DNA from: a virus
IMG/VR virus record: IMGVR_UViG_3300050821_002998
Coordinates: 1 to 43,892 of that record
DNA: 43,892 bases
Reading direction: 5' to 3' (one strand)
In this document: in pieces, positions 1 through 43,892 of the stretch
Numbering within the stretch: the stretch's first letter is position 1
Layout: each line of letters begins with the position of its first letter
The notes under the pieces: generated by a model
The model's database searches: none
What the model was told of the DNA's origin: nothing
The model's input: the letters and a program-made list of their open reading frames with translations, nothing else
Position numbers and translations under genes: made by a program

Positions 1-97
1 AGGTAACCGTGTAGATCGCCGCGTTGTAGGGGAGGAAATCGTCTTCGAAGTAAGCGTAGAAAAAGGGGTCTGGGATACCGATATCACCCAGCGGTTG
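1..97. repeat. Terminal direct repeat, left copy
   Basis: These 97 bases are identical to positions 43796-43892. The two ends join into a circle of 43,795 bp, and the reading frame of the gene at the joint stays open across it. An exact repeat of this short length is typical of the overlap an assembler leaves on a circular or circularly permuted contig. A true short terminal repeat in the virion DNA is also possible, but it would lie inside a coding gene, which is less usual. Confidence 0.95.
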
Positions 98-148
98 CCA
101 CTTGGCAGCCTGAGTGAAGCCGGAAGTGAGGCGGGTAGGTGCAGCCAT
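1..148 (-). CDS. Virion protein paralog B, N-terminal part (continues at 43795)
   Basis: This is the start of a leftward gene cut by the end of the window. The ATG at 148-146 follows a GGAG six bases upstream. The encoded N-terminus (MAAPTR, then TQAAKWQPLGDIGIPDPFFY) is nearly identical to that of the gene at 42454-43188. Joined to 43795-43197 it gives one open frame of 248 residues. It is the first gene after the terminator at 171-201, so it is probably transcribed by read-through from the capsid genes. It is a structural protein by position; the exact role is unknown. Confidence 0.85.
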   Translation of the reverse strand, partial: MAAPTRLTSGFTQAAKWQPLGDIGIPDPFFYAYFEDDFLPYNAAIYTVT

Positions 149-170
149 GTTGTTCTCCGATGAACGCCGA

Positions 171-201
171 TAAAAGGCGTCCTCCTTTTGAGGGGAGGAC
201 G
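171..201 (-). terminator. Rho-independent terminator after the capsid genes
   Basis: Read leftward, an 8-bp perfect stem (CGTCCTCC / GGAGGACG, 194-201 with 178-185) is closed by an 8-base loop and followed by GCCTTTTAT. It lies between the 50-aa gene downstream of the major capsid protein and the next structural gene at 148. I see no promoter in the short space after it, so it probably attenuates rather than ends late transcription, keeping capsid expression higher than that of downstream genes. Confidence 0.8.
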
Positions 202-213
202 TTCTAGTGGAGT

Positions 214-366
214 TTACTTCTTTTTGCGGAACTTGCCCGACTTTTTATCTGCTGCGACAAATTCCTTTGCCACCTTCCGGGTAGGGCCACCTTTCATTTT
301 GGCCTTCCCCGGATTGTGTGCCAGCATCTCCATCAATCTGTGCTGCTTCAGAGTTTTGCTTGGCAT
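214..366 (-). CDS. Small basic capsid-operon protein (50 aa)
   Basis: The product is a lysine/arginine-rich 50-residue protein beginning MPSKTLKQHRLMEMLAHNPG and ending in a KKSGKFRKKK tail. The start at 366 is chosen because GGAG lies seven bases upstream; the frame is open further upstream but there it overlaps the capsid gene. Short proteins of this form (MPSK..QH..M....HNP..AK) are common in phage capsid operons, as I recall, without an assigned function. It is the last gene before the terminator, directly after the major capsid gene. A DNA- or capsid-binding role is only a guess. Confidence 0.75.
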   Translation of the reverse strand: MPSKTLKQHRLMEMLAHNPGKAKMKGGPTRKVAKEFVAADKKSGKFRKKK

Positions 367-394
367 CCTACTACTCCGTTTAAATCCCACTAGG

Positions 395-1312
395 TCACGG
401 GCCGTTGGACCCGTAGATCCCACGCGGATCAGTACAACCCAGCGAGAAGCGCATGTACGTAGCCGCCTTCGCATTCTTGGTGTCGAAGTCGTTGTCCTGC
501 TCGAACTGCGGCTTCTCACGCCAGAAGAACGTCATGCCGTTGGGGATATTCGTGCGAACAAACCAAGCGGACGGCTGGGTGAAGTAGTGATTGAGCTTGA
601 TGCCCTTCGGGAATGCGTTGGTCGCCTTCAGGACGTTGATGTTGTTGTTAGCCGTATCCGACTGCAACACCGACTTCATGATGCGGTTCGCATTGAAGTG
701 CTCGTTGGGAGCAATGTGGAGGGACTGGCCCATCGCAGCGATCTTCAGACCACGATCCATCGTCATCTGCATGATCTGGATCGAGATATCTTCGAGGGCT
801 GCTTCCGACAAGTCGGCAGCGGGAGTCAACGCATTGGAGAAGGTACCGCCCGTCACCTGGACATGGCTGGCCGAGATAAGCGGCTGACCATCCGGCATGG
901 TGAAGAAGGTGCCACTGAAGGCGTTGTTGTAGAGGAAAGCGGAAACCGTCTCAACCGTCTGGTTGATCGAGAAGGCGTTGGCCTTCGCACGACGGGTAGC
1001 CACTTCCTTATACAAGTTGTCCCGCAGCTCTTCGTGAGTGACGATGTAGCCCAGCGCATACGCGGTGTGCACATACGTCGAGACGAAGCCCTGCGTTTCG
1101 CTGTCGTAGGAAACCGGAGCGCCCTGACCCTTGACCGGGGCAAGCCCGAAGCCAGTGATCTGGACGTCCTGTTCGTACGCCTTCTCCGAAGAGTCGATCT
1201 CGTAGAGTTCGGTGTACTCCTTCTCGTGCGCCTCGTAGAGCTGACCCCACGTCGCATGGATGCCCGGCCAAAGGAGTTTGGGATGGGTACCAGTATTGAT
1301 TACGCCTGCCAT
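395..1312 (-). CDS. Major capsid protein
   Basis: This 305-residue protein sits downstream of portal, scaffold-like and decoration-like genes, where tailed phages place the main HK97-fold capsid subunit. The length is normal for the family. The start at 1312 has a near-perfect ribosome site (AAGGAG, about seven bases from ATG), fitting very high expression. The N-terminus (MAGVINTGTHPKLLWPGIHA) reads like a mature coat-protein arm with no obvious cleaved pro-domain, so scaffolding is probably supplied by the separate gene at 2482-3348. The call rests on gene order, size and general resemblance to podovirus coat proteins, not on a diagnostic motif. Confidence 0.85.
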   Translation of the reverse strand: MAGVINTGTHPKLLWPGIHATWGQLYEAHEKEYTELYEIDSSEKAYEQDVQITGFGLAPVKGQGAPVSYDSETQGFVSTYVHTAYALGYIVTHEELRDNLYKEVATRRAKANAFSINQTVETVSAFLYNNAFSGTFFTMPDGQPLISASHVQVTGGTFSNALTPAADLSEAALEDISIQIMQMTMDRGLKIAAMGQSLHIAPNEHFNANRIMKSVLQSDTANNNINVLKATNAFPKGIKLNHYFTQPSAWFVRTNIPNGMTFFWREKPQFEQDNDFDTKNAKAATYMRFSLGCTDPRGIYGSNGP

Positions 1313-1323
1313 ATGTTAGCTCC

Positions 1324-1953
1324 TTAGACGCCAGCCGTACCGGCAGACAGTTCGTGGTTGTTGATCTTGACGAGCCACTTGGCAAACGGCCCGTAGGCGT
1401 TGTCTTGGCGTCGTGCAAGGCCGAGGATACGCACCTGAAGGGTGGCCGTGACCGCTGCACCCACATTGCTGAGCTGCCAACCGCTGTAGTAGCCGTTGTT
1501 TGCACCAGCGACGAGATTGGCATTGAGGCCCACCGAAGTGGTAGCGGTAAAAGCCGTACCCGTACCCACTTCCTGAACCTCGAAGACCACGTTCGGGTCA
1601 TCGACCACCATCACGTAGTAATCCGTCGCCTGAGCACCGGACGGACGGATGATCTGATTCAGGTTGTTGACGTTGAACAGGCCGCCTTCCGGATTGAGCT
1701 GGAAGCCGCCCGTGTTCGCCGTACCGAGGCCCACAATCACGCCGCGGATGGGATTACCCGTACCTGCGGATGCGAGGGTGATGCCGGGGACACCATTGGT
1801 GTCTGCATTCTGGATGGAGCCCACCGGATCACCGACCGCATACGCATTCGTATCAGCAGCCGGAATCCAATAGATATTGGCCTGCCCGTTGTATGCCGCC
1901 GAAACGCGGTCATTAACGGGGGAAAGACCACTAGGCCGATTTGCATTAGCCAT
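1324..1953 (-). CDS. Capsid decoration-like structural protein (209 aa)
   Basis: The protein is beta-rich, with glycine, alanine and threonine throughout. Segments such as GQANIYWIPAADTNAYAVGD and a C-terminal LGLARRQDNAYGPFAKWLV resemble a family of phage head-associated proteins encoded next to coat genes. It has no transmembrane or catalytic motif. The ATG at 1953 follows GAGGA at a good distance. It lies 11 bases upstream of the major capsid gene, so the two are probably co-translated in quantity. A decoration or cement role is inferred from position. Confidence 0.65.
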   Translation of the reverse strand: MANANRPSGLSPVNDRVSAAYNGQANIYWIPAADTNAYAVGDPVGSIQNADTNGVPGITLASAGTGNPIRGVIVGLGTANTGGFQLNPEGGLFNVNNLNQIIRPSGAQATDYYVMVVDDPNVVFEVQEVGTGTAFTATTSVGLNANLVAGANNGYYSGWQLSNVGAAVTATLQVRILGLARRQDNAYGPFAKWLVKINNHELSAGTAGV

Positions 1954-1975
1954 AAGGATTCCTCAAAACAAGGGG

Positions 1976-2485
1976 TTATTTGGGTTTGAAAAGGGAGTTG
2001 CTCGTGCCGGTGTAACGCTTGCCTACATCATTACCTGTCTCGCCAGCCCCACCCTTACCTACCGTACCCCCATTGAGGGCGTCTGCTGTATCTGCGTTCT
2101 GTTTCTCGACCAAGCCATTCTTGTAGTCCCAAATGTAATCAGGGCATTTCATCAGGTACATGCGGGGGGTCTGGCCCGACTCATCCGCACCCTCACCACT
2201 CACTACACTGATGTTGCTACCAAGGTCTGTGCTGCCGTGCGAGAGGGCGTCGCCTGCCAGATCGAAGTTGTTGATATCCAGCTCATCGGTTCGGACGTGC
2301 GTATATCCAGCTTGACGCGCTTGGGCTAGACGTCCGGGAGTACCGCGAAACCAGTGCAAGTGGTGGCCCGGCAGTTCCGGGGTTTCCAGTCGCATCTGAC
2401 CGCCCGTCATGGGCTTATAGCCCTTGGGCAGTTCCAACTTATCGTTGGCTGGATTGGTCTTCTTATCCTGAGCAGTTGCCATCAT
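1976..2485 (-). CDS. Hypothetical head-operon protein (169 aa)
   Basis: This protein is hydrophilic and charged, with no recognised domain. A central stretch (LPGHHLHWFRGTPGRLAQAR, then AGYTHVRTDEL) looks folded. The C-terminal third is glycine/asparagine/threonine-rich and probably disordered. The start region reads ATGATGG and overlaps the stop of the scaffold-like gene. The second ATG (2482) has better spacing from GGGAG than the first (2485), so the product may begin MATAQ. Translational coupling to the scaffold gene is likely. Function unknown; a head-assembly role follows only from its neighbours. Confidence 0.7.
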   Translation of the reverse strand: MMATAQDKKTNPANDKLELPKGYKPMTGGQMRLETPELPGHHLHWFRGTPGRLAQARQAGYTHVRTDELDINNFDLAGDALSHGSTDLGSNISVVSGEGADESGQTPRMYLMKCPDYIWDYKNGLVEKQNADTADALNGGTVGKGGAGETGNDVGKRYTGTSNSLFKPK

Positions 2486-3348
2486 TCCTCTCCCACAAGT
2501 TCAGCGTAATAGTCTTGCCAATCGGCCTTGGTCTTGAACTTCTTGCCTGGGCCTACGAAGTCATCGGACTGGTTGTTGCAGATCTTCTTGGCCTCTGCAC
2601 TCAACCGATCGAAAGGACGACTATTGCTGTTAGCCCGACCGCCCGTGTTACCGCCCTCTACCTTGCTAGTCGTCTTGGTTGGCGTAGCCTTACCGCCCTC
2701 CTTTTCCTCCAAGAGCTTCATGCACTTAGCCATGAATTCCTTGGCGGGAGACGTGTCTCCCCGACGCCGCAACTTGTTGCCGATAGCGAGAAGTTCATCG
2801 ATACGGTCCTGATCTTCCTCGGTCTGAGGATTCTTGAACCAAGAGTTCTCCTCGGCATCCCGCCAGCGGATGAATTCCGGGTCAAATCCAGCATCAGGAT
2901 CAGGGAGGTCTTTCTCGGGAGCGGCAGCCTTACTTTCCTTGGCCTGCTGTTGCAGGTCAGTCAACTTGTCTTCCAAGGCAATCTCAGTATCAACATCACC
3001 TTGGTCACGCGCTGCCTTAATTTCACGGCGCAATTGCTGCACCGCATCTTTCACCTTACTCTCGGTCTGCTCGTCATATACTTTCTTGAGAGCAGTTACA
3101 GCCTTATTAGTCGCGTCAAGCGATTTCTTAAGACTTTCTACTTCTTTTTGACTCTTGTCAAGAGCTTCTTTGTAGCGCTTAGAGTTAGCTTGAACAATCG
3201 GTAGAATGTTCTTACCACGTTCTACGAAGTCTTCTGCGCTGATCCAACGAGACTTGTCTCCTTGGAACTCTTCTTGGGGAACCCAGCCCATGCCACGAGC
3301 TTCCGACTCCACATCAGGCGACTCAACGCCGGCATCGATATCACTCAT
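2482..3348 (-). CDS. Capsid scaffolding-like protein
   Basis: This 288-residue, highly charged protein has a long predicted coiled coil near residues 45-160 (heptad-like stretches such as SLKKSLDATNKAVTALKKVY). A disordered Gly/Asn/Ser linker and a lysine-rich C-terminus follow. That architecture, lying between portal and coat genes, matches podovirus scaffolding proteins. I chose the ATG at 3348, which has GAGG nine bases upstream, over an in-frame start eight codons earlier. Its first eight bases overlap the end of the GroES-like gene. Many codons in the first half end in T, unlike the C-ending codons of nearby genes. Scaffold function is inferred from composition and order. Confidence 0.75.
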   Translation of the reverse strand: MSDIDAGVESPDVESEARGMGWVPQEEFQGDKSRWISAEDFVERGKNILPIVQANSKRYKEALDKSQKEVESLKKSLDATNKAVTALKKVYDEQTESKVKDAVQQLRREIKAARDQGDVDTEIALEDKLTDLQQQAKESKAAAPEKDLPDPDAGFDPEFIRWRDAEENSWFKNPQTEEDQDRIDELLAIGNKLRRRGDTSPAKEFMAKCMKLLEEKEGGKATPTKTTSKVEGGNTGGRANSNSRPFDRLSAEAKKICNNQSDDFVGPGKKFKTKADWQDYYAELVGEE

Positions 3349-3703
3349 TGGTTGTTTCCTCGTCTGACTCAATCTGCGCGAATACGTCGCGGTCGTTCAC
3401 GTAGCGATACTGTACGTCATCCGTGATGCCTCGTGCCATGAAACCTGCATAGGCCGCGATCATCACATGATCACCGGGTTTGCAGCGAGGGCCATAGCCC
3501 GCTTCGATCTCCTCGGCAAAGGCTGCCGGGCCCACCTCCACGACAATGGCTCGCTGATCCACTGTCTGCATCTTCGTTTCAACATCATCGGGGATATAGA
3601 TCAAACTATCTTTCTTAGCCGGCTTGTAGGGTTTGACGAGAATGGCTCGTCCTACGGGATGCAAGCGACTCTTATTCTCCGGGTTCCACCATGCCTTACT
3701 CAT
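3341..3703 (-). CDS. GroES/Cpn10-like co-chaperonin
   Basis: The 120-residue product follows the Cpn10 pattern. It has an opening strand (LHPVGRAILVKPYKPAKKDS), a loop SLIYIPDDVE in the place of the GroES mobile loop, then AIVVEVGP and a KPGDHVMI strand, and a closing DVFAQIE. In T4, the phage co-chaperonin gp31 replaces GroES with host GroEL during coat folding; the same role is inferred here because the gene sits directly before scaffold and coat genes. The ATG at 3703 has GAGG six bases upstream, so the earlier in-frame TTG is unlikely to be the start. Its end overlaps the scaffold start by eight bases. Confidence 0.8.
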   Translation of the reverse strand: MSKAWWNPENKSRLHPVGRAILVKPYKPAKKDSLIYIPDDVETKMQTVDQRAIVVEVGPAAFAEEIEAGYGPRCKPGDHVMIAAYAGFMARGITDDVQYRYVNDRDVFAQIESDEETTNE

Positions 3704-3971
3704 TATTCGCCTCAACTAGTTGGTCAAATTGTAGGTCTAGTACTTCTCGTAGTGCATCGCAGTAGCCGTGGGCTCCTGCCTGCCTGATGGCTAATTCTTC
3801 CACCGTGGGGGCAGCAAAGCCCCCATTGGCCCACATCTCCTTACGGGCCTCCCGCTCCTGGTGCAGGTAATCCCGGAGGAGCTTGGTTACCGGGTGCTCC
3901 CCCCATTGCAGCCATAGATCCTTGTCCTCCAGCAGCTTCAGCCGCAGCCGGTCCCGTTCCGCCTTGTCCAT
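3696..3971 (-). CDS. Small hypothetical protein overlapping the portal C-terminus (91 aa)
   Basis: This is an acidic, helical protein of unknown function (starts MDKAERDRLRLKLLEDKDLW). A strong ribosome site (GGAGG, five bases before ATG) marks the start at 3971. Unusually, its first 131 bases also encode the Gly/Ala/Pro-rich end of the portal protein in another frame. It overlaps the downstream GroES-like gene by eight bases. Charged helical proteins of about 90 residues directly after the portal are frequent in podoviruses; none of its residues suggests an enzyme. Confidence 0.75.
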   Translation of the reverse strand: MDKAERDRLRLKLLEDKDLWLQWGEHPVTKLLRDYLHQEREARKEMWANGGFAAPTVEELAIRQAGAHGYCDALREVLDLQFDQLVEANNE

Positions 3972-5976
3972 CCTCTCCTCCCATCATGCCTTGCGTGTTT
4001 TGAATCTGGTCCGTCAACATGCCGTGCATCATCTCCAGAGCCTTCATCTGGGACTCGAATTCGGCAACCTTCTGGGCTGCCTGTGCCCCGTCTGATTCTT
4101 TGAGTACCTGATCTGCCTGCGCTTGGAGCAGGGTGATCTTCGCCATATTCATACGGCGCTGCTCGTACAGCGAGGACAACCATTGCAGGCGTTGCCACTC
4201 CAGCTTAGAGTTGGCGATCTGCTGCTTGATCATTTCCACCTGTACCTTCTCGGAAGGCTTCGGCGGCGGGGCACCCTTGGTGCCCACGTAGATCTTCTGG
4301 TAGTCCTGAATCTTGATGGCCTTGAGCAACCGGATATTGACTTCATCCTGGTTGTATAGGGGATTGCCCTTGGCTATCTGGGCAAGCGTCTGGGCCTGCG
4401 CCAGCCGTGCGCGGTCCGACATGATGTTGGGGTCCGCCGCCGGGACGACCGAGGACGGGTCGCCGAGGTAATCTGCTCGGGAGATGTAGTCCGTGCTGCC
4501 AGCAAAGTACGTCTTGTCCGGACTCATGTGCAGAGCATTGAGCTGATAGATCTTCTTGAACTCATTCTTCATACTGCGCCAAATGCGCTTGAAGATAGCT
4601 GCGTAGACCTTCTGGCCCTGCTCCAACATGGACTGACTGGTCTCTGCGGGCGTGTTCTGCCCCGGATTACCGCCCGTCGAGATGTCCACCGACCCCGACA
4701 CCTTCTCCGTGTAATTGATCAGGAGGGTGAGGAGCTGAAACATCACATTGCTGGGTTCCCGAACAGGCATAGGGAAAATAGACTTACGAAGATCGTCACC
4801 AGTGCTATCAACACGATTCCACTCAAAAGGCGAGAAATTATAAACACCGCCCCGGATTTTGGCTCCCCGTCCAAGGAAACCACCAGCCGTGTTAGCCATA
4901 GTACCAGCGTCAAAAAGCTGATTGATAGCAGAATTGGTAGACTCATTGAGGGGCCCTAGCAGCACACCAAAACCAACATCGTAGATACCACCGTCAGGGC
5001 TAGGAATAAAGTGATACTTTGTAAAATATTCACTAGCCCGGATACGGATAATGTCACCTGACTCATTACGCTCCACATCTTCTTCGCGATCAAAACGGCA
5101 GACAATACGCCAGACGTAATGAGAGTCGTGATCGATAGAAACAATATAAGGTTCAGCATAGCCGTCTCCATCGAGGTCCAGAGAGACGTGCTGCTCTAGG
5201 ACAGTGAAGGGAGTGCGCTCATCGGGCATGGGCTCAAGAATACCCGTGCGGTTGTCTACTGCCTGCTCGTAGGAGTTCTGGTTGCGCATCGGAGCATCGG
5301 CGGTGTACCACGGCTCCTTGGTTGCATCGCGGAAGGTGCCTTCCATCATGCGCTCATGGAGTTTGTTCCGGCTGAAGGGAATGATGTGGGTCTTGACGCC
5401 ACATTCCTCTACGGATCGTGCCCAGTAGTTGATCACCAGATCTTTGGCTAGGACCAGCTCACTCACGTTCCGACCTAGGCCAGCAGAGTAGTACGACTTC
5501 TTGAAGGCACAGCCCACAATGGGGATATGCAGGAGAGCTCGGTCCGTTTCCTCTTCCCACGACTCATCCTGCTCAAGGAGCTGCCAGGACATATGAGTAC
5601 TTACGCGAGAGGCACGCTCGGTCTTGCTGCCATCCGGATCGGGGCCAACTACGCGGCAATTGACGAGGTCGGGGGCCTGCACGATGGCCGGATAGGCGCG
5701 GGAATGAAACTGAAGAGCAGCGATGGTGATGAGAGGGAAGGCGACATTACTGCATCCCGGCCAAGGGAAGGTCTTATCCTTCTGGACCTGCATAGCGAGA
5801 TCCATCGCGGCTTCCGTGCGACGGAGCCAAGGCTCCCGCGACTGGAGGTCCGTCTTGAAGAAGTCCCATACCTTTTCCCCGATGACCTTGAGGTCGCCAT
5901 CGTCAAACCGGTCACACAAGTTCGGTGAATTGATCGTATCTGCGTCGATCTTGATATGCTTACTGAGATTCAACAT
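3841..5976 (-). CDS. Portal protein
   Basis: The 711-residue portal forms the dodecameric ring through which DNA enters the head and to which the terminase docks. The N-terminal third contains SREPWLRRTEAAMDLAMQVQ and FPWPGCSNVAFPLITIAALQ, a pattern I recognise from large podovirus portals. A helical, glutamine-rich stem/barrel segment lies near residues 560-650, followed by a Gly/Ala/Pro tail. The tail overlaps the next gene by 131 bases. I see no good ribosome site before the ATG at 5976. Within the gene, about 4745-5165 uses T-ending codons, while both flanks prefer C/G-ending codons, which suggests a recombined patch. Confidence 0.93.
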   Translation of the reverse strand: MLNLSKHIKIDADTINSPNLCDRFDDGDLKVIGEKVWDFFKTDLQSREPWLRRTEAAMDLAMQVQKDKTFPWPGCSNVAFPLITIAALQFHSRAYPAIVQAPDLVNCRVVGPDPDGSKTERASRVSTHMSWQLLEQDESWEEETDRALLHIPIVGCAFKKSYYSAGLGRNVSELVLAKDLVINYWARSVEECGVKTHIIPFSRNKLHERMMEGTFRDATKEPWYTADAPMRNQNSYEQAVDNRTGILEPMPDERTPFTVLEQHVSLDLDGDGYAEPYIVSIDHDSHYVWRIVCRFDREEDVERNESGDIIRIRASEYFTKYHFIPSPDGGIYDVGFGVLLGPLNESTNSAINQLFDAGTMANTAGGFLGRGAKIRGGVYNFSPFEWNRVDSTGDDLRKSIFPMPVREPSNVMFQLLTLLINYTEKVSGSVDISTGGNPGQNTPAETSQSMLEQGQKVYAAIFKRIWRSMKNEFKKIYQLNALHMSPDKTYFAGSTDYISRADYLGDPSSVVPAADPNIMSDRARLAQAQTLAQIAKGNPLYNQDEVNIRLLKAIKIQDYQKIYVGTKGAPPPKPSEKVQVEMIKQQIANSKLEWQRLQWLSSLYEQRRMNMAKITLLQAQADQVLKESDGAQAAQKVAEFESQMKALEMMHGMLTDQIQNTQGMMGGEDGQGGTGPAAAEAAGGQGSMAAMGGAPGNQAPPGLPAPGAGGP

Positions 5977-6089
5977 GTAGGTGGGGCCATCGCAAGTGGG
6001 GGACTGAGGTGACCCTGCGGCCCCGCCGCGCGACGCTTCGCGCCGTCCGACCGTGCCGTTGTCTCCGGGGATGTTCTAGGTCAGCCGAC
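5977..6089. other. GC-rich spacer with two hairpins upstream of the portal
   Basis: This spacer separates the 83-aa gene from the portal. It holds a 6-bp hairpin GCGCGA-CGCT-TCGCGC (6028-6043) and next to it a perfect 6-bp hairpin TAGGTC-AGCC-GACCTA (6077-6092) that includes the stop codon of the upstream gene. Neither is followed by a T-run on either strand, so they are not ordinary terminators. They may mark RNA processing or regulate portal translation, which would fit the lack of a clear ribosome site before the portal start. Confidence 0.5.
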
Positions 6090-6341
6090 CTAATCTCCAT
6101 TCATACATTTATGAGCGGCCCAAGTAAGCATTCCAACCGTCGTTATCTTACAAGTGCCTGCCGGTCCAATGGTATAGCGACTGAGGTGTCCGTCCGACTC
6201 TTCCATAACGATTACCATCCGAGTTATGTCTCCAAATCGTCCCTCGGCTAAATCCTGTTTGAAAACTTCTAGCTCTGCAATTACATCGCCAGAAGTATTA
6301 GCTAGGGAGCACTGTCGAGGAAACTTAACCAACTCGGGCAT
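6090..6341 (-). CDS. Small protein coupled to the ATP-grasp gene (83 aa)
   Basis: The product has no recognised domain. It begins MPELVKFPRQCSLANTSGDV and contains a probable beta-hairpin region (DITRMVIVMEESDGHLSRYT). The ATG at 6341 follows GGGAG at nine bases. The gene starts 17 bases inside the end of the ATP-grasp gene and is separated from the portal by a 113-base structured spacer, so it is most tightly linked to the ligase. It could be the ligase's substrate or partner, but nothing in the sequence proves this. Confidence 0.7.
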   Translation of the reverse strand: MPELVKFPRQCSLANTSGDVIAELEVFKQDLAEGRFGDITRMVIVMEESDGHLSRYTIGPAGTCKITTVGMLTWAAHKCMNGD

Positions 6342-7260
6342 GTTTCTCTACTCCCATAGTCTGTGCCTTGGCAAATAGGTGCATCAGGATGCGAGCATAG
6401 ATCTCTGTCCCCATCACCAAATCCTCCACATCACCATCGATGTTCGGATTGTCATTCACCTCGATGACGTAGAACTTCCCATCCCGTTCCTTCAAGTCTA
6501 CCCCATACAGACCATCACCAATTGCACTACATGCTTCAAGGGCTAACTTGAGTATCTCGGGAGGTACTTCGCGGAACTTGACTGTATCAAACTTTCCACA
6601 CTTACCACCATGCTTGTGATCGTAGATTTGCCAGTGTTCGGGAGCCATGTAGTATTTGCAGGCCCACAGGGCTTGGCCATTCAGAACACCGATGCGCCAA
6701 TCGAACTCCGTTGGCACAAACTCCTGCACCAGGATTTCTTCCCGATCTTGCAGTAGTGTCTGGGCCTTCAGGGCAAGTTCGGTAAGGTTGCTCACCTTGA
6801 AGACACCCCGACTGAAACAACCCTCTGGGGTTTTGAGGATGAGAGGAAGCCCAAACTCCTTCACTACTGAATGAAGTACACCTCCCTCTGTATCCTTGCT
6901 GAGAATACAAGTGCGGGGCATTGAGGTGCCCCGGGCCTGCATACGGCGAGTGAACTCAGCCTTGTCCGTGCAGACCTTGATGGACTCCGGATCATCAATC
7001 ACTGGAATGCCGGCAGCCTCTGCCCAGCAAGCCAACTTGTAAGCTACCCCATCCGGGTAGGTGGTCATCCGAATGAACAGGGCATCGGGGATTACCTTCC
7101 CTGCATACATATCATCGGGAGTAACCCGGATGAGGGTGATGTAGAGCATGTGGGCCGCAGACTCGAAGTATCGCAGGGCGTCCTCATCGCTTGGGGGAAG
7201 CTCTTCTTCCGGGTCGATCAGCATAGCAATCGTGAATGGGACTACGTCCGGAACTGACAT
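6325..7260 (-). CDS. ATP-grasp (RimK-like) carboxylate-amine/thiol ligase
   Basis: The 311-residue protein has the ATP-grasp layout. It has an N-terminal Rossmann-like domain to about residue 95, then the ATP-binding domain with Lys143 in LILKTPEGCFSRGV, Glu180 in ILVQEFV, the conserved DWRIGVL (187-193), and metal ligands near Asp255 and in VIEVNDNPN (Glu267, Asn269, Asn271). Such enzymes make an acyl-phosphate and join it to an amine or thiol, often adding amino acids to proteins or building peptides. The substrate is unknown. It lies between the large terminase and the portal, so it is expressed late with virion genes. The key residues are present, so it is probably active. Confidence 0.85.
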   Translation of the reverse strand: MSVPDVVPFTIAMLIDPEEELPPSDEDALRYFESAAHMLYITLIRVTPDDMYAGKVIPDALFIRMTTYPDGVAYKLACWAEAAGIPVIDDPESIKVCTDKAEFTRRMQARGTSMPRTCILSKDTEGGVLHSVVKEFGLPLILKTPEGCFSRGVFKVSNLTELALKAQTLLQDREEILVQEFVPTEFDWRIGVLNGQALWACKYYMAPEHWQIYDHKHGGKCGKFDTVKFREVPPEILKLALEACSAIGDGLYGVDLKERDGKFYVIEVNDNPNIDGDVEDLVMGTEIYARILMHLFAKAQTMGVEKHARVG

Positions 7261-7262
7261 CT

Positions 7263-8768
7263 TCAGTATCCTGTAATGCGGCTGCGGTTCATTGGGGATG
7301 AACGGTAGTACTCCATCTCCTCCAATTCAATGGGGTCTTCCTCATCAAAGTCATCTTCATCCAACTCAGGCATCTGGTCGAGCCCTACGCAGATGATGGC
7401 CGAGCTATCGAACTGGTCATCGAGCTTCGCCTCGGTCACTCCGGTGAACTTCAGCAACTCCATCTCATAGCCCTGGTACCAATCGGCCTCTTTGTCAAAC
7501 CGGCACAGTCCGGCCTTCATCCGGCGCTGGAAGGACCGACCTCGCGTAGCCTTGTCCTTCACGGACGGGACCGTCACGAAGTTGATCAGCACTTCCTTTC
7601 GTTTAAATACTTCCCGGAGCTGGGGGGAGCGAGTGGCTGGATTCATCTCATTGCGGATGATGGGCCACATCGACTTCCAGATCACACCATCTTCCACGTA
7701 TACGTAGTCGGGATTCCATTGAATTGACATCCTGAAGAGTTCAGTAATCCACTCCAGGGTATCCCAGCGTCCCGTCCGCTGGTCCACGTAGTGTAGGAGG
7801 TTCGTGAGATCTCGACCGGCGCAAGTGAAGGAAGTCCGATTTGCGTTGTCTGCTTTAGATACTGCGAAGTCACATCCAATGTAAAAGCGTTTCTCTGCTT
7901 CATGGTCTTCCTCATTCATGGCTATGAATTGTTGGGGTCGCAGATAGGAGTCAGCCATATCCTGCGGGTCATTCAGGAATTCCTGCGCATAACCGGCTGC
8001 ATCGCCATCCTCCTCAAATTCCCGCCGCTTCAGGCGGAGCTGCTCCTCCGTCCAGCGTTGCGGCCAGAGGATATTGGAGAAGTCATCGTACCCCTCATGG
8101 GCCTTATAGAAGAGGTGCTTCCATACGCCATTCCTCCTGAGACGGCTCAGGAGGCTGTCCTCGTGAAGGATAGTCCCATGTACCCGGATGCGTCCGCCCT
8201 TCGACAGAGCCTGTTTGGCGGCGCGGAAAAACCACCTGCGGAACTTTAGTCGCCTGTTGGCAGACTCTACTTGCTCATCATCTTCCATGTCATCACACAC
8301 GATGAGGTTGGGTCGCTTGCCCTTCCACATCGCACCACGGATCTTCTGCTCCGCACCTCGGGCCAGGATGCGGAACCGATGTCCGTCATCCATCACCACG
8401 ATGATCTCAGTCTTCTGTTCCGTCTCGAAGGACTGCACACCGAACTCTTCCCGCAGATCCCTGTTCTCGTGCAACTCTTCCGAGATGTTGGAGAGCTGCT
8501 CCGCTGCCTTATCTTCCGTACTACCAATCAAGATAACGTAGTCGGAGCGGCGGAATAATACCTCTGCGAGGATATAGTCGAAGGTGAGGCCAGTGGACTT
8601 GGCGTGATCTCGGGGGGCGATGACCATGCAGGAAGAATGATTCGAGGAATACAGTTCCCAAGCTTCCCGGTGGAACTGCGGAGTGGGCATAGGGTTGTCA
8701 TAACGTGGCGAGAGGAACGCGCCAGAGAATCCCTCAATGAGTTGGGCCGATAGCTCAACCAACGGCAT
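7263..8768 (-). CDS. terL: Terminase large subunit (ATPase and nuclease)
   Basis: This 501-residue packaging motor has a Walker A variant APRDHAKST (51-59) and Walker B LIVCDD followed by Glu/Asp (about 155-164). The C-terminal nuclease has an RNase H-like acidic set: GCDFAVS (Asp300), YVEDG (Glu359/Asp360) and LDDQFDSSA (Asp450/451/454). It pumps DNA into the head through the portal and cuts it. The start at 8768 overlaps the upstream virion-protein gene by 14 bases. Length and motif order are normal. The long acidic C-terminus (about 465-490) may be a docking tail. Confidence 0.95.
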   Translation of the reverse strand: MPLVELSAQLIEGFSGAFLSPRYDNPMPTPQFHREAWELYSSNHSSCMVIAPRDHAKSTGLTFDYILAEVLFRRSDYVILIGSTEDKAAEQLSNISEELHENRDLREEFGVQSFETEQKTEIIVVMDDGHRFRILARGAEQKIRGAMWKGKRPNLIVCDDMEDDEQVESANRRLKFRRWFFRAAKQALSKGGRIRVHGTILHEDSLLSRLRRNGVWKHLFYKAHEGYDDFSNILWPQRWTEEQLRLKRREFEEDGDAAGYAQEFLNDPQDMADSYLRPQQFIAMNEEDHEAEKRFYIGCDFAVSKADNANRTSFTCAGRDLTNLLHYVDQRTGRWDTLEWITELFRMSIQWNPDYVYVEDGVIWKSMWPIIRNEMNPATRSPQLREVFKRKEVLINFVTVPSVKDKATRGRSFQRRMKAGLCRFDKEADWYQGYEMELLKFTGVTEAKLDDQFDSSAIICVGLDQMPELDEDDFDEEDPIELEEMEYYRSSPMNRSRITGY

Positions 8769-9381
8769 AGAAAGCCCCAGTCATCTCCACCTGAAATCGA
8801 TTCACCGCATTCATCCCCACCTGAAGTACTTGATTACCTAAGAATCGAGTTTGCAGATTAGTAGCCATAGTATAGATAATGCCATACCTATCCCGTTGCA
8901 TCCGCATCAATAGTGTATTACCCACCAAATAAAATAGTAGGATATCGGTTCCCCCACCATTGATGGCGAAGGCTCGCTTGTCATCAAGAGAACATCTAGG
9001 AGTAATAGCTCCAGCCTCTAAGGTGGTGATGGTGAATCCAGGAATGGTGGGATCATACCAATAGAATCTCGCTACACCATTCTGGGTGTAAGCGAAGAAG
9101 GGATGCATATTCTGATCGAACGTCAGGGATAATTGAGTTACCCCCGGAACAGTTAGAACTAGAGTGGGGGAAGTATTGGGAGCAGATAGGTAGATATTAC
9201 CATTGGTTATATTATCAATGGTTGCTGTCCAGGTTTGCACTTGCATCCCCTGAGAGGGATCTTCCAGCCCAACACCTCCCTCCTCCACATCCGTTACCAC
9301 TCCAATAGGATTAGGGACATTCCTAGGAGGCAAGAAGGGTGCATACTCCACTGTGGTGGAGAACACATTACCCGGCATCAT
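8755..9381 (-). CDS. Hypothetical virion protein upstream of the terminase (208 aa)
   Basis: The protein is beta-rich with many aromatic residues, for example GVARFYWYDPTIPGF, ITPRCSLDDKRAF and ILLFYLVGNTLLMRMQRDRY. I recall similar proteins in fibre/structural neighbourhoods of podoviruses without assigned function. GGAG lies ten bases before the ATG at 9381, and a second ATG follows directly. It lies three bases after a fibre-like gene and overlaps the terminase start by 14 bases, so it belongs to the same transcript. A surface or fibre-associated role is inferred from context. Confidence 0.7.
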   Translation of the reverse strand: MMPGNVFSTTVEYAPFLPPRNVPNPIGVVTDVEEGGVGLEDPSQGMQVQTWTATIDNITNGNIYLSAPNTSPTLVLTVPGVTQLSLTFDQNMHPFFAYTQNGVARFYWYDPTIPGFTITTLEAGAITPRCSLDDKRAFAINGGGTDILLFYLVGNTLLMRMQRDRYGIIYTMATNLQTRFLGNQVLQVGMNAVNRFQVEMTGAFYAVG

Positions 9382-9384
9382 AAC

Positions 9385-10383
9385 TTAGTTGCTCCAGCCA
9401 ACGTTGATCACAATTTGCATAGTCTGTGCGTTGGTTTTACCTATGGCAGGGCTAAAAGAGATTTGCAGAGGGGATGAAAAACTACCGCCAGAAGTAGTAT
9501 TTAATACCGTCATTGCTCCTACCGAGTTAGAGGCAGTAACAATTGCAATGGGTAAGGTATACGTAAAGGATTGAAAGAATGTTCCCGCAGTATAGGTAGC
9601 TAAAGATACCGTGGTAGATCCAGTCATACCTGTGGCGGTACCTGTGGGAGTACCACTGGGAAGCCCAAGAGCAGAGCCAGAAGGATAAATATTATCATTA
9701 ACACCACTAGTAATAGCGGAGTTTAATTTGGCGTAAGAACTACCCGATTGCCATCTGGGATTGGTAGCATTCGCTGATAGCAAACTATAGTTGACTGTAG
9801 TAATGGTACCATCAGTATTAAGGGAGAATGATCCCGTCAGAGGTGTCTGAATGAGGAAAGTGGTAATGGTATAGGTAACTTGTAGGATCTCATTACTGAG
9901 AATGGTGATGGTGCCCGGGGAGCCCCCAACCATAATTAGTGCTCGGGAAAAAATAGGGCTACTACTAGTAGGGGTCGTAGAGGTAGTTTGCCCCACGGCA
10001 GGGGCTACCATGCCAATTTCAGTAAGATTCCCCGCAGCCGCGCCCACCCCAAACTGGTAAACGGTGGTGGAGGTCACTGTCCAAGCAGAGGCCCCAGAAT
10101 AACTATTACTAAAGGTAGTAACGTTAGCCGTGCCTGCTAGGAACGTTTGGAGGCTAGTGTCTGTAGCAGAGGGCGGATTTGTACCTGTTCCCACAACACA
10201 TCCATAGTACACAACATTATTGGGGGAGGATGCCGGGCCCCCCGTAGCGATAAAGTTCAAACCCTGATTAACAATCAGGTTGTCAAAATCAGCAATGCGC
10301 CGCACATCCCCGGTATCGGCGTTAATTGCCTCTAGCAGGAAGTGCCCGCGCAGCCTCATCTTCACATTAAGTTCGAGTGCCAT
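9385..10383 (-). CDS. Fibre-like virion protein (332 aa)
   Basis: The N-terminal part carries IADFDNLIVNQGLNFIATGG (about 31-50), a segment seen at the start of many phage fibre and surface proteins. The rest is low-complexity Ser/Thr/Gly/Ala with beta-strand character, as expected of a trimeric fibre or head-surface spike. It has no catalytic motif. It lies downstream of the repeat-bearing gene at 10391 and upstream of the 208-aa virion protein. Whether it sits on the tail or the head cannot be told from sequence. Confidence 0.7.
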   Translation of the reverse strand: MALELNVKMRLRGHFLLEAINADTGDVRRIADFDNLIVNQGLNFIATGGPASSPNNVVYYGCVVGTGTNPPSATDTSLQTFLAGTANVTTFSNSYSGASAWTVTSTTVYQFGVGAAAGNLTEIGMVAPAVGQTTSTTPTSSSPIFSRALIMVGGSPGTITILSNEILQVTYTITTFLIQTPLTGSFSLNTDGTITTVNYSLLSANATNPRWQSGSSYAKLNSAITSGVNDNIYPSGSALGLPSGTPTGTATGMTGSTTVSLATYTAGTFFQSFTYTLPIAIVTASNSVGAMTVLNTTSGGSFSSPLQISFSPAIGKTNAQTMQIVINVGWSN

Positions 10384-10390
10384 AAGTGCC

Positions 10391-10747
10391 TCAAGTAACT
10401 ACGCAAGATTGTACTGAGCCCGTCCAATGTAAGGTCTCCGGATAACTATACGAAATCAATATGGTAGTTACCGTGGAGGATACAACTGCGCCAGTCCAAT
10501 GGGTTGTTTCGGGATAAGTATATAGAATCAAGGTCGTCATGACCGAACTACTAACTACAGAACCAGTCCAGTGCAGAGTCTCGGGCAATACATAGGGATA
10601 TAGCCCAGAAGTCACCAATGCTGTAGGAACACTCCCGATCCAGTGTATTGTATCTCCTAAGTCATAATCTCTGAAAGTTAGGTTGACTAGACAACTTTGA
10701 ACACTCCCAGACCAATGTAGCGTATCCGCGTCGAGATATGGATACGG
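10391..10747 (-). repeat. Five in-frame 72-bp repeats (24-residue units)
   Basis: The repeats cover the second half of the 238-aa structural gene. The tryptophan of each HW[S/I/T]G core is spaced exactly 24 residues from the next across five units. The last two units are most alike and the first two most divergent, as expected of stepwise duplication. Copy number could change by recombination or slippage, changing the length of the encoded rod. Confidence 0.85.
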
Positions 10748-11107
10748 TTGACTGGTGAAGTAGTAGGGAATGAAGGCCCCAGTGGCCGGGTAATTGTTTG
10801 GCAGCACGGCTTGCCGTGCGGTGAGAGTGAGGCCTCGTGAGAGGTTAGTCACCACATGGATGACCACTACATAGATACAGCCGGGTACCCCCTGTTGTAG
10901 CCCTTGCGATACTACATTCCCTATCAGGGTAAAGGGAGTGACTAGGATGGCGGACGCGTTGGGATCAACGCCAGTATCGAGGAACACGGAGACAGACACA
11001 TTGCCGGCAACGAACGATTCCCCTGGCTGGAGCTGCCCTGTGAAGTCCGCTACAAACTGATGTATCTCTGCTTGGTACTTAGAGGACAGGACAACCGAGT
11101 CCGTCAT
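10391..11107 (-). CDS. Repeat-bearing structural protein with adaptor-like N-domain (238 aa)
   Basis: Residues 1-100 resemble the whole 109-aa protein of the next upstream gene; both contain a pattern like GE..V...V.V....G.DP..SAI, then a VSQ motif and a GV.G..Y strand. The C-terminal half (from about 121) consists of five units exactly 24 residues apart, each with a core like YPETLHWTGSV. The HW pairs fall at 131, 155, 179, 203 and 227. Such regular beta repeats suit a fibre shaft or host-binding rod. It lies between a fibre-like gene and its own short paralog. The specific role is unknown. Confidence 0.75.
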   Translation of the reverse strand: MTDSVVLSSKYQAEIHQFVADFTGQLQPGESFVAGNVSVSVFLDTGVDPNASAILVTPFTLIGNVVSQGLQQGVPGCIYVVVIHVVTNLSRGLTLTARQAVLPNNYPATGAFIPYYFTSQPYPYLDADTLHWSGSVQSCLVNLTFRDYDLGDTIHWIGSVPTALVTSGLYPYVLPETLHWTGSVVSSSVMTTLILYTYPETTHWTGAVVSSTVTTILISYSYPETLHWTGSVQSCVVT

Positions 11108-11109
11108 GC

Positions 11110-11439
11110 TTAGTACATATCCGTATTATTGATCACTGCTAGGTAGGCTTGATTGAGGAAGGTGTTACTAAGGCTGGTGGTGACGCTGCATACCAAGAGA
11201 TAGACAACTCCGCTCACCCCATTGATCACTGTCTGGGAGACGGCTAGTCCCTGGTTGATGGACCACTGAGGGGTGCCGGATAGGATGGCAGAGGGGGAGG
11301 GATCAGTGCCGGTATACACGGTGACTGTAACGATGGCACCAACAATCAACTCCCCAAAGGCCATCTGATCCTGAAAAGGAAAAACAGGTACCAAGACATC
11401 TGATACCTGTTTGCTGGGCAATTGGAGGTTGGCTGTCAC
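11110..11439 (-). CDS. Small structural protein, fibre-adaptor-like (109 aa)
   Basis: The product is a compact beta-rich domain including GELIVGAIVTVTVYTGTDPS and GVSGVVYLLVCSVTTSLSN. Its layout recalls the small domain found in phage fibre-tail adaptor proteins, but I cannot confirm homology by eye. The same domain forms the first 100 residues of the downstream 238-aa protein, so the pair arose by duplication. The start is GTG at 11439, overlapping the stop of the 61-aa gene (GTGA). A joining or adaptor role is inferred. Confidence 0.7.
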   Translation of the reverse strand: MTANLQLPSKQVSDVLVPVFPFQDQMAFGELIVGAIVTVTVYTGTDPSPSAILSGTPQWSINQGLAVSQTVINGVSGVVYLLVCSVTTSLSNTFLNQAYLAVINNTDMY

Positions 11440-11621
11440 CAGGGCTTGCTCGACTTGTTTACCCGAGGATTGACCTTGCCTCCGGTGTACTCATGCATCG
11501 GCTTACCATTCTTCCCATTAGGAATGGTCTTGCCCTGAGCTAGCATCTTGTGCTGGTTCTCCACATTCGTCTCCGGGGCGTTCATCACCGTCTTGCACGA
11601 CTCGAAACTCGGCATCTTCAT
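11436..11621 (-). CDS. Small basic protein overlapping the terminase small subunit (61 aa)
   Basis: This hydrophilic protein begins MKMPSFESCKTVMNAPETNV, contains NGKNGKPMHEYTGGKVNPR, and ends basic. It has no known domain. The first 104 bases lie inside the end of the terminase small-subunit gene in another frame; the rest is unique. The frame is open further upstream, but that part is just the shadow of the terminase gene. The ribosome site is weak (GAG), so the exact start is uncertain. Its stop overlaps the GTG start of the next gene, supporting a real, coupled gene. Confidence 0.6.
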   Translation of the reverse strand: MKMPSFESCKTVMNAPETNVENQHKMLAQGKTIPNGKNGKPMHEYTGGKVNPRVNKSSKPW

Positions 11622-12129
11622 ACTGTTCACTCTGTGAGTTGTGTTGGGGAGCCCGTGAAGCGTTGAGGGATACCAACCGCTCCGCGAGTCGGAGTAGGCG
11701 CTCCGCGCTGCCTTCGGCCTGCTGCTCCGCGCCAGATCCCGGACCGAGGCGCTTCGTGAGTTCTCCGTGGAGTCTCGCAGCCTGCATCTTCTCTTTATAG
11801 TTGCCCTGCTGCAAGGTCTCCCCCACAGCATCCACCACAGCGGAGAACTGCCCCTCCAACTGGATGCCCGCTGTAGCGCACATATCCCGGATGTACTGCT
11901 GGATGAGGGGCTGCTTGGCCAGCATGGTGACATACTCGGGAGTGCAGCCGCAGGCTTGGGCGATGTGACCTCTCTTCATCCCCTGCGCCATGAAGGCACA
12001 GATCTGTTGGTGACGGGGGGTCATCTTACGAAGGAGCCAGCCCTGCCCACCGACCTCGCTCTGCTCCTCAGGGGATAGGAGATCGCGGGTGGGGTCTGCT
12101 GACGGGATGTTGGCAGGCAGGGCTGACAT
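11518..12129 (-). CDS. Terminase small subunit-like protein (helix-turn-helix)
   Basis: The 203-residue protein has a helix-turn-helix-type region near residues 36-80 (MTPRHQQICAFMAQGMKRGH, then CGCTPEYVTMLAKQPLIQQY). An oligomerisation-type helix follows, then a charged, probably disordered C-terminal tail. This layout is that of small terminases, which recognise the packaging site and deliver DNA to the large subunit. It is at the beginning of the late operon, but four fibre/structural genes separate it from the large terminase, an unusual arrangement. A general DNA-binding regulator is the main alternative. Confidence 0.7.
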   Translation of the reverse strand: MSALPANIPSADPTRDLLSPEEQSEVGGQGWLLRKMTPRHQQICAFMAQGMKRGHIAQACGCTPEYVTMLAKQPLIQQYIRDMCATAGIQLEGQFSAVVDAVGETLQQGNYKEKMQAARLHGELTKRLGPGSGAEQQAEGSAERLLRLAERLVSLNASRAPQHNSQSEQYEDAEFRVVQDGDERPGDECGEPAQDASSGQDHS

Positions 12130-12137
12130 AACTGATC

Positions 12138-12323
12138 TCAGTAACCGGGGTGACGGCCAGGGGCCTTCGGTGCCTTCTTAGGCCCCTGAGCTTTCTCAAT
12201 GCGGATAGCTGGCCTCTTAAGGGTAGGGGCATGCATCTTAGTGAAGTCATTGTTCAACTTCGCCACATGCACCTTGGGGACAGCCATCTTCCCCGTCTGG
12301 AAGCCCTTGTACACATTACGCAT
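12138..12323 (-). CDS. Small basic hypothetical protein (61 aa)
   Basis: The protein is strongly basic (about one residue in four is Lys, Arg or His) and has a proline/alanine-rich C-terminus (KKAPKAPGRHPGY). The ATG at 12323 follows GGAG by seven bases and overlaps the end of the upstream gene by eight bases. It might bind nucleic acid because of its charge, but it has no recognisable fold. It is one of four small genes leading the late operon. Confidence 0.6.
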   Translation of the reverse strand: MRNVYKGFQTGKMAVPKVHVAKLNNDFTKMHAPTLKRPAIRIEKAQGPKKAPKAPGRHPGY

Positions 12324-12507
12324 CTTCTTTCTCCGCGTAGCCCGTTAGATTTCCCCCATGATAGCGGGCAATCACGTAAGCATTAGCGCTACCACTAAAC
12401 AGTATTTTGTATTCAATACTACCAGTGTCAGAAGGCAAAGAATTGAAGCAATCTTGCCGATCCAGCCAAGTTCGTACCTTATCGGGATGCACCAGACTAA
12501 AGTCCAT
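12316..12507 (-). CDS. Small hypothetical protein, KTSC-like (63 aa)
   Basis: The start at 12507 follows GGGAG by six bases; the open frame upstream overlaps the previous gene and is not used. The product ends with a strand pattern, SIEYKILFSGSANAYVIARY, then GGNLTGYAEKEDA. It faintly recalls short phage proteins of the KTSC type (Tyr-X-Tyr strand followed by Val/Tyr), but the Lys-Thr-Ser-Cys order is not present. I therefore leave function open. It overlaps its upstream neighbour by 11 bases. Confidence 0.6.
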   Translation of the reverse strand: MDFSLVHPDKVRTWLDRQDCFNSLPSDTGSIEYKILFSGSANAYVIARYHGGNLTGYAEKEDA

Positions 12508-12664
12508 CACGATCTCCCTGCTTGGGAGTCTCAAGGCAAGTGGGGTCGGATGCGAGAGCCTGCTGCACCCTCTCAAGTTGAGTGCGCTGCTCCGAGGTAA
12601 GCATAGTACGGAGAAACTCATCCCGAGACACGGGACGCTGAATCTTCATGACAGCAGGGCTCAT
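12497..12664 (-). CDS. First gene of the leftward operon, hypothetical (55 aa)
   Basis: This is the first leftward gene after the control region. The ATG at 12664 has GGGA six bases upstream and is about 22 bases after the predicted transcription start of the leftward promoter at 12693-12720. The product is helical and charged (SRDEFLRTMLTSEQRTQLER), with no known domain. It could be a regulator because of its leader position, but that is speculation. Confidence 0.6.
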   Translation of the reverse strand: MSPAVMKIQRPVSRDEFLRTMLTSEQRTQLERVQQALASDPTCLETPKQGDRDGL

Positions 12665-12692
12665 AACACTTCCCATAGTGGAGCGCAAGCTC

Positions 12693-12720
12693 ATTATACA
12701 CAACATATAGGGAGGCACAA
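12693..12720 (-). promoter_or_regulatory. Candidate leftward (late) promoter
   Basis: Read leftward, a perfect -10 box TATAAT occupies 12698-12693. Sixteen bases before it is a weak -35 (TTGTGC, matching only the first three consensus bases). The spacer and -35 lie within two tandem copies of a 17-19 bp sequence, suggesting that an activator or repressor binds there. Transcription would begin near 12686, just before the first late gene at 12664. Confidence 0.55.
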
Positions 12721-12735
12721 CATGTAGGGGGAGGC
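12700..12735. repeat. Two tandem 17-19 bp repeats at the leftward promoter
   Basis: The unit ACAACAT(A/G)TAGGG(GG)AGGC occurs twice back to back (12700-12716 and 12717-12735). The copies differ by one substitution and two extra Gs. They cover the spacer and -35 region of the leftward promoter, so they are good operator candidates for switching late transcription. Confidence 0.65.
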
Positions 12736-13150
12736 AACGCCCTTATTTATAACTATAATAATGACAATCATACTACCAGAATTTGAAATGTTCGGCGCGT
12801 AGGAAGGCCGGATATATGTTTTTTCGCGCGATGCTTTTTGCCCCTCCTATGCCCTTTAGTTTCTCAGGACGGTAGTTTCCCTGATATTTAACGTATGCAT
12901 AACTATTAGGAGGGCTGCTACGTTGTCTGCTGGTAGTAGTGGTGCTGTCGAGTGGCATAGAACCGAACTGTGCTCGATTAAAAGGAGTGCCCTAGCTATA
13001 CCAGCCAGTACATTAATACATCCAGGTAAGGGGAGCTGGGCTAGTAGCAGTCCCAGTCAGCCTGACATTACTATACTACTACATAATATAAGTATAGTTA
13101 CACATGAGACCAACGTCGAGCTGGGTGTAATTCTGCTGGGTTAGCAGGAC
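12736..13150. other. Non-coding control region between divergent operons
   Basis: About 400 bases are without a convincing gene. A leftward frame of 61 codons (12773-12958) and a rightward TTG-started frame (12923-13144) exist. Neither has a ribosome site or a protein-like composition strong enough to call. The segment is locally AT-rich (for example 12742-12775) and has no obvious long repeat. It separates the two operons and is a reasonable place for an origin or control sites, but I see no specific origin signature. Confidence 0.5.
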
Positions 13151-13291
13151 ATGAGTACACCAGAAAGTAGCGTAGCTCGACTGCAAATACTCACCAGTCC
13201 ACTAATTACTACCATGATTAGGCTCGCCAGGGAAACAATGGGAGCTGTGAGTCCTGAATTGTCACCATATGGGAGAGGAATACGTGTGTAA
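13151..13291 (+). CDS. Possible small ORF in the control region (46 aa)
   Basis: An ATG at 13151 opens a 46-residue frame with a plausible helix (LITTMIRLARETMG). AGGA lies only one base before the start, which is too close for normal initiation. The strong rightward promoter is downstream of it, so it would need its own promoter. I list it because the amino-acid composition is protein-like; it may be fortuitous. Confidence 0.25.
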   Translation: MSTPESSVARLQILTSPLITTMIRLARETMGAVSPELSPYGRGIRV

Positions 13292-13343
13292 GTATGTAGG
13301 TATGTAAATGTGTAAGATTAGTCAATAGGGGGTACACGAAGTT

Positions 13344-13376
13344 AAAAAAAAAAAAAAAAAAAAAGCTTAAGAGCTT
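13344..13376 (-). terminator. Leftward terminator-like hairpin with a 21-base homopolymer
   Basis: The plus strand has 21 consecutive A residues (13344-13364). Read leftward they are a T21 tract, preceded by the small hairpin AAGCT-CTTA-AGCTT (13376-13363). Stem and tract together look like a factor-independent terminator, although the stem is short and AT-rich. It would keep leftward transcripts from the early region out of the control region. A T-tract this long is exceptional, and its exact length may be uncertain in the assembly. Confidence 0.45.
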
Positions 13377-13403
13377 GTAGACCCCATTTACACATCTTAC
13401 CTA

Positions 13404-13433
13404 TTGACACCACTGACAGTCCGTGAGTATAAT
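13404..13433 (+). promoter_or_regulatory. Strong rightward sigma-70 promoter
   Basis: A perfect -35 TTGACA (13404-13409) and a perfect -10 TATAAT (13428-13433) are separated by 18 bases. This is the only consensus pair I found in the window. The first gene it serves starts at 13483. The -35 overlaps the motif CTATTGAC. That motif occurs inverted at about 13320-13327, together with TGTGTAA/TAAGAT motifs on both sides of the A-tract, so regulator binding is possible. It probably directs early transcription by host RNA polymerase. Confidence 0.85.
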
Positions 13434-13482
13434 CCCTCACACAATCCACCATCAGCCCAGCTGCTTATAGACTGGAGAAGTC

Positions 13483-13737
13483 ATGAAGAAGTACCCCGAT
13501 AGAATAAAGCCTCCTGCAACTATTCCAGCTCCGCCAGGACGAAGATTCTTCCTGCAAGGATATTGTGCCTATCAGATGGGCAAGGACTCTGCTCAGTGCC
13601 CCTACGAGAAGTGGACAGGCGAGTACAGGTATTGGATGGCTGGATGGTTTGTCTTACATGAAATCCACGCCGGTCGTCGTGATCCACACGACTGGCAGCT
13701 ATCTAAAGAGACTTGGGAGGAATTGACCCGTGAGTGA
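13483..13737 (+). CDS. RMF/CrpP-like small protein (84 aa)
   Basis: Residues 26-60 (GYCAYQMGKDSAQCPYEKWT, then a W-x-x-G-W at 51-55) follow the pattern of bacterial ribosome modulation factor: Gly-Tyr...Gly...Cys-Pro-Tyr...Trp-Leu-Gly-Gly-Trp. RMF binds 70S ribosomes and drives their dimerisation into an inactive form; CrpP-type relatives exist on mobile elements. The gene has a proline-rich N-terminal extension of about 20 residues. It is the first early gene, 50 bases after the strong promoter, with GGAG five bases before the ATG. A role in ribosome takeover is inference. Confidence 0.7.
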   Translation: MKKYPDRIKPPATIPAPPGRRFFLQGYCAYQMGKDSAQCPYEKWTGEYRYWMAGWFVLHEIHAGRRDPHDWQLSKETWEELTRE

Positions 13738-13912
13738 TGCAAAGCAAGACCTCGTACGCCATGCGCAAACTGCGTTGGGCGAAGTAGCTACCCTATCCCG
13801 CAAGCTAAAGGCTGTGTCTGGGGCAGGTCCACTACTCATCAACGCCACAGCCGACAAGGCTCGCCGGGCCATTGAGAAGCTCCTCAAGGAAGTGGAGGAT
13901 CTCCACCTATGA
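13730..13912 (+). CDS. Small helical hypothetical protein (60 aa)
   Basis: The start is GTG at 13730, with GGGAGG nine bases upstream, overlapping the stop of the RMF-like gene. The protein is almost entirely helical (DLVRHAQTALGEVATLSRKL and a C-terminal Lys/Glu helix), which suggests a small bundle or coiled coil. No family is recognised. Overlaps on both sides show it belongs to the early operon. Confidence 0.7.
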   Translation: MSDAKQDLVRHAQTALGEVATLSRKLKAVSGAGPLLINATADKARRAIEKLLKEVEDLHL

Positions 13913-14523
13913 CCCCACAGTCACACAAGTACGGATTCGTGGTGCAGTTCCGCGTGAATACGGACAACTGTCAGACGGTGCTCGATGTAGCTCAGCTACT
14001 GGGCATCCCCACCAAGGATGTGTCCTTCGGCAGCGTAGTATCGACCGTTCTCGCCACCTGCATGGAAACCTGGAGACAGTCCGGTTCCGTACCGCAACCT
14101 GATCCCTTTCAATATGGCCCCCGCATGGAGCCTTATCGAGATGGGAAGAACGGGAAGGGCAAGAGCTATGTCCGCAAAGCAAAGGATCAGGGCCCTCATT
14201 GGATGAGGGGCACTATCGCAGAACAGCCCACAGCGGCGCAGGCTTACGTCCCGACCCCGGAGGATATAGCCATGAGGGATAGCATCTGGACAGGCGAACG
14301 GGGCGGACTGATGAGCCCTGTTGATGCATTGCCAGAGGAATTCATCTCCGCTGGCTTAGATCAATACCCGGAAGACCAAACCGAGGCGCACGAGGTTCCC
14401 TCAGACGATGCGCTGGCCGTGCGCTACCTAGCTCTGCATCAACGCCGCGAGGCCGGAGGTCTCACCGAAGGCGAGCAGGCGGAATACCTTCGACTCAACC
14501 ACCTACTATTCGACGGTAAGTGA
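13909..14523 (+). CDS. Hypothetical early protein (204 aa)
   Basis: The N-terminal part (SHKYGFVVQFRVNTDNCQTV and SFGSVVSTVLATCMETWRQS, residues about 5-60) looks like a compact alpha/beta domain. A basic linker and an acidic C-terminal half with a helical end (RYLALHQRREAGGLTEGEQA) follow. No catalytic motif is visible. The ATG at 13909 overlaps the previous stop (ATGA), and GGAGG lies ten bases upstream. Function unknown. Confidence 0.75.
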   Translation: MTPQSHKYGFVVQFRVNTDNCQTVLDVAQLLGIPTKDVSFGSVVSTVLATCMETWRQSGSVPQPDPFQYGPRMEPYRDGKNGKGKSYVRKAKDQGPHWMRGTIAEQPTAAQAYVPTPEDIAMRDSIWTGERGGLMSPVDALPEEFISAGLDQYPEDQTEAHEVPSDDALAVRYLALHQRREAGGLTEGEQAEYLRLNHLLFDGK

Positions 14524-14524
14524 T

Positions 14525-14623
14525 ATGTCGCCAAAGCATAAAGAATACGCCATCGACCTATTATTTGCAGTAATAGTTGCATTGTTGATAGTAGGTGGGT
14601 TATACTCACTCAACGTACTTTAG
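14525..14623 (+). CDS. Single-pass membrane mini-protein (32 aa)
   Basis: A 32-residue frame begins directly after the previous stop. A short charged N-terminus (MSPKHKEY) is followed by an uninterrupted hydrophobic helix (AIDLLFAVIVALLIVGGLYS) and a four-residue tail. This is a typical tiny inner-membrane protein with the N-terminus positive. The ribosome site is weak (GGTAAG). Early phage membrane peptides can block superinfection or alter host membrane enzymes; nothing here says which. Confidence 0.55.
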   Translation: MSPKHKEYAIDLLFAVIVALLIVGGLYSLNVL

Positions 14624-14635
14624 TGGGGATAAGAG

Positions 14636-14899
14636 ATGAATCGTGAAGGGTTTGAGAAGTGGATCGCTCAAAGCGGTCTATTAGGCGGAGGAAATCTAGA
14701 TGATGTAGTGACCCGCCCATTATCTGAAAAGTCGTGGCAAGCCGCCATCAACTCGCTTGAGGTGACACCGGAGCTTACGCGTATCGCACAGACGGCCTAT
14801 GACGCTACTCCTGGGATTGCCTCGTATAGCGACAACCCAGCCATGGCTGACGCACTAACCGCCGTTTTCAACGCCATCAAGGAGCGCCAAAATGGGTAA
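14636..14899 (+). CDS. Hypothetical early protein (87 aa)
   Basis: The protein begins MNREGFEKWIAQSGLL and has mixed helical content. A GATAAGAG sequence precedes the ATG at 14636. It overlaps the next gene by eight bases. The FE-x-W-I start is common among short phage accessory proteins. No function can be assigned. Confidence 0.7.
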   Translation: MNREGFEKWIAQSGLLGGGNLDDVVTRPLSEKSWQAAINSLEVTPELTRIAQTAYDATPGIASYSDNPAMADALTAVFNAIKERQNG

Positions 14900-15323
14900 G
14901 CCGACCACCTTACCTGACCTGAAGAAGCTGCGGGAAGTGGCGGAGAGGGCGACGCCTGGTCCGTGGCGCGTGACTTCTCATGGATCAGTTGATGCAAAAG
15001 ACCGTCAGATAGCATCTGTTCAAAACGGTGGCTTTGTTGATGTTCACACTGCCGACTTCATCGCCACCTGCAACCCCCAAACCATCCTCGCCCTACTCGA
15101 CGCCTACGAGGCCAGCGCTACGGATGCGGAGCGTTACAAGTGGTTGCGCGATAACACAGATGGAGATTTTGGACCGACGATGGTGTGGGGAGATGATTGG
15201 AGTGACGAGTATCCAGGCCAGCTCCGAGTTAACTTCAACAAGAGTCTTTCAGCATTCGATGCCGCGATAGACCAAGCCATCGACGCCGCCCCTCCGCCCG
15301 ACGACGACGTGGAGGGGAAGTGA
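14892..15323 (+). CDS. Ead/Ea22-like accessory protein (143 aa)
   Basis: The segments LKKLREVAERATPGPWRV (about 10-27) and ADFIATCNPQTILALLDAYE (about 54-73) match the hallmark of Ead/Ea22-like proteins of lambdoid and other phages. A second part beginning DAERYKWLRDN and ending in an acidic tail resembles another common phage accessory module, so this may be a natural fusion. Ea22-family function is unknown; it is non-essential accessory cargo in lambda. It lies among five small genes with a few bases of overlap each. Confidence 0.75.
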   Translation: MGKPTTLPDLKKLREVAERATPGPWRVTSHGSVDAKDRQIASVQNGGFVDVHTADFIATCNPQTILALLDAYEASATDAERYKWLRDNTDGDFGPTMVWGDDWSDEYPGQLRVNFNKSLSAFDAAIDQAIDAAPPPDDDVEGK

Positions 15324-15324
15324 C

Positions 15325-15552
15325 ATGAAGCCGGATTGGAAGAATGCGCCGCTGTGGGCTGATTGGCTTGCAATGGATGGAGATGGCATCTGGGTTTGGT
15401 TTCAGGATAAGCCTGAATGGGAAGCGGCATTCCACGAATGGCAACTTTCCGCCGATGCGGACGACGACAGTGCATACGAGGAGGCAAGTACGCCTGACTG
15501 CGATGGCATCGATTGGGACTTCGCGTATGACACTTTGGAGGAAAGGCCATGA
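15325..15552 (+). CDS. Hypothetical Trp-rich acidic protein (75 aa)
   Basis: The product is small, acidic and tryptophan-rich (KPDWKNAPLWADWLAMDGDG, then WVWFQDKPEW). Proteins with this W-x-x-W-L-x-x-D-x-D-G start are common in accessory regions of phages of Gram-negative hosts, as I recall. The ATG at 15325 lies one base after the previous stop, and its last four bases overlap the next gene. Function unknown. Confidence 0.7.
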   Translation: MKPDWKNAPLWADWLAMDGDGIWVWFQDKPEWEAAFHEWQLSADADDDSAYEEASTPDCDGIDWDFAYDTLEERP

Positions 15553-15803
15553 CCGACCTTACAGCGTGCCGCGAGGCGTTTGAACGCGAGATGCACAAGA
15601 CGAATCCGTTATGGTGCTACGACCGAAGCCACGACAGGCCAGAGCTATATGACTCGCCCTGGATCAATCATGCATGGTGGGGCTGGCAAGCCGCCAAGTG
15701 CATTCAATCGCGAATCGCAGAAGGCGTCTTTCCAGACCCTGCAGAATGGGATTGGTTTGATGCGGCCATCGACGATGCCCTATCCGCCCAGCGCGGGGAA
15801 TAG
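15549..15803 (+). CDS. Hypothetical accessory protein (84 aa)
   Basis: The protein begins MTDLTACREAFEREM and contains YDSPWINHAWWGWQAAKC, a pattern (acidic residues, then W-x-x-x-W-x-G-W-x-A-A) shared by many small phage accessory proteins. Nothing suggests enzymatic activity. It overlaps the 75-aa gene by four bases (ATGA) and belongs to the same transcript. Confidence 0.7.
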   Translation: MTDLTACREAFEREMHKTNPLWCYDRSHDRPELYDSPWINHAWWGWQAAKCIQSRIAEGVFPDPAEWDWFDAAIDDALSAQRGE

Positions 15804-15831
15804 CACTCCCTAAGTAACAGAGGGAAATCCC

Positions 15832-15972
15832 ATGAAATACGACCTATTTGCCGAAGTAGACAGGTACGATACGTGGAAATTTCATGGGGCTCTCCCCTTT
15901 CCACTCTTGGCCCTCCTGTACGTCTACTATCGCACCGCAGGATGGGCTGTTCATGTACGGAGGTTGCCATGA
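15832..15972 (+). CDS. Small protein with hydrophobic segment (46 aa)
   Basis: The ATG at 15832 has AGAGGG seven bases upstream. The product has a charged N-terminus (MKYDLFAEVDRYDTWKF), a hydrophobic stretch (PFPLLALLYVYYRTAGWAV) and a basic end, so it is probably membrane-associated. Its stop overlaps the start of the following amber-interrupted gene (ATGA). Confidence 0.6.
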   Translation: MKYDLFAEVDRYDTWKFHGALPFPLLALLYVYYRTAGWAVHVRRLP

Positions 15973-16127
15973 ACCAGCACGGTTAGCACAAAGTAAGTGA
16001 TTTCGATGATATAGTACTTCCGTTCGATCCAAAACAGTTAGAAATGTTGGGAAAGATAGTTGACTTGTTGAACCAACTAGACTATTGTATTGCACAACTG
16101 GAGTGTGATCAGGCTACTAAACAATAG
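15969..16127 (+). pseudogene. Small gene interrupted by an in-frame amber codon
   Basis: The ATG at 15969 has an excellent ribosome site (GGAGG, five bases upstream) and overlaps the previous stop. After MNQHG there is a TAG (15984-15986). The same frame then continues for 46 codons to a second TAG (16125-16127). The downstream part is clearly protein-like (SDFDDIVLPFDPKQLEMLGK, then an amphipathic helix). Long genes elsewhere have no internal TAG, so the phage does not use a general recoding. This is either a nonsense-mutated gene or one needing amber read-through. The only later in-frame ATG (16044) has no ribosome site. Confidence 0.6.
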
Positions 16128-16138
16128 GAGACGATGTA

Positions 16139-16330
16139 ATGGGGATGTGGAGCACAATCACAGAAGCACTAAGTGCCGCCAGAGCTGCAAATTACGCAGC
16201 CGATAATCACGCTAACATAATGGCTGAATTGCTTGCCGGCCGACTCCGTCACGTAGATGCCTACAAGCTTGCCACACTTAAACGAGAACTTCGTGATTTT
16301 GACTTGCGGACCAAGAGTTGGAAGAAATGA
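16139..16330 (+). CDS. Small helical protein (63 aa)
   Basis: GGAG lies eight bases before the ATG at 16139. The protein is helical throughout (STITEALSAARAANYAADNH and KLATLKRELRDFDLRTKSWK) with a basic C-terminus, so it could form a short coiled coil. Function unknown. Its stop overlaps the next ATG (ATGA). Confidence 0.65.
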   Translation: MGMWSTITEALSAARAANYAADNHANIMAELLAGRLRHVDAYKLATLKRELRDFDLRTKSWKK

Positions 16331-16509
16331 GTCAACTTACGATGGAAGAGCTAGGCAACGTGGTACCGAAGGTACCGACCACCTACGATCTACTAAACGA
16401 AACCGATTGGAGTATTGAGGATGTGCTACGCGATTCTACGCGTCACGTACAAGGCAGCAACGGACCAGACCTTTCACACACTGGAGACCCTGGCGGAACT
16501 CGACGGTAA
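16327..16509 (+). CDS. Hypothetical protein with overlapped C-terminus (60 aa)
   Basis: The start at 16327 follows GGAAGAA. The first 35 residues (MSQLTMEELGNVVPKVPTTY, then LLNETDWSIEDVLRD) look like a real protein. The last 29 codons overlap the next gene in another frame and have a low-complexity composition. The gene may be a truncated remnant whose original end was replaced by its neighbour. Confidence 0.45.
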   Translation: MSQLTMEELGNVVPKVPTTYDLLNETDWSIEDVLRDSTRHVQGSNGPDLSHTGDPGGTRR

Positions 16510-16735
16510 AGTAGCCGAGATCCAGCAGCGACCCGAGGTTAAGAAGGTCCAATGGTTCCTGCTCGCCGGGCATGTTGAACGGGTAGAAATCTGGCAACAT
16601 ACGATGCACTCACCGGTCCCAGGAGACAAAAGTGAAGAAAAGTACGAAGTGTATGTTCCTCCCAGCTTCTCGCAGCCTGAGAAAGGCGCTGCACGAGCTG
16701 GACAAGAAGCCCCGCGACCGACCGATGCAGACTAA
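16421..16735 (+). CDS. Hypothetical protein (104 aa)
   Basis: The ATG at 16421 has GGAG eight bases upstream; an in-frame TTG two codons earlier is less likely. The product has an alpha/beta pattern (MCYAILRVTYKAATDQT, AELDGKVAEIQQRPEVKKVQ, then FLLAGHVERVEIW), like the small ferredoxin-like fold proteins often found in phages. A proline/alanine-rich tail follows, and its last 104 bases also encode the start of the next gene. Function unknown. Confidence 0.6.
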   Translation: MCYAILRVTYKAATDQTFHTLETLAELDGKVAEIQQRPEVKKVQWFLLAGHVERVEIWQHTMHSPVPGDKSEEKYEVYVPPSFSQPEKGAARAGQEAPRPTDAD

Positions 16736-16802
16736 AGAGATTAGTCGTCCCCGTACCCTGACTCTCCTGAATGGGGAAGTGGTGCAGTATGAAGGCCCTT
16801 AA
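16632..16802 (+). CDS. Small basic protein (56 aa)
   Basis: A GTG start at 16632 follows AGGAG by about six bases, a strong site placed inside the previous gene. The product is rich in lysine and arginine (SRSLRKALHELDKKPRDRPM) and ends in a strand-like TLTLLNGEVVQYEGP. It overlaps its upstream neighbour by 104 bases and its downstream one by 14. A nucleic-acid-binding role would fit the charge but is not shown. Confidence 0.5.
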   Translation: MKKSTKCMFLPASRSLRKALHELDKKPRDRPMQTKEISRPRTLTLLNGEVVQYEGP

Positions 16803-16908
16803 GAAGGTCAAGAAGACTCACCCGTGGCGCACCAATAATCCCTTGTCGCCTAAGGAGGATCCAAGCAAAGCAATTCCCAACTACAATTTTAAAATGATCC
16901 CAAGGTAA
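16789..16908 (+). CDS. Small basic peptide (39 aa)
   Basis: This is a 39-residue frame with a lysine-rich start (MKALKKVKKTHPWRTNNPLS) and an ordinary end. It bridges the gap between the 56-aa gene and the zinc-finger gene with small overlaps and spacings, as expected of an operon member. The ribosome site is weak (GTGG). Function unknown. Confidence 0.45.
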   Translation: MKALKKVKKTHPWRTNNPLSPKEDPSKAIPNYNFKMIPR

Positions 16909-16913
16909 CTACG

Positions 16914-17249
16914 ATGAACGCGATTGTCCGAGAGGTGTACCTCCAGCCCGGTGACGATGGGGCTTTCCAGGACTGGACCAAGCAAACCAAGCCGGTGTGG
17001 GCCGAGCAGGAATGTCTGCGGTGTCAGGGGTACGGTGGGTGGAACATGCTACTCAACCAGTATCCGAGGCAGGAACATGCACGACTGAGACACTTCCGGG
17101 CACACTGTGCCAACTGCAATGGGCGGGGCTGGACAGCGGCAGAAGATCACATCCACGTCTGGATGTTCCACGAACAGCAGACCATCTCCCTGCACACGGA
17201 AAAGTGTAGTATCTGCAAGCGTATTCAACAGATTGATTCTGGCGACTAA
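16914..17249 (+). CDS. Zinc-binding protein with DnaJ-type CxxCxGxG motifs (111 aa)
   Basis: Two motifs, CLRCQGYGG (Cys34, Cys37) and CANCNGRGW (Cys65, Cys68), are typical of the DnaJ zinc-finger repeat and probably bind one zinc ion together. A third pair (CSICKR, Cys98/Cys101) with nearby histidines may bind another. Such isolated fingers in phages may act as chaperone mimics or adaptors. The ATG at 16914 follows AAGG by eight bases. The partner is unknown. Confidence 0.7.
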   Translation: MNAIVREVYLQPGDDGAFQDWTKQTKPVWAEQECLRCQGYGGWNMLLNQYPRQEHARLRHFRAHCANCNGRGWTAAEDHIHVWMFHEQQTISLHTEKCSICKRIQQIDSGD

Positions 17250-17266
17250 CCCGAGAGGAGACACAC

Positions 17267-17536
17267 ATGAGTCTGATTAGCAAGATTGAAGAAGAGTTTG
17301 GCCTGCTTCGCGCTTTCCTGGTGAGCACCCTGGGAGACCATATCCACATTCATAGTGGGGTGGATGATGCGTTGGATGCAGTGAAGGGAATCCTCGCCGC
17401 CCACGTAGCCCCAGTAGACCTTACCGAGGAACCCGCACCGCCCGAGGGGGCCAAGGACGCACCGGCTCCGCCGAGCGCCCCGGTCACCGAGGAAGTTCCT
17501 ACGCCAGCGCAGCCCAGCGATACCGAAGCAAAGTAA
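17267..17536 (+). CDS. Hypothetical protein with Pro/Ala/Glu-rich tail (89 aa)
   Basis: An N-terminal helical domain (ISKIEEEFGLLRAFLVSTLG, then HIHIHSGVDDALDAVKGILA) is followed from about residue 47 by a disordered tail of proline, alanine and glutamate. GAGAGGAG precedes the ATG at 17267. The helical domain may oligomerise. No function is recognised. Confidence 0.7.
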   Translation: MSLISKIEEEFGLLRAFLVSTLGDHIHIHSGVDDALDAVKGILAAHVAPVDLTEEPAPPEGAKDAPAPPSAPVTEEVPTPAQPSDTEAK

Positions 17537-17546
17537 CACTAAAGGA

Positions 17547-17575
17547 TTGCCATACTCACAGTATCGGAGTAGAGT
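17547..17575 (+). promoter_or_regulatory. Possible internal promoter
   Basis: TTGCCA (17547-17552) and TAGAGT (17570-17575) are 17 bases apart, matching the consensus at five and four of six positions. A 5-bp hairpin CCCCA-AGCGAG-TGGGG lies just downstream, before the gene at 17629. The intergenic placement favours a promoter, but the -10 is poor. Confidence 0.35.
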
Positions 17576-17628
17576 GAACTCCCTACCCCAAGCGAGTGGG
17601 GAACTCCATGAATGATAGAGGAATTGAG

Positions 17629-17970
17629 ATGGCAGAGATTAGTGTTAAGACCACCGAACATCCGCAGGGCGTGACGTTTGAGTACAATGTGCCGACCACC
17701 CTAGAGGGTTTGATGGCGCAGATTGGTGAGGCACAGGTGGTGAAGTTCGCCGTGCGTGGCCTCACTCTGGCAGCACAGGCGTACGCAAGGCAGCAGTTGG
17801 CCGCAGGTGCCCGTCCGGAGAACATCAAGGCAGCGGTAGCCAAGTGGAAGCCGGGCAGCCGCAAGGACGCATCTAGCAAGGTCCGTGCTATGTTGGATGC
17901 CCTACCGGAGTCGCAGCGGGCAGCGGTGATCCAGGAAGTTGCTGAAAGGCACTCCGTTTCGGTAGGTTGA
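17629..17970 (+). CDS. Hypothetical phage protein near replication genes (113 aa)
   Basis: The start at 17629 has GAGG seven bases upstream; in-frame GTG and ATG codons earlier lack a good site. The sequence (FEYNVPTTLEGLMAQIGEAQ, then LTLAAQAYARQQLAAGARPE, then AAVAKWKPGSR) matches a type I recall as common next to phage recombination and polymerase genes: a strand-forming start, a helix resembling structural dimerisation segments, and a W-K-P-G motif. Its role is unassigned. A regulatory or ssDNA-associated role is possible. Confidence 0.7.
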   Translation: MAEISVKTTEHPQGVTFEYNVPTTLEGLMAQIGEAQVVKFAVRGLTLAAQAYARQQLAAGARPENIKAAVAKWKPGSRKDASSKVRAMLDALPESQRAAVIQEVAERHSVSVG

Positions 17971-18089
17971 TCCGAGTGTGGCAATAAGGCAGGCATAGAA
18001 CCTACCCCCCTACGGTTCTAGGCGACCAACTCCTCCTCAGTGGGAGCTTGCCGAATAGATTGAGTGTGCCGCCCCTCACAACATAGGGG
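17971..18089. other. Structured non-coding leader
   Basis: This stretch has no credible gene but several hairpins: TAGAACC with GGTTCTA around an 11-base loop (about 17997-18021), and CCCCT with AGGGG around 8 bases just before 18090. The sequence GGTTCTAG occurs twice, here and at the edge of the large stem that follows. It looks like the 5' part of the structured element at 18090-18223. No tRNA fold could be drawn. Confidence 0.5.
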
Positions 18090-18223
18090 TTCTAGGATAG
18101 GGATTGGAAGGCATGAAGCCGGTCAGTGGTTCCTCTTGGCGCTCTGTGTGGCCACACAACGCTTACGGATCTTCATCCCGGTACTCTTCGCAGCTAGCTA
18201 CTGCAACAGTCCCTATCCTAGAA
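18090..18223 (+). ncRNA. Candidate structured RNA or DNA element with 17-bp closing stem
   Basis: TTCTAGGATAGGGATTG (18090-18106) pairs with CAGTCCCTATCCTAGAA (18207-18223) over 17 positions, with one G-U pair. Inside are GAAG/CTTC and CCGG/CCGG pairings, a GCG/CGC pair closing the perfect 14-base palindrome TGTGTGGCCACACA (18145-18158), and a side hairpin GCAG-CTAGCTA-CTGC (18190-18204). The strand is chosen by operon direction. No T-run follows, so it is not a terminator. It could be a stable phage RNA, a leader for the gene at 18271, or a replication origin. No known RNA family was recognised. Confidence 0.5.
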
Positions 18224-18270
18224 AAGCGGGTACAATACAGAACAACATACTATCGGTAAGGATCACAACG

Positions 18271-18414
18271 ATGTGGATATTGCACTACCCGGACAGTTAC
18301 GGGTTTTACGGACCTTTCGATACCCAAGAAGCTGCGAAGGCTTGGGCAATGGGCTACTCTAACTATGGTTGGTATGTCATCCAATTGACTGACCCGAAGG
18401 TGATGGAGCGATGA
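18271..18414 (+). CDS. Small W-x-GPF family protein (47 aa)
   Basis: The product (MWILHYPDSYGFYGPFDTQE, then A-rich helix and GWYVIQL) has the pattern aromatic strand, Gly-Pro-Phe, Asp/Thr-x-x-x-Ala helix, aromatic strand. Two genes inside the split polymerase (23358 and 23555) share it. The ATG at 18271 follows AAGGA by nine bases, just downstream of the structured element. Short proteins of this pattern are common in phage accessory regions, with unknown function. Confidence 0.7.
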   Translation: MWILHYPDSYGFYGPFDTQEAAKAWAMGYSNYGWYVIQLTDPKVMER

Positions 18415-18716
18415 GTCAGCGCGTGTTTGTCCTAGGGAATGGGGGTCACGACTATTCCGATGCCCTACGATTTGGTGAGTTGGTTCACATCGACATTCCC
18501 CATCGGGCCAAGTGGGACCTATCTCAACTGTACGACATCCTCCATAAGGAACTCGAAGATGCGACTGAAGAGGACTACCTTGTCATTAGCAATCTCACGA
18601 GTACTTGCTGCATTGCGTCGGGCTTCTTTGTCGAATGGTTCGGCAAGGTGAACTACCTGATCTATCAGAATAACAAGTATGAGAAGCACACGGTGCTATT
18701 CAACCACCTAGATTAA
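18411..18716 (+). CDS. Hypothetical protein (101 aa)
   Basis: The protein starts MSQRVFVLGNGGHDYSDALR and has an alternating strand/helix layout (ELVHIDIPHRAKWDLSQLYD, EDYLVISNLTSTCCIASG, VNYLIYQNNKYE), suggesting a Rossmann-like or flavodoxin-like sandwich. I recall similar hypothetical proteins in other phages. The start overlaps the previous stop (ATGA), with GGAG close upstream. No catalytic residues can be named. Confidence 0.7.
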   Translation: MSQRVFVLGNGGHDYSDALRFGELVHIDIPHRAKWDLSQLYDILHKELEDATEEDYLVISNLTSTCCIASGFFVEWFGKVNYLIYQNNKYEKHTVLFNHLD

Positions 18717-18735
18717 CCACAATAGACAACAGACG

Positions 18736-19707
18736 ATGACAAACCTAACTCGCAACAGTCAGTACTTCGATAACACGAAGATTTCCTGCTACAAGGAGTG
18801 CCCTCGGAAGTACTTCCTCCGTCATGTGATGCACTGGACGGTTGATTACTCCCGCAAGGCTCCTGCCCTGGTGTTTGGTGGGGCATGGCATGAGGGCATG
18901 GACGCTATCTGGTCCTCCCAAGGGGAGCCCAACGAGGACAAGGTAGAGCGGGCTGTCTCAGCCTTCCGGACGCACTGGGAGGAGAATGAGTACACCTTCA
19001 AGTTGTCCCTCGAAGAGGCGGAAGAGCTGGGCGCTCGTACCCCAGGGGTAGCCCATGAGATGTTCTTCTCCTACTGCGTAGCCCGGGAGAGGTTGCTGGA
19101 GGAGGCTACGGTGCATAGCATCGAGCAGCCCATCGCCATGCCCTTCCCCGAGCTGGAAGACACGTGGTACGTGGGTAAGTTGGACAAGGTGTTCAGTTGG
19201 AATGGCTACCAGCACATCATGGAGCACAAGACCACCACCGCCTACGCTATCAAAGGGCAGTTCCAGCCCGACTGGGTGGAGTCCTGGTCATCTGCCAGCC
19301 AAGTAAAAGGGTATCAGATGGTGGGATCGGTGTACTATCCCAAGCTCCAGGATGTGTGGATTGATGGTGCGCTGGTGCACAAGAAGATCCACGATGCCTT
19401 TAAGTTGGTGCCGGTGAGTCATAGCTGGCCCCTGTTGCAGGACTGGATTGGCGACACGAAGCAGTGGATCACTCGCATCCAGGATGATTTTAATAGCTAC
19501 GTACTAGACCGGGGCCTAAAGTATGGAGCCTTCCCGAGGAATGAAGACCAGTGCTTCGGCAAGTACAGCAAGTGTCCTTTCCTCTCGATCTGTAGTACAA
19601 CTGCGGACCCTACTCAATTGGATAGTGTGCCAATTGGATTCCGAGTTGAGAAGTGGGAGCCATTCTCCGAGCTAGGCCTAGAAAGGTTGGTGAAAGATGC
19701 AGACTGA
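18736..19707 (+). CDS. Cas4/RecB-like PD-(D/E)XK nuclease with probable Fe-S cluster
   Basis: The 323-residue protein begins with SCYKECPRKYFLRHV (about 17-31) and FGGAWHEGMDA (His52). The nuclease core is GKLDKV (Asp150) and IMEHKTT (Glu163, Lys165), then QVKGY (Gln189, Tyr193). Cysteines at 273, 280 and 286 near the C-terminus plus an N-terminal Cys (18 or 22) fit the 4Fe-4S clamp of Cas4/AddB-type exonucleases. It probably degrades or processes DNA ends for recombination with the Sak4-like ATPase downstream. It is not linked to CRISPR here. Confidence 0.85.
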   Translation: MTNLTRNSQYFDNTKISCYKECPRKYFLRHVMHWTVDYSRKAPALVFGGAWHEGMDAIWSSQGEPNEDKVERAVSAFRTHWEENEYTFKLSLEEAEELGARTPGVAHEMFFSYCVARERLLEEATVHSIEQPIAMPFPELEDTWYVGKLDKVFSWNGYQHIMEHKTTTAYAIKGQFQPDWVESWSSASQVKGYQMVGSVYYPKLQDVWIDGALVHKKIHDAFKLVPVSHSWPLLQDWIGDTKQWITRIQDDFNSYVLDRGLKYGAFPRNEDQCFGKYSKCPFLSICSTTADPTQLDSVPIGFRVEKWEPFSELGLERLVKDAD

Positions 19708-19945
19708 CCAAGAACTCCTAGACCGCTGTAACTGGCTTGAGGACCGAGTGGCCGAGCTTGAGGATGAGTTGAACGATCTGGAGCGGGATTCAAGGGACCG
19801 AGATGATTTCGAGGCGCTGATAGAAGATCTAGACCGTTTGGCCGATAGCTGGATGCGTCATTACTATAAGAACATCAACGATGATGATATAATTTCCAAG
19901 CAGTACGCGGATCAACTCCTTTCAACAGTCAAGAAATACCAGTGA
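19697..19945 (+). CDS. Coiled-coil hypothetical protein (82 aa)
   Basis: This is a strongly acidic protein with a coiled coil over residues 5-50 (DRCNWLEDRVAELEDELNDL, then RDSRDRDDFEALIEDLDRL). Its start overlaps the nuclease gene by 11 bases. It may be an accessory subunit of the nuclease or a general bridging protein; nothing is specific. Confidence 0.7.
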   Translation: MQTDQELLDRCNWLEDRVAELEDELNDLERDSRDRDDFEALIEDLDRLADSWMRHYYKNINDDDIISKQYADQLLSTVKKYQ

Positions 19946-19955
19946 GGATACATCT

Positions 19956-20249
19956 ATGAAACTCAGCACCCTTGAAATCAAACCTAACTACAGCGCTAAG
20001 CAGGGCGAATTCCCCTATCAGGGTACGTTGTCTATGCTGGGCGAACTCGGATACGTCTCGGTGAACCTGAGCGAGCAGACTATCAAGGCTATCTTGGCAG
20101 CAACCTCCGTAGACGCCTCTGCGTTGTTCCGTGGCGCGGCCTTGCAGGCCACCGCCGAGCTGGGCGACCTCGCGGAAGTGGTGTCGGACGCTCCGTCCGT
20201 GTCTGAGGAACCGTTTGTTGCTTGGGGCACCAACCATGCCCAACAGTAA
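19956..20249 (+). CDS. Hypothetical protein before the Sak4-like ATPase (97 aa)
   Basis: The N-terminus forms strands (MKLSTLEIKPNYSAKQGEFP, GTLSMLGELGYVSVNLSE), followed by a helical alanine-rich middle and an acidic C-terminus. It overlaps the ATPase gene by 14 bases, so the two are probably coupled. I do not recognise a family; a small recombination accessory protein is possible. Confidence 0.65.
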   Translation: MKLSTLEIKPNYSAKQGEFPYQGTLSMLGELGYVSVNLSEQTIKAILAATSVDASALFRGAALQATAELGDLAEVVSDAPSVSEEPFVAWGTNHAQQ

Positions 20250-21033
20250 GGATGCCCATGCGTCCGCCGTCCATCGCTTCTTAGTGCTGGGGGATACGGG
20301 AGCTGGGAAGACCACCCAGTTCCTCACCCTCCCCGGGAAGAAGTTCGCCTACCTGTTCGACCCCAACGCCTTGCTGAGCCTGCGGGGATACGATGTGGAC
20401 TACGAAGAATTCCTACCCGACCGCTTGAACTTGAACGTCGTGAGTTTGGCAAGGAAGGGCGATAGCGTAACGAAGCACCAGAATGACCTGTTCATGGACT
20501 GGCAGAAGGACTTCGAGGATAAGTTGAATTCAGGCTTCTTTGATGGGTATGACAACATCCTCATGGACAGCGCCACCACGCTGCTGGACCTGATCATGGA
20601 TCGCATCCTGACCATCAATGGTCGCCCGGGGCAGTGGCCCCAGCAGGACGACTACGGTCCACAGATGAACGTCTTCACGAATGTGTGCCGGCAGTTGACT
20701 GCGCTGGGCAAGACGGTCTACATGACCGGCCACCTGGAGGTGCGTCAGGACGACAAGACGAAGCGCATCCTTCGAGGTCCCATGATGACCGGTCGCCTCA
20801 AGACGAAAGTGCCTCTCCTCTTCAGTGACATCTTCATTGCGGATGTGGAGGCAGACAGCAACGGAAAGGTTAACCATCGATTCCAGACGGTGCCGGACCG
20901 AATGACCACGACGGTTCGAACAAGCATAAAAGGATTGGGGGCTTTTGAAGATGTCACATTGGACTTCAAGAAACCTCTGGAAGGGCAAGGACTGGGGCGT
21001 CTTCTTGCTCTGGAAAAAGAGGGTAAACTCTGA
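20236..21033 (+). CDS. Sak4-like RecA-fold ATPase
   Basis: The 265-residue protein has Walker A GDTGAGKTT (19-27), FDPN (41-44), Walker B YDNILMDSATT (about 105-115) and a sensor-like strand VYMTGHLE (161-168). This is the RecA-core layout of phage Sak4-type proteins, thought to promote single-strand annealing or recombination together with a phage SSB. The OB-type gene at 21317 and the nuclease at 18736 support that role. The ATG at 20236 is the start consistent with the motif position; the open frame upstream overlaps the 97-aa gene. Confidence 0.8.
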   Translation: MPNSKDAHASAVHRFLVLGDTGAGKTTQFLTLPGKKFAYLFDPNALLSLRGYDVDYEEFLPDRLNLNVVSLARKGDSVTKHQNDLFMDWQKDFEDKLNSGFFDGYDNILMDSATTLLDLIMDRILTINGRPGQWPQQDDYGPQMNVFTNVCRQLTALGKTVYMTGHLEVRQDDKTKRILRGPMMTGRLKTKVPLLFSDIFIADVEADSNGKVNHRFQTVPDRMTTTVRTSIKGLGAFEDVTLDFKKPLEGQGLGRLLALEKEGKL

Positions 21034-21058
21034 GCCACCCACTGCCTTGGGGCAGGAC

Positions 21059-21280
21059 ATGACGCCTGAAACCAACCTCGATCCAGACTTTGTAGAGTGG
21101 AAGCGACACAATCCTTGGTTCGAGCGAGATATGGCTCGCACAGATACCTACATGGGTATCGCGATGACGCTACGATATTTATGCGTGCCACTGCATGGAA
21201 GGAAGTTCCTGAATCTCGTGGACAAGGTGTGGCACGACAAAGAAACCCGCAAGGGCAGTAAGGCCCCCAACCTCAAGTGA
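21059..21280 (+). CDS. Hypothetical protein (73 aa)
   Basis: The ATG at 21059 follows GGGG by six bases; the longer frame upstream overlaps the ATPase gene and is not protein-like. The product contains DPDFVEWKRHNPWFERDMAR and a helical middle (TYMGIAMTLRYLC). Short proteins with an NPWF-D motif occur beside phage recombination genes, as I recall, without assigned function. Confidence 0.65.
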   Translation: MTPETNLDPDFVEWKRHNPWFERDMARTDTYMGIAMTLRYLCVPLHGRKFLNLVDKVWHDKETRKGSKAPNLK

Positions 21281-21316
21281 GGCGGGGAATCATCACTCAC
21301 TCAATAGGTACAGAAC

Positions 21317-21736
21317 ATGTTTCTCGAATTTGATCTTGACGATGTGAAGGAAGCCGGTCCCGCACCGACCGGTAAGTATGAGTTGCAGATCACGGGCGCT
21401 GTGGAAGCCGAGACGAAGGCTGGTGCTCCGATGCTGGTGGCAACGCTGGGCTTCACCGATACTTCGCTGCACTACAACACCTTCAAGCACTACATCACTC
21501 TTCCGGTCGAAGGCGATGAGAAGGCTGAGTTCAAGAAGCTCATGCTGAAGCGTTTCCTGGCGGCGTTTGACGTGCCGTTCCGCCCGGGCATGGATTCGGC
21601 CACGCTGACCGTGAACATGATTGCCCAGACGGCCTTCGTGGAAGTGAAGCTCAATGAGCCCAATGCTAATGGGTATGTGAGCAACAGCATCAACCTGCCC
21701 CGTCTGCCGGATGAGGGTCTGGGCCGTCGCCGTTAA
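21317..21736 (+). CDS. Putative ssDNA-binding/recombination mediator, OB-fold type
   Basis: The 139-residue protein (TGKYELQITGAVEAETKAGA, LHYNTFKHYITLP, KKLMLKRFLAAFDVPF, then AFVEVKLNE) follows the pattern of DUF669-like phage proteins, regarded as single-stranded DNA-binding or recombination-mediator proteins. It would coat ssDNA for the Sak4-like ATPase and the polymerase. A ribosome site lies eight bases before the ATG. A strong terminator follows directly, which suggests that it closes a transcription unit made in excess. Confidence 0.7.
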   Translation: MFLEFDLDDVKEAGPAPTGKYELQITGAVEAETKAGAPMLVATLGFTDTSLHYNTFKHYITLPVEGDEKAEFKKLMLKRFLAAFDVPFRPGMDSATLTVNMIAQTAFVEVKLNEPNANGYVSNSINLPRLPDEGLGRRR

Positions 21737-21752
21737 GTAGGACCGTGGACTT

Positions 21753-21782
21753 CTCCCTCCCCCACTAGGGAGGGAGCTTTTT
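21753..21782 (+). terminator. Rho-independent terminator
   Basis: A perfect 9-bp stem CTCCCTCCC / GGGAGGGAG (21753-21761 with 21768-21776) and a 6-base loop are followed by CTTTTT. It lies 16 bases after the ssDNA-binding gene and before the polymerase cluster. It probably reduces, rather than abolishes, transcription of the polymerase genes, since I see no good promoter right after it. Confidence 0.92.
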
Positions 21783-21797
21783 CAGAGGGGAGTTACC

Positions 21798-21959
21798 ATG
21801 ACTTTTTACGAGTGGCTTATTGGGGAACATGCTAGTCGCTATTGGATTCACCATGAGGTGGATACTTGGTGGGAGCTGCTGAGCAATTGGGATCGCCTAC
21901 TAATGTTTGATGCCTATCAGAAAGCTCTGAAGGAGATGGGTGATGGGCCAGCTAAGTGA
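21798..21959 (+). CDS. Small Trp-rich protein (53 aa)
   Basis: This is a 53-residue protein with six tryptophans (MTFYEWLIGEHASRYWIHHE, then TWWELLSNWDRLL) and a helical end. GGGGAG precedes the ATG at 21798. It overlaps the next gene by 17 bases. Unknown function; the Trp-rich helix may bind another protein. Confidence 0.65.
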   Translation: MTFYEWLIGEHASRYWIHHEVDTWWELLSNWDRLLMFDAYQKALKEMGDGPAK

Positions 21960-22188
21960 TCTCGTAAGGCCCCTCGAATCCATGTCAGACGATGAGCTAT
22001 TGCAGTGGGTAGTAGAGCTGAGGCATCGCCGGGAAACGGAACGGCCAGCCCAGCAGAAACACATCAAGACTGCTGTGAAGAAAAAGACCGCTGGGAAGGC
22101 ACACGCAACCCGTGATGCCTTGCTGGACATGAATCAAGACGACCTAAAGACGATCCTTGGGGAATACGATGGACTGGCAACCGATTGA
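21943..22188 (+). CDS. Hypothetical basic protein (81 aa)
   Basis: The start at 21943 has GGAG seven bases upstream; a GTG one codon earlier is the alternative. The product has an acidic/helical first half (SDDELLQWVVELRHRRETER) and a lysine-rich middle (KTAVKKKTAGKAH). The basic middle could bind nucleic acid. It overlaps the DUF551-like gene by 20 bases. Confidence 0.6.
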   Translation: MGQLSDLVRPLESMSDDELLQWVVELRHRRETERPAQQKHIKTAVKKKTAGKAHATRDALLDMNQDDLKTILGEYDGLATD

Positions 22189-22351
22189 GACTGTTCCTAA
22201 AGACGCTAGAGTCCTGTGTACTGGTCCTAGCGGAGTTCATGTAGCCCACTACCACCAATTTAGTGATGGCCGCTGGGGAATGCGTTCGGGCTGGTATGTA
22301 ACGACCAATTGCACACATTGGATGCCGTTGCCTGAACCACCGAAGGAATGA
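22169..22351 (+). CDS. DUF551-like small protein (60 aa)
   Basis: The product begins MDWQPIETVPKDARVLC and ends THWMPLPEPPKE. This W-x-P-I-E-x-x-P start and the hWMPLPEPP end are the signature of the DUF551 family, very common in phages and unassigned in function. GGGGA lies five bases before the ATG at 22169. The stop overlaps the start of the UDG/exonuclease gene. Confidence 0.8.
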   Translation: MDWQPIETVPKDARVLCTGPSGVHVAHYHQFSDGRWGMRSGWYVTTNCTHWMPLPEPPKE

Positions 22352-23355
22352 CGATGTTCTTCCCGGAACCTAAAAAGCAGGAAGTCCCGCCAGCCGGCAA
22401 TCCCCAAGCCAAGATCGCCATCGTGGGTGACTTCAGCAATGCCTTCGACTTGCGCGACGGGCGACCATTCTCCCATTACGCCGGGCAGATCCTCGAATCC
22501 TGCCTGCACCAAGCCGGCCTGATCCGGGGAGAGGTCTACCTCACCAACGTTATCAAAGAAAGCAGCACACTACGGGGGAAATACTACGATGAGACGAGAG
22601 GAAAATTTACGCCACTTGGTATGGAATACGTGGAACGCCTGCGAGAGGAACTTAGCGTATGTGGGAGCAACGTTATTGTTGCTGCTGGTGCTGCTGCTAT
22701 GTCTGCTCTGTGCAGCACTCATCGTGTCAGCCAGTATCGCGGTTACCTGTTTGAGTCCACTCTACTTCCTGGCAAGAAGGTCATACCGATACATCACCCG
22801 GCGCAAGCGCTCCGAGGCATGTACACCTATCGCTACCTCATTGCGGCCGACCTGTCCAAAGCCAAGGAAGAATCCAAATTCCCCGAGCTACGTCGACCCC
22901 ACCGGACCCTGACGTGGTCGTATTCGGATATCGGGGAAGCGCTGTACTGGCTGGACTACTACGCCCGACAAGAGATAGTGGGCTTCGATATTGAGGTACT
23001 AAACTATGAGGTATCCTGCATCAGTATGTCGTCGTCGCCGGATTTGGCTCACGTCTTCCCTATTGCGGATCGATGGATTGCTGATGAGGAAGCATCCCTC
23101 TGGCGCGGCATTCAGCGAGCACTTGGAAATCCTGAGAGCAAGAAAGTCGTACAAAATAGTATGTTCGACGTACCTTTTCTCCTTACACGATGCGGTATTG
23201 TCGTACGAGGAACCATCCATGACACCATGGTTGCACATTCCATTTGTTACCCGGAACTACAAAAAGGACTCGGCTTCCTCGGCTCGGTTTACTGCGGTTC
23301 GCAGGAGTACTGGAAGGACACGGTAAAATTCAACGATATCAAGTCAGAGAGCTAA
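22348..23355 (+). CDS. UDG-like / 3'-5' exonuclease protein (N-terminal part of a split DNA polymerase)
   Basis: Residues 22-175 resemble the uracil-DNA glycosylase superfamily (VGDFSNAFDLRDGRPFSHYA, VYLTNVIKE, PIHHPAQALR). The usual catalytic GEAPG is changed to GDF, so glycosylase activity is doubtful. Residues 205-325 carry exonuclease motifs I (FDIEVLN, Asp214/Glu216) and II (QNSMFDVPF, Asn270/Asp274). The frame stops at KFNDIKSES, where family A exonucleases normally continue to motif III; that motif (YSALD) opens the polymerase gene at 23995. The better-spaced start may be the ATG at 22354. It probably works as a separate subunit with the polymerase. Confidence 0.8.
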   Translation: MTMFFPEPKKQEVPPAGNPQAKIAIVGDFSNAFDLRDGRPFSHYAGQILESCLHQAGLIRGEVYLTNVIKESSTLRGKYYDETRGKFTPLGMEYVERLREELSVCGSNVIVAAGAAAMSALCSTHRVSQYRGYLFESTLLPGKKVIPIHHPAQALRGMYTYRYLIAADLSKAKEESKFPELRRPHRTLTWSYSDIGEALYWLDYYARQEIVGFDIEVLNYEVSCISMSSSPDLAHVFPIADRWIADEEASLWRGIQRALGNPESKKVVQNSMFDVPFLLTRCGIVVRGTIHDTMVAHSICYPELQKGLGFLGSVYCGSQEYWKDTVKFNDIKSES

Positions 23356-23357
23356 CA

Positions 23358-23555
23358 ATGTATAACCCCTACGAAATCTTTGAGTGGACTCCTGAAATTC
23401 AACTGGAAACTCCAGCGGTGGATTCTCCTGGCTGGTGGTATTGGCAGAATGATGTGGATGGCCTATTTGGTCCGTTTGAAACGGAGGCGGAAGCTTTAGA
23501 CCATCGACTCAAAGAGTATTGGGCTATCTGTAGAGCCATGAAGGAAACTATCTAA
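23358..23555 (+). CDS. Small W-x-GPF family protein inserted in the polymerase locus (65 aa)
   Basis: The protein contains PGWWYWQNDVDGLFGPFETE followed by an alanine-containing helix and WAI. It shares the aromatic strand / GPF / acidic helix pattern with the genes at 18271 and 23555. It starts two bases after the exonuclease stop, with GAGAG upstream, and its stop overlaps the next start (TAATG). It is part of the 640-bp stretch that separates the two polymerase halves. Confidence 0.7.
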   Translation: MYNPYEIFEWTPEIQLETPAVDSPGWWYWQNDVDGLFGPFETEAEALDHRLKEYWAICRAMKETI

Positions 23556-23767
23556 TGAACCCTGCATACGATTCCTACAACTATCCCTATATTGGTCCCT
23601 ATTACAGCTTCGATTCCCTCGACAGTTGGCAGAAGCGCTGGTACTTCATCTGGGACAATGTGCGCTTTGGGCCCTACGATTCCCAGCAGGAGGCTCAGTA
23701 CAACTTTGACTCTCTGCAAGATAGGAAAGAGGCAGACTCATGCAGCGAGGCATACCGACATGAATAG
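23555..23767 (+). CDS. Second small W-x-GPF/Y family protein (70 aa)
   Basis: This tyrosine-rich protein begins MNPAYDSYNYPYIGPYYSFD, followed by KRWYFIWDNVRFGPYDSQQE, which matches the family core (aromatic strand, G-P-F/Y, helix). It is probably a diverged duplicate of its neighbour at 23358. Start and stop both overlap adjacent genes by a few bases, so the three insert genes read as a compact cassette. Confidence 0.7.
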   Translation: MNPAYDSYNYPYIGPYYSFDSLDSWQKRWYFIWDNVRFGPYDSQQEAQYNFDSLQDRKEADSCSEAYRHE

Positions 23768-24011
23768 TGCTGAGCTGTGGAAGTCGGGCCACGAACCCAT
23801 CAGTGACATATTGCATGACGCCACTACCCGGGATCTGTGCTTCGAGCAGAACGGGGATGGGCAGTTCTTCTACTACATCAAGGAGGGGATTCGGATCATC
23901 TATACGAGTGACCGATTCGAGGACTCCGAGGAATGCGGTAGGGACGGTTTCCGTATGCTGCGGGAACTCCATGAGGAAGATCCACTAAGGCACGATGATG
24001 GCAATGGATGA
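23760..24011 (+). CDS. Third small protein of the polymerase insert (83 aa)
   Basis: GAGG lies nine bases before the ATG at 23760. The product (SGHEPISDILHDATTRDLCF, then QFFYYIKEGIRIIYTSDRFE) is acidic with a strand-rich middle and has no GPF motif. Its end overlaps the polymerase start by 17 bases, so polymerase translation may be coupled to it. Function unknown. Confidence 0.65.
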   Translation: MNSAELWKSGHEPISDILHDATTRDLCFEQNGDGQFFYYIKEGIRIIYTSDRFEDSEECGRDGFRMLRELHEEDPLRHDDGNG

Positions 24012-26466
24012 AAAGTTCTTCCGTTACTCCGCACTAGACAGTGCGTGCATGATGGAGATCTACGAGAAGTTCTGGCCCACCGTAGGGCAGGGCTACCAAG
24101 CCACCTACGACATGACCATGAACCTCATGCCGGTGCTTGCCTTCATGCAGACCAAGGGCATCGCGGTGGATCACACCAAGCTTGAGGAGACGCGCAAGGA
24201 GGTGCTCCAGCGAGCAGCGGAGAAAGAAGCTGAGCTGCATGAGCTGTGCGGGTTCCCCCTCAACGTAAACAGTGGGAAGCAGGTAGGCGAGTACTTCTAC
24301 ATCACCCTCGGCTTGCCCCCGATCTTGAAGCCGAAGACCAAGGCCCTCACCACCGACGACCTTGCGATGCAGCGTCTCGTGCGAGGCACGGCCAAGAACC
24401 CCGGCCGACCGGAGGCGAAACTCGTCCAGGAAATCCGGGGCCTGAAGAAGTTGTACTCAACCTACCTGTCCATCGAGTTTGATGCAGACAACCGGATGCG
24501 CGGATCCTACAACCCTCGCGGAACCATGTACGGTCGGCTGAGCAGCAGCAAGACGATCTTCGGCACGGGCATGAACATGCAGAATCTGCCCCCGGACTTC
24601 AAGAAGTTCCTGGTGGCGGACCCCGGCTATGTGCTGATCGAGTTTGACAAGAGGCAGGCTGAGTGGGTGGTGGTGGCCTACGCCAGCGATGACAGCAACA
24701 TGATTCGAGCCATCGAGCAGGGATTGGATGTGCATGCCTACACGGCAAGCCTCATGTTCCATGTGCCGATGGAAGTAGTGGCGCATGAAAATGATGTTAT
24801 CGGGCACGTAACAAATCCGGACCAGATCAAGGAACTCCGGACGACCGACGACATCCTACGGCAGCACGACACCGCAATCTGGCCGAGGTCTATGACGCTC
24901 CGTCAATGCGGTAAGAAGTGCATGCCCGGAGACACTGAGGTGCTTACGCCTTCGGGATGGGTTCGTTTGGATGAGCATCAACCTTGGCAGGCTATTGCCC
25001 AGTGGGACGCGGGGAAGATCAGTTTCGTCCGTGCTTCGGCCATGAATGTATATGACCACGAGGGGCCGCTAAACACTTTTGAGGCTAACCACGTCCATCA
25101 GATAACGACGGATGAGCACCGTCTTTTGGTTGTTAATGATCGAACCAAAAAGCAAGAAGTGGTGCTGGCTAAGGACTTTGAGCAGCGTATGCACTGGCAT
25201 CTACCCACCTCGGGTAAGTACTCTGGGGAGACCAACTCCCTTACACTTACTCCCGGCATTATGCAATTGTTGGTTGCCATCCAAGCGGATGGGTCTATTG
25301 ATCCTTACGATAACCTGATACTTCGGGTAGATAAGGCGCGAAAGGTAAAGCGAGCTGAGGAGATTCTGGCAAAGTTAGGCTTGCGATATACCCGAACCAA
25401 CCGGGGATTTTTCATTCATAGCTCAAATTGGGCTGCTCGGGTTATTGCGCAGTTGTTGGGAACTAGGAAAGAGTTTGGTCCTTACCTATTGTCTCAGAAT
25501 CAGGAAGCTCTTGAGGCATTCATCGCAGAGATTCCACATTGGGATGGGCATATTCCTACGGGTCAGTATTTCACTACCGTGGCAGGCAATGCTCATTGGG
25601 TTCAGACGATTGCTCATATTACTGGTTTCCGAGCTACCGTTACCGAGCGTCCTCCACATGCGGCTGGCTTTGGGAAGAAGAATCTCTTCTGGGTGAAGAT
25701 TGGGAAAGCTTCGGGTACATCGCTTGTAAGTATTCAACAGGGAACCACTGAATACACTGGCAAGGTGTACTGTCCTACTGTTCCTTCGGGATTTTTCCTA
25801 GTACGTTCAAAGGGAAAGATCAGTGTCACAGGCAACAGTAACCATGGCCTGAACTACGACGAAGGCCCAAACACCTTTGCCCTGACCAACGAGATTGAAA
25901 TTGGTGAGGCGAAGCGCATCATCGCCATGTATCACGAAGGCTACCCCTCCATCCGGAAGTGGTATGACCACGTCCAACGCCAACTCAAGGCTAGCCGTAC
26001 GCTAGAGAACTGCTTTGGTCGCCGCGTGAAATTCATGGGCGAGTGGGGTACCGATCTGTGGAAGTCCTCCTACAGCATGATTCCCCAAAGTACCGTGGTG
26101 GATTCATTGAATAGCGGAATGGTCAAGGTCTACAATGACCCCCTCCTCGCTAGGGAGTACAACATCGATATCCTGGCGCAGGTACATGACTCCATTCTCG
26201 TGCAAGTACCCATCGAGGTCATGCAAGACGAGACGAAATACGATGAACTAATGCGCCGCGTGAATGACTACACCAGTCCCACGCTGAGCTACAACGGCAA
26301 TGACTTCAGGATCGCTACCGATGCAAAAGTTGGCTTCAATTGGGGTGGGAAGCACAAGGTGCACAACACTGAGGGTATGCGGGATTGTAAATCGTACGAT
26401 GATGTCCGTGCGCTTCTACGGCTAAGGGGAGTTGCGCATGACACGGGAAGTAAGCAACTGGCTTGA
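23995..26466 (+). CDS. Family A DNA polymerase with intein (C-terminal part of a split polymerase)
   Basis: The 823-residue precursor opens with exonuclease motif III (YSALD, 11-15). Polymerase motifs follow: A around IEFDKRQAEW (Asp218), B split as RQCGKK | SNHGLNY by a 306-residue intein (309-614), and C as AQVHDSILVQ (His731/Asp732). After splicing the protein would be 517 residues. AAGG before the ATG cluster gives its own initiation site; the start may be the first, second or third Met of MMAM. It replicates phage DNA, probably with the UDG/exonuclease protein encoded 640 bp upstream. It overlaps the DUF3987 gene by 29 bases. Confidence 0.92.
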   Translation: MMAMDEKFFRYSALDSACMMEIYEKFWPTVGQGYQATYDMTMNLMPVLAFMQTKGIAVDHTKLEETRKEVLQRAAEKEAELHELCGFPLNVNSGKQVGEYFYITLGLPPILKPKTKALTTDDLAMQRLVRGTAKNPGRPEAKLVQEIRGLKKLYSTYLSIEFDADNRMRGSYNPRGTMYGRLSSSKTIFGTGMNMQNLPPDFKKFLVADPGYVLIEFDKRQAEWVVVAYASDDSNMIRAIEQGLDVHAYTASLMFHVPMEVVAHENDVIGHVTNPDQIKELRTTDDILRQHDTAIWPRSMTLRQCGKKCMPGDTEVLTPSGWVRLDEHQPWQAIAQWDAGKISFVRASAMNVYDHEGPLNTFEANHVHQITTDEHRLLVVNDRTKKQEVVLAKDFEQRMHWHLPTSGKYSGETNSLTLTPGIMQLLVAIQADGSIDPYDNLILRVDKARKVKRAEEILAKLGLRYTRTNRGFFIHSSNWAARVIAQLLGTRKEFGPYLLSQNQEALEAFIAEIPHWDGHIPTGQYFTTVAGNAHWVQTIAHITGFRATVTERPPHAAGFGKKNLFWVKIGKASGTSLVSIQQGTTEYTGKVYCPTVPSGFFLVRSKGKISVTGNSNHGLNYDEGPNTFALTNEIEIGEAKRIIAMYHEGYPSIRKWYDHVQRQLKASRTLENCFGRRVKFMGEWGTDLWKSSYSMIPQSTVVDSLNSGMVKVYNDPLLAREYNIDILAQVHDSILVQVPIEVMQDETKYDELMRRVNDYTSPTLSYNGNDFRIATDAKVGFNWGGKHKVHNTEGMRDCKSYDDVRALLRLRGVAHDTGSKQLA
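24919..25836 (+). mobile_element. Intein with LAGLIDADG-type endonuclease inside polymerase motif B
   Basis: The intein starts at Cys309 (CMPGDTEVLTPSGW, splicing block A). It has block B ITTDEHRLLV (Thr372, His375), and LAGLIDADG-like motifs LLVAIQADGSI (Asp432) and FIAEIPHWDG (Asp517). It ends with block F/G YTGKVYCPTVPSGFF...SVTGN (Asn614), followed by Ser615. The penultimate residue is Gly instead of the usual His, which some inteins tolerate. The 306-residue length and intact motifs suggest active splicing and possibly homing. Codons ending in T are more frequent than in the flanking extein, consistent with separate acquisition. Confidence 0.9.
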
Positions 26467-27655
26467 CTCCTATCTTGAGTATTCCAGCAACACCGAATCT
26501 CCGACCTCTTACCATCTGTGGTGTGGGATCTCCGCGATTGCCGGGGCACTCCAACGAAAGGTCTACCTCCATTGGGGTGTAGGCCAAACGCTCTATCCCA
26601 ACTTATATATTGTATTGGTGGGCCCCGCTGGTAGAACCCGTAAGGGTGTAGCCATTGGCATCGCGAAGGATCTGTTGCGCGAACTCACGAATGTGAAAAT
26701 CGCACCGGAGTCCGCGTCAGGCCAGCAGGCCATGACCCTTGTGATGAAGGAGGCGTACGGGAACTTCATCGACCCCACGGACGGGCAGAGTAAGCTGCAC
26801 TGCTCCACGACAGTCTTCAGCGAGGAGCTATCGGTATTCCTCGGACAGGGCAACATCGCCTACTTGGCGAACCTAACGGACTGGTATGACTCCAAGGAGG
26901 AATGGGAGTATCAGTCGGTGGGACGGGGCAAGGATAAGTTGAATGGGGTGTGCTTGAATTTCCTCGGAGGTACAGCACCAGACTGGATTCAATCCATGAT
27001 CCCCCAGGAAGCGGTGGGTGGCGGCTTCACCAGTCGAGTGATCTTCGTGGTGGAGGAGAAGAAGGGGAAGATTGTTCCCGAGCCTGTGATGACTGCTAGG
27101 GAAATCCAACTGCGTAAGCAATTGAGGAATGACCTCGAACGCATCAACAAGATGGCGGGAGAGATGACCATGAACGATGGGTGTAGGAGGAAGTATGTCA
27201 ACTGGTACAAAAGCGAGTCCGCTGCTGCCGAGGCCGGACACCCTGCAATCGATGACGCAAGATTTGCTAGCTATTGCGAGCGGCGTGCAACACACCTACG
27301 AAAGCTACTCATGGTGGTGTCAGCAGCCCGAGGGGACGACCTCATACTCACCGAAGAAGATTTCGATAGAACTCTTAGATTTCTTGAGGCAGCAGAGCGA
27401 AACATGTCAAAGACTTTCGGGGGCTTTGGCAAATCACGTACGAGCGATGCAACGGAAACCATCAAGAACTTCATCTGCGGGATGCGACACACTACCCGAG
27501 GGCTCGTACTCCAACGTTATTACCTCGACGTGGACGCCCCTACCCTCTCCGGAATCGAACAAACCCTAGAGCAGATGGGCTGCATCAAGACAGAGCCGTA
27601 CATAGTGGATGGGAAGATGGATAAGAAGTATTACTGGGTTGGCGAAGCCGCCTAA
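26438..27655 (+). CDS. DUF3987-type helicase/primase-like ATPase
   Basis: The 405-residue protein starts at the ATG with GGAG six bases upstream. The N-terminus (YHLWCGISAIAGALQRKVYL) and a P-loop-like VGPAGRTRKG (about 61-70) are typical of DUF3987 proteins. These accompany phage primases or act as helicases at replication forks. FSEELSVFLGQ follows as the probable Walker B/second acidic motif. A winged-helix-like C-terminus may bind DNA. No separate DnaB-type helicase or primase was seen, so this may be the main replication ATPase. The classical GKS/T is altered to RKG, so activity needs testing. Confidence 0.75.
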   Translation: MTREVSNWLDSYLEYSSNTESPTSYHLWCGISAIAGALQRKVYLHWGVGQTLYPNLYIVLVGPAGRTRKGVAIGIAKDLLRELTNVKIAPESASGQQAMTLVMKEAYGNFIDPTDGQSKLHCSTTVFSEELSVFLGQGNIAYLANLTDWYDSKEEWEYQSVGRGKDKLNGVCLNFLGGTAPDWIQSMIPQEAVGGGFTSRVIFVVEEKKGKIVPEPVMTAREIQLRKQLRNDLERINKMAGEMTMNDGCRRKYVNWYKSESAAAEAGHPAIDDARFASYCERRATHLRKLLMVVSAARGDDLILTEEDFDRTLRFLEAAERNMSKTFGGFGKSRTSDATETIKNFICGMRHTTRGLVLQRYYLDVDAPTLSGIEQTLEQMGCIKTEPYIVDGKMDKKYYWVGEAA

Positions 27656-27679
27656 ACTAACGACAAAGGAAACAATCGC

Positions 27680-28078
27680 GTGACTAAGCCTATTTTGTGC
27701 CTCGATTTTGATGGCGTGATTCATCAATACAATAGCGGTTGGAAAGGCGCTGAGATCATCTCGGATGATATTACCGAGGGTTTCTTTGAGTGGGCTGAAC
27801 GGGCCGCTAAGAAATTTACCCTTGTGATCTACAGTAGCCGAAGCAAGGAGCCTGCTGCAATTACCGCTATGCAATTTTGGCTTGTTGAGCAGCGCAAGAA
27901 GTGGCGCGCTGCTGGGGGAGAACATGAGACGGAAGAGCCTCTCGGTTTCCAGTTTGCTAGTGAGAAGCCTGCTGCCTATTTGACGATTGATGATCGCGCT
28001 CTGACTTTCACGGGAAACTGGGCAGATTTTGATCCGGAACTTCTCGCTGAATTTAAGCCTTGGAATAAAAAAGCGTAG
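27680..28078 (+). CDS. HAD-superfamily phosphatase (132 aa)
   Basis: Motif I is LDFDGVIHQY (the two Asp near residues 9 and 11). Motif II is IYSSRS, and motif IV LTIDDRALTF carries the acidic metal ligands. The short size and lack of a large cap suggest a nucleotide or polynucleotide phosphatase. Start is GTG at 27680 with AAGGA nine bases upstream. Codons often end in T, unlike the polymerase. It is the last gene of the rightward operon, just before the terminator at 28082; a role in nucleotide metabolism or end repair is inferred. Confidence 0.8.
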   Translation: MTKPILCLDFDGVIHQYNSGWKGAEIISDDITEGFFEWAERAAKKFTLVIYSSRSKEPAAITAMQFWLVEQRKKWRAAGGEHETEEPLGFQFASEKPAAYLTIDDRALTFTGNWADFDPELLAEFKPWNKKA

Positions 28079-28081
28079 AAC

Positions 28082-28106
28082 AAAGGCCCCTTAATTGGGG
28101 CTTTTT
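28082..28106 (+). terminator. Terminator between converging operons
   Basis: AAAGGCCCC (28082-28090) pairs with GGGGCTTTT (28097-28105) around TTAATT, with one G-U pair, and runs into T residues. It ends rightward transcription directly after the HAD gene. The stop codon of the leftward Rz1-like gene lies in its loop; read leftward the stem is followed only by CTTTGTT, a weak but possible second use. Confidence 0.85.
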
Positions 28107-28369
28107 CCTTGATACACCTGTTGCTGACCAACAATCCATTTCTGCAATCCATCCAGCTCCGCTGCATTAGCCCGACACGTTGTGTAGTTCTGCGTCACGC
28201 TGGTGGCCACGATGGACAGTGAGAGATTACCGGGAGGAAGCACTTGCAGGGGTTGCGGCGACACCCTGAGAGGTGCTGGGGGAATTGGGAAGGGGAGTGC
28301 CTTGGGCGGCTGCGTCGAGCAAGCTACCAAAGCCAGCAGGGATGGGGCAAGCAGCATCGTCTTTTTCAT
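28091..28369 (-). CDS. Outer-membrane spanin, Rz1-like lipoprotein
   Basis: The 92-residue protein begins MKKTMLLAPSLLALVAC, a lipoprotein signal with lipobox LVAC (Cys17). A proline-rich segment (KALPFPIPPAPLRVSPQPLQ) typical of Rz1-class spanins and a helical end follow. It would sit in the outer membrane and join the Rz-like protein to fuse the two membranes at lysis. It starts inside the Rz-like gene in another frame (143-base overlap), a known Rz/Rz1 arrangement, and extends beyond it. The start at 28369 is fixed by the signal peptide. Confidence 0.88.
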   Translation of the reverse strand: MKKTMLLAPSLLALVACSTQPPKALPFPIPPAPLRVSPQPLQVLPPGNLSLSIVATSVTQNYTTCRANAAELDGLQKWIVGQQQVYQGKSPN

Positions 28370-28640
28370 GAATGTATACCGGTACCTGTTTTGTGATGGT
28401 CTGACCTTGTGTCTGGATGTATTGGATCTTGGGCACATCCACTGTGAAACTCTTCTGGGTAACTGCTGCGCTATCCATCGTGACCTTTAGGTCTGTCTTG
28501 AGGTTGGCAATCTGCACAGAAGCTACGCCCTGCCGATACTCGTAGTGCCCATAGCCCCACACACTCCCCACGATCAGCACAAGGCAAACAATCCAGACGA
28601 TCCACTCGTAGGGTTTAAGCCAAGAAAGTAGCGCGCTCAT
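28227..28640 (-). CDS. Inner-membrane spanin, Rz-like
   Basis: The 137-residue product has one N-terminal membrane helix (WIVWIVCLVLIVGSVWGYGH, about 13-32). A periplasmic helical region (YRQGVASVQIANLKTDLKVT) and a Pro/Ala/Ser-rich C-terminus follow. This is the usual i-spanin layout. With the embedded Rz1-like lipoprotein it completes lysis of a Gram-negative host. It overlaps the endolysin gene by 26 bases. Confidence 0.85.
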   Translation of the reverse strand: MSALLSWLKPYEWIVWIVCLVLIVGSVWGYGHYEYRQGVASVQIANLKTDLKVTMDSAAVTQKSFTVDVPKIQYIQTQGQTITKQVPVYIHEKDDAACPIPAGFGSLLDAAAQGTPLPNSPSTSQGVAATPASASSR

Positions 28641-29055
28641 CCTTCCTCCGATTCTCTAGGCCAGTCATCACTTTGCCTGCGGCTCGATTCCATACGAGGA
28701 ACTGATTGGCGGCACTCTGGATGTCGCCGGAATTGAACTCTCGCAGCAGCGTAGACTGGCTCCAGGCAGCGAAACCTATGTTATAGGCTAAGGAAGCCAT
28801 GGCACCCAACTGATTGCTTGTTATAGGCATGTGGATGTATGAGGCCATCTTGGAGATGAGGGTAGTCAATCGGCTGTTTAGATCGGCGTCGGCCTGCTCT
28901 TGCGTCCAGACAGTTCCTTGGTGAATATTCGGACCGGTTGCTCCCCAACCAACAGTCCAAGGATCTCCTCCAGTTGCCGGATCAGGATAAGCGGTGAGCT
29001 TGCAGCCCTCCCACTTATGGATGAGAGTCGTTGCCACTTGGTTTGCTGACATCAT
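28615..29055 (-). CDS. Endolysin, GH24 lysozyme family
   Basis: The 146-residue enzyme has the catalytic layout of T4/P22-type lysozymes: Glu16 in HKWEGCKLTAYPD, Asp25 eight residues later, and a Thr in the PWTVGWG segment, with the common TGGDP insertion. It cleaves the glycan strands of peptidoglycan. There is no signal or anchor helix, so export depends on the holin just upstream. The start is 29055 or the next Met at 29052; the second has better spacing from GAGG. It overlaps the holin gene by 41 bases. Confidence 0.92.
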   Translation of the reverse strand: MMSANQVATTLIHKWEGCKLTAYPDPATGGDPWTVGWGATGPNIHQGTVWTQEQADADLNSRLTTLISKMASYIHMPITSNQLGAMASLAYNIGFAAWSQSTLLREFNSGDIQSAANQFLVWNRAAGKVMTGLENRRKDERATFLA

Positions 29056-29254
29056 CGTGCCTCTTGAGGTTTTGTTTGATATTGGTGCCAAGGAACCCTA
29101 ACAGGAAAATAGTGATAGCAAGTGTCACCATCAACCATGTGGGTACGACGGCTCGTAGGTCATCGGGAATAGCCAACCAGGACAGTACAAAAGTCACCTG
29201 AATGGCATGTGCCCAGTTGGAGTAGTAACGCAGCGAGCGGAGGTGGATCTTCAT
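29015..29254 (-). CDS. Holin-like membrane protein (79 aa)
   Basis: The protein has two membrane helices (AIQVTFVLSWLAIP, about 17-30, and WLMVTLAITIFLLGFLG, about 40-56) and a basic, polar C-terminus (NLKRHDDVSKPSGNDSHP). Placement directly before the endolysin and the pattern W/P-x-x-L-M-V, then Q near the end, resemble small class II-type phage holins. It would form lesions that release the endolysin at a set time. The start at 29254 overlaps the previous gene by four bases. Confidence 0.8.
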   Translation of the reverse strand: MKIHLRSLRYYSNWAHAIQVTFVLSWLAIPDDLRAVVPTWLMVTLAITIFLLGFLGTNIKQNLKRHDDVSKPSGNDSHP

Positions 29255-29682
29255 TGGCCTGCATTCTCCGACCCTGAGCCCGTGACGAGTGCATACCGCC
29301 CCGGCGCTGCCGCAAGCGTGCAGCCTCCGGTGGCGTTCGCGGTGAACCCTACCGATACGCCATTCACGTAGACTGCGGTGACCGTCGTCGGGTAAAGACC
29401 ACTGCCCAGCTGGAAAAAAGTATTCACCCCATCTCCCAGTGCTGGGCTCATGGACGTCTGCACATAGGTGAAGATGGCCGCTGGCCACGGCTGGGTCCAC
29501 GGGGGCGTCTGGAGGTCCGGCAAACCTCGCACGAAGTCCTGCGGCTGACGAGGCTCATTGTGCTCCGGACACACGTAGTACCCCTGCCAGTTCCGAGCGA
29601 GGGTAGAACCCTTTCGCTTGAAGCCGCACTGGTAGCACTGCGCATTGAAGTCCCCCAAGAGGAGGTAATCAGCGCGTCCCAT
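29251..29682 (-). CDS. Zinc-ribbon-like virion protein (143 aa)
   Basis: The N-terminal part (ADYLLLGDFNAQCYQCGFKR, then NWQGYYVCPEHNEPRQPQDF and VRGLPD) has a CxxC...CPEH set likely to bind zinc. It resembles a conserved phage protein I recall next to internal virion and lysis genes. The C-terminal half is a beta-rich Gly/Thr/Ala domain. It may be a minor structural protein. The start overlaps the stop of the 1720-aa gene by one base (TAATG). Confidence 0.7.
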   Translation of the reverse strand: MGRADYLLLGDFNAQCYQCGFKRKGSTLARNWQGYYVCPEHNEPRQPQDFVRGLPDLQTPPWTQPWPAAIFTYVQTSMSPALGDGVNTFFQLGSGLYPTTVTAVYVNGVSVGFTANATGGCTLAAAPGRYALVTGSGSENAGQ

Positions 29683-32600
29683 TATTGACCTCCACTCATT
29701 AGTTTGTTCATGCGTTTCTCGGCTGCCCGTTGCTTTGCCGCTTCCTTGTTCTTGGCCTTCTGCTCATTGGTGATGCCCGACTGAGGGAAGCCCACGAATC
29801 CCGAGAGGCGCTGAGCAGGAGTCATGTCTGGGCTGGCGGTGATGGGCAGGAATGTCTTGGCTGCATGCCCCCAAGGATTACTCTTCATGGGCGGCCCACC
29901 TGAAGTAGTAAGATATTCCTTATTCAATAGCTGCTCAAACAGCTCATGGACTATAGGGCTTGCCGAGTTGAGGATAAATTTCTTTGGATCATGGGTAAGT
30001 TCAGGGAACTCCATGAAGTGCTTACTAAGCTGCGTCTTTGTGCCATCGCCATTGTCCAACATCAGAGGATCTTTGTTCTCCCAGATGTTGTGGCCGCTCA
30101 GCTGATTATTGAGGGCGTTGAACAGGGTGAAGTACAGGATTGCCCCACGCAGTACATAGCGTTGGTACAGCGCGGTCGCATCACTCGTGCTGAGCCGAGG
30201 GACGCCAGCAGACTTCAAAAAGGTGCGGATGGTGGACATCTTCCAGTCCGGAGCCATCAAGAGTAGCTGGGCAACTCGCTGCGCCTTCGGGGTAGTGCTA
30301 TGCAGGGCTAGATTACGACCAAGCTCCGTTGTTGCATCATCAGCCAACCGGCGCAAGTTGAGGCCACCAAATGCATCATTGGCAAATTGTGCAGCTTGTC
30401 GATACAACTCATCCTGCGGAGGAACTTTGGCGCTAGGATCTTTCTCAAGTACCTTTGCCCAATTGGTCTTCAACCGGTCATAGGCTTGGAGCGCAGTCAT
30501 GGTCTTCATACCGAAGTGCGCGCCGTGCCACACCACATAATCATTGAAGTCCAAAGCCTTCTTGACTAGTCCAGCCGATAGCGTCCCTGTATAGGGGGCT
30601 ACCTTATTCATGAAGTCCTGCACCTGAGTCAGAACTTGGTTCGATATGTCGTGCTGCATGTTCAGCTTTTCGAGGGACTGCCCCGGAGGACTGACCATCA
30701 GACCATTGCGAAGCAGTCCGTCAATGTCATCTCCCTGCATACCATTGAGGTACTTCTCATGTGCTTCCGACTTGCCTGCTAGGGACTTGGCAAAGTCGAG
30801 TACGCCCTTCGGAGCCTGCCACAGGGGATTGGCAAGGATGTGAGCCTGCAAAAGGGACATGGGGTGGAACATGGACAGCGCGAAGGTGCCGCGCTTGGCC
30901 AGCGCATTCAAACCCTGCAACTTCGACAAGATGGCGTTGTTATCAAAGGTATTGAAGATGTACTTCATGGAAGGAACGATGTCCGGAGCCACTCGCCAGC
31001 CTTCCAGCTGAGGATGGTTCATTGGCAGATATCCTGCGGGAGCACGAGACTTGGGCATGATCATCATGTTGCCCTTAGTATCCAGCGGCGTCTGACGTAG
31101 CCCCTTCATGAGCTGGTCATTGGCCATCGCCCGAATCATCGAGTTGTTATAGATGCCGAGGATCTCTGAGATGTCTTCCGTAACAGGCTCCAACCCCAGC
31201 CGCTTGCCCTCCGCGATAGAGGGAATGTAACGCTGTAGAGCAAAGCGACTAGTAGTGCTCATGGGCGAGGATGTTTGATCCCGAACTTGTGCCAGAATTT
31301 CCGCACGCTTCGGCGTGTCCTTCCACAAGTTGGTGACGTAATGCTCCAACAGGCCATTCAACACACCAGACTTGATAGCCTGCTGACCCACAGACTCAAA
31401 GTTATCCTGGGCAATCTTCGCGGCGGCCCGCACATTCGGAGCGAGGGACTTCACGTTGTCGGACTGGATGGCGTGCGTGATCGCATCACGGTCCGCTCCT
31501 TTCTTGGCAAGATTCTGAACTTGCTTGATCTTTTGATAGGTGTAGCGCTCACCTACCTTGATTGAGCCCTCTTGAGTGTTGAACAGCTTATTGCTAGTCA
31601 CACCTTCCCGGCGACGTACGGTGTCGCTCATCTTGAAGTCGGGGAAAGCGCGGCGGAAGACTTCTGCTCCGCCTAGAGCGGCAAGTGCTCCCAAGCTCGC
31701 CCCACCCAACGGATTGTCTTTGTTGGATGCAGCCCCGAGGGTTCCACCGAGCAGGGTCAGGCCGGTGACTTTGGCCATCTTCTTCAGAAGTTCGGGGTCG
31801 ATCTGCCCCGACTCTTTATTGACTCGCTGATTCGCCCGAGGCACATCCTCTGTCTTGCTGGGCAACTTAGCTGCCCGCTCCTCTGGGGATAGGCCAAGGC
31901 GCGCTTGCACATTGCGGGCCTCCGTCTCGCCAGCATTAGCCACATAGTTCCACTTGGCCTTCTCGGGCAGGCGGTCGATCTGATCGGATACCTTCCGCAA
32001 CTGCTTGTCGAGGGCAGCCGTCTTGGCATCATCCCCAGTCATGCTGGCTTCGCGCCATTTCTGGTAAAGGTCTTCTTGGCGACCTTCCAAATAGCCCCGC
32101 ACGTCCGTGAGGCGTTTCGTCTCATACCCCACATTGGTGCCCAGCTGACGACCTTCCGTTTCTTGCAGTGAGTGCTGCAATTCGTGGGCAATGACAGACT
32201 TAGGAGCCATCGTTGGGCGCTTCTGGGCCAACTGCTCCAGGTACTTCGGATCTTTCAGGACGAGTGTATTTTGATCTCGCAAGAAAGACCCAACCGGCTC
32301 CATATTCGGATTGATGAAAATCTTCACCTTGTCCAGCAAGCCGGGATATGCCTTGTCCAACTCGGGATGATCTACCAGAGTGGAGAGGGGGATTGGCTCT
32401 TTCTTGGCGCGTTCCCAATTAGGATGGTCTAGGGGCAACACATGCATCTTGGAGTCATCAATCTCCTTGGTCCACTTGCCCTCGGCATCCCGAGACATGC
32501 CAGTAATACGGTGAATGTCCTCGGGGGACTTGCCCAAACGCTCCATGCTGGTAGCTACACGCTCCTCGGTCGGGGACCAAGTACGGGCAGTGGGGCCAGC

Positions 32601-34844
32601 AAACATACCAGCCTCTTTCTTGCCCAGTCCCGCTGCCCCAATATCACTACCCCAGTGCAGGGAGGACAGCGCTAGGCCAGCCAGTCCGCCTGCTACAGCC
32701 CCAGCAGTACGATTGTCTGGACCCGCAGCAGCCGCACCGATAGCTGCTCCTGTACCAGCAACAGCTCCAGTGGCAATGAGTCGCTTGTCCGCAGCGCCCC
32801 GCTGGCCCTGATCGATATCAGGCCGTGCCCCAGCTCCCTTCAACTGTTCGGGGTAGCCCATGTTGTCATAGGGCTTCGTATCCAAATCTATGGGTATGTC
32901 GGAGGCAGTAGCAGACTTAGAAGCTTCCCCAACCTTCTTAATGTAAGGCTTGAGAGCCTCTTGATACTTCTTGCTATCGACATTGTAGAGGGATTCCACG
33001 AGGTGATTTTCGGAGCGAGTGGCTACGTCATGGGCTTCGCTATAGGTCAGCGATTCGCCCTTGAGCAACTTCTCCTCGACGCCCGGCTCGAAGTACACAT
33101 GGGGGCCCATGCGATCCTTGATGAGTTGGATCTGTGCAGGATTGACCGGCCCCTCCAGATGCATCAGGGGGTATTCGACGGACTCGTGATAGGCAACTGT
33201 CTCTTTCGCGGGGACATTGACGGATGCACCGTCACGATTAGTGACAGGCACATGATTGGGGGTGTTCTCATCAAGATGAATAATTTTACCGTCTGCACTG
33301 ACGCCGCCGTAGTACGGGACGGTTCCCTCTTTGGATACAGGAGTTTCCGGAGGGAGCGGGGCACCGGGTTCCTTGATCTTTCCGGTAGCATCGGGACTTC
33401 CAGCTGCGGGAGCAGTAGTGGTGGTATCGGGATGGAGGCGAGTTAGGGCACCGGCTACAGCGTGGCCAACTCCACCAATCACTCCACCAGCGATGACAGG
33501 GGCACCGAGGGAGCCTTCACGAACATAGCCTTGCTCAGTTTCCTGTTGGGAGGCAGCGATACCGGCATTGATGCCTGCCCCAGAACCAACCGAGGAGAGG
33601 GTGTCGAAGATCGAGCGGCCCTGCTTCGCACCGGCTGCCGCCTGCTCAGCGCGTGCCGCGACTCGCCCGTACACGTCCCCGCTCCGTTGGGCAGCTTCCG
33701 ACGCCGCTGTAGCAGCCGTGGAAGTTCCTGTTGCAGCGGACTCGACTGCCCTCGCCGTCTTTTGTAGGTCACGGCCTGTCTGAGCGGCCCTCAGTGCGGC
33801 GGCTTCCTTTGCCCCATAGGTCAGAGTACCCAACTTAGCCTCGGGCGCTAGAGCCAGCTCAGGGTCAATCAGGAATCCGTAGCCCAAGGACTTCGCCGTC
33901 TTGCCCGGCTCAGCCACAGCCTGCTTCCACATATCCTTGACTTGATCCCAAGTATTGGGGCTCAGTTTGTCCTTCAGGGACTGGATGCGAGTCGCCGCTG
34001 CTTTGACCTCATCGGGGGCGTGTTGGTCGGGATGGGCCGTGATGTCCATCGCCCGGACAGTGTCCTGGATCTCGTAATACTTACGAGTGTCCGCCATGCG
34101 GGGGTTGGCAGCCTTCTCTGCGAGGTTGGCCATCAGGGATTGGCTGAGTGTGCCTCCCACGACATCGGGGCTGGATAGATCGCCAGCCATATTGGCCTCG
34201 ACGCGAGCCCGTTCCTGCTCAGGGGTCAGGCCCCACGCTTTCATGGTCTGATCATCAAGAGCTTGACGCTGCTCGGGAGTCATCTTGTAGACAGACCCAT
34301 GCGTCAGACCAATGTCGGAGATGCCCATCAATTTGGCAGCAGCACGTTCCTGCGGAGTCACCATGCCCGCATCGAAGGTCTCATGCTCCTTGCCGAAATT
34401 CTTGATGTAAGAGGCTGCCTGTCCGAAGGCATTGGCAATCGCATCGGTGGCATGCTCAGCGTACTCACCGCCCGCTTGCACCGTGCCCGCAGCGAGTTGC
34501 TTAGCGGCATCGATGTAGGACTGGGTAGAGTCAGCGCGGCCAGTAGGCTTGCTGGGAGTCTCCCCAACCTGCGAGAAGATAGACTGACTTTTGCTGGGCT
34601 TGGTTTCCTTCGGAGCAGGCAATGAGCCATCACCTGAGTAGGAATCGAAGATGCTGGTGGTGGGTTGCGCGCCGGCTTGCTGCATCTGACTCTTGAGCCA
34701 TGCCTCTGCCTCTGCCGCATGCGCGCCCGGACCTCCTTCATTGGCCATTTGAGTGGCTCGGGCAGTCAGGGCATCGACATCCGTTTGATCCGGAGGTGAC
34801 TGACCGGAATCAGGGGACTGGAGAGAGTCAAAGATGGAATCCAT
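29682..34844 (-). CDS. Giant internal virion protein with metalloprotease-like motif (1720 aa)
   Basis: This is the largest gene. The first 400 residues are helical and low in aromatic residues. A Gly/Ala-rich hydrophobic segment lies near 450. A domain near 540-650 has AYHESVEYPLM and an AHDVATRSE stretch. Other hydrophobic Gly/Ala runs lie near 690-720 and 1035-1060. A zinc-protease-type HELQH (SVIAHELQHSLQETEG) lies near 880-895, then a long helical C-terminus. Such multi-domain giants lie in the heads of podoviruses and are ejected into the cell with DNA. The protease assignment rests on the motif alone. GGGG six bases before the ATG supports the start. Confidence 0.85.
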   Translation of the reverse strand: MDSIFDSLQSPDSGQSPPDQTDVDALTARATQMANEGGPGAHAAEAEAWLKSQMQQAGAQPTTSIFDSYSGDGSLPAPKETKPSKSQSIFSQVGETPSKPTGRADSTQSYIDAAKQLAAGTVQAGGEYAEHATDAIANAFGQAASYIKNFGKEHETFDAGMVTPQERAAAKLMGISDIGLTHGSVYKMTPEQRQALDDQTMKAWGLTPEQERARVEANMAGDLSSPDVVGGTLSQSLMANLAEKAANPRMADTRKYYEIQDTVRAMDITAHPDQHAPDEVKAAATRIQSLKDKLSPNTWDQVKDMWKQAVAEPGKTAKSLGYGFLIDPELALAPEAKLGTLTYGAKEAAALRAAQTGRDLQKTARAVESAATGTSTAATAASEAAQRSGDVYGRVAARAEQAAAGAKQGRSIFDTLSSVGSGAGINAGIAASQQETEQGYVREGSLGAPVIAGGVIGGVGHAVAGALTRLHPDTTTTAPAAGSPDATGKIKEPGAPLPPETPVSKEGTVPYYGGVSADGKIIHLDENTPNHVPVTNRDGASVNVPAKETVAYHESVEYPLMHLEGPVNPAQIQLIKDRMGPHVYFEPGVEEKLLKGESLTYSEAHDVATRSENHLVESLYNVDSKKYQEALKPYIKKVGEASKSATASDIPIDLDTKPYDNMGYPEQLKGAGARPDIDQGQRGAADKRLIATGAVAGTGAAIGAAAAGPDNRTAGAVAGGLAGLALSSLHWGSDIGAAGLGKKEAGMFAGPTARTWSPTEERVATSMERLGKSPEDIHRITGMSRDAEGKWTKEIDDSKMHVLPLDHPNWERAKKEPIPLSTLVDHPELDKAYPGLLDKVKIFINPNMEPVGSFLRDQNTLVLKDPKYLEQLAQKRPTMAPKSVIAHELQHSLQETEGRQLGTNVGYETKRLTDVRGYLEGRQEDLYQKWREASMTGDDAKTAALDKQLRKVSDQIDRLPEKAKWNYVANAGETEARNVQARLGLSPEERAAKLPSKTEDVPRANQRVNKESGQIDPELLKKMAKVTGLTLLGGTLGAASNKDNPLGGASLGALAALGGAEVFRRAFPDFKMSDTVRRREGVTSNKLFNTQEGSIKVGERYTYQKIKQVQNLAKKGADRDAITHAIQSDNVKSLAPNVRAAAKIAQDNFESVGQQAIKSGVLNGLLEHYVTNLWKDTPKRAEILAQVRDQTSSPMSTTSRFALQRYIPSIAEGKRLGLEPVTEDISEILGIYNNSMIRAMANDQLMKGLRQTPLDTKGNMMIMPKSRAPAGYLPMNHPQLEGWRVAPDIVPSMKYIFNTFDNNAILSKLQGLNALAKRGTFALSMFHPMSLLQAHILANPLWQAPKGVLDFAKSLAGKSEAHEKYLNGMQGDDIDGLLRNGLMVSPPGQSLEKLNMQHDISNQVLTQVQDFMNKVAPYTGTLSAGLVKKALDFNDYVVWHGAHFGMKTMTALQAYDRLKTNWAKVLEKDPSAKVPPQDELYRQAAQFANDAFGGLNLRRLADDATTELGRNLALHSTTPKAQRVAQLLLMAPDWKMSTIRTFLKSAGVPRLSTSDATALYQRYVLRGAILYFTLFNALNNQLSGHNIWENKDPLMLDNGDGTKTQLSKHFMEFPELTHDPKKFILNSASPIVHELFEQLLNKEYLTTSGGPPMKSNPWGHAAKTFLPITASPDMTPAQRLSGFVGFPQSGITNEQKAKNKEAAKQRAAEKRMNKLMSGGQ

Positions 34845-36119
34845 TTATTGCCCCTGCGGGTTGTACTGCTCCACGCGACCATCCGCTGACTTGTACCACT
34901 TGCCCGGAATCAGGTCTGCCCGACTTGCAGGAAGATCCATTGCCGAATCTTTGGTAGTTCCCTGGGGAGAGAAAGTCTTCCGGGTCTTATCAACCTCACC
35001 CCCCGTTCCCGGAATCTTCATGCTCAGGATAGTGGCCTGCGGCGTTATGGCTTGAGTAAACTCATGATTTTTCTGGGCCTCATCCGTAGCCTGCTGGACT
35101 GCTTGCGGGTACGTGATAGCTCGATTGGTGTTCGCAATCTGCTTGGCACGAGCAGCAATGGACTGGACCGCTTGCTGGAAGTTCGGGCTGGACGTATCCA
35201 CGTTCGGGCCCATCTGATCCTTCACAAAGCTAGAGGCAGCAGCAACCTCATCTCGACTGGGGCCCTTACCGGCAGCGCCCACCTTATTTTGGTTCTTCAG
35301 ATGCTCAATGCGCGCTTGGTCGTAAGCGTTCTGGGAATCTTTTCGGCTGGTGTCAAGCATGTCTTTGTAAGCATCCTGACGCTGCTTCTCCTGGAACTCC
35401 AGTTGCTTCAGTTGCTCCGTGCCCTGCTGCGCACTAGTCATTCCCGTACGACGGATCATGTCCGCCCCCTGTGGGGAATAAGGCATGCGGGCTAGATTTT
35501 CTTTCTCGTTTTGAGGAACGATTGGGGAAGAGAGGACGGCCATCTTCGCCTGTTGCCACTCAGCTGCATTGGTCGCAGCCCCCATTGTCTGCGCTACGAA
35601 ACCATGGGAGGCAATGGTGGCCTTAACTTGGGCAACCTGAGTGGCGGCCTGCTCCTGCTGCTGCTTGAACTGATTCGTCGCCATGTTGCTGGCGTTGGTC
35701 CATAGCTGATTAGCGGAGGCCAGATCCCCAATACCCGCCGCTTTAGTAGCCAAGGCATTTAACTTGTCTACGGGGGAGGAGATGTCGGTCGCCTGCCCCG
35801 CAGCGCTTGGACCATTCGGCATGGACTGGTCTGCGGAAGCCCCCGGGCCTCCGGGGCCCTGTGGCGCACCGCCCGGCCCAGCGGGTTTGCCGGGATTAAG
35901 TGGATCAGACGTAGCGGGGCTGAATAGCTTCATCGCCATGTCATTCAGCTGCGACTGTTTATCCAGTGCGCTATGCATCTGCTCATTCTGAGTCTGCGCA
36001 GTATCCACCGCCACAGCATTCATCTGGTTCTGGTAGCCACGATCGATGGACTGCTGCTGCCCGGTGTTGTACCCGGTTCCGAAGTTGGCTAGGGCCTCAA
36101 GGCCACCCATAAGATTCAT
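34845..36119 (-). CDS. Internal virion / DNA ejection protein candidate (424 aa)
   Basis: The protein is Gln/Ala/Met/Ser-rich and mostly helical (MNLMGGLEALANFGTGYNTG, then QQAATQVAQVKATIASHGFV), with a Pro/Gly-rich linker at about 75-105. This composition is typical of podovirus internal virion proteins such as P22 gp16/gp20 or T7 gp15, although I cannot show homology. It lies between the 187-aa Gly-rich protein and the giant protein, as ejection proteins usually do. AAGGA lies six bases before the ATG. Confidence 0.7.
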   Translation of the reverse strand: MNLMGGLEALANFGTGYNTGQQQSIDRGYQNQMNAVAVDTAQTQNEQMHSALDKQSQLNDMAMKLFSPATSDPLNPGKPAGPGGAPQGPGGPGASADQSMPNGPSAAGQATDISSPVDKLNALATKAAGIGDLASANQLWTNASNMATNQFKQQQEQAATQVAQVKATIASHGFVAQTMGAATNAAEWQQAKMAVLSSPIVPQNEKENLARMPYSPQGADMIRRTGMTSAQQGTEQLKQLEFQEKQRQDAYKDMLDTSRKDSQNAYDQARIEHLKNQNKVGAAGKGPSRDEVAAASSFVKDQMGPNVDTSSPNFQQAVQSIAARAKQIANTNRAITYPQAVQQATDEAQKNHEFTQAITPQATILSMKIPGTGGEVDKTRKTFSPQGTTKDSAMDLPASRADLIPGKWYKSADGRVEQYNPQGQ

Positions 36120-36128
36120 GATGGTTCC

Positions 36129-36692
36129 TTAGAAGGTAGTGGGCTGGATTTCATTGGTGCCAATGGCACTCACACCCGAGATGGGCTGGATGGCGCTGCC
36201 ATTAGTGAGTCCCGCAGAGCTACTACCCCAATTATTGACGGTACTGCCCACTAGCTGGCCCACTTGCCCCCACATCTGATTGCTCTGACCCTGCTGGTAG
36301 TTGGCTTGCTGATTAGCAGCCGCCTGAGCACTAGCCGGAGACTGGCCCGCGCCTGCCAGCGTGACGAGGTTATTGAATTCCTGCTGGTATGCAGTACCGC
36401 CCGCATTGGCTGCGGCTACGATAGCGTTGCCTGATCCAGTGTACCCCTGAGCTGCCATGGTCCGAGCTGCGGCCTGCTGCATGGCTCGGCCATAGCTAGT
36501 ATCTGCGGCTGATCCAGGATTCTGCATGAGGGTATTGAGCTGCTTAGCCGCAGCGGGGCGGTACTGGGCGTAGGGATCGTAAGCCTGAGTGGAGCTGCTG
36601 CCTCCCGAGGAGCCACCTCCCCCGCCACCACCACTAGACAACATACTGCCAGCTACGGTAATGCCGGCAGCGGCGACCATTCCCCAAGACAT
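36129..36692 (-). CDS. Small internal virion protein, Gly/Ala/Gln-rich (187 aa)
   Basis: It starts with a short hydrophobic helix (MVAAAGITVAGSMLSSG), then a glycine/serine run and an Ala/Gln/Asn-rich helical body (GRAMQQAAARTMAAQGYTGS, GNAIVAAANAGGTAYQQEFN). This layout is typical of the small DNA-injection protein of podoviruses (as P22 gp7), which inserts in the membrane with the two larger ones. AGGAG precedes the ATG. It overlaps the cupin gene by 40 bases. Confidence 0.7.
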   Translation of the reverse strand: MSWGMVAAAGITVAGSMLSSGGGGGGGSSGGSSSTQAYDPYAQYRPAAAKQLNTLMQNPGSAADTSYGRAMQQAAARTMAAQGYTGSGNAIVAAANAGGTAYQQEFNNLVTLAGAGQSPASAQAAANQQANYQQGQSNQMWGQVGQLVGSTVNNWGSSSAGLTNGSAIQPISGVSAIGTNEIQPTTF

Positions 36693-37135
36693 ATGTGTTC
36701 ACTCCTGATGAGTTTTTCATTCTCTAACTCAGGGAACAACACAGTCTGTTCCTCTGGTCGAATTACCTCACCCTCAATCTTCCCCACATCCTTTTCCTCA
36801 GTCGGATGGATGTTCAGGAAACGACAATCAGTGTGAGCCAACCCTACCTTCTTTTCTCCGGCGAGACTCTCGAAAATCTTGGGGCCGGTGATAGTCATCT
36901 TACCATGCACAGACCATATGGTCATGGTCCCGGAAAGTAAGATGTTGAGATGCCGAGTATTATGAATCTTTCCCACCAATCTGCAACCAGCGGGAACGCG
37001 AACTTCCCGGGCGTATACCCCATCACTGAAGTGATGCTTCACTTCCAGTTGGATCTGCGGCATTGCACCGAGCAGATCCTGCGCTAGCTTGATGTCAGCT
37101 AGGGAGGGGGCACTACGCCCGGTCAGTTGGCCCAT
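36653..37135 (-). CDS. Cupin-like protein in the structural operon (160 aa)
   Basis: Residues about 30-125 form a double-stranded beta-helix pattern: HHFSDGVYAREVRVPAGCRL, then KIHNTRHLNILLSGTMTIWS, and KIFESLAGEKKVGLAHTDCR. The His-containing strands (near KIHNTRHLN) fit a cupin metal site, though the full G-x5-H-x-H motif is not clear. Single-domain cupins are recurring in phage structural operons. It could be a virion component or an enzyme acting on the capsid or host surface. The start overlaps the previous stop (TAATG). Confidence 0.65.
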   Translation of the reverse strand: MGQLTGRSAPSLADIKLAQDLLGAMPQIQLEVKHHFSDGVYAREVRVPAGCRLVGKIHNTRHLNILLSGTMTIWSVHGKMTITGPKIFESLAGEKKVGLAHTDCRFLNIHPTEEKDVGKIEGEVIRPEEQTVLFPELENEKLIRSEHICLGEWSPLPALP

Positions 37136-37329
37136 TACTCCCCCGACTGGACAAGCGGGAGGAGGGCACGGGCATAGGAAAGTTTCGAGATGTTAGACAT
37201 GCATACTTCCGCGCCGTCTCGGATTTCAAAGGTGACGCTATTCAATAGCGTGCCTGCCCCATCCAATTCCGACACTGCAACGATGCGAGCCTGCGGACGG
37301 GGACCGCCGCCAATGATTACGGTCGACAT
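37135..37329 (-). CDS. Hypothetical small beta protein (64 aa)
   Basis: The ATG at 37329 has GGAG eight bases upstream; the GTG one codon earlier is the alternative. The product is strand-rich (MSTVIIGGGPRPQARIVAVS and LLNSVTFEIRDGAEVCMSNI), suggesting a small barrel. It is flanked by overlapping genes on both sides. No function is known. Confidence 0.6.
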   Translation of the reverse strand: MSTVIIGGGPRPQARIVAVSELDGAGTLLNSVTFEIRDGAEVCMSNISKLSYARALLPLVQSGE

Positions 37330-37664
37330 CACTTCTTCTCCTTCATCTCTTTGTTGACCTCATCGCGGAGGTTAGGTGCCCATTGGAGGACAATGGACAA
37401 TTTATCTTGCGCTACATCCAATTTCCGAGAGGTATCGAGTAGTTGAACCTGCATAGCAGCCAACTTATCCCGGTCCTGTTGTCCCTGTAAATACATAATA
37501 AGGCAGGCCGTAGTAGCTAACCACACCGCTACCCACATGGCTTTGGTGCCATAGTGGATGGTCATATTCTGTGTGTTGGTATTACCTTGACCCTCATGGA
37601 GACGTCGCATCACTTCATTATGGCCTTGAAGTGCTTCCCGTAGCTTCACTAACTCTTCTTCCAT
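37329..37664 (-). CDS. Membrane-anchored coiled-coil protein (111 aa)
   Basis: A charged cytoplasmic N-terminus with a helix (MEEELVKLREALQGHNEVMR) is followed by one membrane helix (AMWVAVWLATTACLIMYLQG, about 42-61) and a helical periplasmic part. The layout recalls i-spanins or superinfection-type membrane proteins; the Rz-like gene at 28227 already fills the spanin role. It lies next to another single-pass membrane gene at 37668. Confidence 0.65.
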   Translation of the reverse strand: MEEELVKLREALQGHNEVMRRLHEGQGNTNTQNMTIHYGTKAMWVAVWLATTACLIMYLQGQQDRDKLAAMQVQLLDTSRKLDVAQDKLSIVLQWAPNLRDEVNKEMKEKK

Positions 37665-37667
37665 GTA

Positions 37668-37919
37668 TCAGCCCCGATTGTGGTCGATGAGGTTGTCCAA
37701 GCGGGAAGTGATGGCACGGATGCCCTCCTCCACCCGGGTGAATGAACGGGCTATCTCTTCCCGAGTGGGATAGTCGCCCTTGACCAAGGCATGAAGGTTC
37801 CCTTGATCAGCTTCCAATTTAGTGACTCGGGTAGAGATTGCCTTGGCATAAAAACCCACCAGAGCTGTTACGACCCCCAAGAGCCATTGTGCGAGCATCT
37901 GCCAATCTGGGCCATTCAT
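37668..37919 (-). CDS. Small membrane protein with coiled coil (83 aa)
   Basis: A perfect-type ribosome site (AGGAGGT, five bases before ATG) sets the start. Residues 8-26 form a membrane helix (MLAQWLLGVVTALVGFYAKA). A charged coiled coil follows (STRVTKLEADQGNLHALVKG and RVEEGIRAITSRLDNLIDHN). The layout resembles hemolysin XhlA-type or holin-associated small proteins, but family membership is not shown. It pairs with the next membrane gene at 37329-37664. Confidence 0.65.
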   Translation of the reverse strand: MNGPDWQMLAQWLLGVVTALVGFYAKAISTRVTKLEADQGNLHALVKGDYPTREEIARSFTRVEEGIRAITSRLDNLIDHNRG

Positions 37920-38347
37920 GGGGTACCTCCTAGGCGGTTAACCCAGCCATAAGAACTGGCTTGGGGCAGTTGCGCAATAATTTGAGCAGAAGTCGGCCAG
38001 GGTGTAGGTGGATTGGCCCTTAGCGTGGCTTCCAGTATATACGCAGCCGTCCATACCGCGCTGCGCCAATCGCGAATCGCGATACCATCGGCGTTGAAGG
38101 TCGCGTTGGGGTCACCGGCATAGCTCACCGCCGAGGCCGCATCGTCGTAATTGTTCTGCTGCGCAGTGGCGTCGAGCCATGCCTGGATGCCGTCACGGAT
38201 CGCGTCAGCGACCATCTGCATGGTAGGTGCCGGCGCGGGCAGAATGGGCGTGCCGTCCGCTGGCCAGAGGTAGTGACCTAGCGGGATCGACGTACCCGTG
38301 TCGATGTCGACGATGATGTCCGGGTTGGCAGTGTACTGATAGGCCAT
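37916..38347 (-). CDS. Tail fibre assembly-like protein (143 aa)
   Basis: The C-terminal half (AIRDGIQAWLDATAQQNNYD, DAASAVSYAGDPNATFNADG, then IRDWRSAVWTAAYILE) matches a pattern frequent in the proteins encoded directly after tail fibre genes (DUF4376-like): Q-x-x-L-D-x-x-A, Y-x-x, and W-R-x-A-V-W. Such proteins aid fibre folding or form the tip domain. It starts three bases after the fibre gene. Confidence 0.75.
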   Translation of the reverse strand: MAYQYTANPDIIVDIDTGTSIPLGHYLWPADGTPILPAPAPTMQMVADAIRDGIQAWLDATAQQNNYDDAASAVSYAGDPNATFNADGIAIRDWRSAVWTAAYILEATLRANPPTPWPTSAQIIAQLPQASSYGWVNRLGGTP

Positions 38348-38349
38348 GG

Positions 38350-39855
38350 TTAAAGCTCCGCGTCGACCTTGAGTCGACCGCTACTTATTGCGTGAATGGT
38401 GTACGACGCACCGGCAGTAAGCGCAAAATTAGGGAACGATACGTGACCACCTAGTGGTGTCGCGGCATTGAGAATCACAGACGCACTTGACTGTGTTGTA
38501 TCCGCCGCTGTGGTGGTCACCGTGAGTGGTGCCGTTAGGCTCACAGCAGGCACTCCGCGCATATTCCAGACGAATGACGTAACAAACAAGCCGGTGGTTT
38601 GTGCCCAACCTACGCCTGTGTTGAATTCCCGGTAATACCGCTGGCACATCACCAATTCGACCTGAAGAGGCCGAACCTCGAACGGCGTGGCGACCATCCC
38701 AGGTTCCATCTGCAACTGGGCAATATCGAATGTTCCGGATTGCTGGCCAAGTGAATTGGTGCGCGCATTGAACGATGTTCCTGCGTCGTACCAAAACGCA
38801 ACTATCAGCCTATCATCGCCATTAGTGCCGACAGTTTTACCGGCAATACTTGGGATAGCAACGGTAACAGTAAACTTCTGCCACGCGGATGTCAGCGCAA
38901 TAGTTGTTACACCGATGCCAGTAATCTGTGCGGAAGGTGAACCGCCGGAGCCGAAAACTTGGCTAAACTCCACTGCCATGTTCTTTGTGGCGTCAGCCTT
39001 TGCGTAAAACGAAAGCGTAGCGGTTTGGCCTGCGAATGTACGCACGCTTTCAATAGATTGATCGAATATACAAAAATTACTTGCGCCGGCTACTGACGCC
39101 ACTACTGTCCGATGAAAAAATGAAGGCTCACCTGGGACTGCTGTCTGTCCGAGTGCAAAAGCCTGTTGTGATATAGCTGCGGTCGTTGCCGCACATTCAA
39201 CCTTCCATCGGTCTGCGAGATAACGCGTTACCGCAGCCGCCGCAGATGTAATGCCACGCTGCCAAAAGTCGAAGTTACCGTTGATCAGCTTATTCTTGAA
39301 TGACGATGTGAATGGAGGTAAGTCTGCCGGAACGAGCGCCCTAAAGGTGGGGGCGGCAGCGGCTCCGGTGGTAGGCCCCGCGAGGACTGTGTTGGCCGTC
39401 TGAGTATTCCAGGCAAGAGTCAGCGTACCGCTAGTGGTGACTGGGGACCCCGATACCGTAAATTGGGTAGGCGCTGCCAACCCCACAGAGGTAACCGTTC
39501 CACTGGCGGGTAGTGCAACGTTCGTAATATTAGTTATGTAGCCATTGGCTCCCACGGTGACTTGCGGCACATGGGTAGTATCTCCGTAGGTCCCAGTCGG
39601 GAGAGCTTCCGTGGCGAAGTTGCCTCCTCCATTGGACACCACGGTGCCGGGAGTCGTGATGTTGGCAAGGCTAATGCTGGCCGCATTGATGGTATTGACC
39701 TTCGTCCGAAGATCCATGAACCATTTGGTCCACACATTGTTAATCCGACTCATCGTGACGGTGTAATTAGTCTTGTCTACTTTTGAGTCGGGCACACTGA
39801 GGATGTTGTGCTCATTGGGGACCGGAGGCACATTGGTCGAGGCGACATTGGCCAT
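38350..39855 (-). CDS. Tail fibre / receptor-binding protein (501 aa)
   Basis: The N-terminal 80 residues may be the virion anchor. A shaft of Gly/Thr/Ser-rich beta repeats (80-180) follows, then a jelly-roll-type domain. That domain begins KLINGNFDFWQRG and includes a YLADRWKVE segment, a common fibre carbohydrate-binding-module layout; the CQRYYREF near 405 is also typical. It probably recognises the host surface. It overlaps the gp10-like gene by one base (TGATG). Confidence 0.88.
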   Translation of the reverse strand: MANVASTNVPPVPNEHNILSVPDSKVDKTNYTVTMSRINNVWTKWFMDLRTKVNTINAASISLANITTPGTVVSNGGGNFATEALPTGTYGDTTHVPQVTVGANGYITNITNVALPASGTVTSVGLAAPTQFTVSGSPVTTSGTLTLAWNTQTANTVLAGPTTGAAAAPTFRALVPADLPPFTSSFKNKLINGNFDFWQRGITSAAAAVTRYLADRWKVECAATTAAISQQAFALGQTAVPGEPSFFHRTVVASVAGASNFCIFDQSIESVRTFAGQTATLSFYAKADATKNMAVEFSQVFGSGGSPSAQITGIGVTTIALTSAWQKFTVTVAIPSIAGKTVGTNGDDRLIVAFWYDAGTSFNARTNSLGQQSGTFDIAQLQMEPGMVATPFEVRPLQVELVMCQRYYREFNTGVGWAQTTGLFVTSFVWNMRGVPAVSLTAPLTVTTTAADTTQSSASVILNAATPLGGHVSFPNFALTAGASYTIHAISSGRLKVDAEL

Positions 39856-41291
39856 CAGAGCGTCCCAATGTCATACTGCAATTCAACGGCACTCAGACGC
39901 CAAGCCGCGCTATCGTTCTTGGTGAACTTGAAGGCACGTTTGTGGAAGGTGCCGCACTGGGGAAGTGTCGGGAGTTTCTGCCCGAGATCCACAGTACGGG
40001 GTTGGCTCCATGTCTGGTAGTTGTCGTCACTCACATAGACATTCAGTGAGCTTCCCGAGACTTGATCGCCCACAAAGAACATTGCCCCTAGCTGCTTCCT
40101 GCGGCGAGTATTGGCATCAAACTCTGGGGTGATGATGGTGATGGGGATCAGGGCACTGTTGTCCGTGGTGTACAGGCTGCTGCCGTAGTACAAGTTGCCA
40201 TTTGTCTCATGCTGGAGGATGTGGTTACCGGCCCCATCACGAGTGGAGGCTACGATGGGCACGTAGTTCCCATTGGCGTCTGTCCATTGACTCCACATCT
40301 CTTGGTCGAGATCGTAGGCCAGGGTGAGGTTGGCATTCTTGATGGTTAGGACATAGAAGGAATGTCCATTGAGCTTGATCTGCCAGCTGTACACCGTGGT
40401 CAAATCAATCTGATTCAGCAGGCGGTCGATAGCCTTCGTGCTGACCACCTTCATCTGGAGCTTGTCGAATAGGACAATCTGATTGGAGGCCGACCGGTTG
40501 GTCGAGATCCACAGGAGGACTTCATTGATGGACTGCACCGAGTCGGCGCTGGCGCAACCATAGTTGAGCTTGGCGTTGGTCGCATTCTGCAAAGGAGAGC
40601 CGGTCGCATTGCCTGCATCAAAGAATACCTCGGTACTCCACTCCTTCATGCAGATGACATAAACCAACTGTTTGGCGAGGTATACACCAGAGTCGGGAGT
40701 GATCTGCGCTGTGATGAAGTTCAGTGGGTCCCACGCACCAGCTGAGCGCACATCATTGATCTTTGATCCCCAGATGACGGCAGGGGTGATGGAGGTGCCG
40801 AAGAAGTGCTGACACACATACATGGTTCCGTCGAGGTAGGACAGACCCTTGACGGTGAATTGGGGATAGCTGGGGGAAAGGGTATGCAGGGGGCCAGCCA
40901 AACCCAAAGTATCATTCCAAGCATAGCCCTGATTCCCATTCTGAAAGACGAGGTCCGGGTTAGCTCCCATGTTGGAGCTGAAGGAATACACCCCACCTGC
41001 ATTGTCTAGGCCAGTGGCAATCTGCGTCCCGTTCTTATACAGAATGCCATTGAAGATGGAATAGACCTGACCATTCCAGTAGTAGACGCCTTGTCCAGCC
41101 TGACTCATGCTGCCGGGATTGATCCAAAGCAGCATCCCCGGGCGGCGGTACAAGTTGATCTCCCCCGCCTCGTCCCGCTCCATGAAGCAGTTGATCAGGC
41201 GGGAATCCTTCGCTGTGGAGTTGTCACGATTCTCCGGTCCCACAATCAGGGGTAGCCGTTGGGGGATGGCGACGGTGTTCTGCTGGGGCAT
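39855..41291 (-). CDS. P22 gp10-like packaged-DNA stabilisation / tail hub protein (478 aa)
   Basis: The protein has a beta-propeller-like body with repeated strands such as GQGVYYWNGQVYSIFNGILY and a conserved opening (NRDNSTAKDSRLINCFMERD, then RRPGMLLW). This is characteristic of the P22 gp10 family, which plugs the portal after packaging and links to fibres and the needle. It follows the gp4-like gene directly (TAATG overlap), the same order as in P22-like neck genes. Length is normal for the family. Confidence 0.82.
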   Translation of the reverse strand: MPQQNTVAIPQRLPLIVGPENRDNSTAKDSRLINCFMERDEAGEINLYRRPGMLLWINPGSMSQAGQGVYYWNGQVYSIFNGILYKNGTQIATGLDNAGGVYSFSSNMGANPDLVFQNGNQGYAWNDTLGLAGPLHTLSPSYPQFTVKGLSYLDGTMYVCQHFFGTSITPAVIWGSKINDVRSAGAWDPLNFITAQITPDSGVYLAKQLVYVICMKEWSTEVFFDAGNATGSPLQNATNAKLNYGCASADSVQSINEVLLWISTNRSASNQIVLFDKLQMKVVSTKAIDRLLNQIDLTTVYSWQIKLNGHSFYVLTIKNANLTLAYDLDQEMWSQWTDANGNYVPIVASTRDGAGNHILQHETNGNLYYGSSLYTTDNSALIPITIITPEFDANTRRRKQLGAMFFVGDQVSGSSLNVYVSDDNYQTWSQPRTVDLGQKLPTLPQCGTFHKRAFKFTKNDSAAWRLSAVELQYDIGTL

Positions 41292-42010
41292 TAGCGGAAC
41301 CTGCCATAGCTCTGATAGAAGCGACTATCCACATTGAGGAAGGTTGGAGCATCCTCGACATCCCAATCTTCCAGCGCCTCGCGGTACATGGTGGCTTTCT
41401 TGAAACAGCGGTCCATGATGACTTGGGGCTGCCCTGTGGCCAACTCATCTGCAAGCCCCCAACGGAGCGCCATACGCCACTCTTGCGGGAACCCCATAGA
41501 GTCCGTCAGGGCTACCGGGTTCGGGGCCTGAATCTGCATCAGAAAGGTTGCGGTGTTGAGCACTTCCGTAGCGTCTGGGGCTGGCCACAGATTGAGATTG
41601 AGGACAGCTGTCTGCTTGTCCACCATGAAGGAATTGATGGTGCCGTTGTTCCCAACGATCTGGGATAGGCGCTCCCATTCATCACGACTGATCATCACGA
41701 GGGGACGACGGACATTACCGGGGCCTACGATGAAGCCTTGCAGGACGCGTGTAGGCTTCGCCATGACCACGGCCGGTCCTGCCGGGCCAAGGCCGTAGAG
41801 CGTTTGGCCGACTGTAAGAGGTACATTGATCTCCTCTTGCAGGAACAACTTCAACCCCTGGGTCTGCCAGAGGTTGATCATGTCATTCAAGGTACGCATG
41901 CTGTCGGCCAACTGCTGACTATTCGCGTTGTCGCCTAGCTGCAACAGGCCGGCATCATGGTAGGCATCATTGATAATGCCATAGGCGGTATTGGAAACAC
42001 TGGTGGCCAT
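41291..42010 (-). CDS. P22 gp4-like head-tail adaptor / tail accessory factor (239 aa)
   Basis: The sequence ADSMRTLNDMINLWQTQGLK, with VGQTLYGLGPAG and then PTRVLQGFIV and SRDEWERLSQ, is characteristic of P22 gp4-type adaptors. These bind the portal ring first after packaging. The C-terminus (RMALRWGLADELATG, then MYREALEDWDVEDAP) is typical. The distance to the gp10-like gene is one base of overlap. P22 gp4 also has a muramidase activity; the sequence here does not show whether it is retained. Confidence 0.85.
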   Translation of the reverse strand: MATSVSNTAYGIINDAYHDAGLLQLGDNANSQQLADSMRTLNDMINLWQTQGLKLFLQEEINVPLTVGQTLYGLGPAGPAVVMAKPTRVLQGFIVGPGNVRRPLVMISRDEWERLSQIVGNNGTINSFMVDKQTAVLNLNLWPAPDATEVLNTATFLMQIQAPNPVALTDSMGFPQEWRMALRWGLADELATGQPQVIMDRCFKKATMYREALEDWDVEDAPTFLNVDSRFYQSYGRFR

Positions 42011-42019
42011 TCCCGCCCC

Positions 42020-42451
42020 TTACTTCGGATACTTAGGCTGAAGCTTTACACACTCCACGATGACTGCAAAAGTGAGGACTGTGTTTGCCGTTGGTTCCGC
42101 ACTAGTTGCACCACTAGTCCCCCACATGATATTGCCGGTAAGGCCCGCTACATTAGGTGGAAAGAGGCCACCGAAATTCCAGACGTCCATGTCATCGCCG
42201 CCTGACATACCCTCGAAAAGTACGTTAGAAGTAGCTTGCCACCAGAGCTGAATGTCCAAGGGGCTGCCATTAGGGAGCGAGTACTTAACCCTATCTACTC
42301 GAAGCAGGGAGCAGGGAGGATTCAGAGTGGTTACGTCGATGAGCACCGCTGGGGCTAGGTCCGCATCACCAGCAACGCAAGTTCCCGTAAGGCGGATAAC
42401 GAAGTTTCGATACCCATCTCGCATCACTTGGGTATTAAAGGCGAAGGCCAT
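42020..42451 (-). CDS. Hypothetical structural protein before the adaptor (143 aa)
   Basis: This protein has beta-rich strands (DGYRNFVIRLTGTCVAGDAD, LLRVDRVKYSLPNGSPLDIQ, TNTVLTFAVIVECVKL), a jelly-roll-like pattern. It recalls head- or tail-associated proteins in the same position of related podoviruses. AGGAG precedes the ATG. It lies two bases after the paralogous virion protein at 42454. Function unknown. Confidence 0.65.
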   Translation of the reverse strand: MAFAFNTQVMRDGYRNFVIRLTGTCVAGDADLAPAVLIDVTTLNPPCSLLRVDRVKYSLPNGSPLDIQLWWQATSNVLFEGMSGGDDMDVWNFGGLFPPNVAGLTGNIMWGTSGATSAEPTANTVLTFAVIVECVKLQPKYPK

Positions 42452-42453
42452 AG

Positions 42454-43188
42454 TTACCGCTCCTGAGCCGCATAGAGGAAGTCCCCAATACCTGTCTGAA
42501 CGCCCGAGATAGTAGTCAGGGACAGGGTGGGATTGAGTAGGGTGGTGGGAAGGGCTCCGGTCAAGCTGCTAGCTGGAATCTTAGCAGTCGGGCCAATGGT
42601 TACAAAGTCCTCCCGCAATGCTCCCTCGATGTTGTGTCCCACAAAGATGTTGGTGTTACCCAGACGATCCACCACGAAGCCAAGGTCCACATCGAAGTTA
42701 GCTGGGGCAACATTACCCACCGTCACCGTGCCAACGACTACCGAAGCATTGACGATGGTGAACAGGATGACCGTGCCGCCCGGGGCCTTGCTGAAGTACC
42801 AACCATTGACCACGGTGTTGGGAGTGGTCGTAGTCTGGATCAGTCCAAGGACACCATATGGGTTGGTGTTGTCTGACAACTGGATACGAGAGAGGAATCC
42901 CAACTTCTTACCGGGAGTGTACTGGTAGCTGGCAATAGTGTTCTGCATAGACACGCTATTGCCCGGAGTGCCTCCTGTAGTGAATAGGAGACGACCTCCA
43001 GACCCGGGCGTAGCGGCAATAGACCCACCAGCGCCATTCACCGTGACGGTATATAGCGAAGGGTTGTACGGGAGGAAGTCATCCCCTTCCCATGCATAGA
43101 AGAATGGGTCGGGGATACCAATATCCCCAAGCGGCTGCCATTTAGCAGCTTGCGTAAGCCCAGCAGTGAAACGAGTCGGAGCGGCCAT
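42454..43188 (-). CDS. Virion protein paralog A (244 aa)
   Basis: The N-terminus (MAAPTR, then KWQPLGDIGIPDPFFY) is nearly the same as in the neighbouring gene, and both end in FL[Y/F]AAQER. The middle is diverged but alignable (LGFVVDRLGNTNIFVGHNIE in one, LGFMVDRLGNVKISYGFSLE in the other). All-beta composition suggests a jelly-roll decoration or trimeric surface protein. A strong AGGAG site lies five bases before the ATG at 43188. The tandem pair lies between coat and neck genes. Confidence 0.75.
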   Translation of the reverse strand: MAAPTRFTAGLTQAAKWQPLGDIGIPDPFFYAWEGDDFLPYNPSLYTVTVNGAGGSIAATPGSGGRLLFTTGGTPGNSVSMQNTIASYQYTPGKKLGFLSRIQLSDNTNPYGVLGLIQTTTTPNTVVNGWYFSKAPGGTVILFTIVNASVVVGTVTVGNVAPANFDVDLGFVVDRLGNTNIFVGHNIEGALREDFVTIGPTAKIPASSLTGALPTTLLNPTLSLTTISGVQTGIGDFLYAAQER

Positions 43189-43196
43189 ACATACTC

Positions 43197-43892
43197 CTAG
43201 CGTTCCTGCGCTGCAAAGAGGAAGTCCACTACACCAGTGATCGGAGACGCAGTTGCGCCGTTACCGATGGCCACCGTGGGATTGAGTAGAGCCGCAGTGA
43301 TAGTGCCCGTGAGGGCCGAAGCGGAGATAGCCAAATCCGGTACGAGCGTGGCAAAGTTCTGACGACGTACGCCCTCCAGACTAAAGCCGTAGCTGATCTT
43401 CACGTTACCCAGACGGTCTACCATGAAGCCCAAGTCGATGTCCGTATTGACCGTCAAGGCACCGGTAATAGTGGCAGTACCAATCACCACGCTGCCTGTC
43501 ACCACGTTCACCACGATGTTGGTGCTGGCGGCTGCTTTGGTGAAGTAGATGCCATCCGCAACGGCCGTGAATGGGGTCGCGGTGGTATTGATGAGACCCG
43601 CAATGAACACATCGTTGGTGATGTTGTCCACTTGGAGACGGGTAAGGAAGGCAAGCTTCTTTTGCGCGGTGTACTGGAAAGAGGCTACGGGGAGCTGAAG
43701 TTCCTCGAAACTATTCGCGGCTGCGCCCGTGGACATCAAGACCCTGCCGCCGCTGCCCTTGGCAGCCGTGGCGGCGACCGTACCACCGCCCGCCGAGGTA
43801 ACCGTGTAGATCGCCGCGTTGTAGGGGAGGAAATCGTCTTCGAAGTAAGCGTAGAAAAAGGGGTCTGGGATACCGATATCACCCAGCGGTTG
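43197..43892 (-). CDS. Virion protein paralog B, C-terminal part (continues at 1-148)
   Basis: This is the remainder of the gene that starts at 148. In the window the last 97 bases duplicate positions 1-97. The complete product is 248 residues, a tandem duplicate of paralog A with the same start, the same DRLGN motif in the C-terminal half, and the same AAQER end. The gene order (B first, then A) and close spacing of eight bases suggest co-expression. They may form hetero-oligomers or serve at different places in the particle. Confidence 0.85.
   Translation of the reverse strand, partial: QPLGDIGIPDPFFYAYFEDDFLPYNAAIYTVTSAGGGTVAATAAKGSGGRVLMSTGAAANSFEELQLPVASFQYTAQKKLAFLTRLQVDNITNDVFIAGLINTTATPFTAVADGIYFTKAAASTNIVVNVVTGSVVIGTATITGALTVNTDIDLGFMVDRLGNVKISYGFSLEGVRRQNFATLVPDLAISASALTGTITAALLNPTVAIGNGATASPITGVVDFLFAAQER
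43796..43892. repeat. Terminal direct repeat, right copy
   Basis: This copy is identical to positions 1-97. One copy should be removed to give the 43,795-bp circular map. The repeat lies entirely within the coding sequence of virion protein paralog B. Confidence 0.95.

What the first reader, a model, noticed from the sequence alone, without database searches (positions are those of the whole stretch)
22348..26466. DNA polymerase split inside its exonuclease domain by three small genes
Exonuclease motifs I (FDIEVLN) and II (QNSMFDVPF) are on one protein that ends at 23355. Motif III (YSALD) opens the next protein at 23995. The break falls exactly where a continuous family A enzyme would run on. 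Each half has its own ribosome site, and the 640 bp between them is filled by three overlapping small genes. Proofreading would need the two proteins to assemble. The insertion may be a cargo event into a gene that tolerated splitting.
Basis: partly seen in the sequence, partly recalled or inferred. Interest (0 to 1): 0.8.

Follow-up and report, generated by a model that had tools for sequence, protein, structure and literature searches.

The report
Phage DNA polymerase made as two proteins
This phage makes its DNA-copying enzyme as two separate proteins, cut in the middle of the error-correcting part, and dozens of related phages keep the same cut while swapping small genes in and out of the gap; the two halves probably reassemble into one working proofreader, which would be a natural test case for how an essential enzyme survives being cut in two.

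Summary
A UDG-exonuclease-polymerase (family A) is encoded as two proteins broken between exonuclease motifs II and III, with three small genes between. Public contigs gave 134 relatives: 51 have this break, 40 break just before polymerase motif A instead, 40 are unbroken, 2 break elsewhere. All testable motif I-III catalytic residues are kept in every exo-broken pair, although motif III sits on the other protein, so a composite proofreading site is very probable. One origin of the exo break is rejected (p=0.0001): at least two independent breaks fell in the same loop, which is disordered in the model of an unbroken relative. It is not an intron: gaps range from 0 to 1,678 nt and no Rfam family matches. 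The small genes do not keep the gene split: 7 of 39 representative pairs have none, and near relatives carry different ones. The upstream gene's 3' end usually holds a ribosome site for whatever gene follows. One relative shows an HNH endonuclease gene inserted there with a replacement 3' end.

The parts
22348..23355 (+). Polymerase subunit N: UDG-like domain plus exonuclease domain with motifs I and II, lacking the last exonuclease helix (start probably 22354)
   Evidence: AF2 model pLDDT 91.9
22387..22818 (+). UDG-superfamily (family 4 / UdgX-like) domain, residues 14-157
   Evidence: Pfam E=8e-17; Foldseek best hits UdgX and family 4 UDGs
22984..22998 (+). Exonuclease motif I FDIEV (D214, E216)
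   Evidence: D and E in 50 of 50 exo-broken rows with data
23152..23169 (+). Exonuclease motif II QNSMFD (D274)
   Evidence: N and D in 51 of 51
23325..23355 (+). 3' tail of N (FNDIKSES): disordered in the model; in 45 of 51 exo-broken contigs it encodes a Shine-Dalgarno match for the next cistron (weak or absent in the window itself)
23358..23555 (+). Cargo ORF s1, 65 aa, GPF-motif small protein, unknown function
23555..23767 (+). Cargo ORF s2, 70 aa, resembles s1; homologues in the gaps of L086 and L087
23760..24011 (+). Cargo ORF s3, 83 aa; homologues in the gaps of the 7 nearest relatives; overlaps the start of subunit C
23995..26466 (+). Polymerase subunit C: exonuclease motif III helix, thumb, palm, fingers, with an intein
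24025..24039 (+). Exonuclease motif III YSALD (Y11, D15), completing the exonuclease site in trans
   Evidence: Y and D are the only invariant columns of the 20 examined, 51 of 51
24646..24648 (+). Polymerase motif A Asp (IEFDK); in the sister clade the gene is broken just before this strand
24919..25836 (+). 306-aa intein inside polymerase motif B (RQCGKK / C...TGN / SNHGLNY)
   Evidence: homologous to mycobacteriophage primase inteins, E about 1e-25; absent in other aligned relatives

Best explanation
The two ORFs are two subunits of one family A phage replicase. N supplies the UDG-like domain and most of the 3'-5' exonuclease fold (motifs I and II). C supplies the last exonuclease helix (motif III Tyr/Asp) and the polymerase, after its intein splices out. 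They associate non-covalently, so the proofreading site is built from two chains. The break lies in a flexible loop that tolerates a chain end. Shown: the sequence, the clade-wide stable split, the invariant active site across the break, the lack of intron signature, cargo turnover. Inferred: physical assembly and activity; translational coupling (N's 3' end usually carries a ribosome site, with TAATG or TGA overlap, serving the next cistron, so genes can be added or removed at the stop codon while C is still translated); and origin by homing-endonuclease insertion, with later loss or replacement of the endonuclease. Confidence refers to a two-subunit enzyme with a composite exonuclease; the origin step alone I put near 0.5.
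For: Same break in 51 contigs. In exo-broken rows D, E (50/50), D, Y, D (51/51) are all kept, and in the 20 columns around motif III only Y and D are invariant. Unbroken relatives align through the junction. In the AF2 model of unbroken L186, residues 356-365 are one of two internal loops under pLDDT 50, and the break maps there. AF2 of window N is confident to about residue 325 with a disordered tail. All exo-broken rows as one clade: rejected, p=0.00012. The N tail has a Shine-Dalgarno match in 45/51 versus 27% within N genes; cargo 3' ends 43/67 versus 26%; gapless pairs overlap as TAATG or GTGA. L182: the HNH ORF's last 30 nt match the sister phage's N end 29/30, while L182's own N end matches 22/30; HNH by PHROG, E=6e-31. 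Cargo swaps begin at the N stop in L090/L091 and L086/L087. Split phage enzymes that assemble are documented: Aeh1 NrdA, phage 25 gp43 (PMC2988022).
Against: No protein-level data; the two-chain complex could not be modelled (single chains only). The window's own N tail has no good Shine-Dalgarno match. The synonymous lysine codon in the tail is only mildly biased (30 AAG of 40 versus 25 expected, p=0.17). A control at the matching linker of unbroken and motif-A-broken genes is already about 43% (30/69), though that mapping was imprecise and itself recovered only 26/48 for the broken set. Only 4 of 51 exo gaps hold an HNH gene, so the endonuclease origin rests on few cases.
Confidence: 0.82

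Rival explanations
1. The gap is a self-splicing intron carrying small ORFs, and a continuous polymerase is made (the reading offered for MEP401 and Mic1 in the literature).
For: Phage polymerase genes do carry group I introns; published authors suggested this for similar gaps (PMC10580990, PMC7156551).
Against: No Rfam group I or II match in the window or in 11 relatives. Gaps run from 0 to 1678 nt with unrelated content; 0-9 nt gaps cannot hold an intron. N ends in a conserved stop and C has its own start; C starts have a ribosome site in 39 of 51.
Confidence: 0.03
2. The exonuclease is a relic: the split abolished proofreading, and only C acts as an exo-minus polymerase.
For: Known exo-inactive phage PolA variants exist (divPolA1, PMC11348598).
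Against: All catalytic residues are kept on both sides in every exo-broken pair across deep divergence; neighbours of Y and D vary.
Confidence: 0.1
3. The parts are joined after translation by trans-splicing (a split intein) or during translation by stop-codon readthrough.
For: An intein is present in C; L047 has the halves in frame, separated by a single stop.
Against: N has no intein half at its end; the intein lies far away at motif B and is complete; most gaps are out of frame or hold complete genes.
Confidence: 0.04

Closest known systems
Genes in pieces of T4-related phages: Aeh1 nrdA split by mobE; gene 43 split into 43A/43B in Aeromonas phages 25 and 44RR (PMC2988022)
   Same: A contiguous essential replication gene split into two cistrons, with an HNH or GIY-YIG endonuclease nearby in some; products shown to assemble and work.
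   Different: Ribonucleotide reductase or family B polymerase, not family A; here the gap holds changing non-endonuclease genes, and the break divides the exonuclease active site. Not sequence members.
Split DNAP of Methylophilales phage MEP401/402 (PMC10580990)
   Same: Family A phage polymerase in two ORFs with a small ORF between; its break is the pre-motif-A site used by our sister clade.
   Different: No UDG domain, complete exonuclease on the first ORF, break in the palm rather than the exonuclease; distant lineage.
Split polymerase gamma-like gene of cyanophage Mic1 (PMC7156551)
   Same: Two ORFs with a 298-bp gap, break at polymerase motif A.
   Different: Different polymerase branch; called an intron; exonuclease motifs I-III on one ORF.
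Caulobacter phage Kuura genes 029-026 (OQ067476)
   Same: Break between exonuclease motifs II and III with two small ORFs between; not mentioned by its authors.
   Different: Belongs to a separate clade with its own break.
E. coli DNA polymerase I Klenow fragment
   Same: Closest solved fold to an unbroken relative (8oo6 TM 0.80 on target).
   Different: One chain, no UDG domain.

Membership tests
Phage family A DNA polymerase (UDG-exo-pol, PHROG 17) | UDG-superfamily domain fused to exonuclease | tested here: met
   PF03167 and PF01612 on N
Phage family A DNA polymerase (UDG-exo-pol, PHROG 17) | Exonuclease motifs I-III with catalytic acids | tested here: met
   motif III on the second protein
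Phage family A DNA polymerase (UDG-exo-pol, PHROG 17) | Polymerase motifs A, B, C | tested here: met
   motif B interrupted by an intein
Phage family A DNA polymerase (UDG-exo-pol, PHROG 17) | Single polypeptide | tested here: not met
   two ORFs; 40 relatives are single-chain
Endonuclease-associated phage gene in pieces (Aeh1 nrdA type) | Contiguous in relatives, two cistrons here | tested here: met
Endonuclease-associated phage gene in pieces (Aeh1 nrdA type) | Homing endonuclease gene at the break | tested here: not met
   None in the window; HNH genes in 4 of 51 exo gaps and remnants in motif-A gaps
Endonuclease-associated phage gene in pieces (Aeh1 nrdA type) | Products assemble into active enzyme | not testable with these tools
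   needs expression and assay
Group I/II intron-interrupted polymerase gene | Conserved intron RNA core | tested here: not met
Intein (in subunit C) | Splice-junction residues: N-terminal Cys, C-terminal Asn, then Ser | tested here: met
   C...TGN then S
Intein (in subunit C) | Homology to known inteins and clean absence in relatives | tested here: met
Intein (in subunit C) | Homing endonuclease domain | tested here: inconclusive
   No Pfam or NCBIfam match; a LAGLIDADG-like stretch VAIQADGSI by eye

The most novel reading that the evidence does not exclude
The junction inside the polymerase gene is a maintained gene-exchange site: a loop that tolerates a break, a ribosome site built into the upstream gene's last codons, and a stop/start overlap let the phage take in or lose whole genes in the middle of its replicase operon while a two-chain proofreading site persists. 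The same solution arose at least twice at the exonuclease loop, and separately before motif A.
Probability: 0.4. Interest if true: 0.75.

Novelty: new variant of a known kind. Interest (0 to 1): 0.62.

Why it matters
It gives a family with a large natural series (unbroken, broken at the exonuclease, broken at the palm, with and without cargo) in which to test how an essential multi-domain enzyme becomes a stable two-subunit enzyme. It suggests that published 'introns' in phage polymerase genes (MEP401, Mic1) may be true splits. It also offers ready-made split sites for engineering a two-part proofreading polymerase.

Tried and rejected
Intron: Rfam at gathering and lax thresholds gave nothing. 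DNA-level relatives of the window in the phage collection: none. Conserved tail IKDES as a protein interface: its model is disordered, and the pattern tracks a ribosome site instead. Synonymous-codon test of that idea: not significant. Target-like direct repeats around cargo in general: only L182 is clear. Cargo as one mobile family: 85 clusters from 147 ORFs, 65 of them singletons. One origin of all exo breaks: rejected; joining the L073/L198 pair with the main clade was not rejected (p=0.31), so I count at least two origins, not three.

Full report
Observation. The window (an IMG/VR virus record of 43,892 bases) encodes a 335-aa protein at 22348-23355 and an 823-aa protein at 23995-26466, with three small overlapping ORFs between them. 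The first holds a UDG-superfamily domain and most of a DnaQ-like exonuclease; the second holds the family A polymerase. Against the PHROG 17 polymerase profile the two proteins cover 477-798 and 804 onwards, so the break removes almost nothing.

Relatives. Scans of viral contigs, phage records and one genome collection were merged into 134 contigs with classifiable genes. Fifty-one are broken between exonuclease motifs II and III like the window, 40 are broken immediately before polymerase motif A, 40 are unbroken, two (L006, L141) are broken after motif III at the exonuclease/polymerase boundary, and one is undetermined. The motif-A break (for example ..FKGFIVAG stop, then M-L-EFDLAGAEW) is at the same place as in the unrelated polymerase of phage MEP401.

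Tree. A careful maximum-likelihood tree of 82 representatives puts the 19 motif-A-broken rows in one clade, and the exo-broken rows in three places: a main clade of 32, a pair L073/L198, and a clade around Caulobacter phage Kuura. Holding all exo-broken rows together is rejected (AU p=0.00012); holding the pair with the main clade is not (p=0.31). Hence at least two independent breaks at the same site. Unbroken rows sit in both basal groups, so the unbroken state is most simply ancestral (inference from the tree).

Composite active site. In exo-broken rows the motif I Asp and Glu (50 of 50 with data), motif II Asp (51), and motif III Tyr and Asp (51) are all present. Around motif III only those two columns of 20 are invariant. 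A motif III residue on the polymerase chain has no known role except to complete the exonuclease site, so its retention argues that N and C assemble.

Why there. The AF2 model of unbroken relative L186 (pLDDT 89.7) has two internal stretches under pLDDT 50 beyond its N-terminal region, 356-365 and 549-554; the window's break maps to 355-364 (between invariant K354 and Y374). The unbroken model matches Klenow polymerase. The model of window N (pLDDT 91.9) folds confidently without the motif III helix and has a disordered tail.

The gap. Exo-break gaps range from 0 to 1678 nt (median 361); motif-A gaps from -10 to 3133. Cargo is diverse: 147 ORFs in 85 clusters, 65 of them singletons, including HNH endonucleases (L061, L095, L108, L182), a RecD-like helicase, GH25 and M15 endolysins, ThyX, a dATP/dGTP pyrophosphohydrolase and a subtilase-like ORF (the subtilase by eye). 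Seven of 39 representative exo-broken pairs have no cargo, and cargo presence changes 7 times on the tree. Closely related phages differ in cargo from the N stop codon onwards: L090/L091 (N genes 95% identical) and L086/L087 (82%), in which L087 has one extra gene. No Rfam family matches the gaps.

How translation is kept. The tail of N has the recurring sequence I-K-D/E-E-S/A, which in DNA is often a Shine-Dalgarno sequence about 12 nt before the stop: 45 of 51 have a match of 4 nt or more in the last 19 nt, against 27% within N genes. Gapless pairs overlap as TAATG or GTGA; with cargo, the first cargo start lies at -10 to +3 of the stop in 33 of 34 main-clade cases. Cargo 3' ends also carry the signal (43 of 67 versus 26%). 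The window itself lacks a good match, a codon-bias test was not significant, and an approximate linker control is already about 43%, so this part is likely rather than shown.

Origin. In L182 the HNH ORF ends with about 13 codons of the polymerase N gene: its last 30 nt match the sister phage L228's N gene 29/30, while L182's own N gene ends with a diverged replacement (22/30); the two N genes are otherwise 71% identical. This is best read as an endonuclease gene inserted near the N gene's 3' end together with a substitute tail. HNH zinc-finger remnants occur in some motif-A gaps. I infer that such insertions opened or exploited the breaks, and that the endonucleases were later replaced. They are found in 4 of 51 exo gaps, so this is a lead.

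Comparison with the known. Phage genes in pieces with functional reassembly are documented (Aeh1 nrdA; gene 43 of Aeromonas phages; PMC2988022). Family A splits before motif A are published for MEP401/402 and Mic1, where introns were suspected. Searches of the open-access library found no report of a polymerase broken inside the exonuclease domain; subscription papers are not covered. Verdict: a new variant of a known kind, well supported by comparison, with assembly and activity still to be shown.

Noticed in passing
24919-25836: Intein within polymerase motif B, with homologues in mycobacteriophage primases and Staphylococcus phage ribonucleotide reductases; relative L056 has an apparent insertion at the same motif.
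   Followed up: partly
L013, L020, L021, L027, L124 and about 35 other contigs: Sister clade whose polymerase is broken exactly before the catalytic Asp strand of motif A, with gaps up to 3.1 kb holding endolysins, ThyX and other full-size genes.
   Followed up: yes
23358-23767 and 18274-18414: Small proteins with a W(Y/F)..GPF(D/E)T..EA motif occur twice in the gap and once elsewhere in the window; similar ones occur in gaps of L036, L086, L087, L049.
   Followed up: partly
L182, gap ORF 1: HNH endonuclease ORF whose last 13 or so codons look like the ancestral 3' end of the polymerase N gene: a snapshot of an insertion with a replacement tail.
   Followed up: yes
L087 and L091, first gap ORF: Homologous 140-180 aa ORFs with a GSR..(S/T)D(D/E)DYL motif resembling a nucleotidyltransferase, at the same spot in two subclades; no Pfam match.
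   Followed up: partly
L006 (MW202554) 1727-4364 and L141: A third break position: after motif III, between exonuclease and polymerase domains.
   Followed up: partly
18736-19707, 20287-21033, 21317-21736, 26450-27655: Rest of the replication module: PD-(D/E)XK exonuclease, Sak4-like ATPase, DUF669 SSB-like protein, DUF3987 primase-like protein.
   Followed up: no
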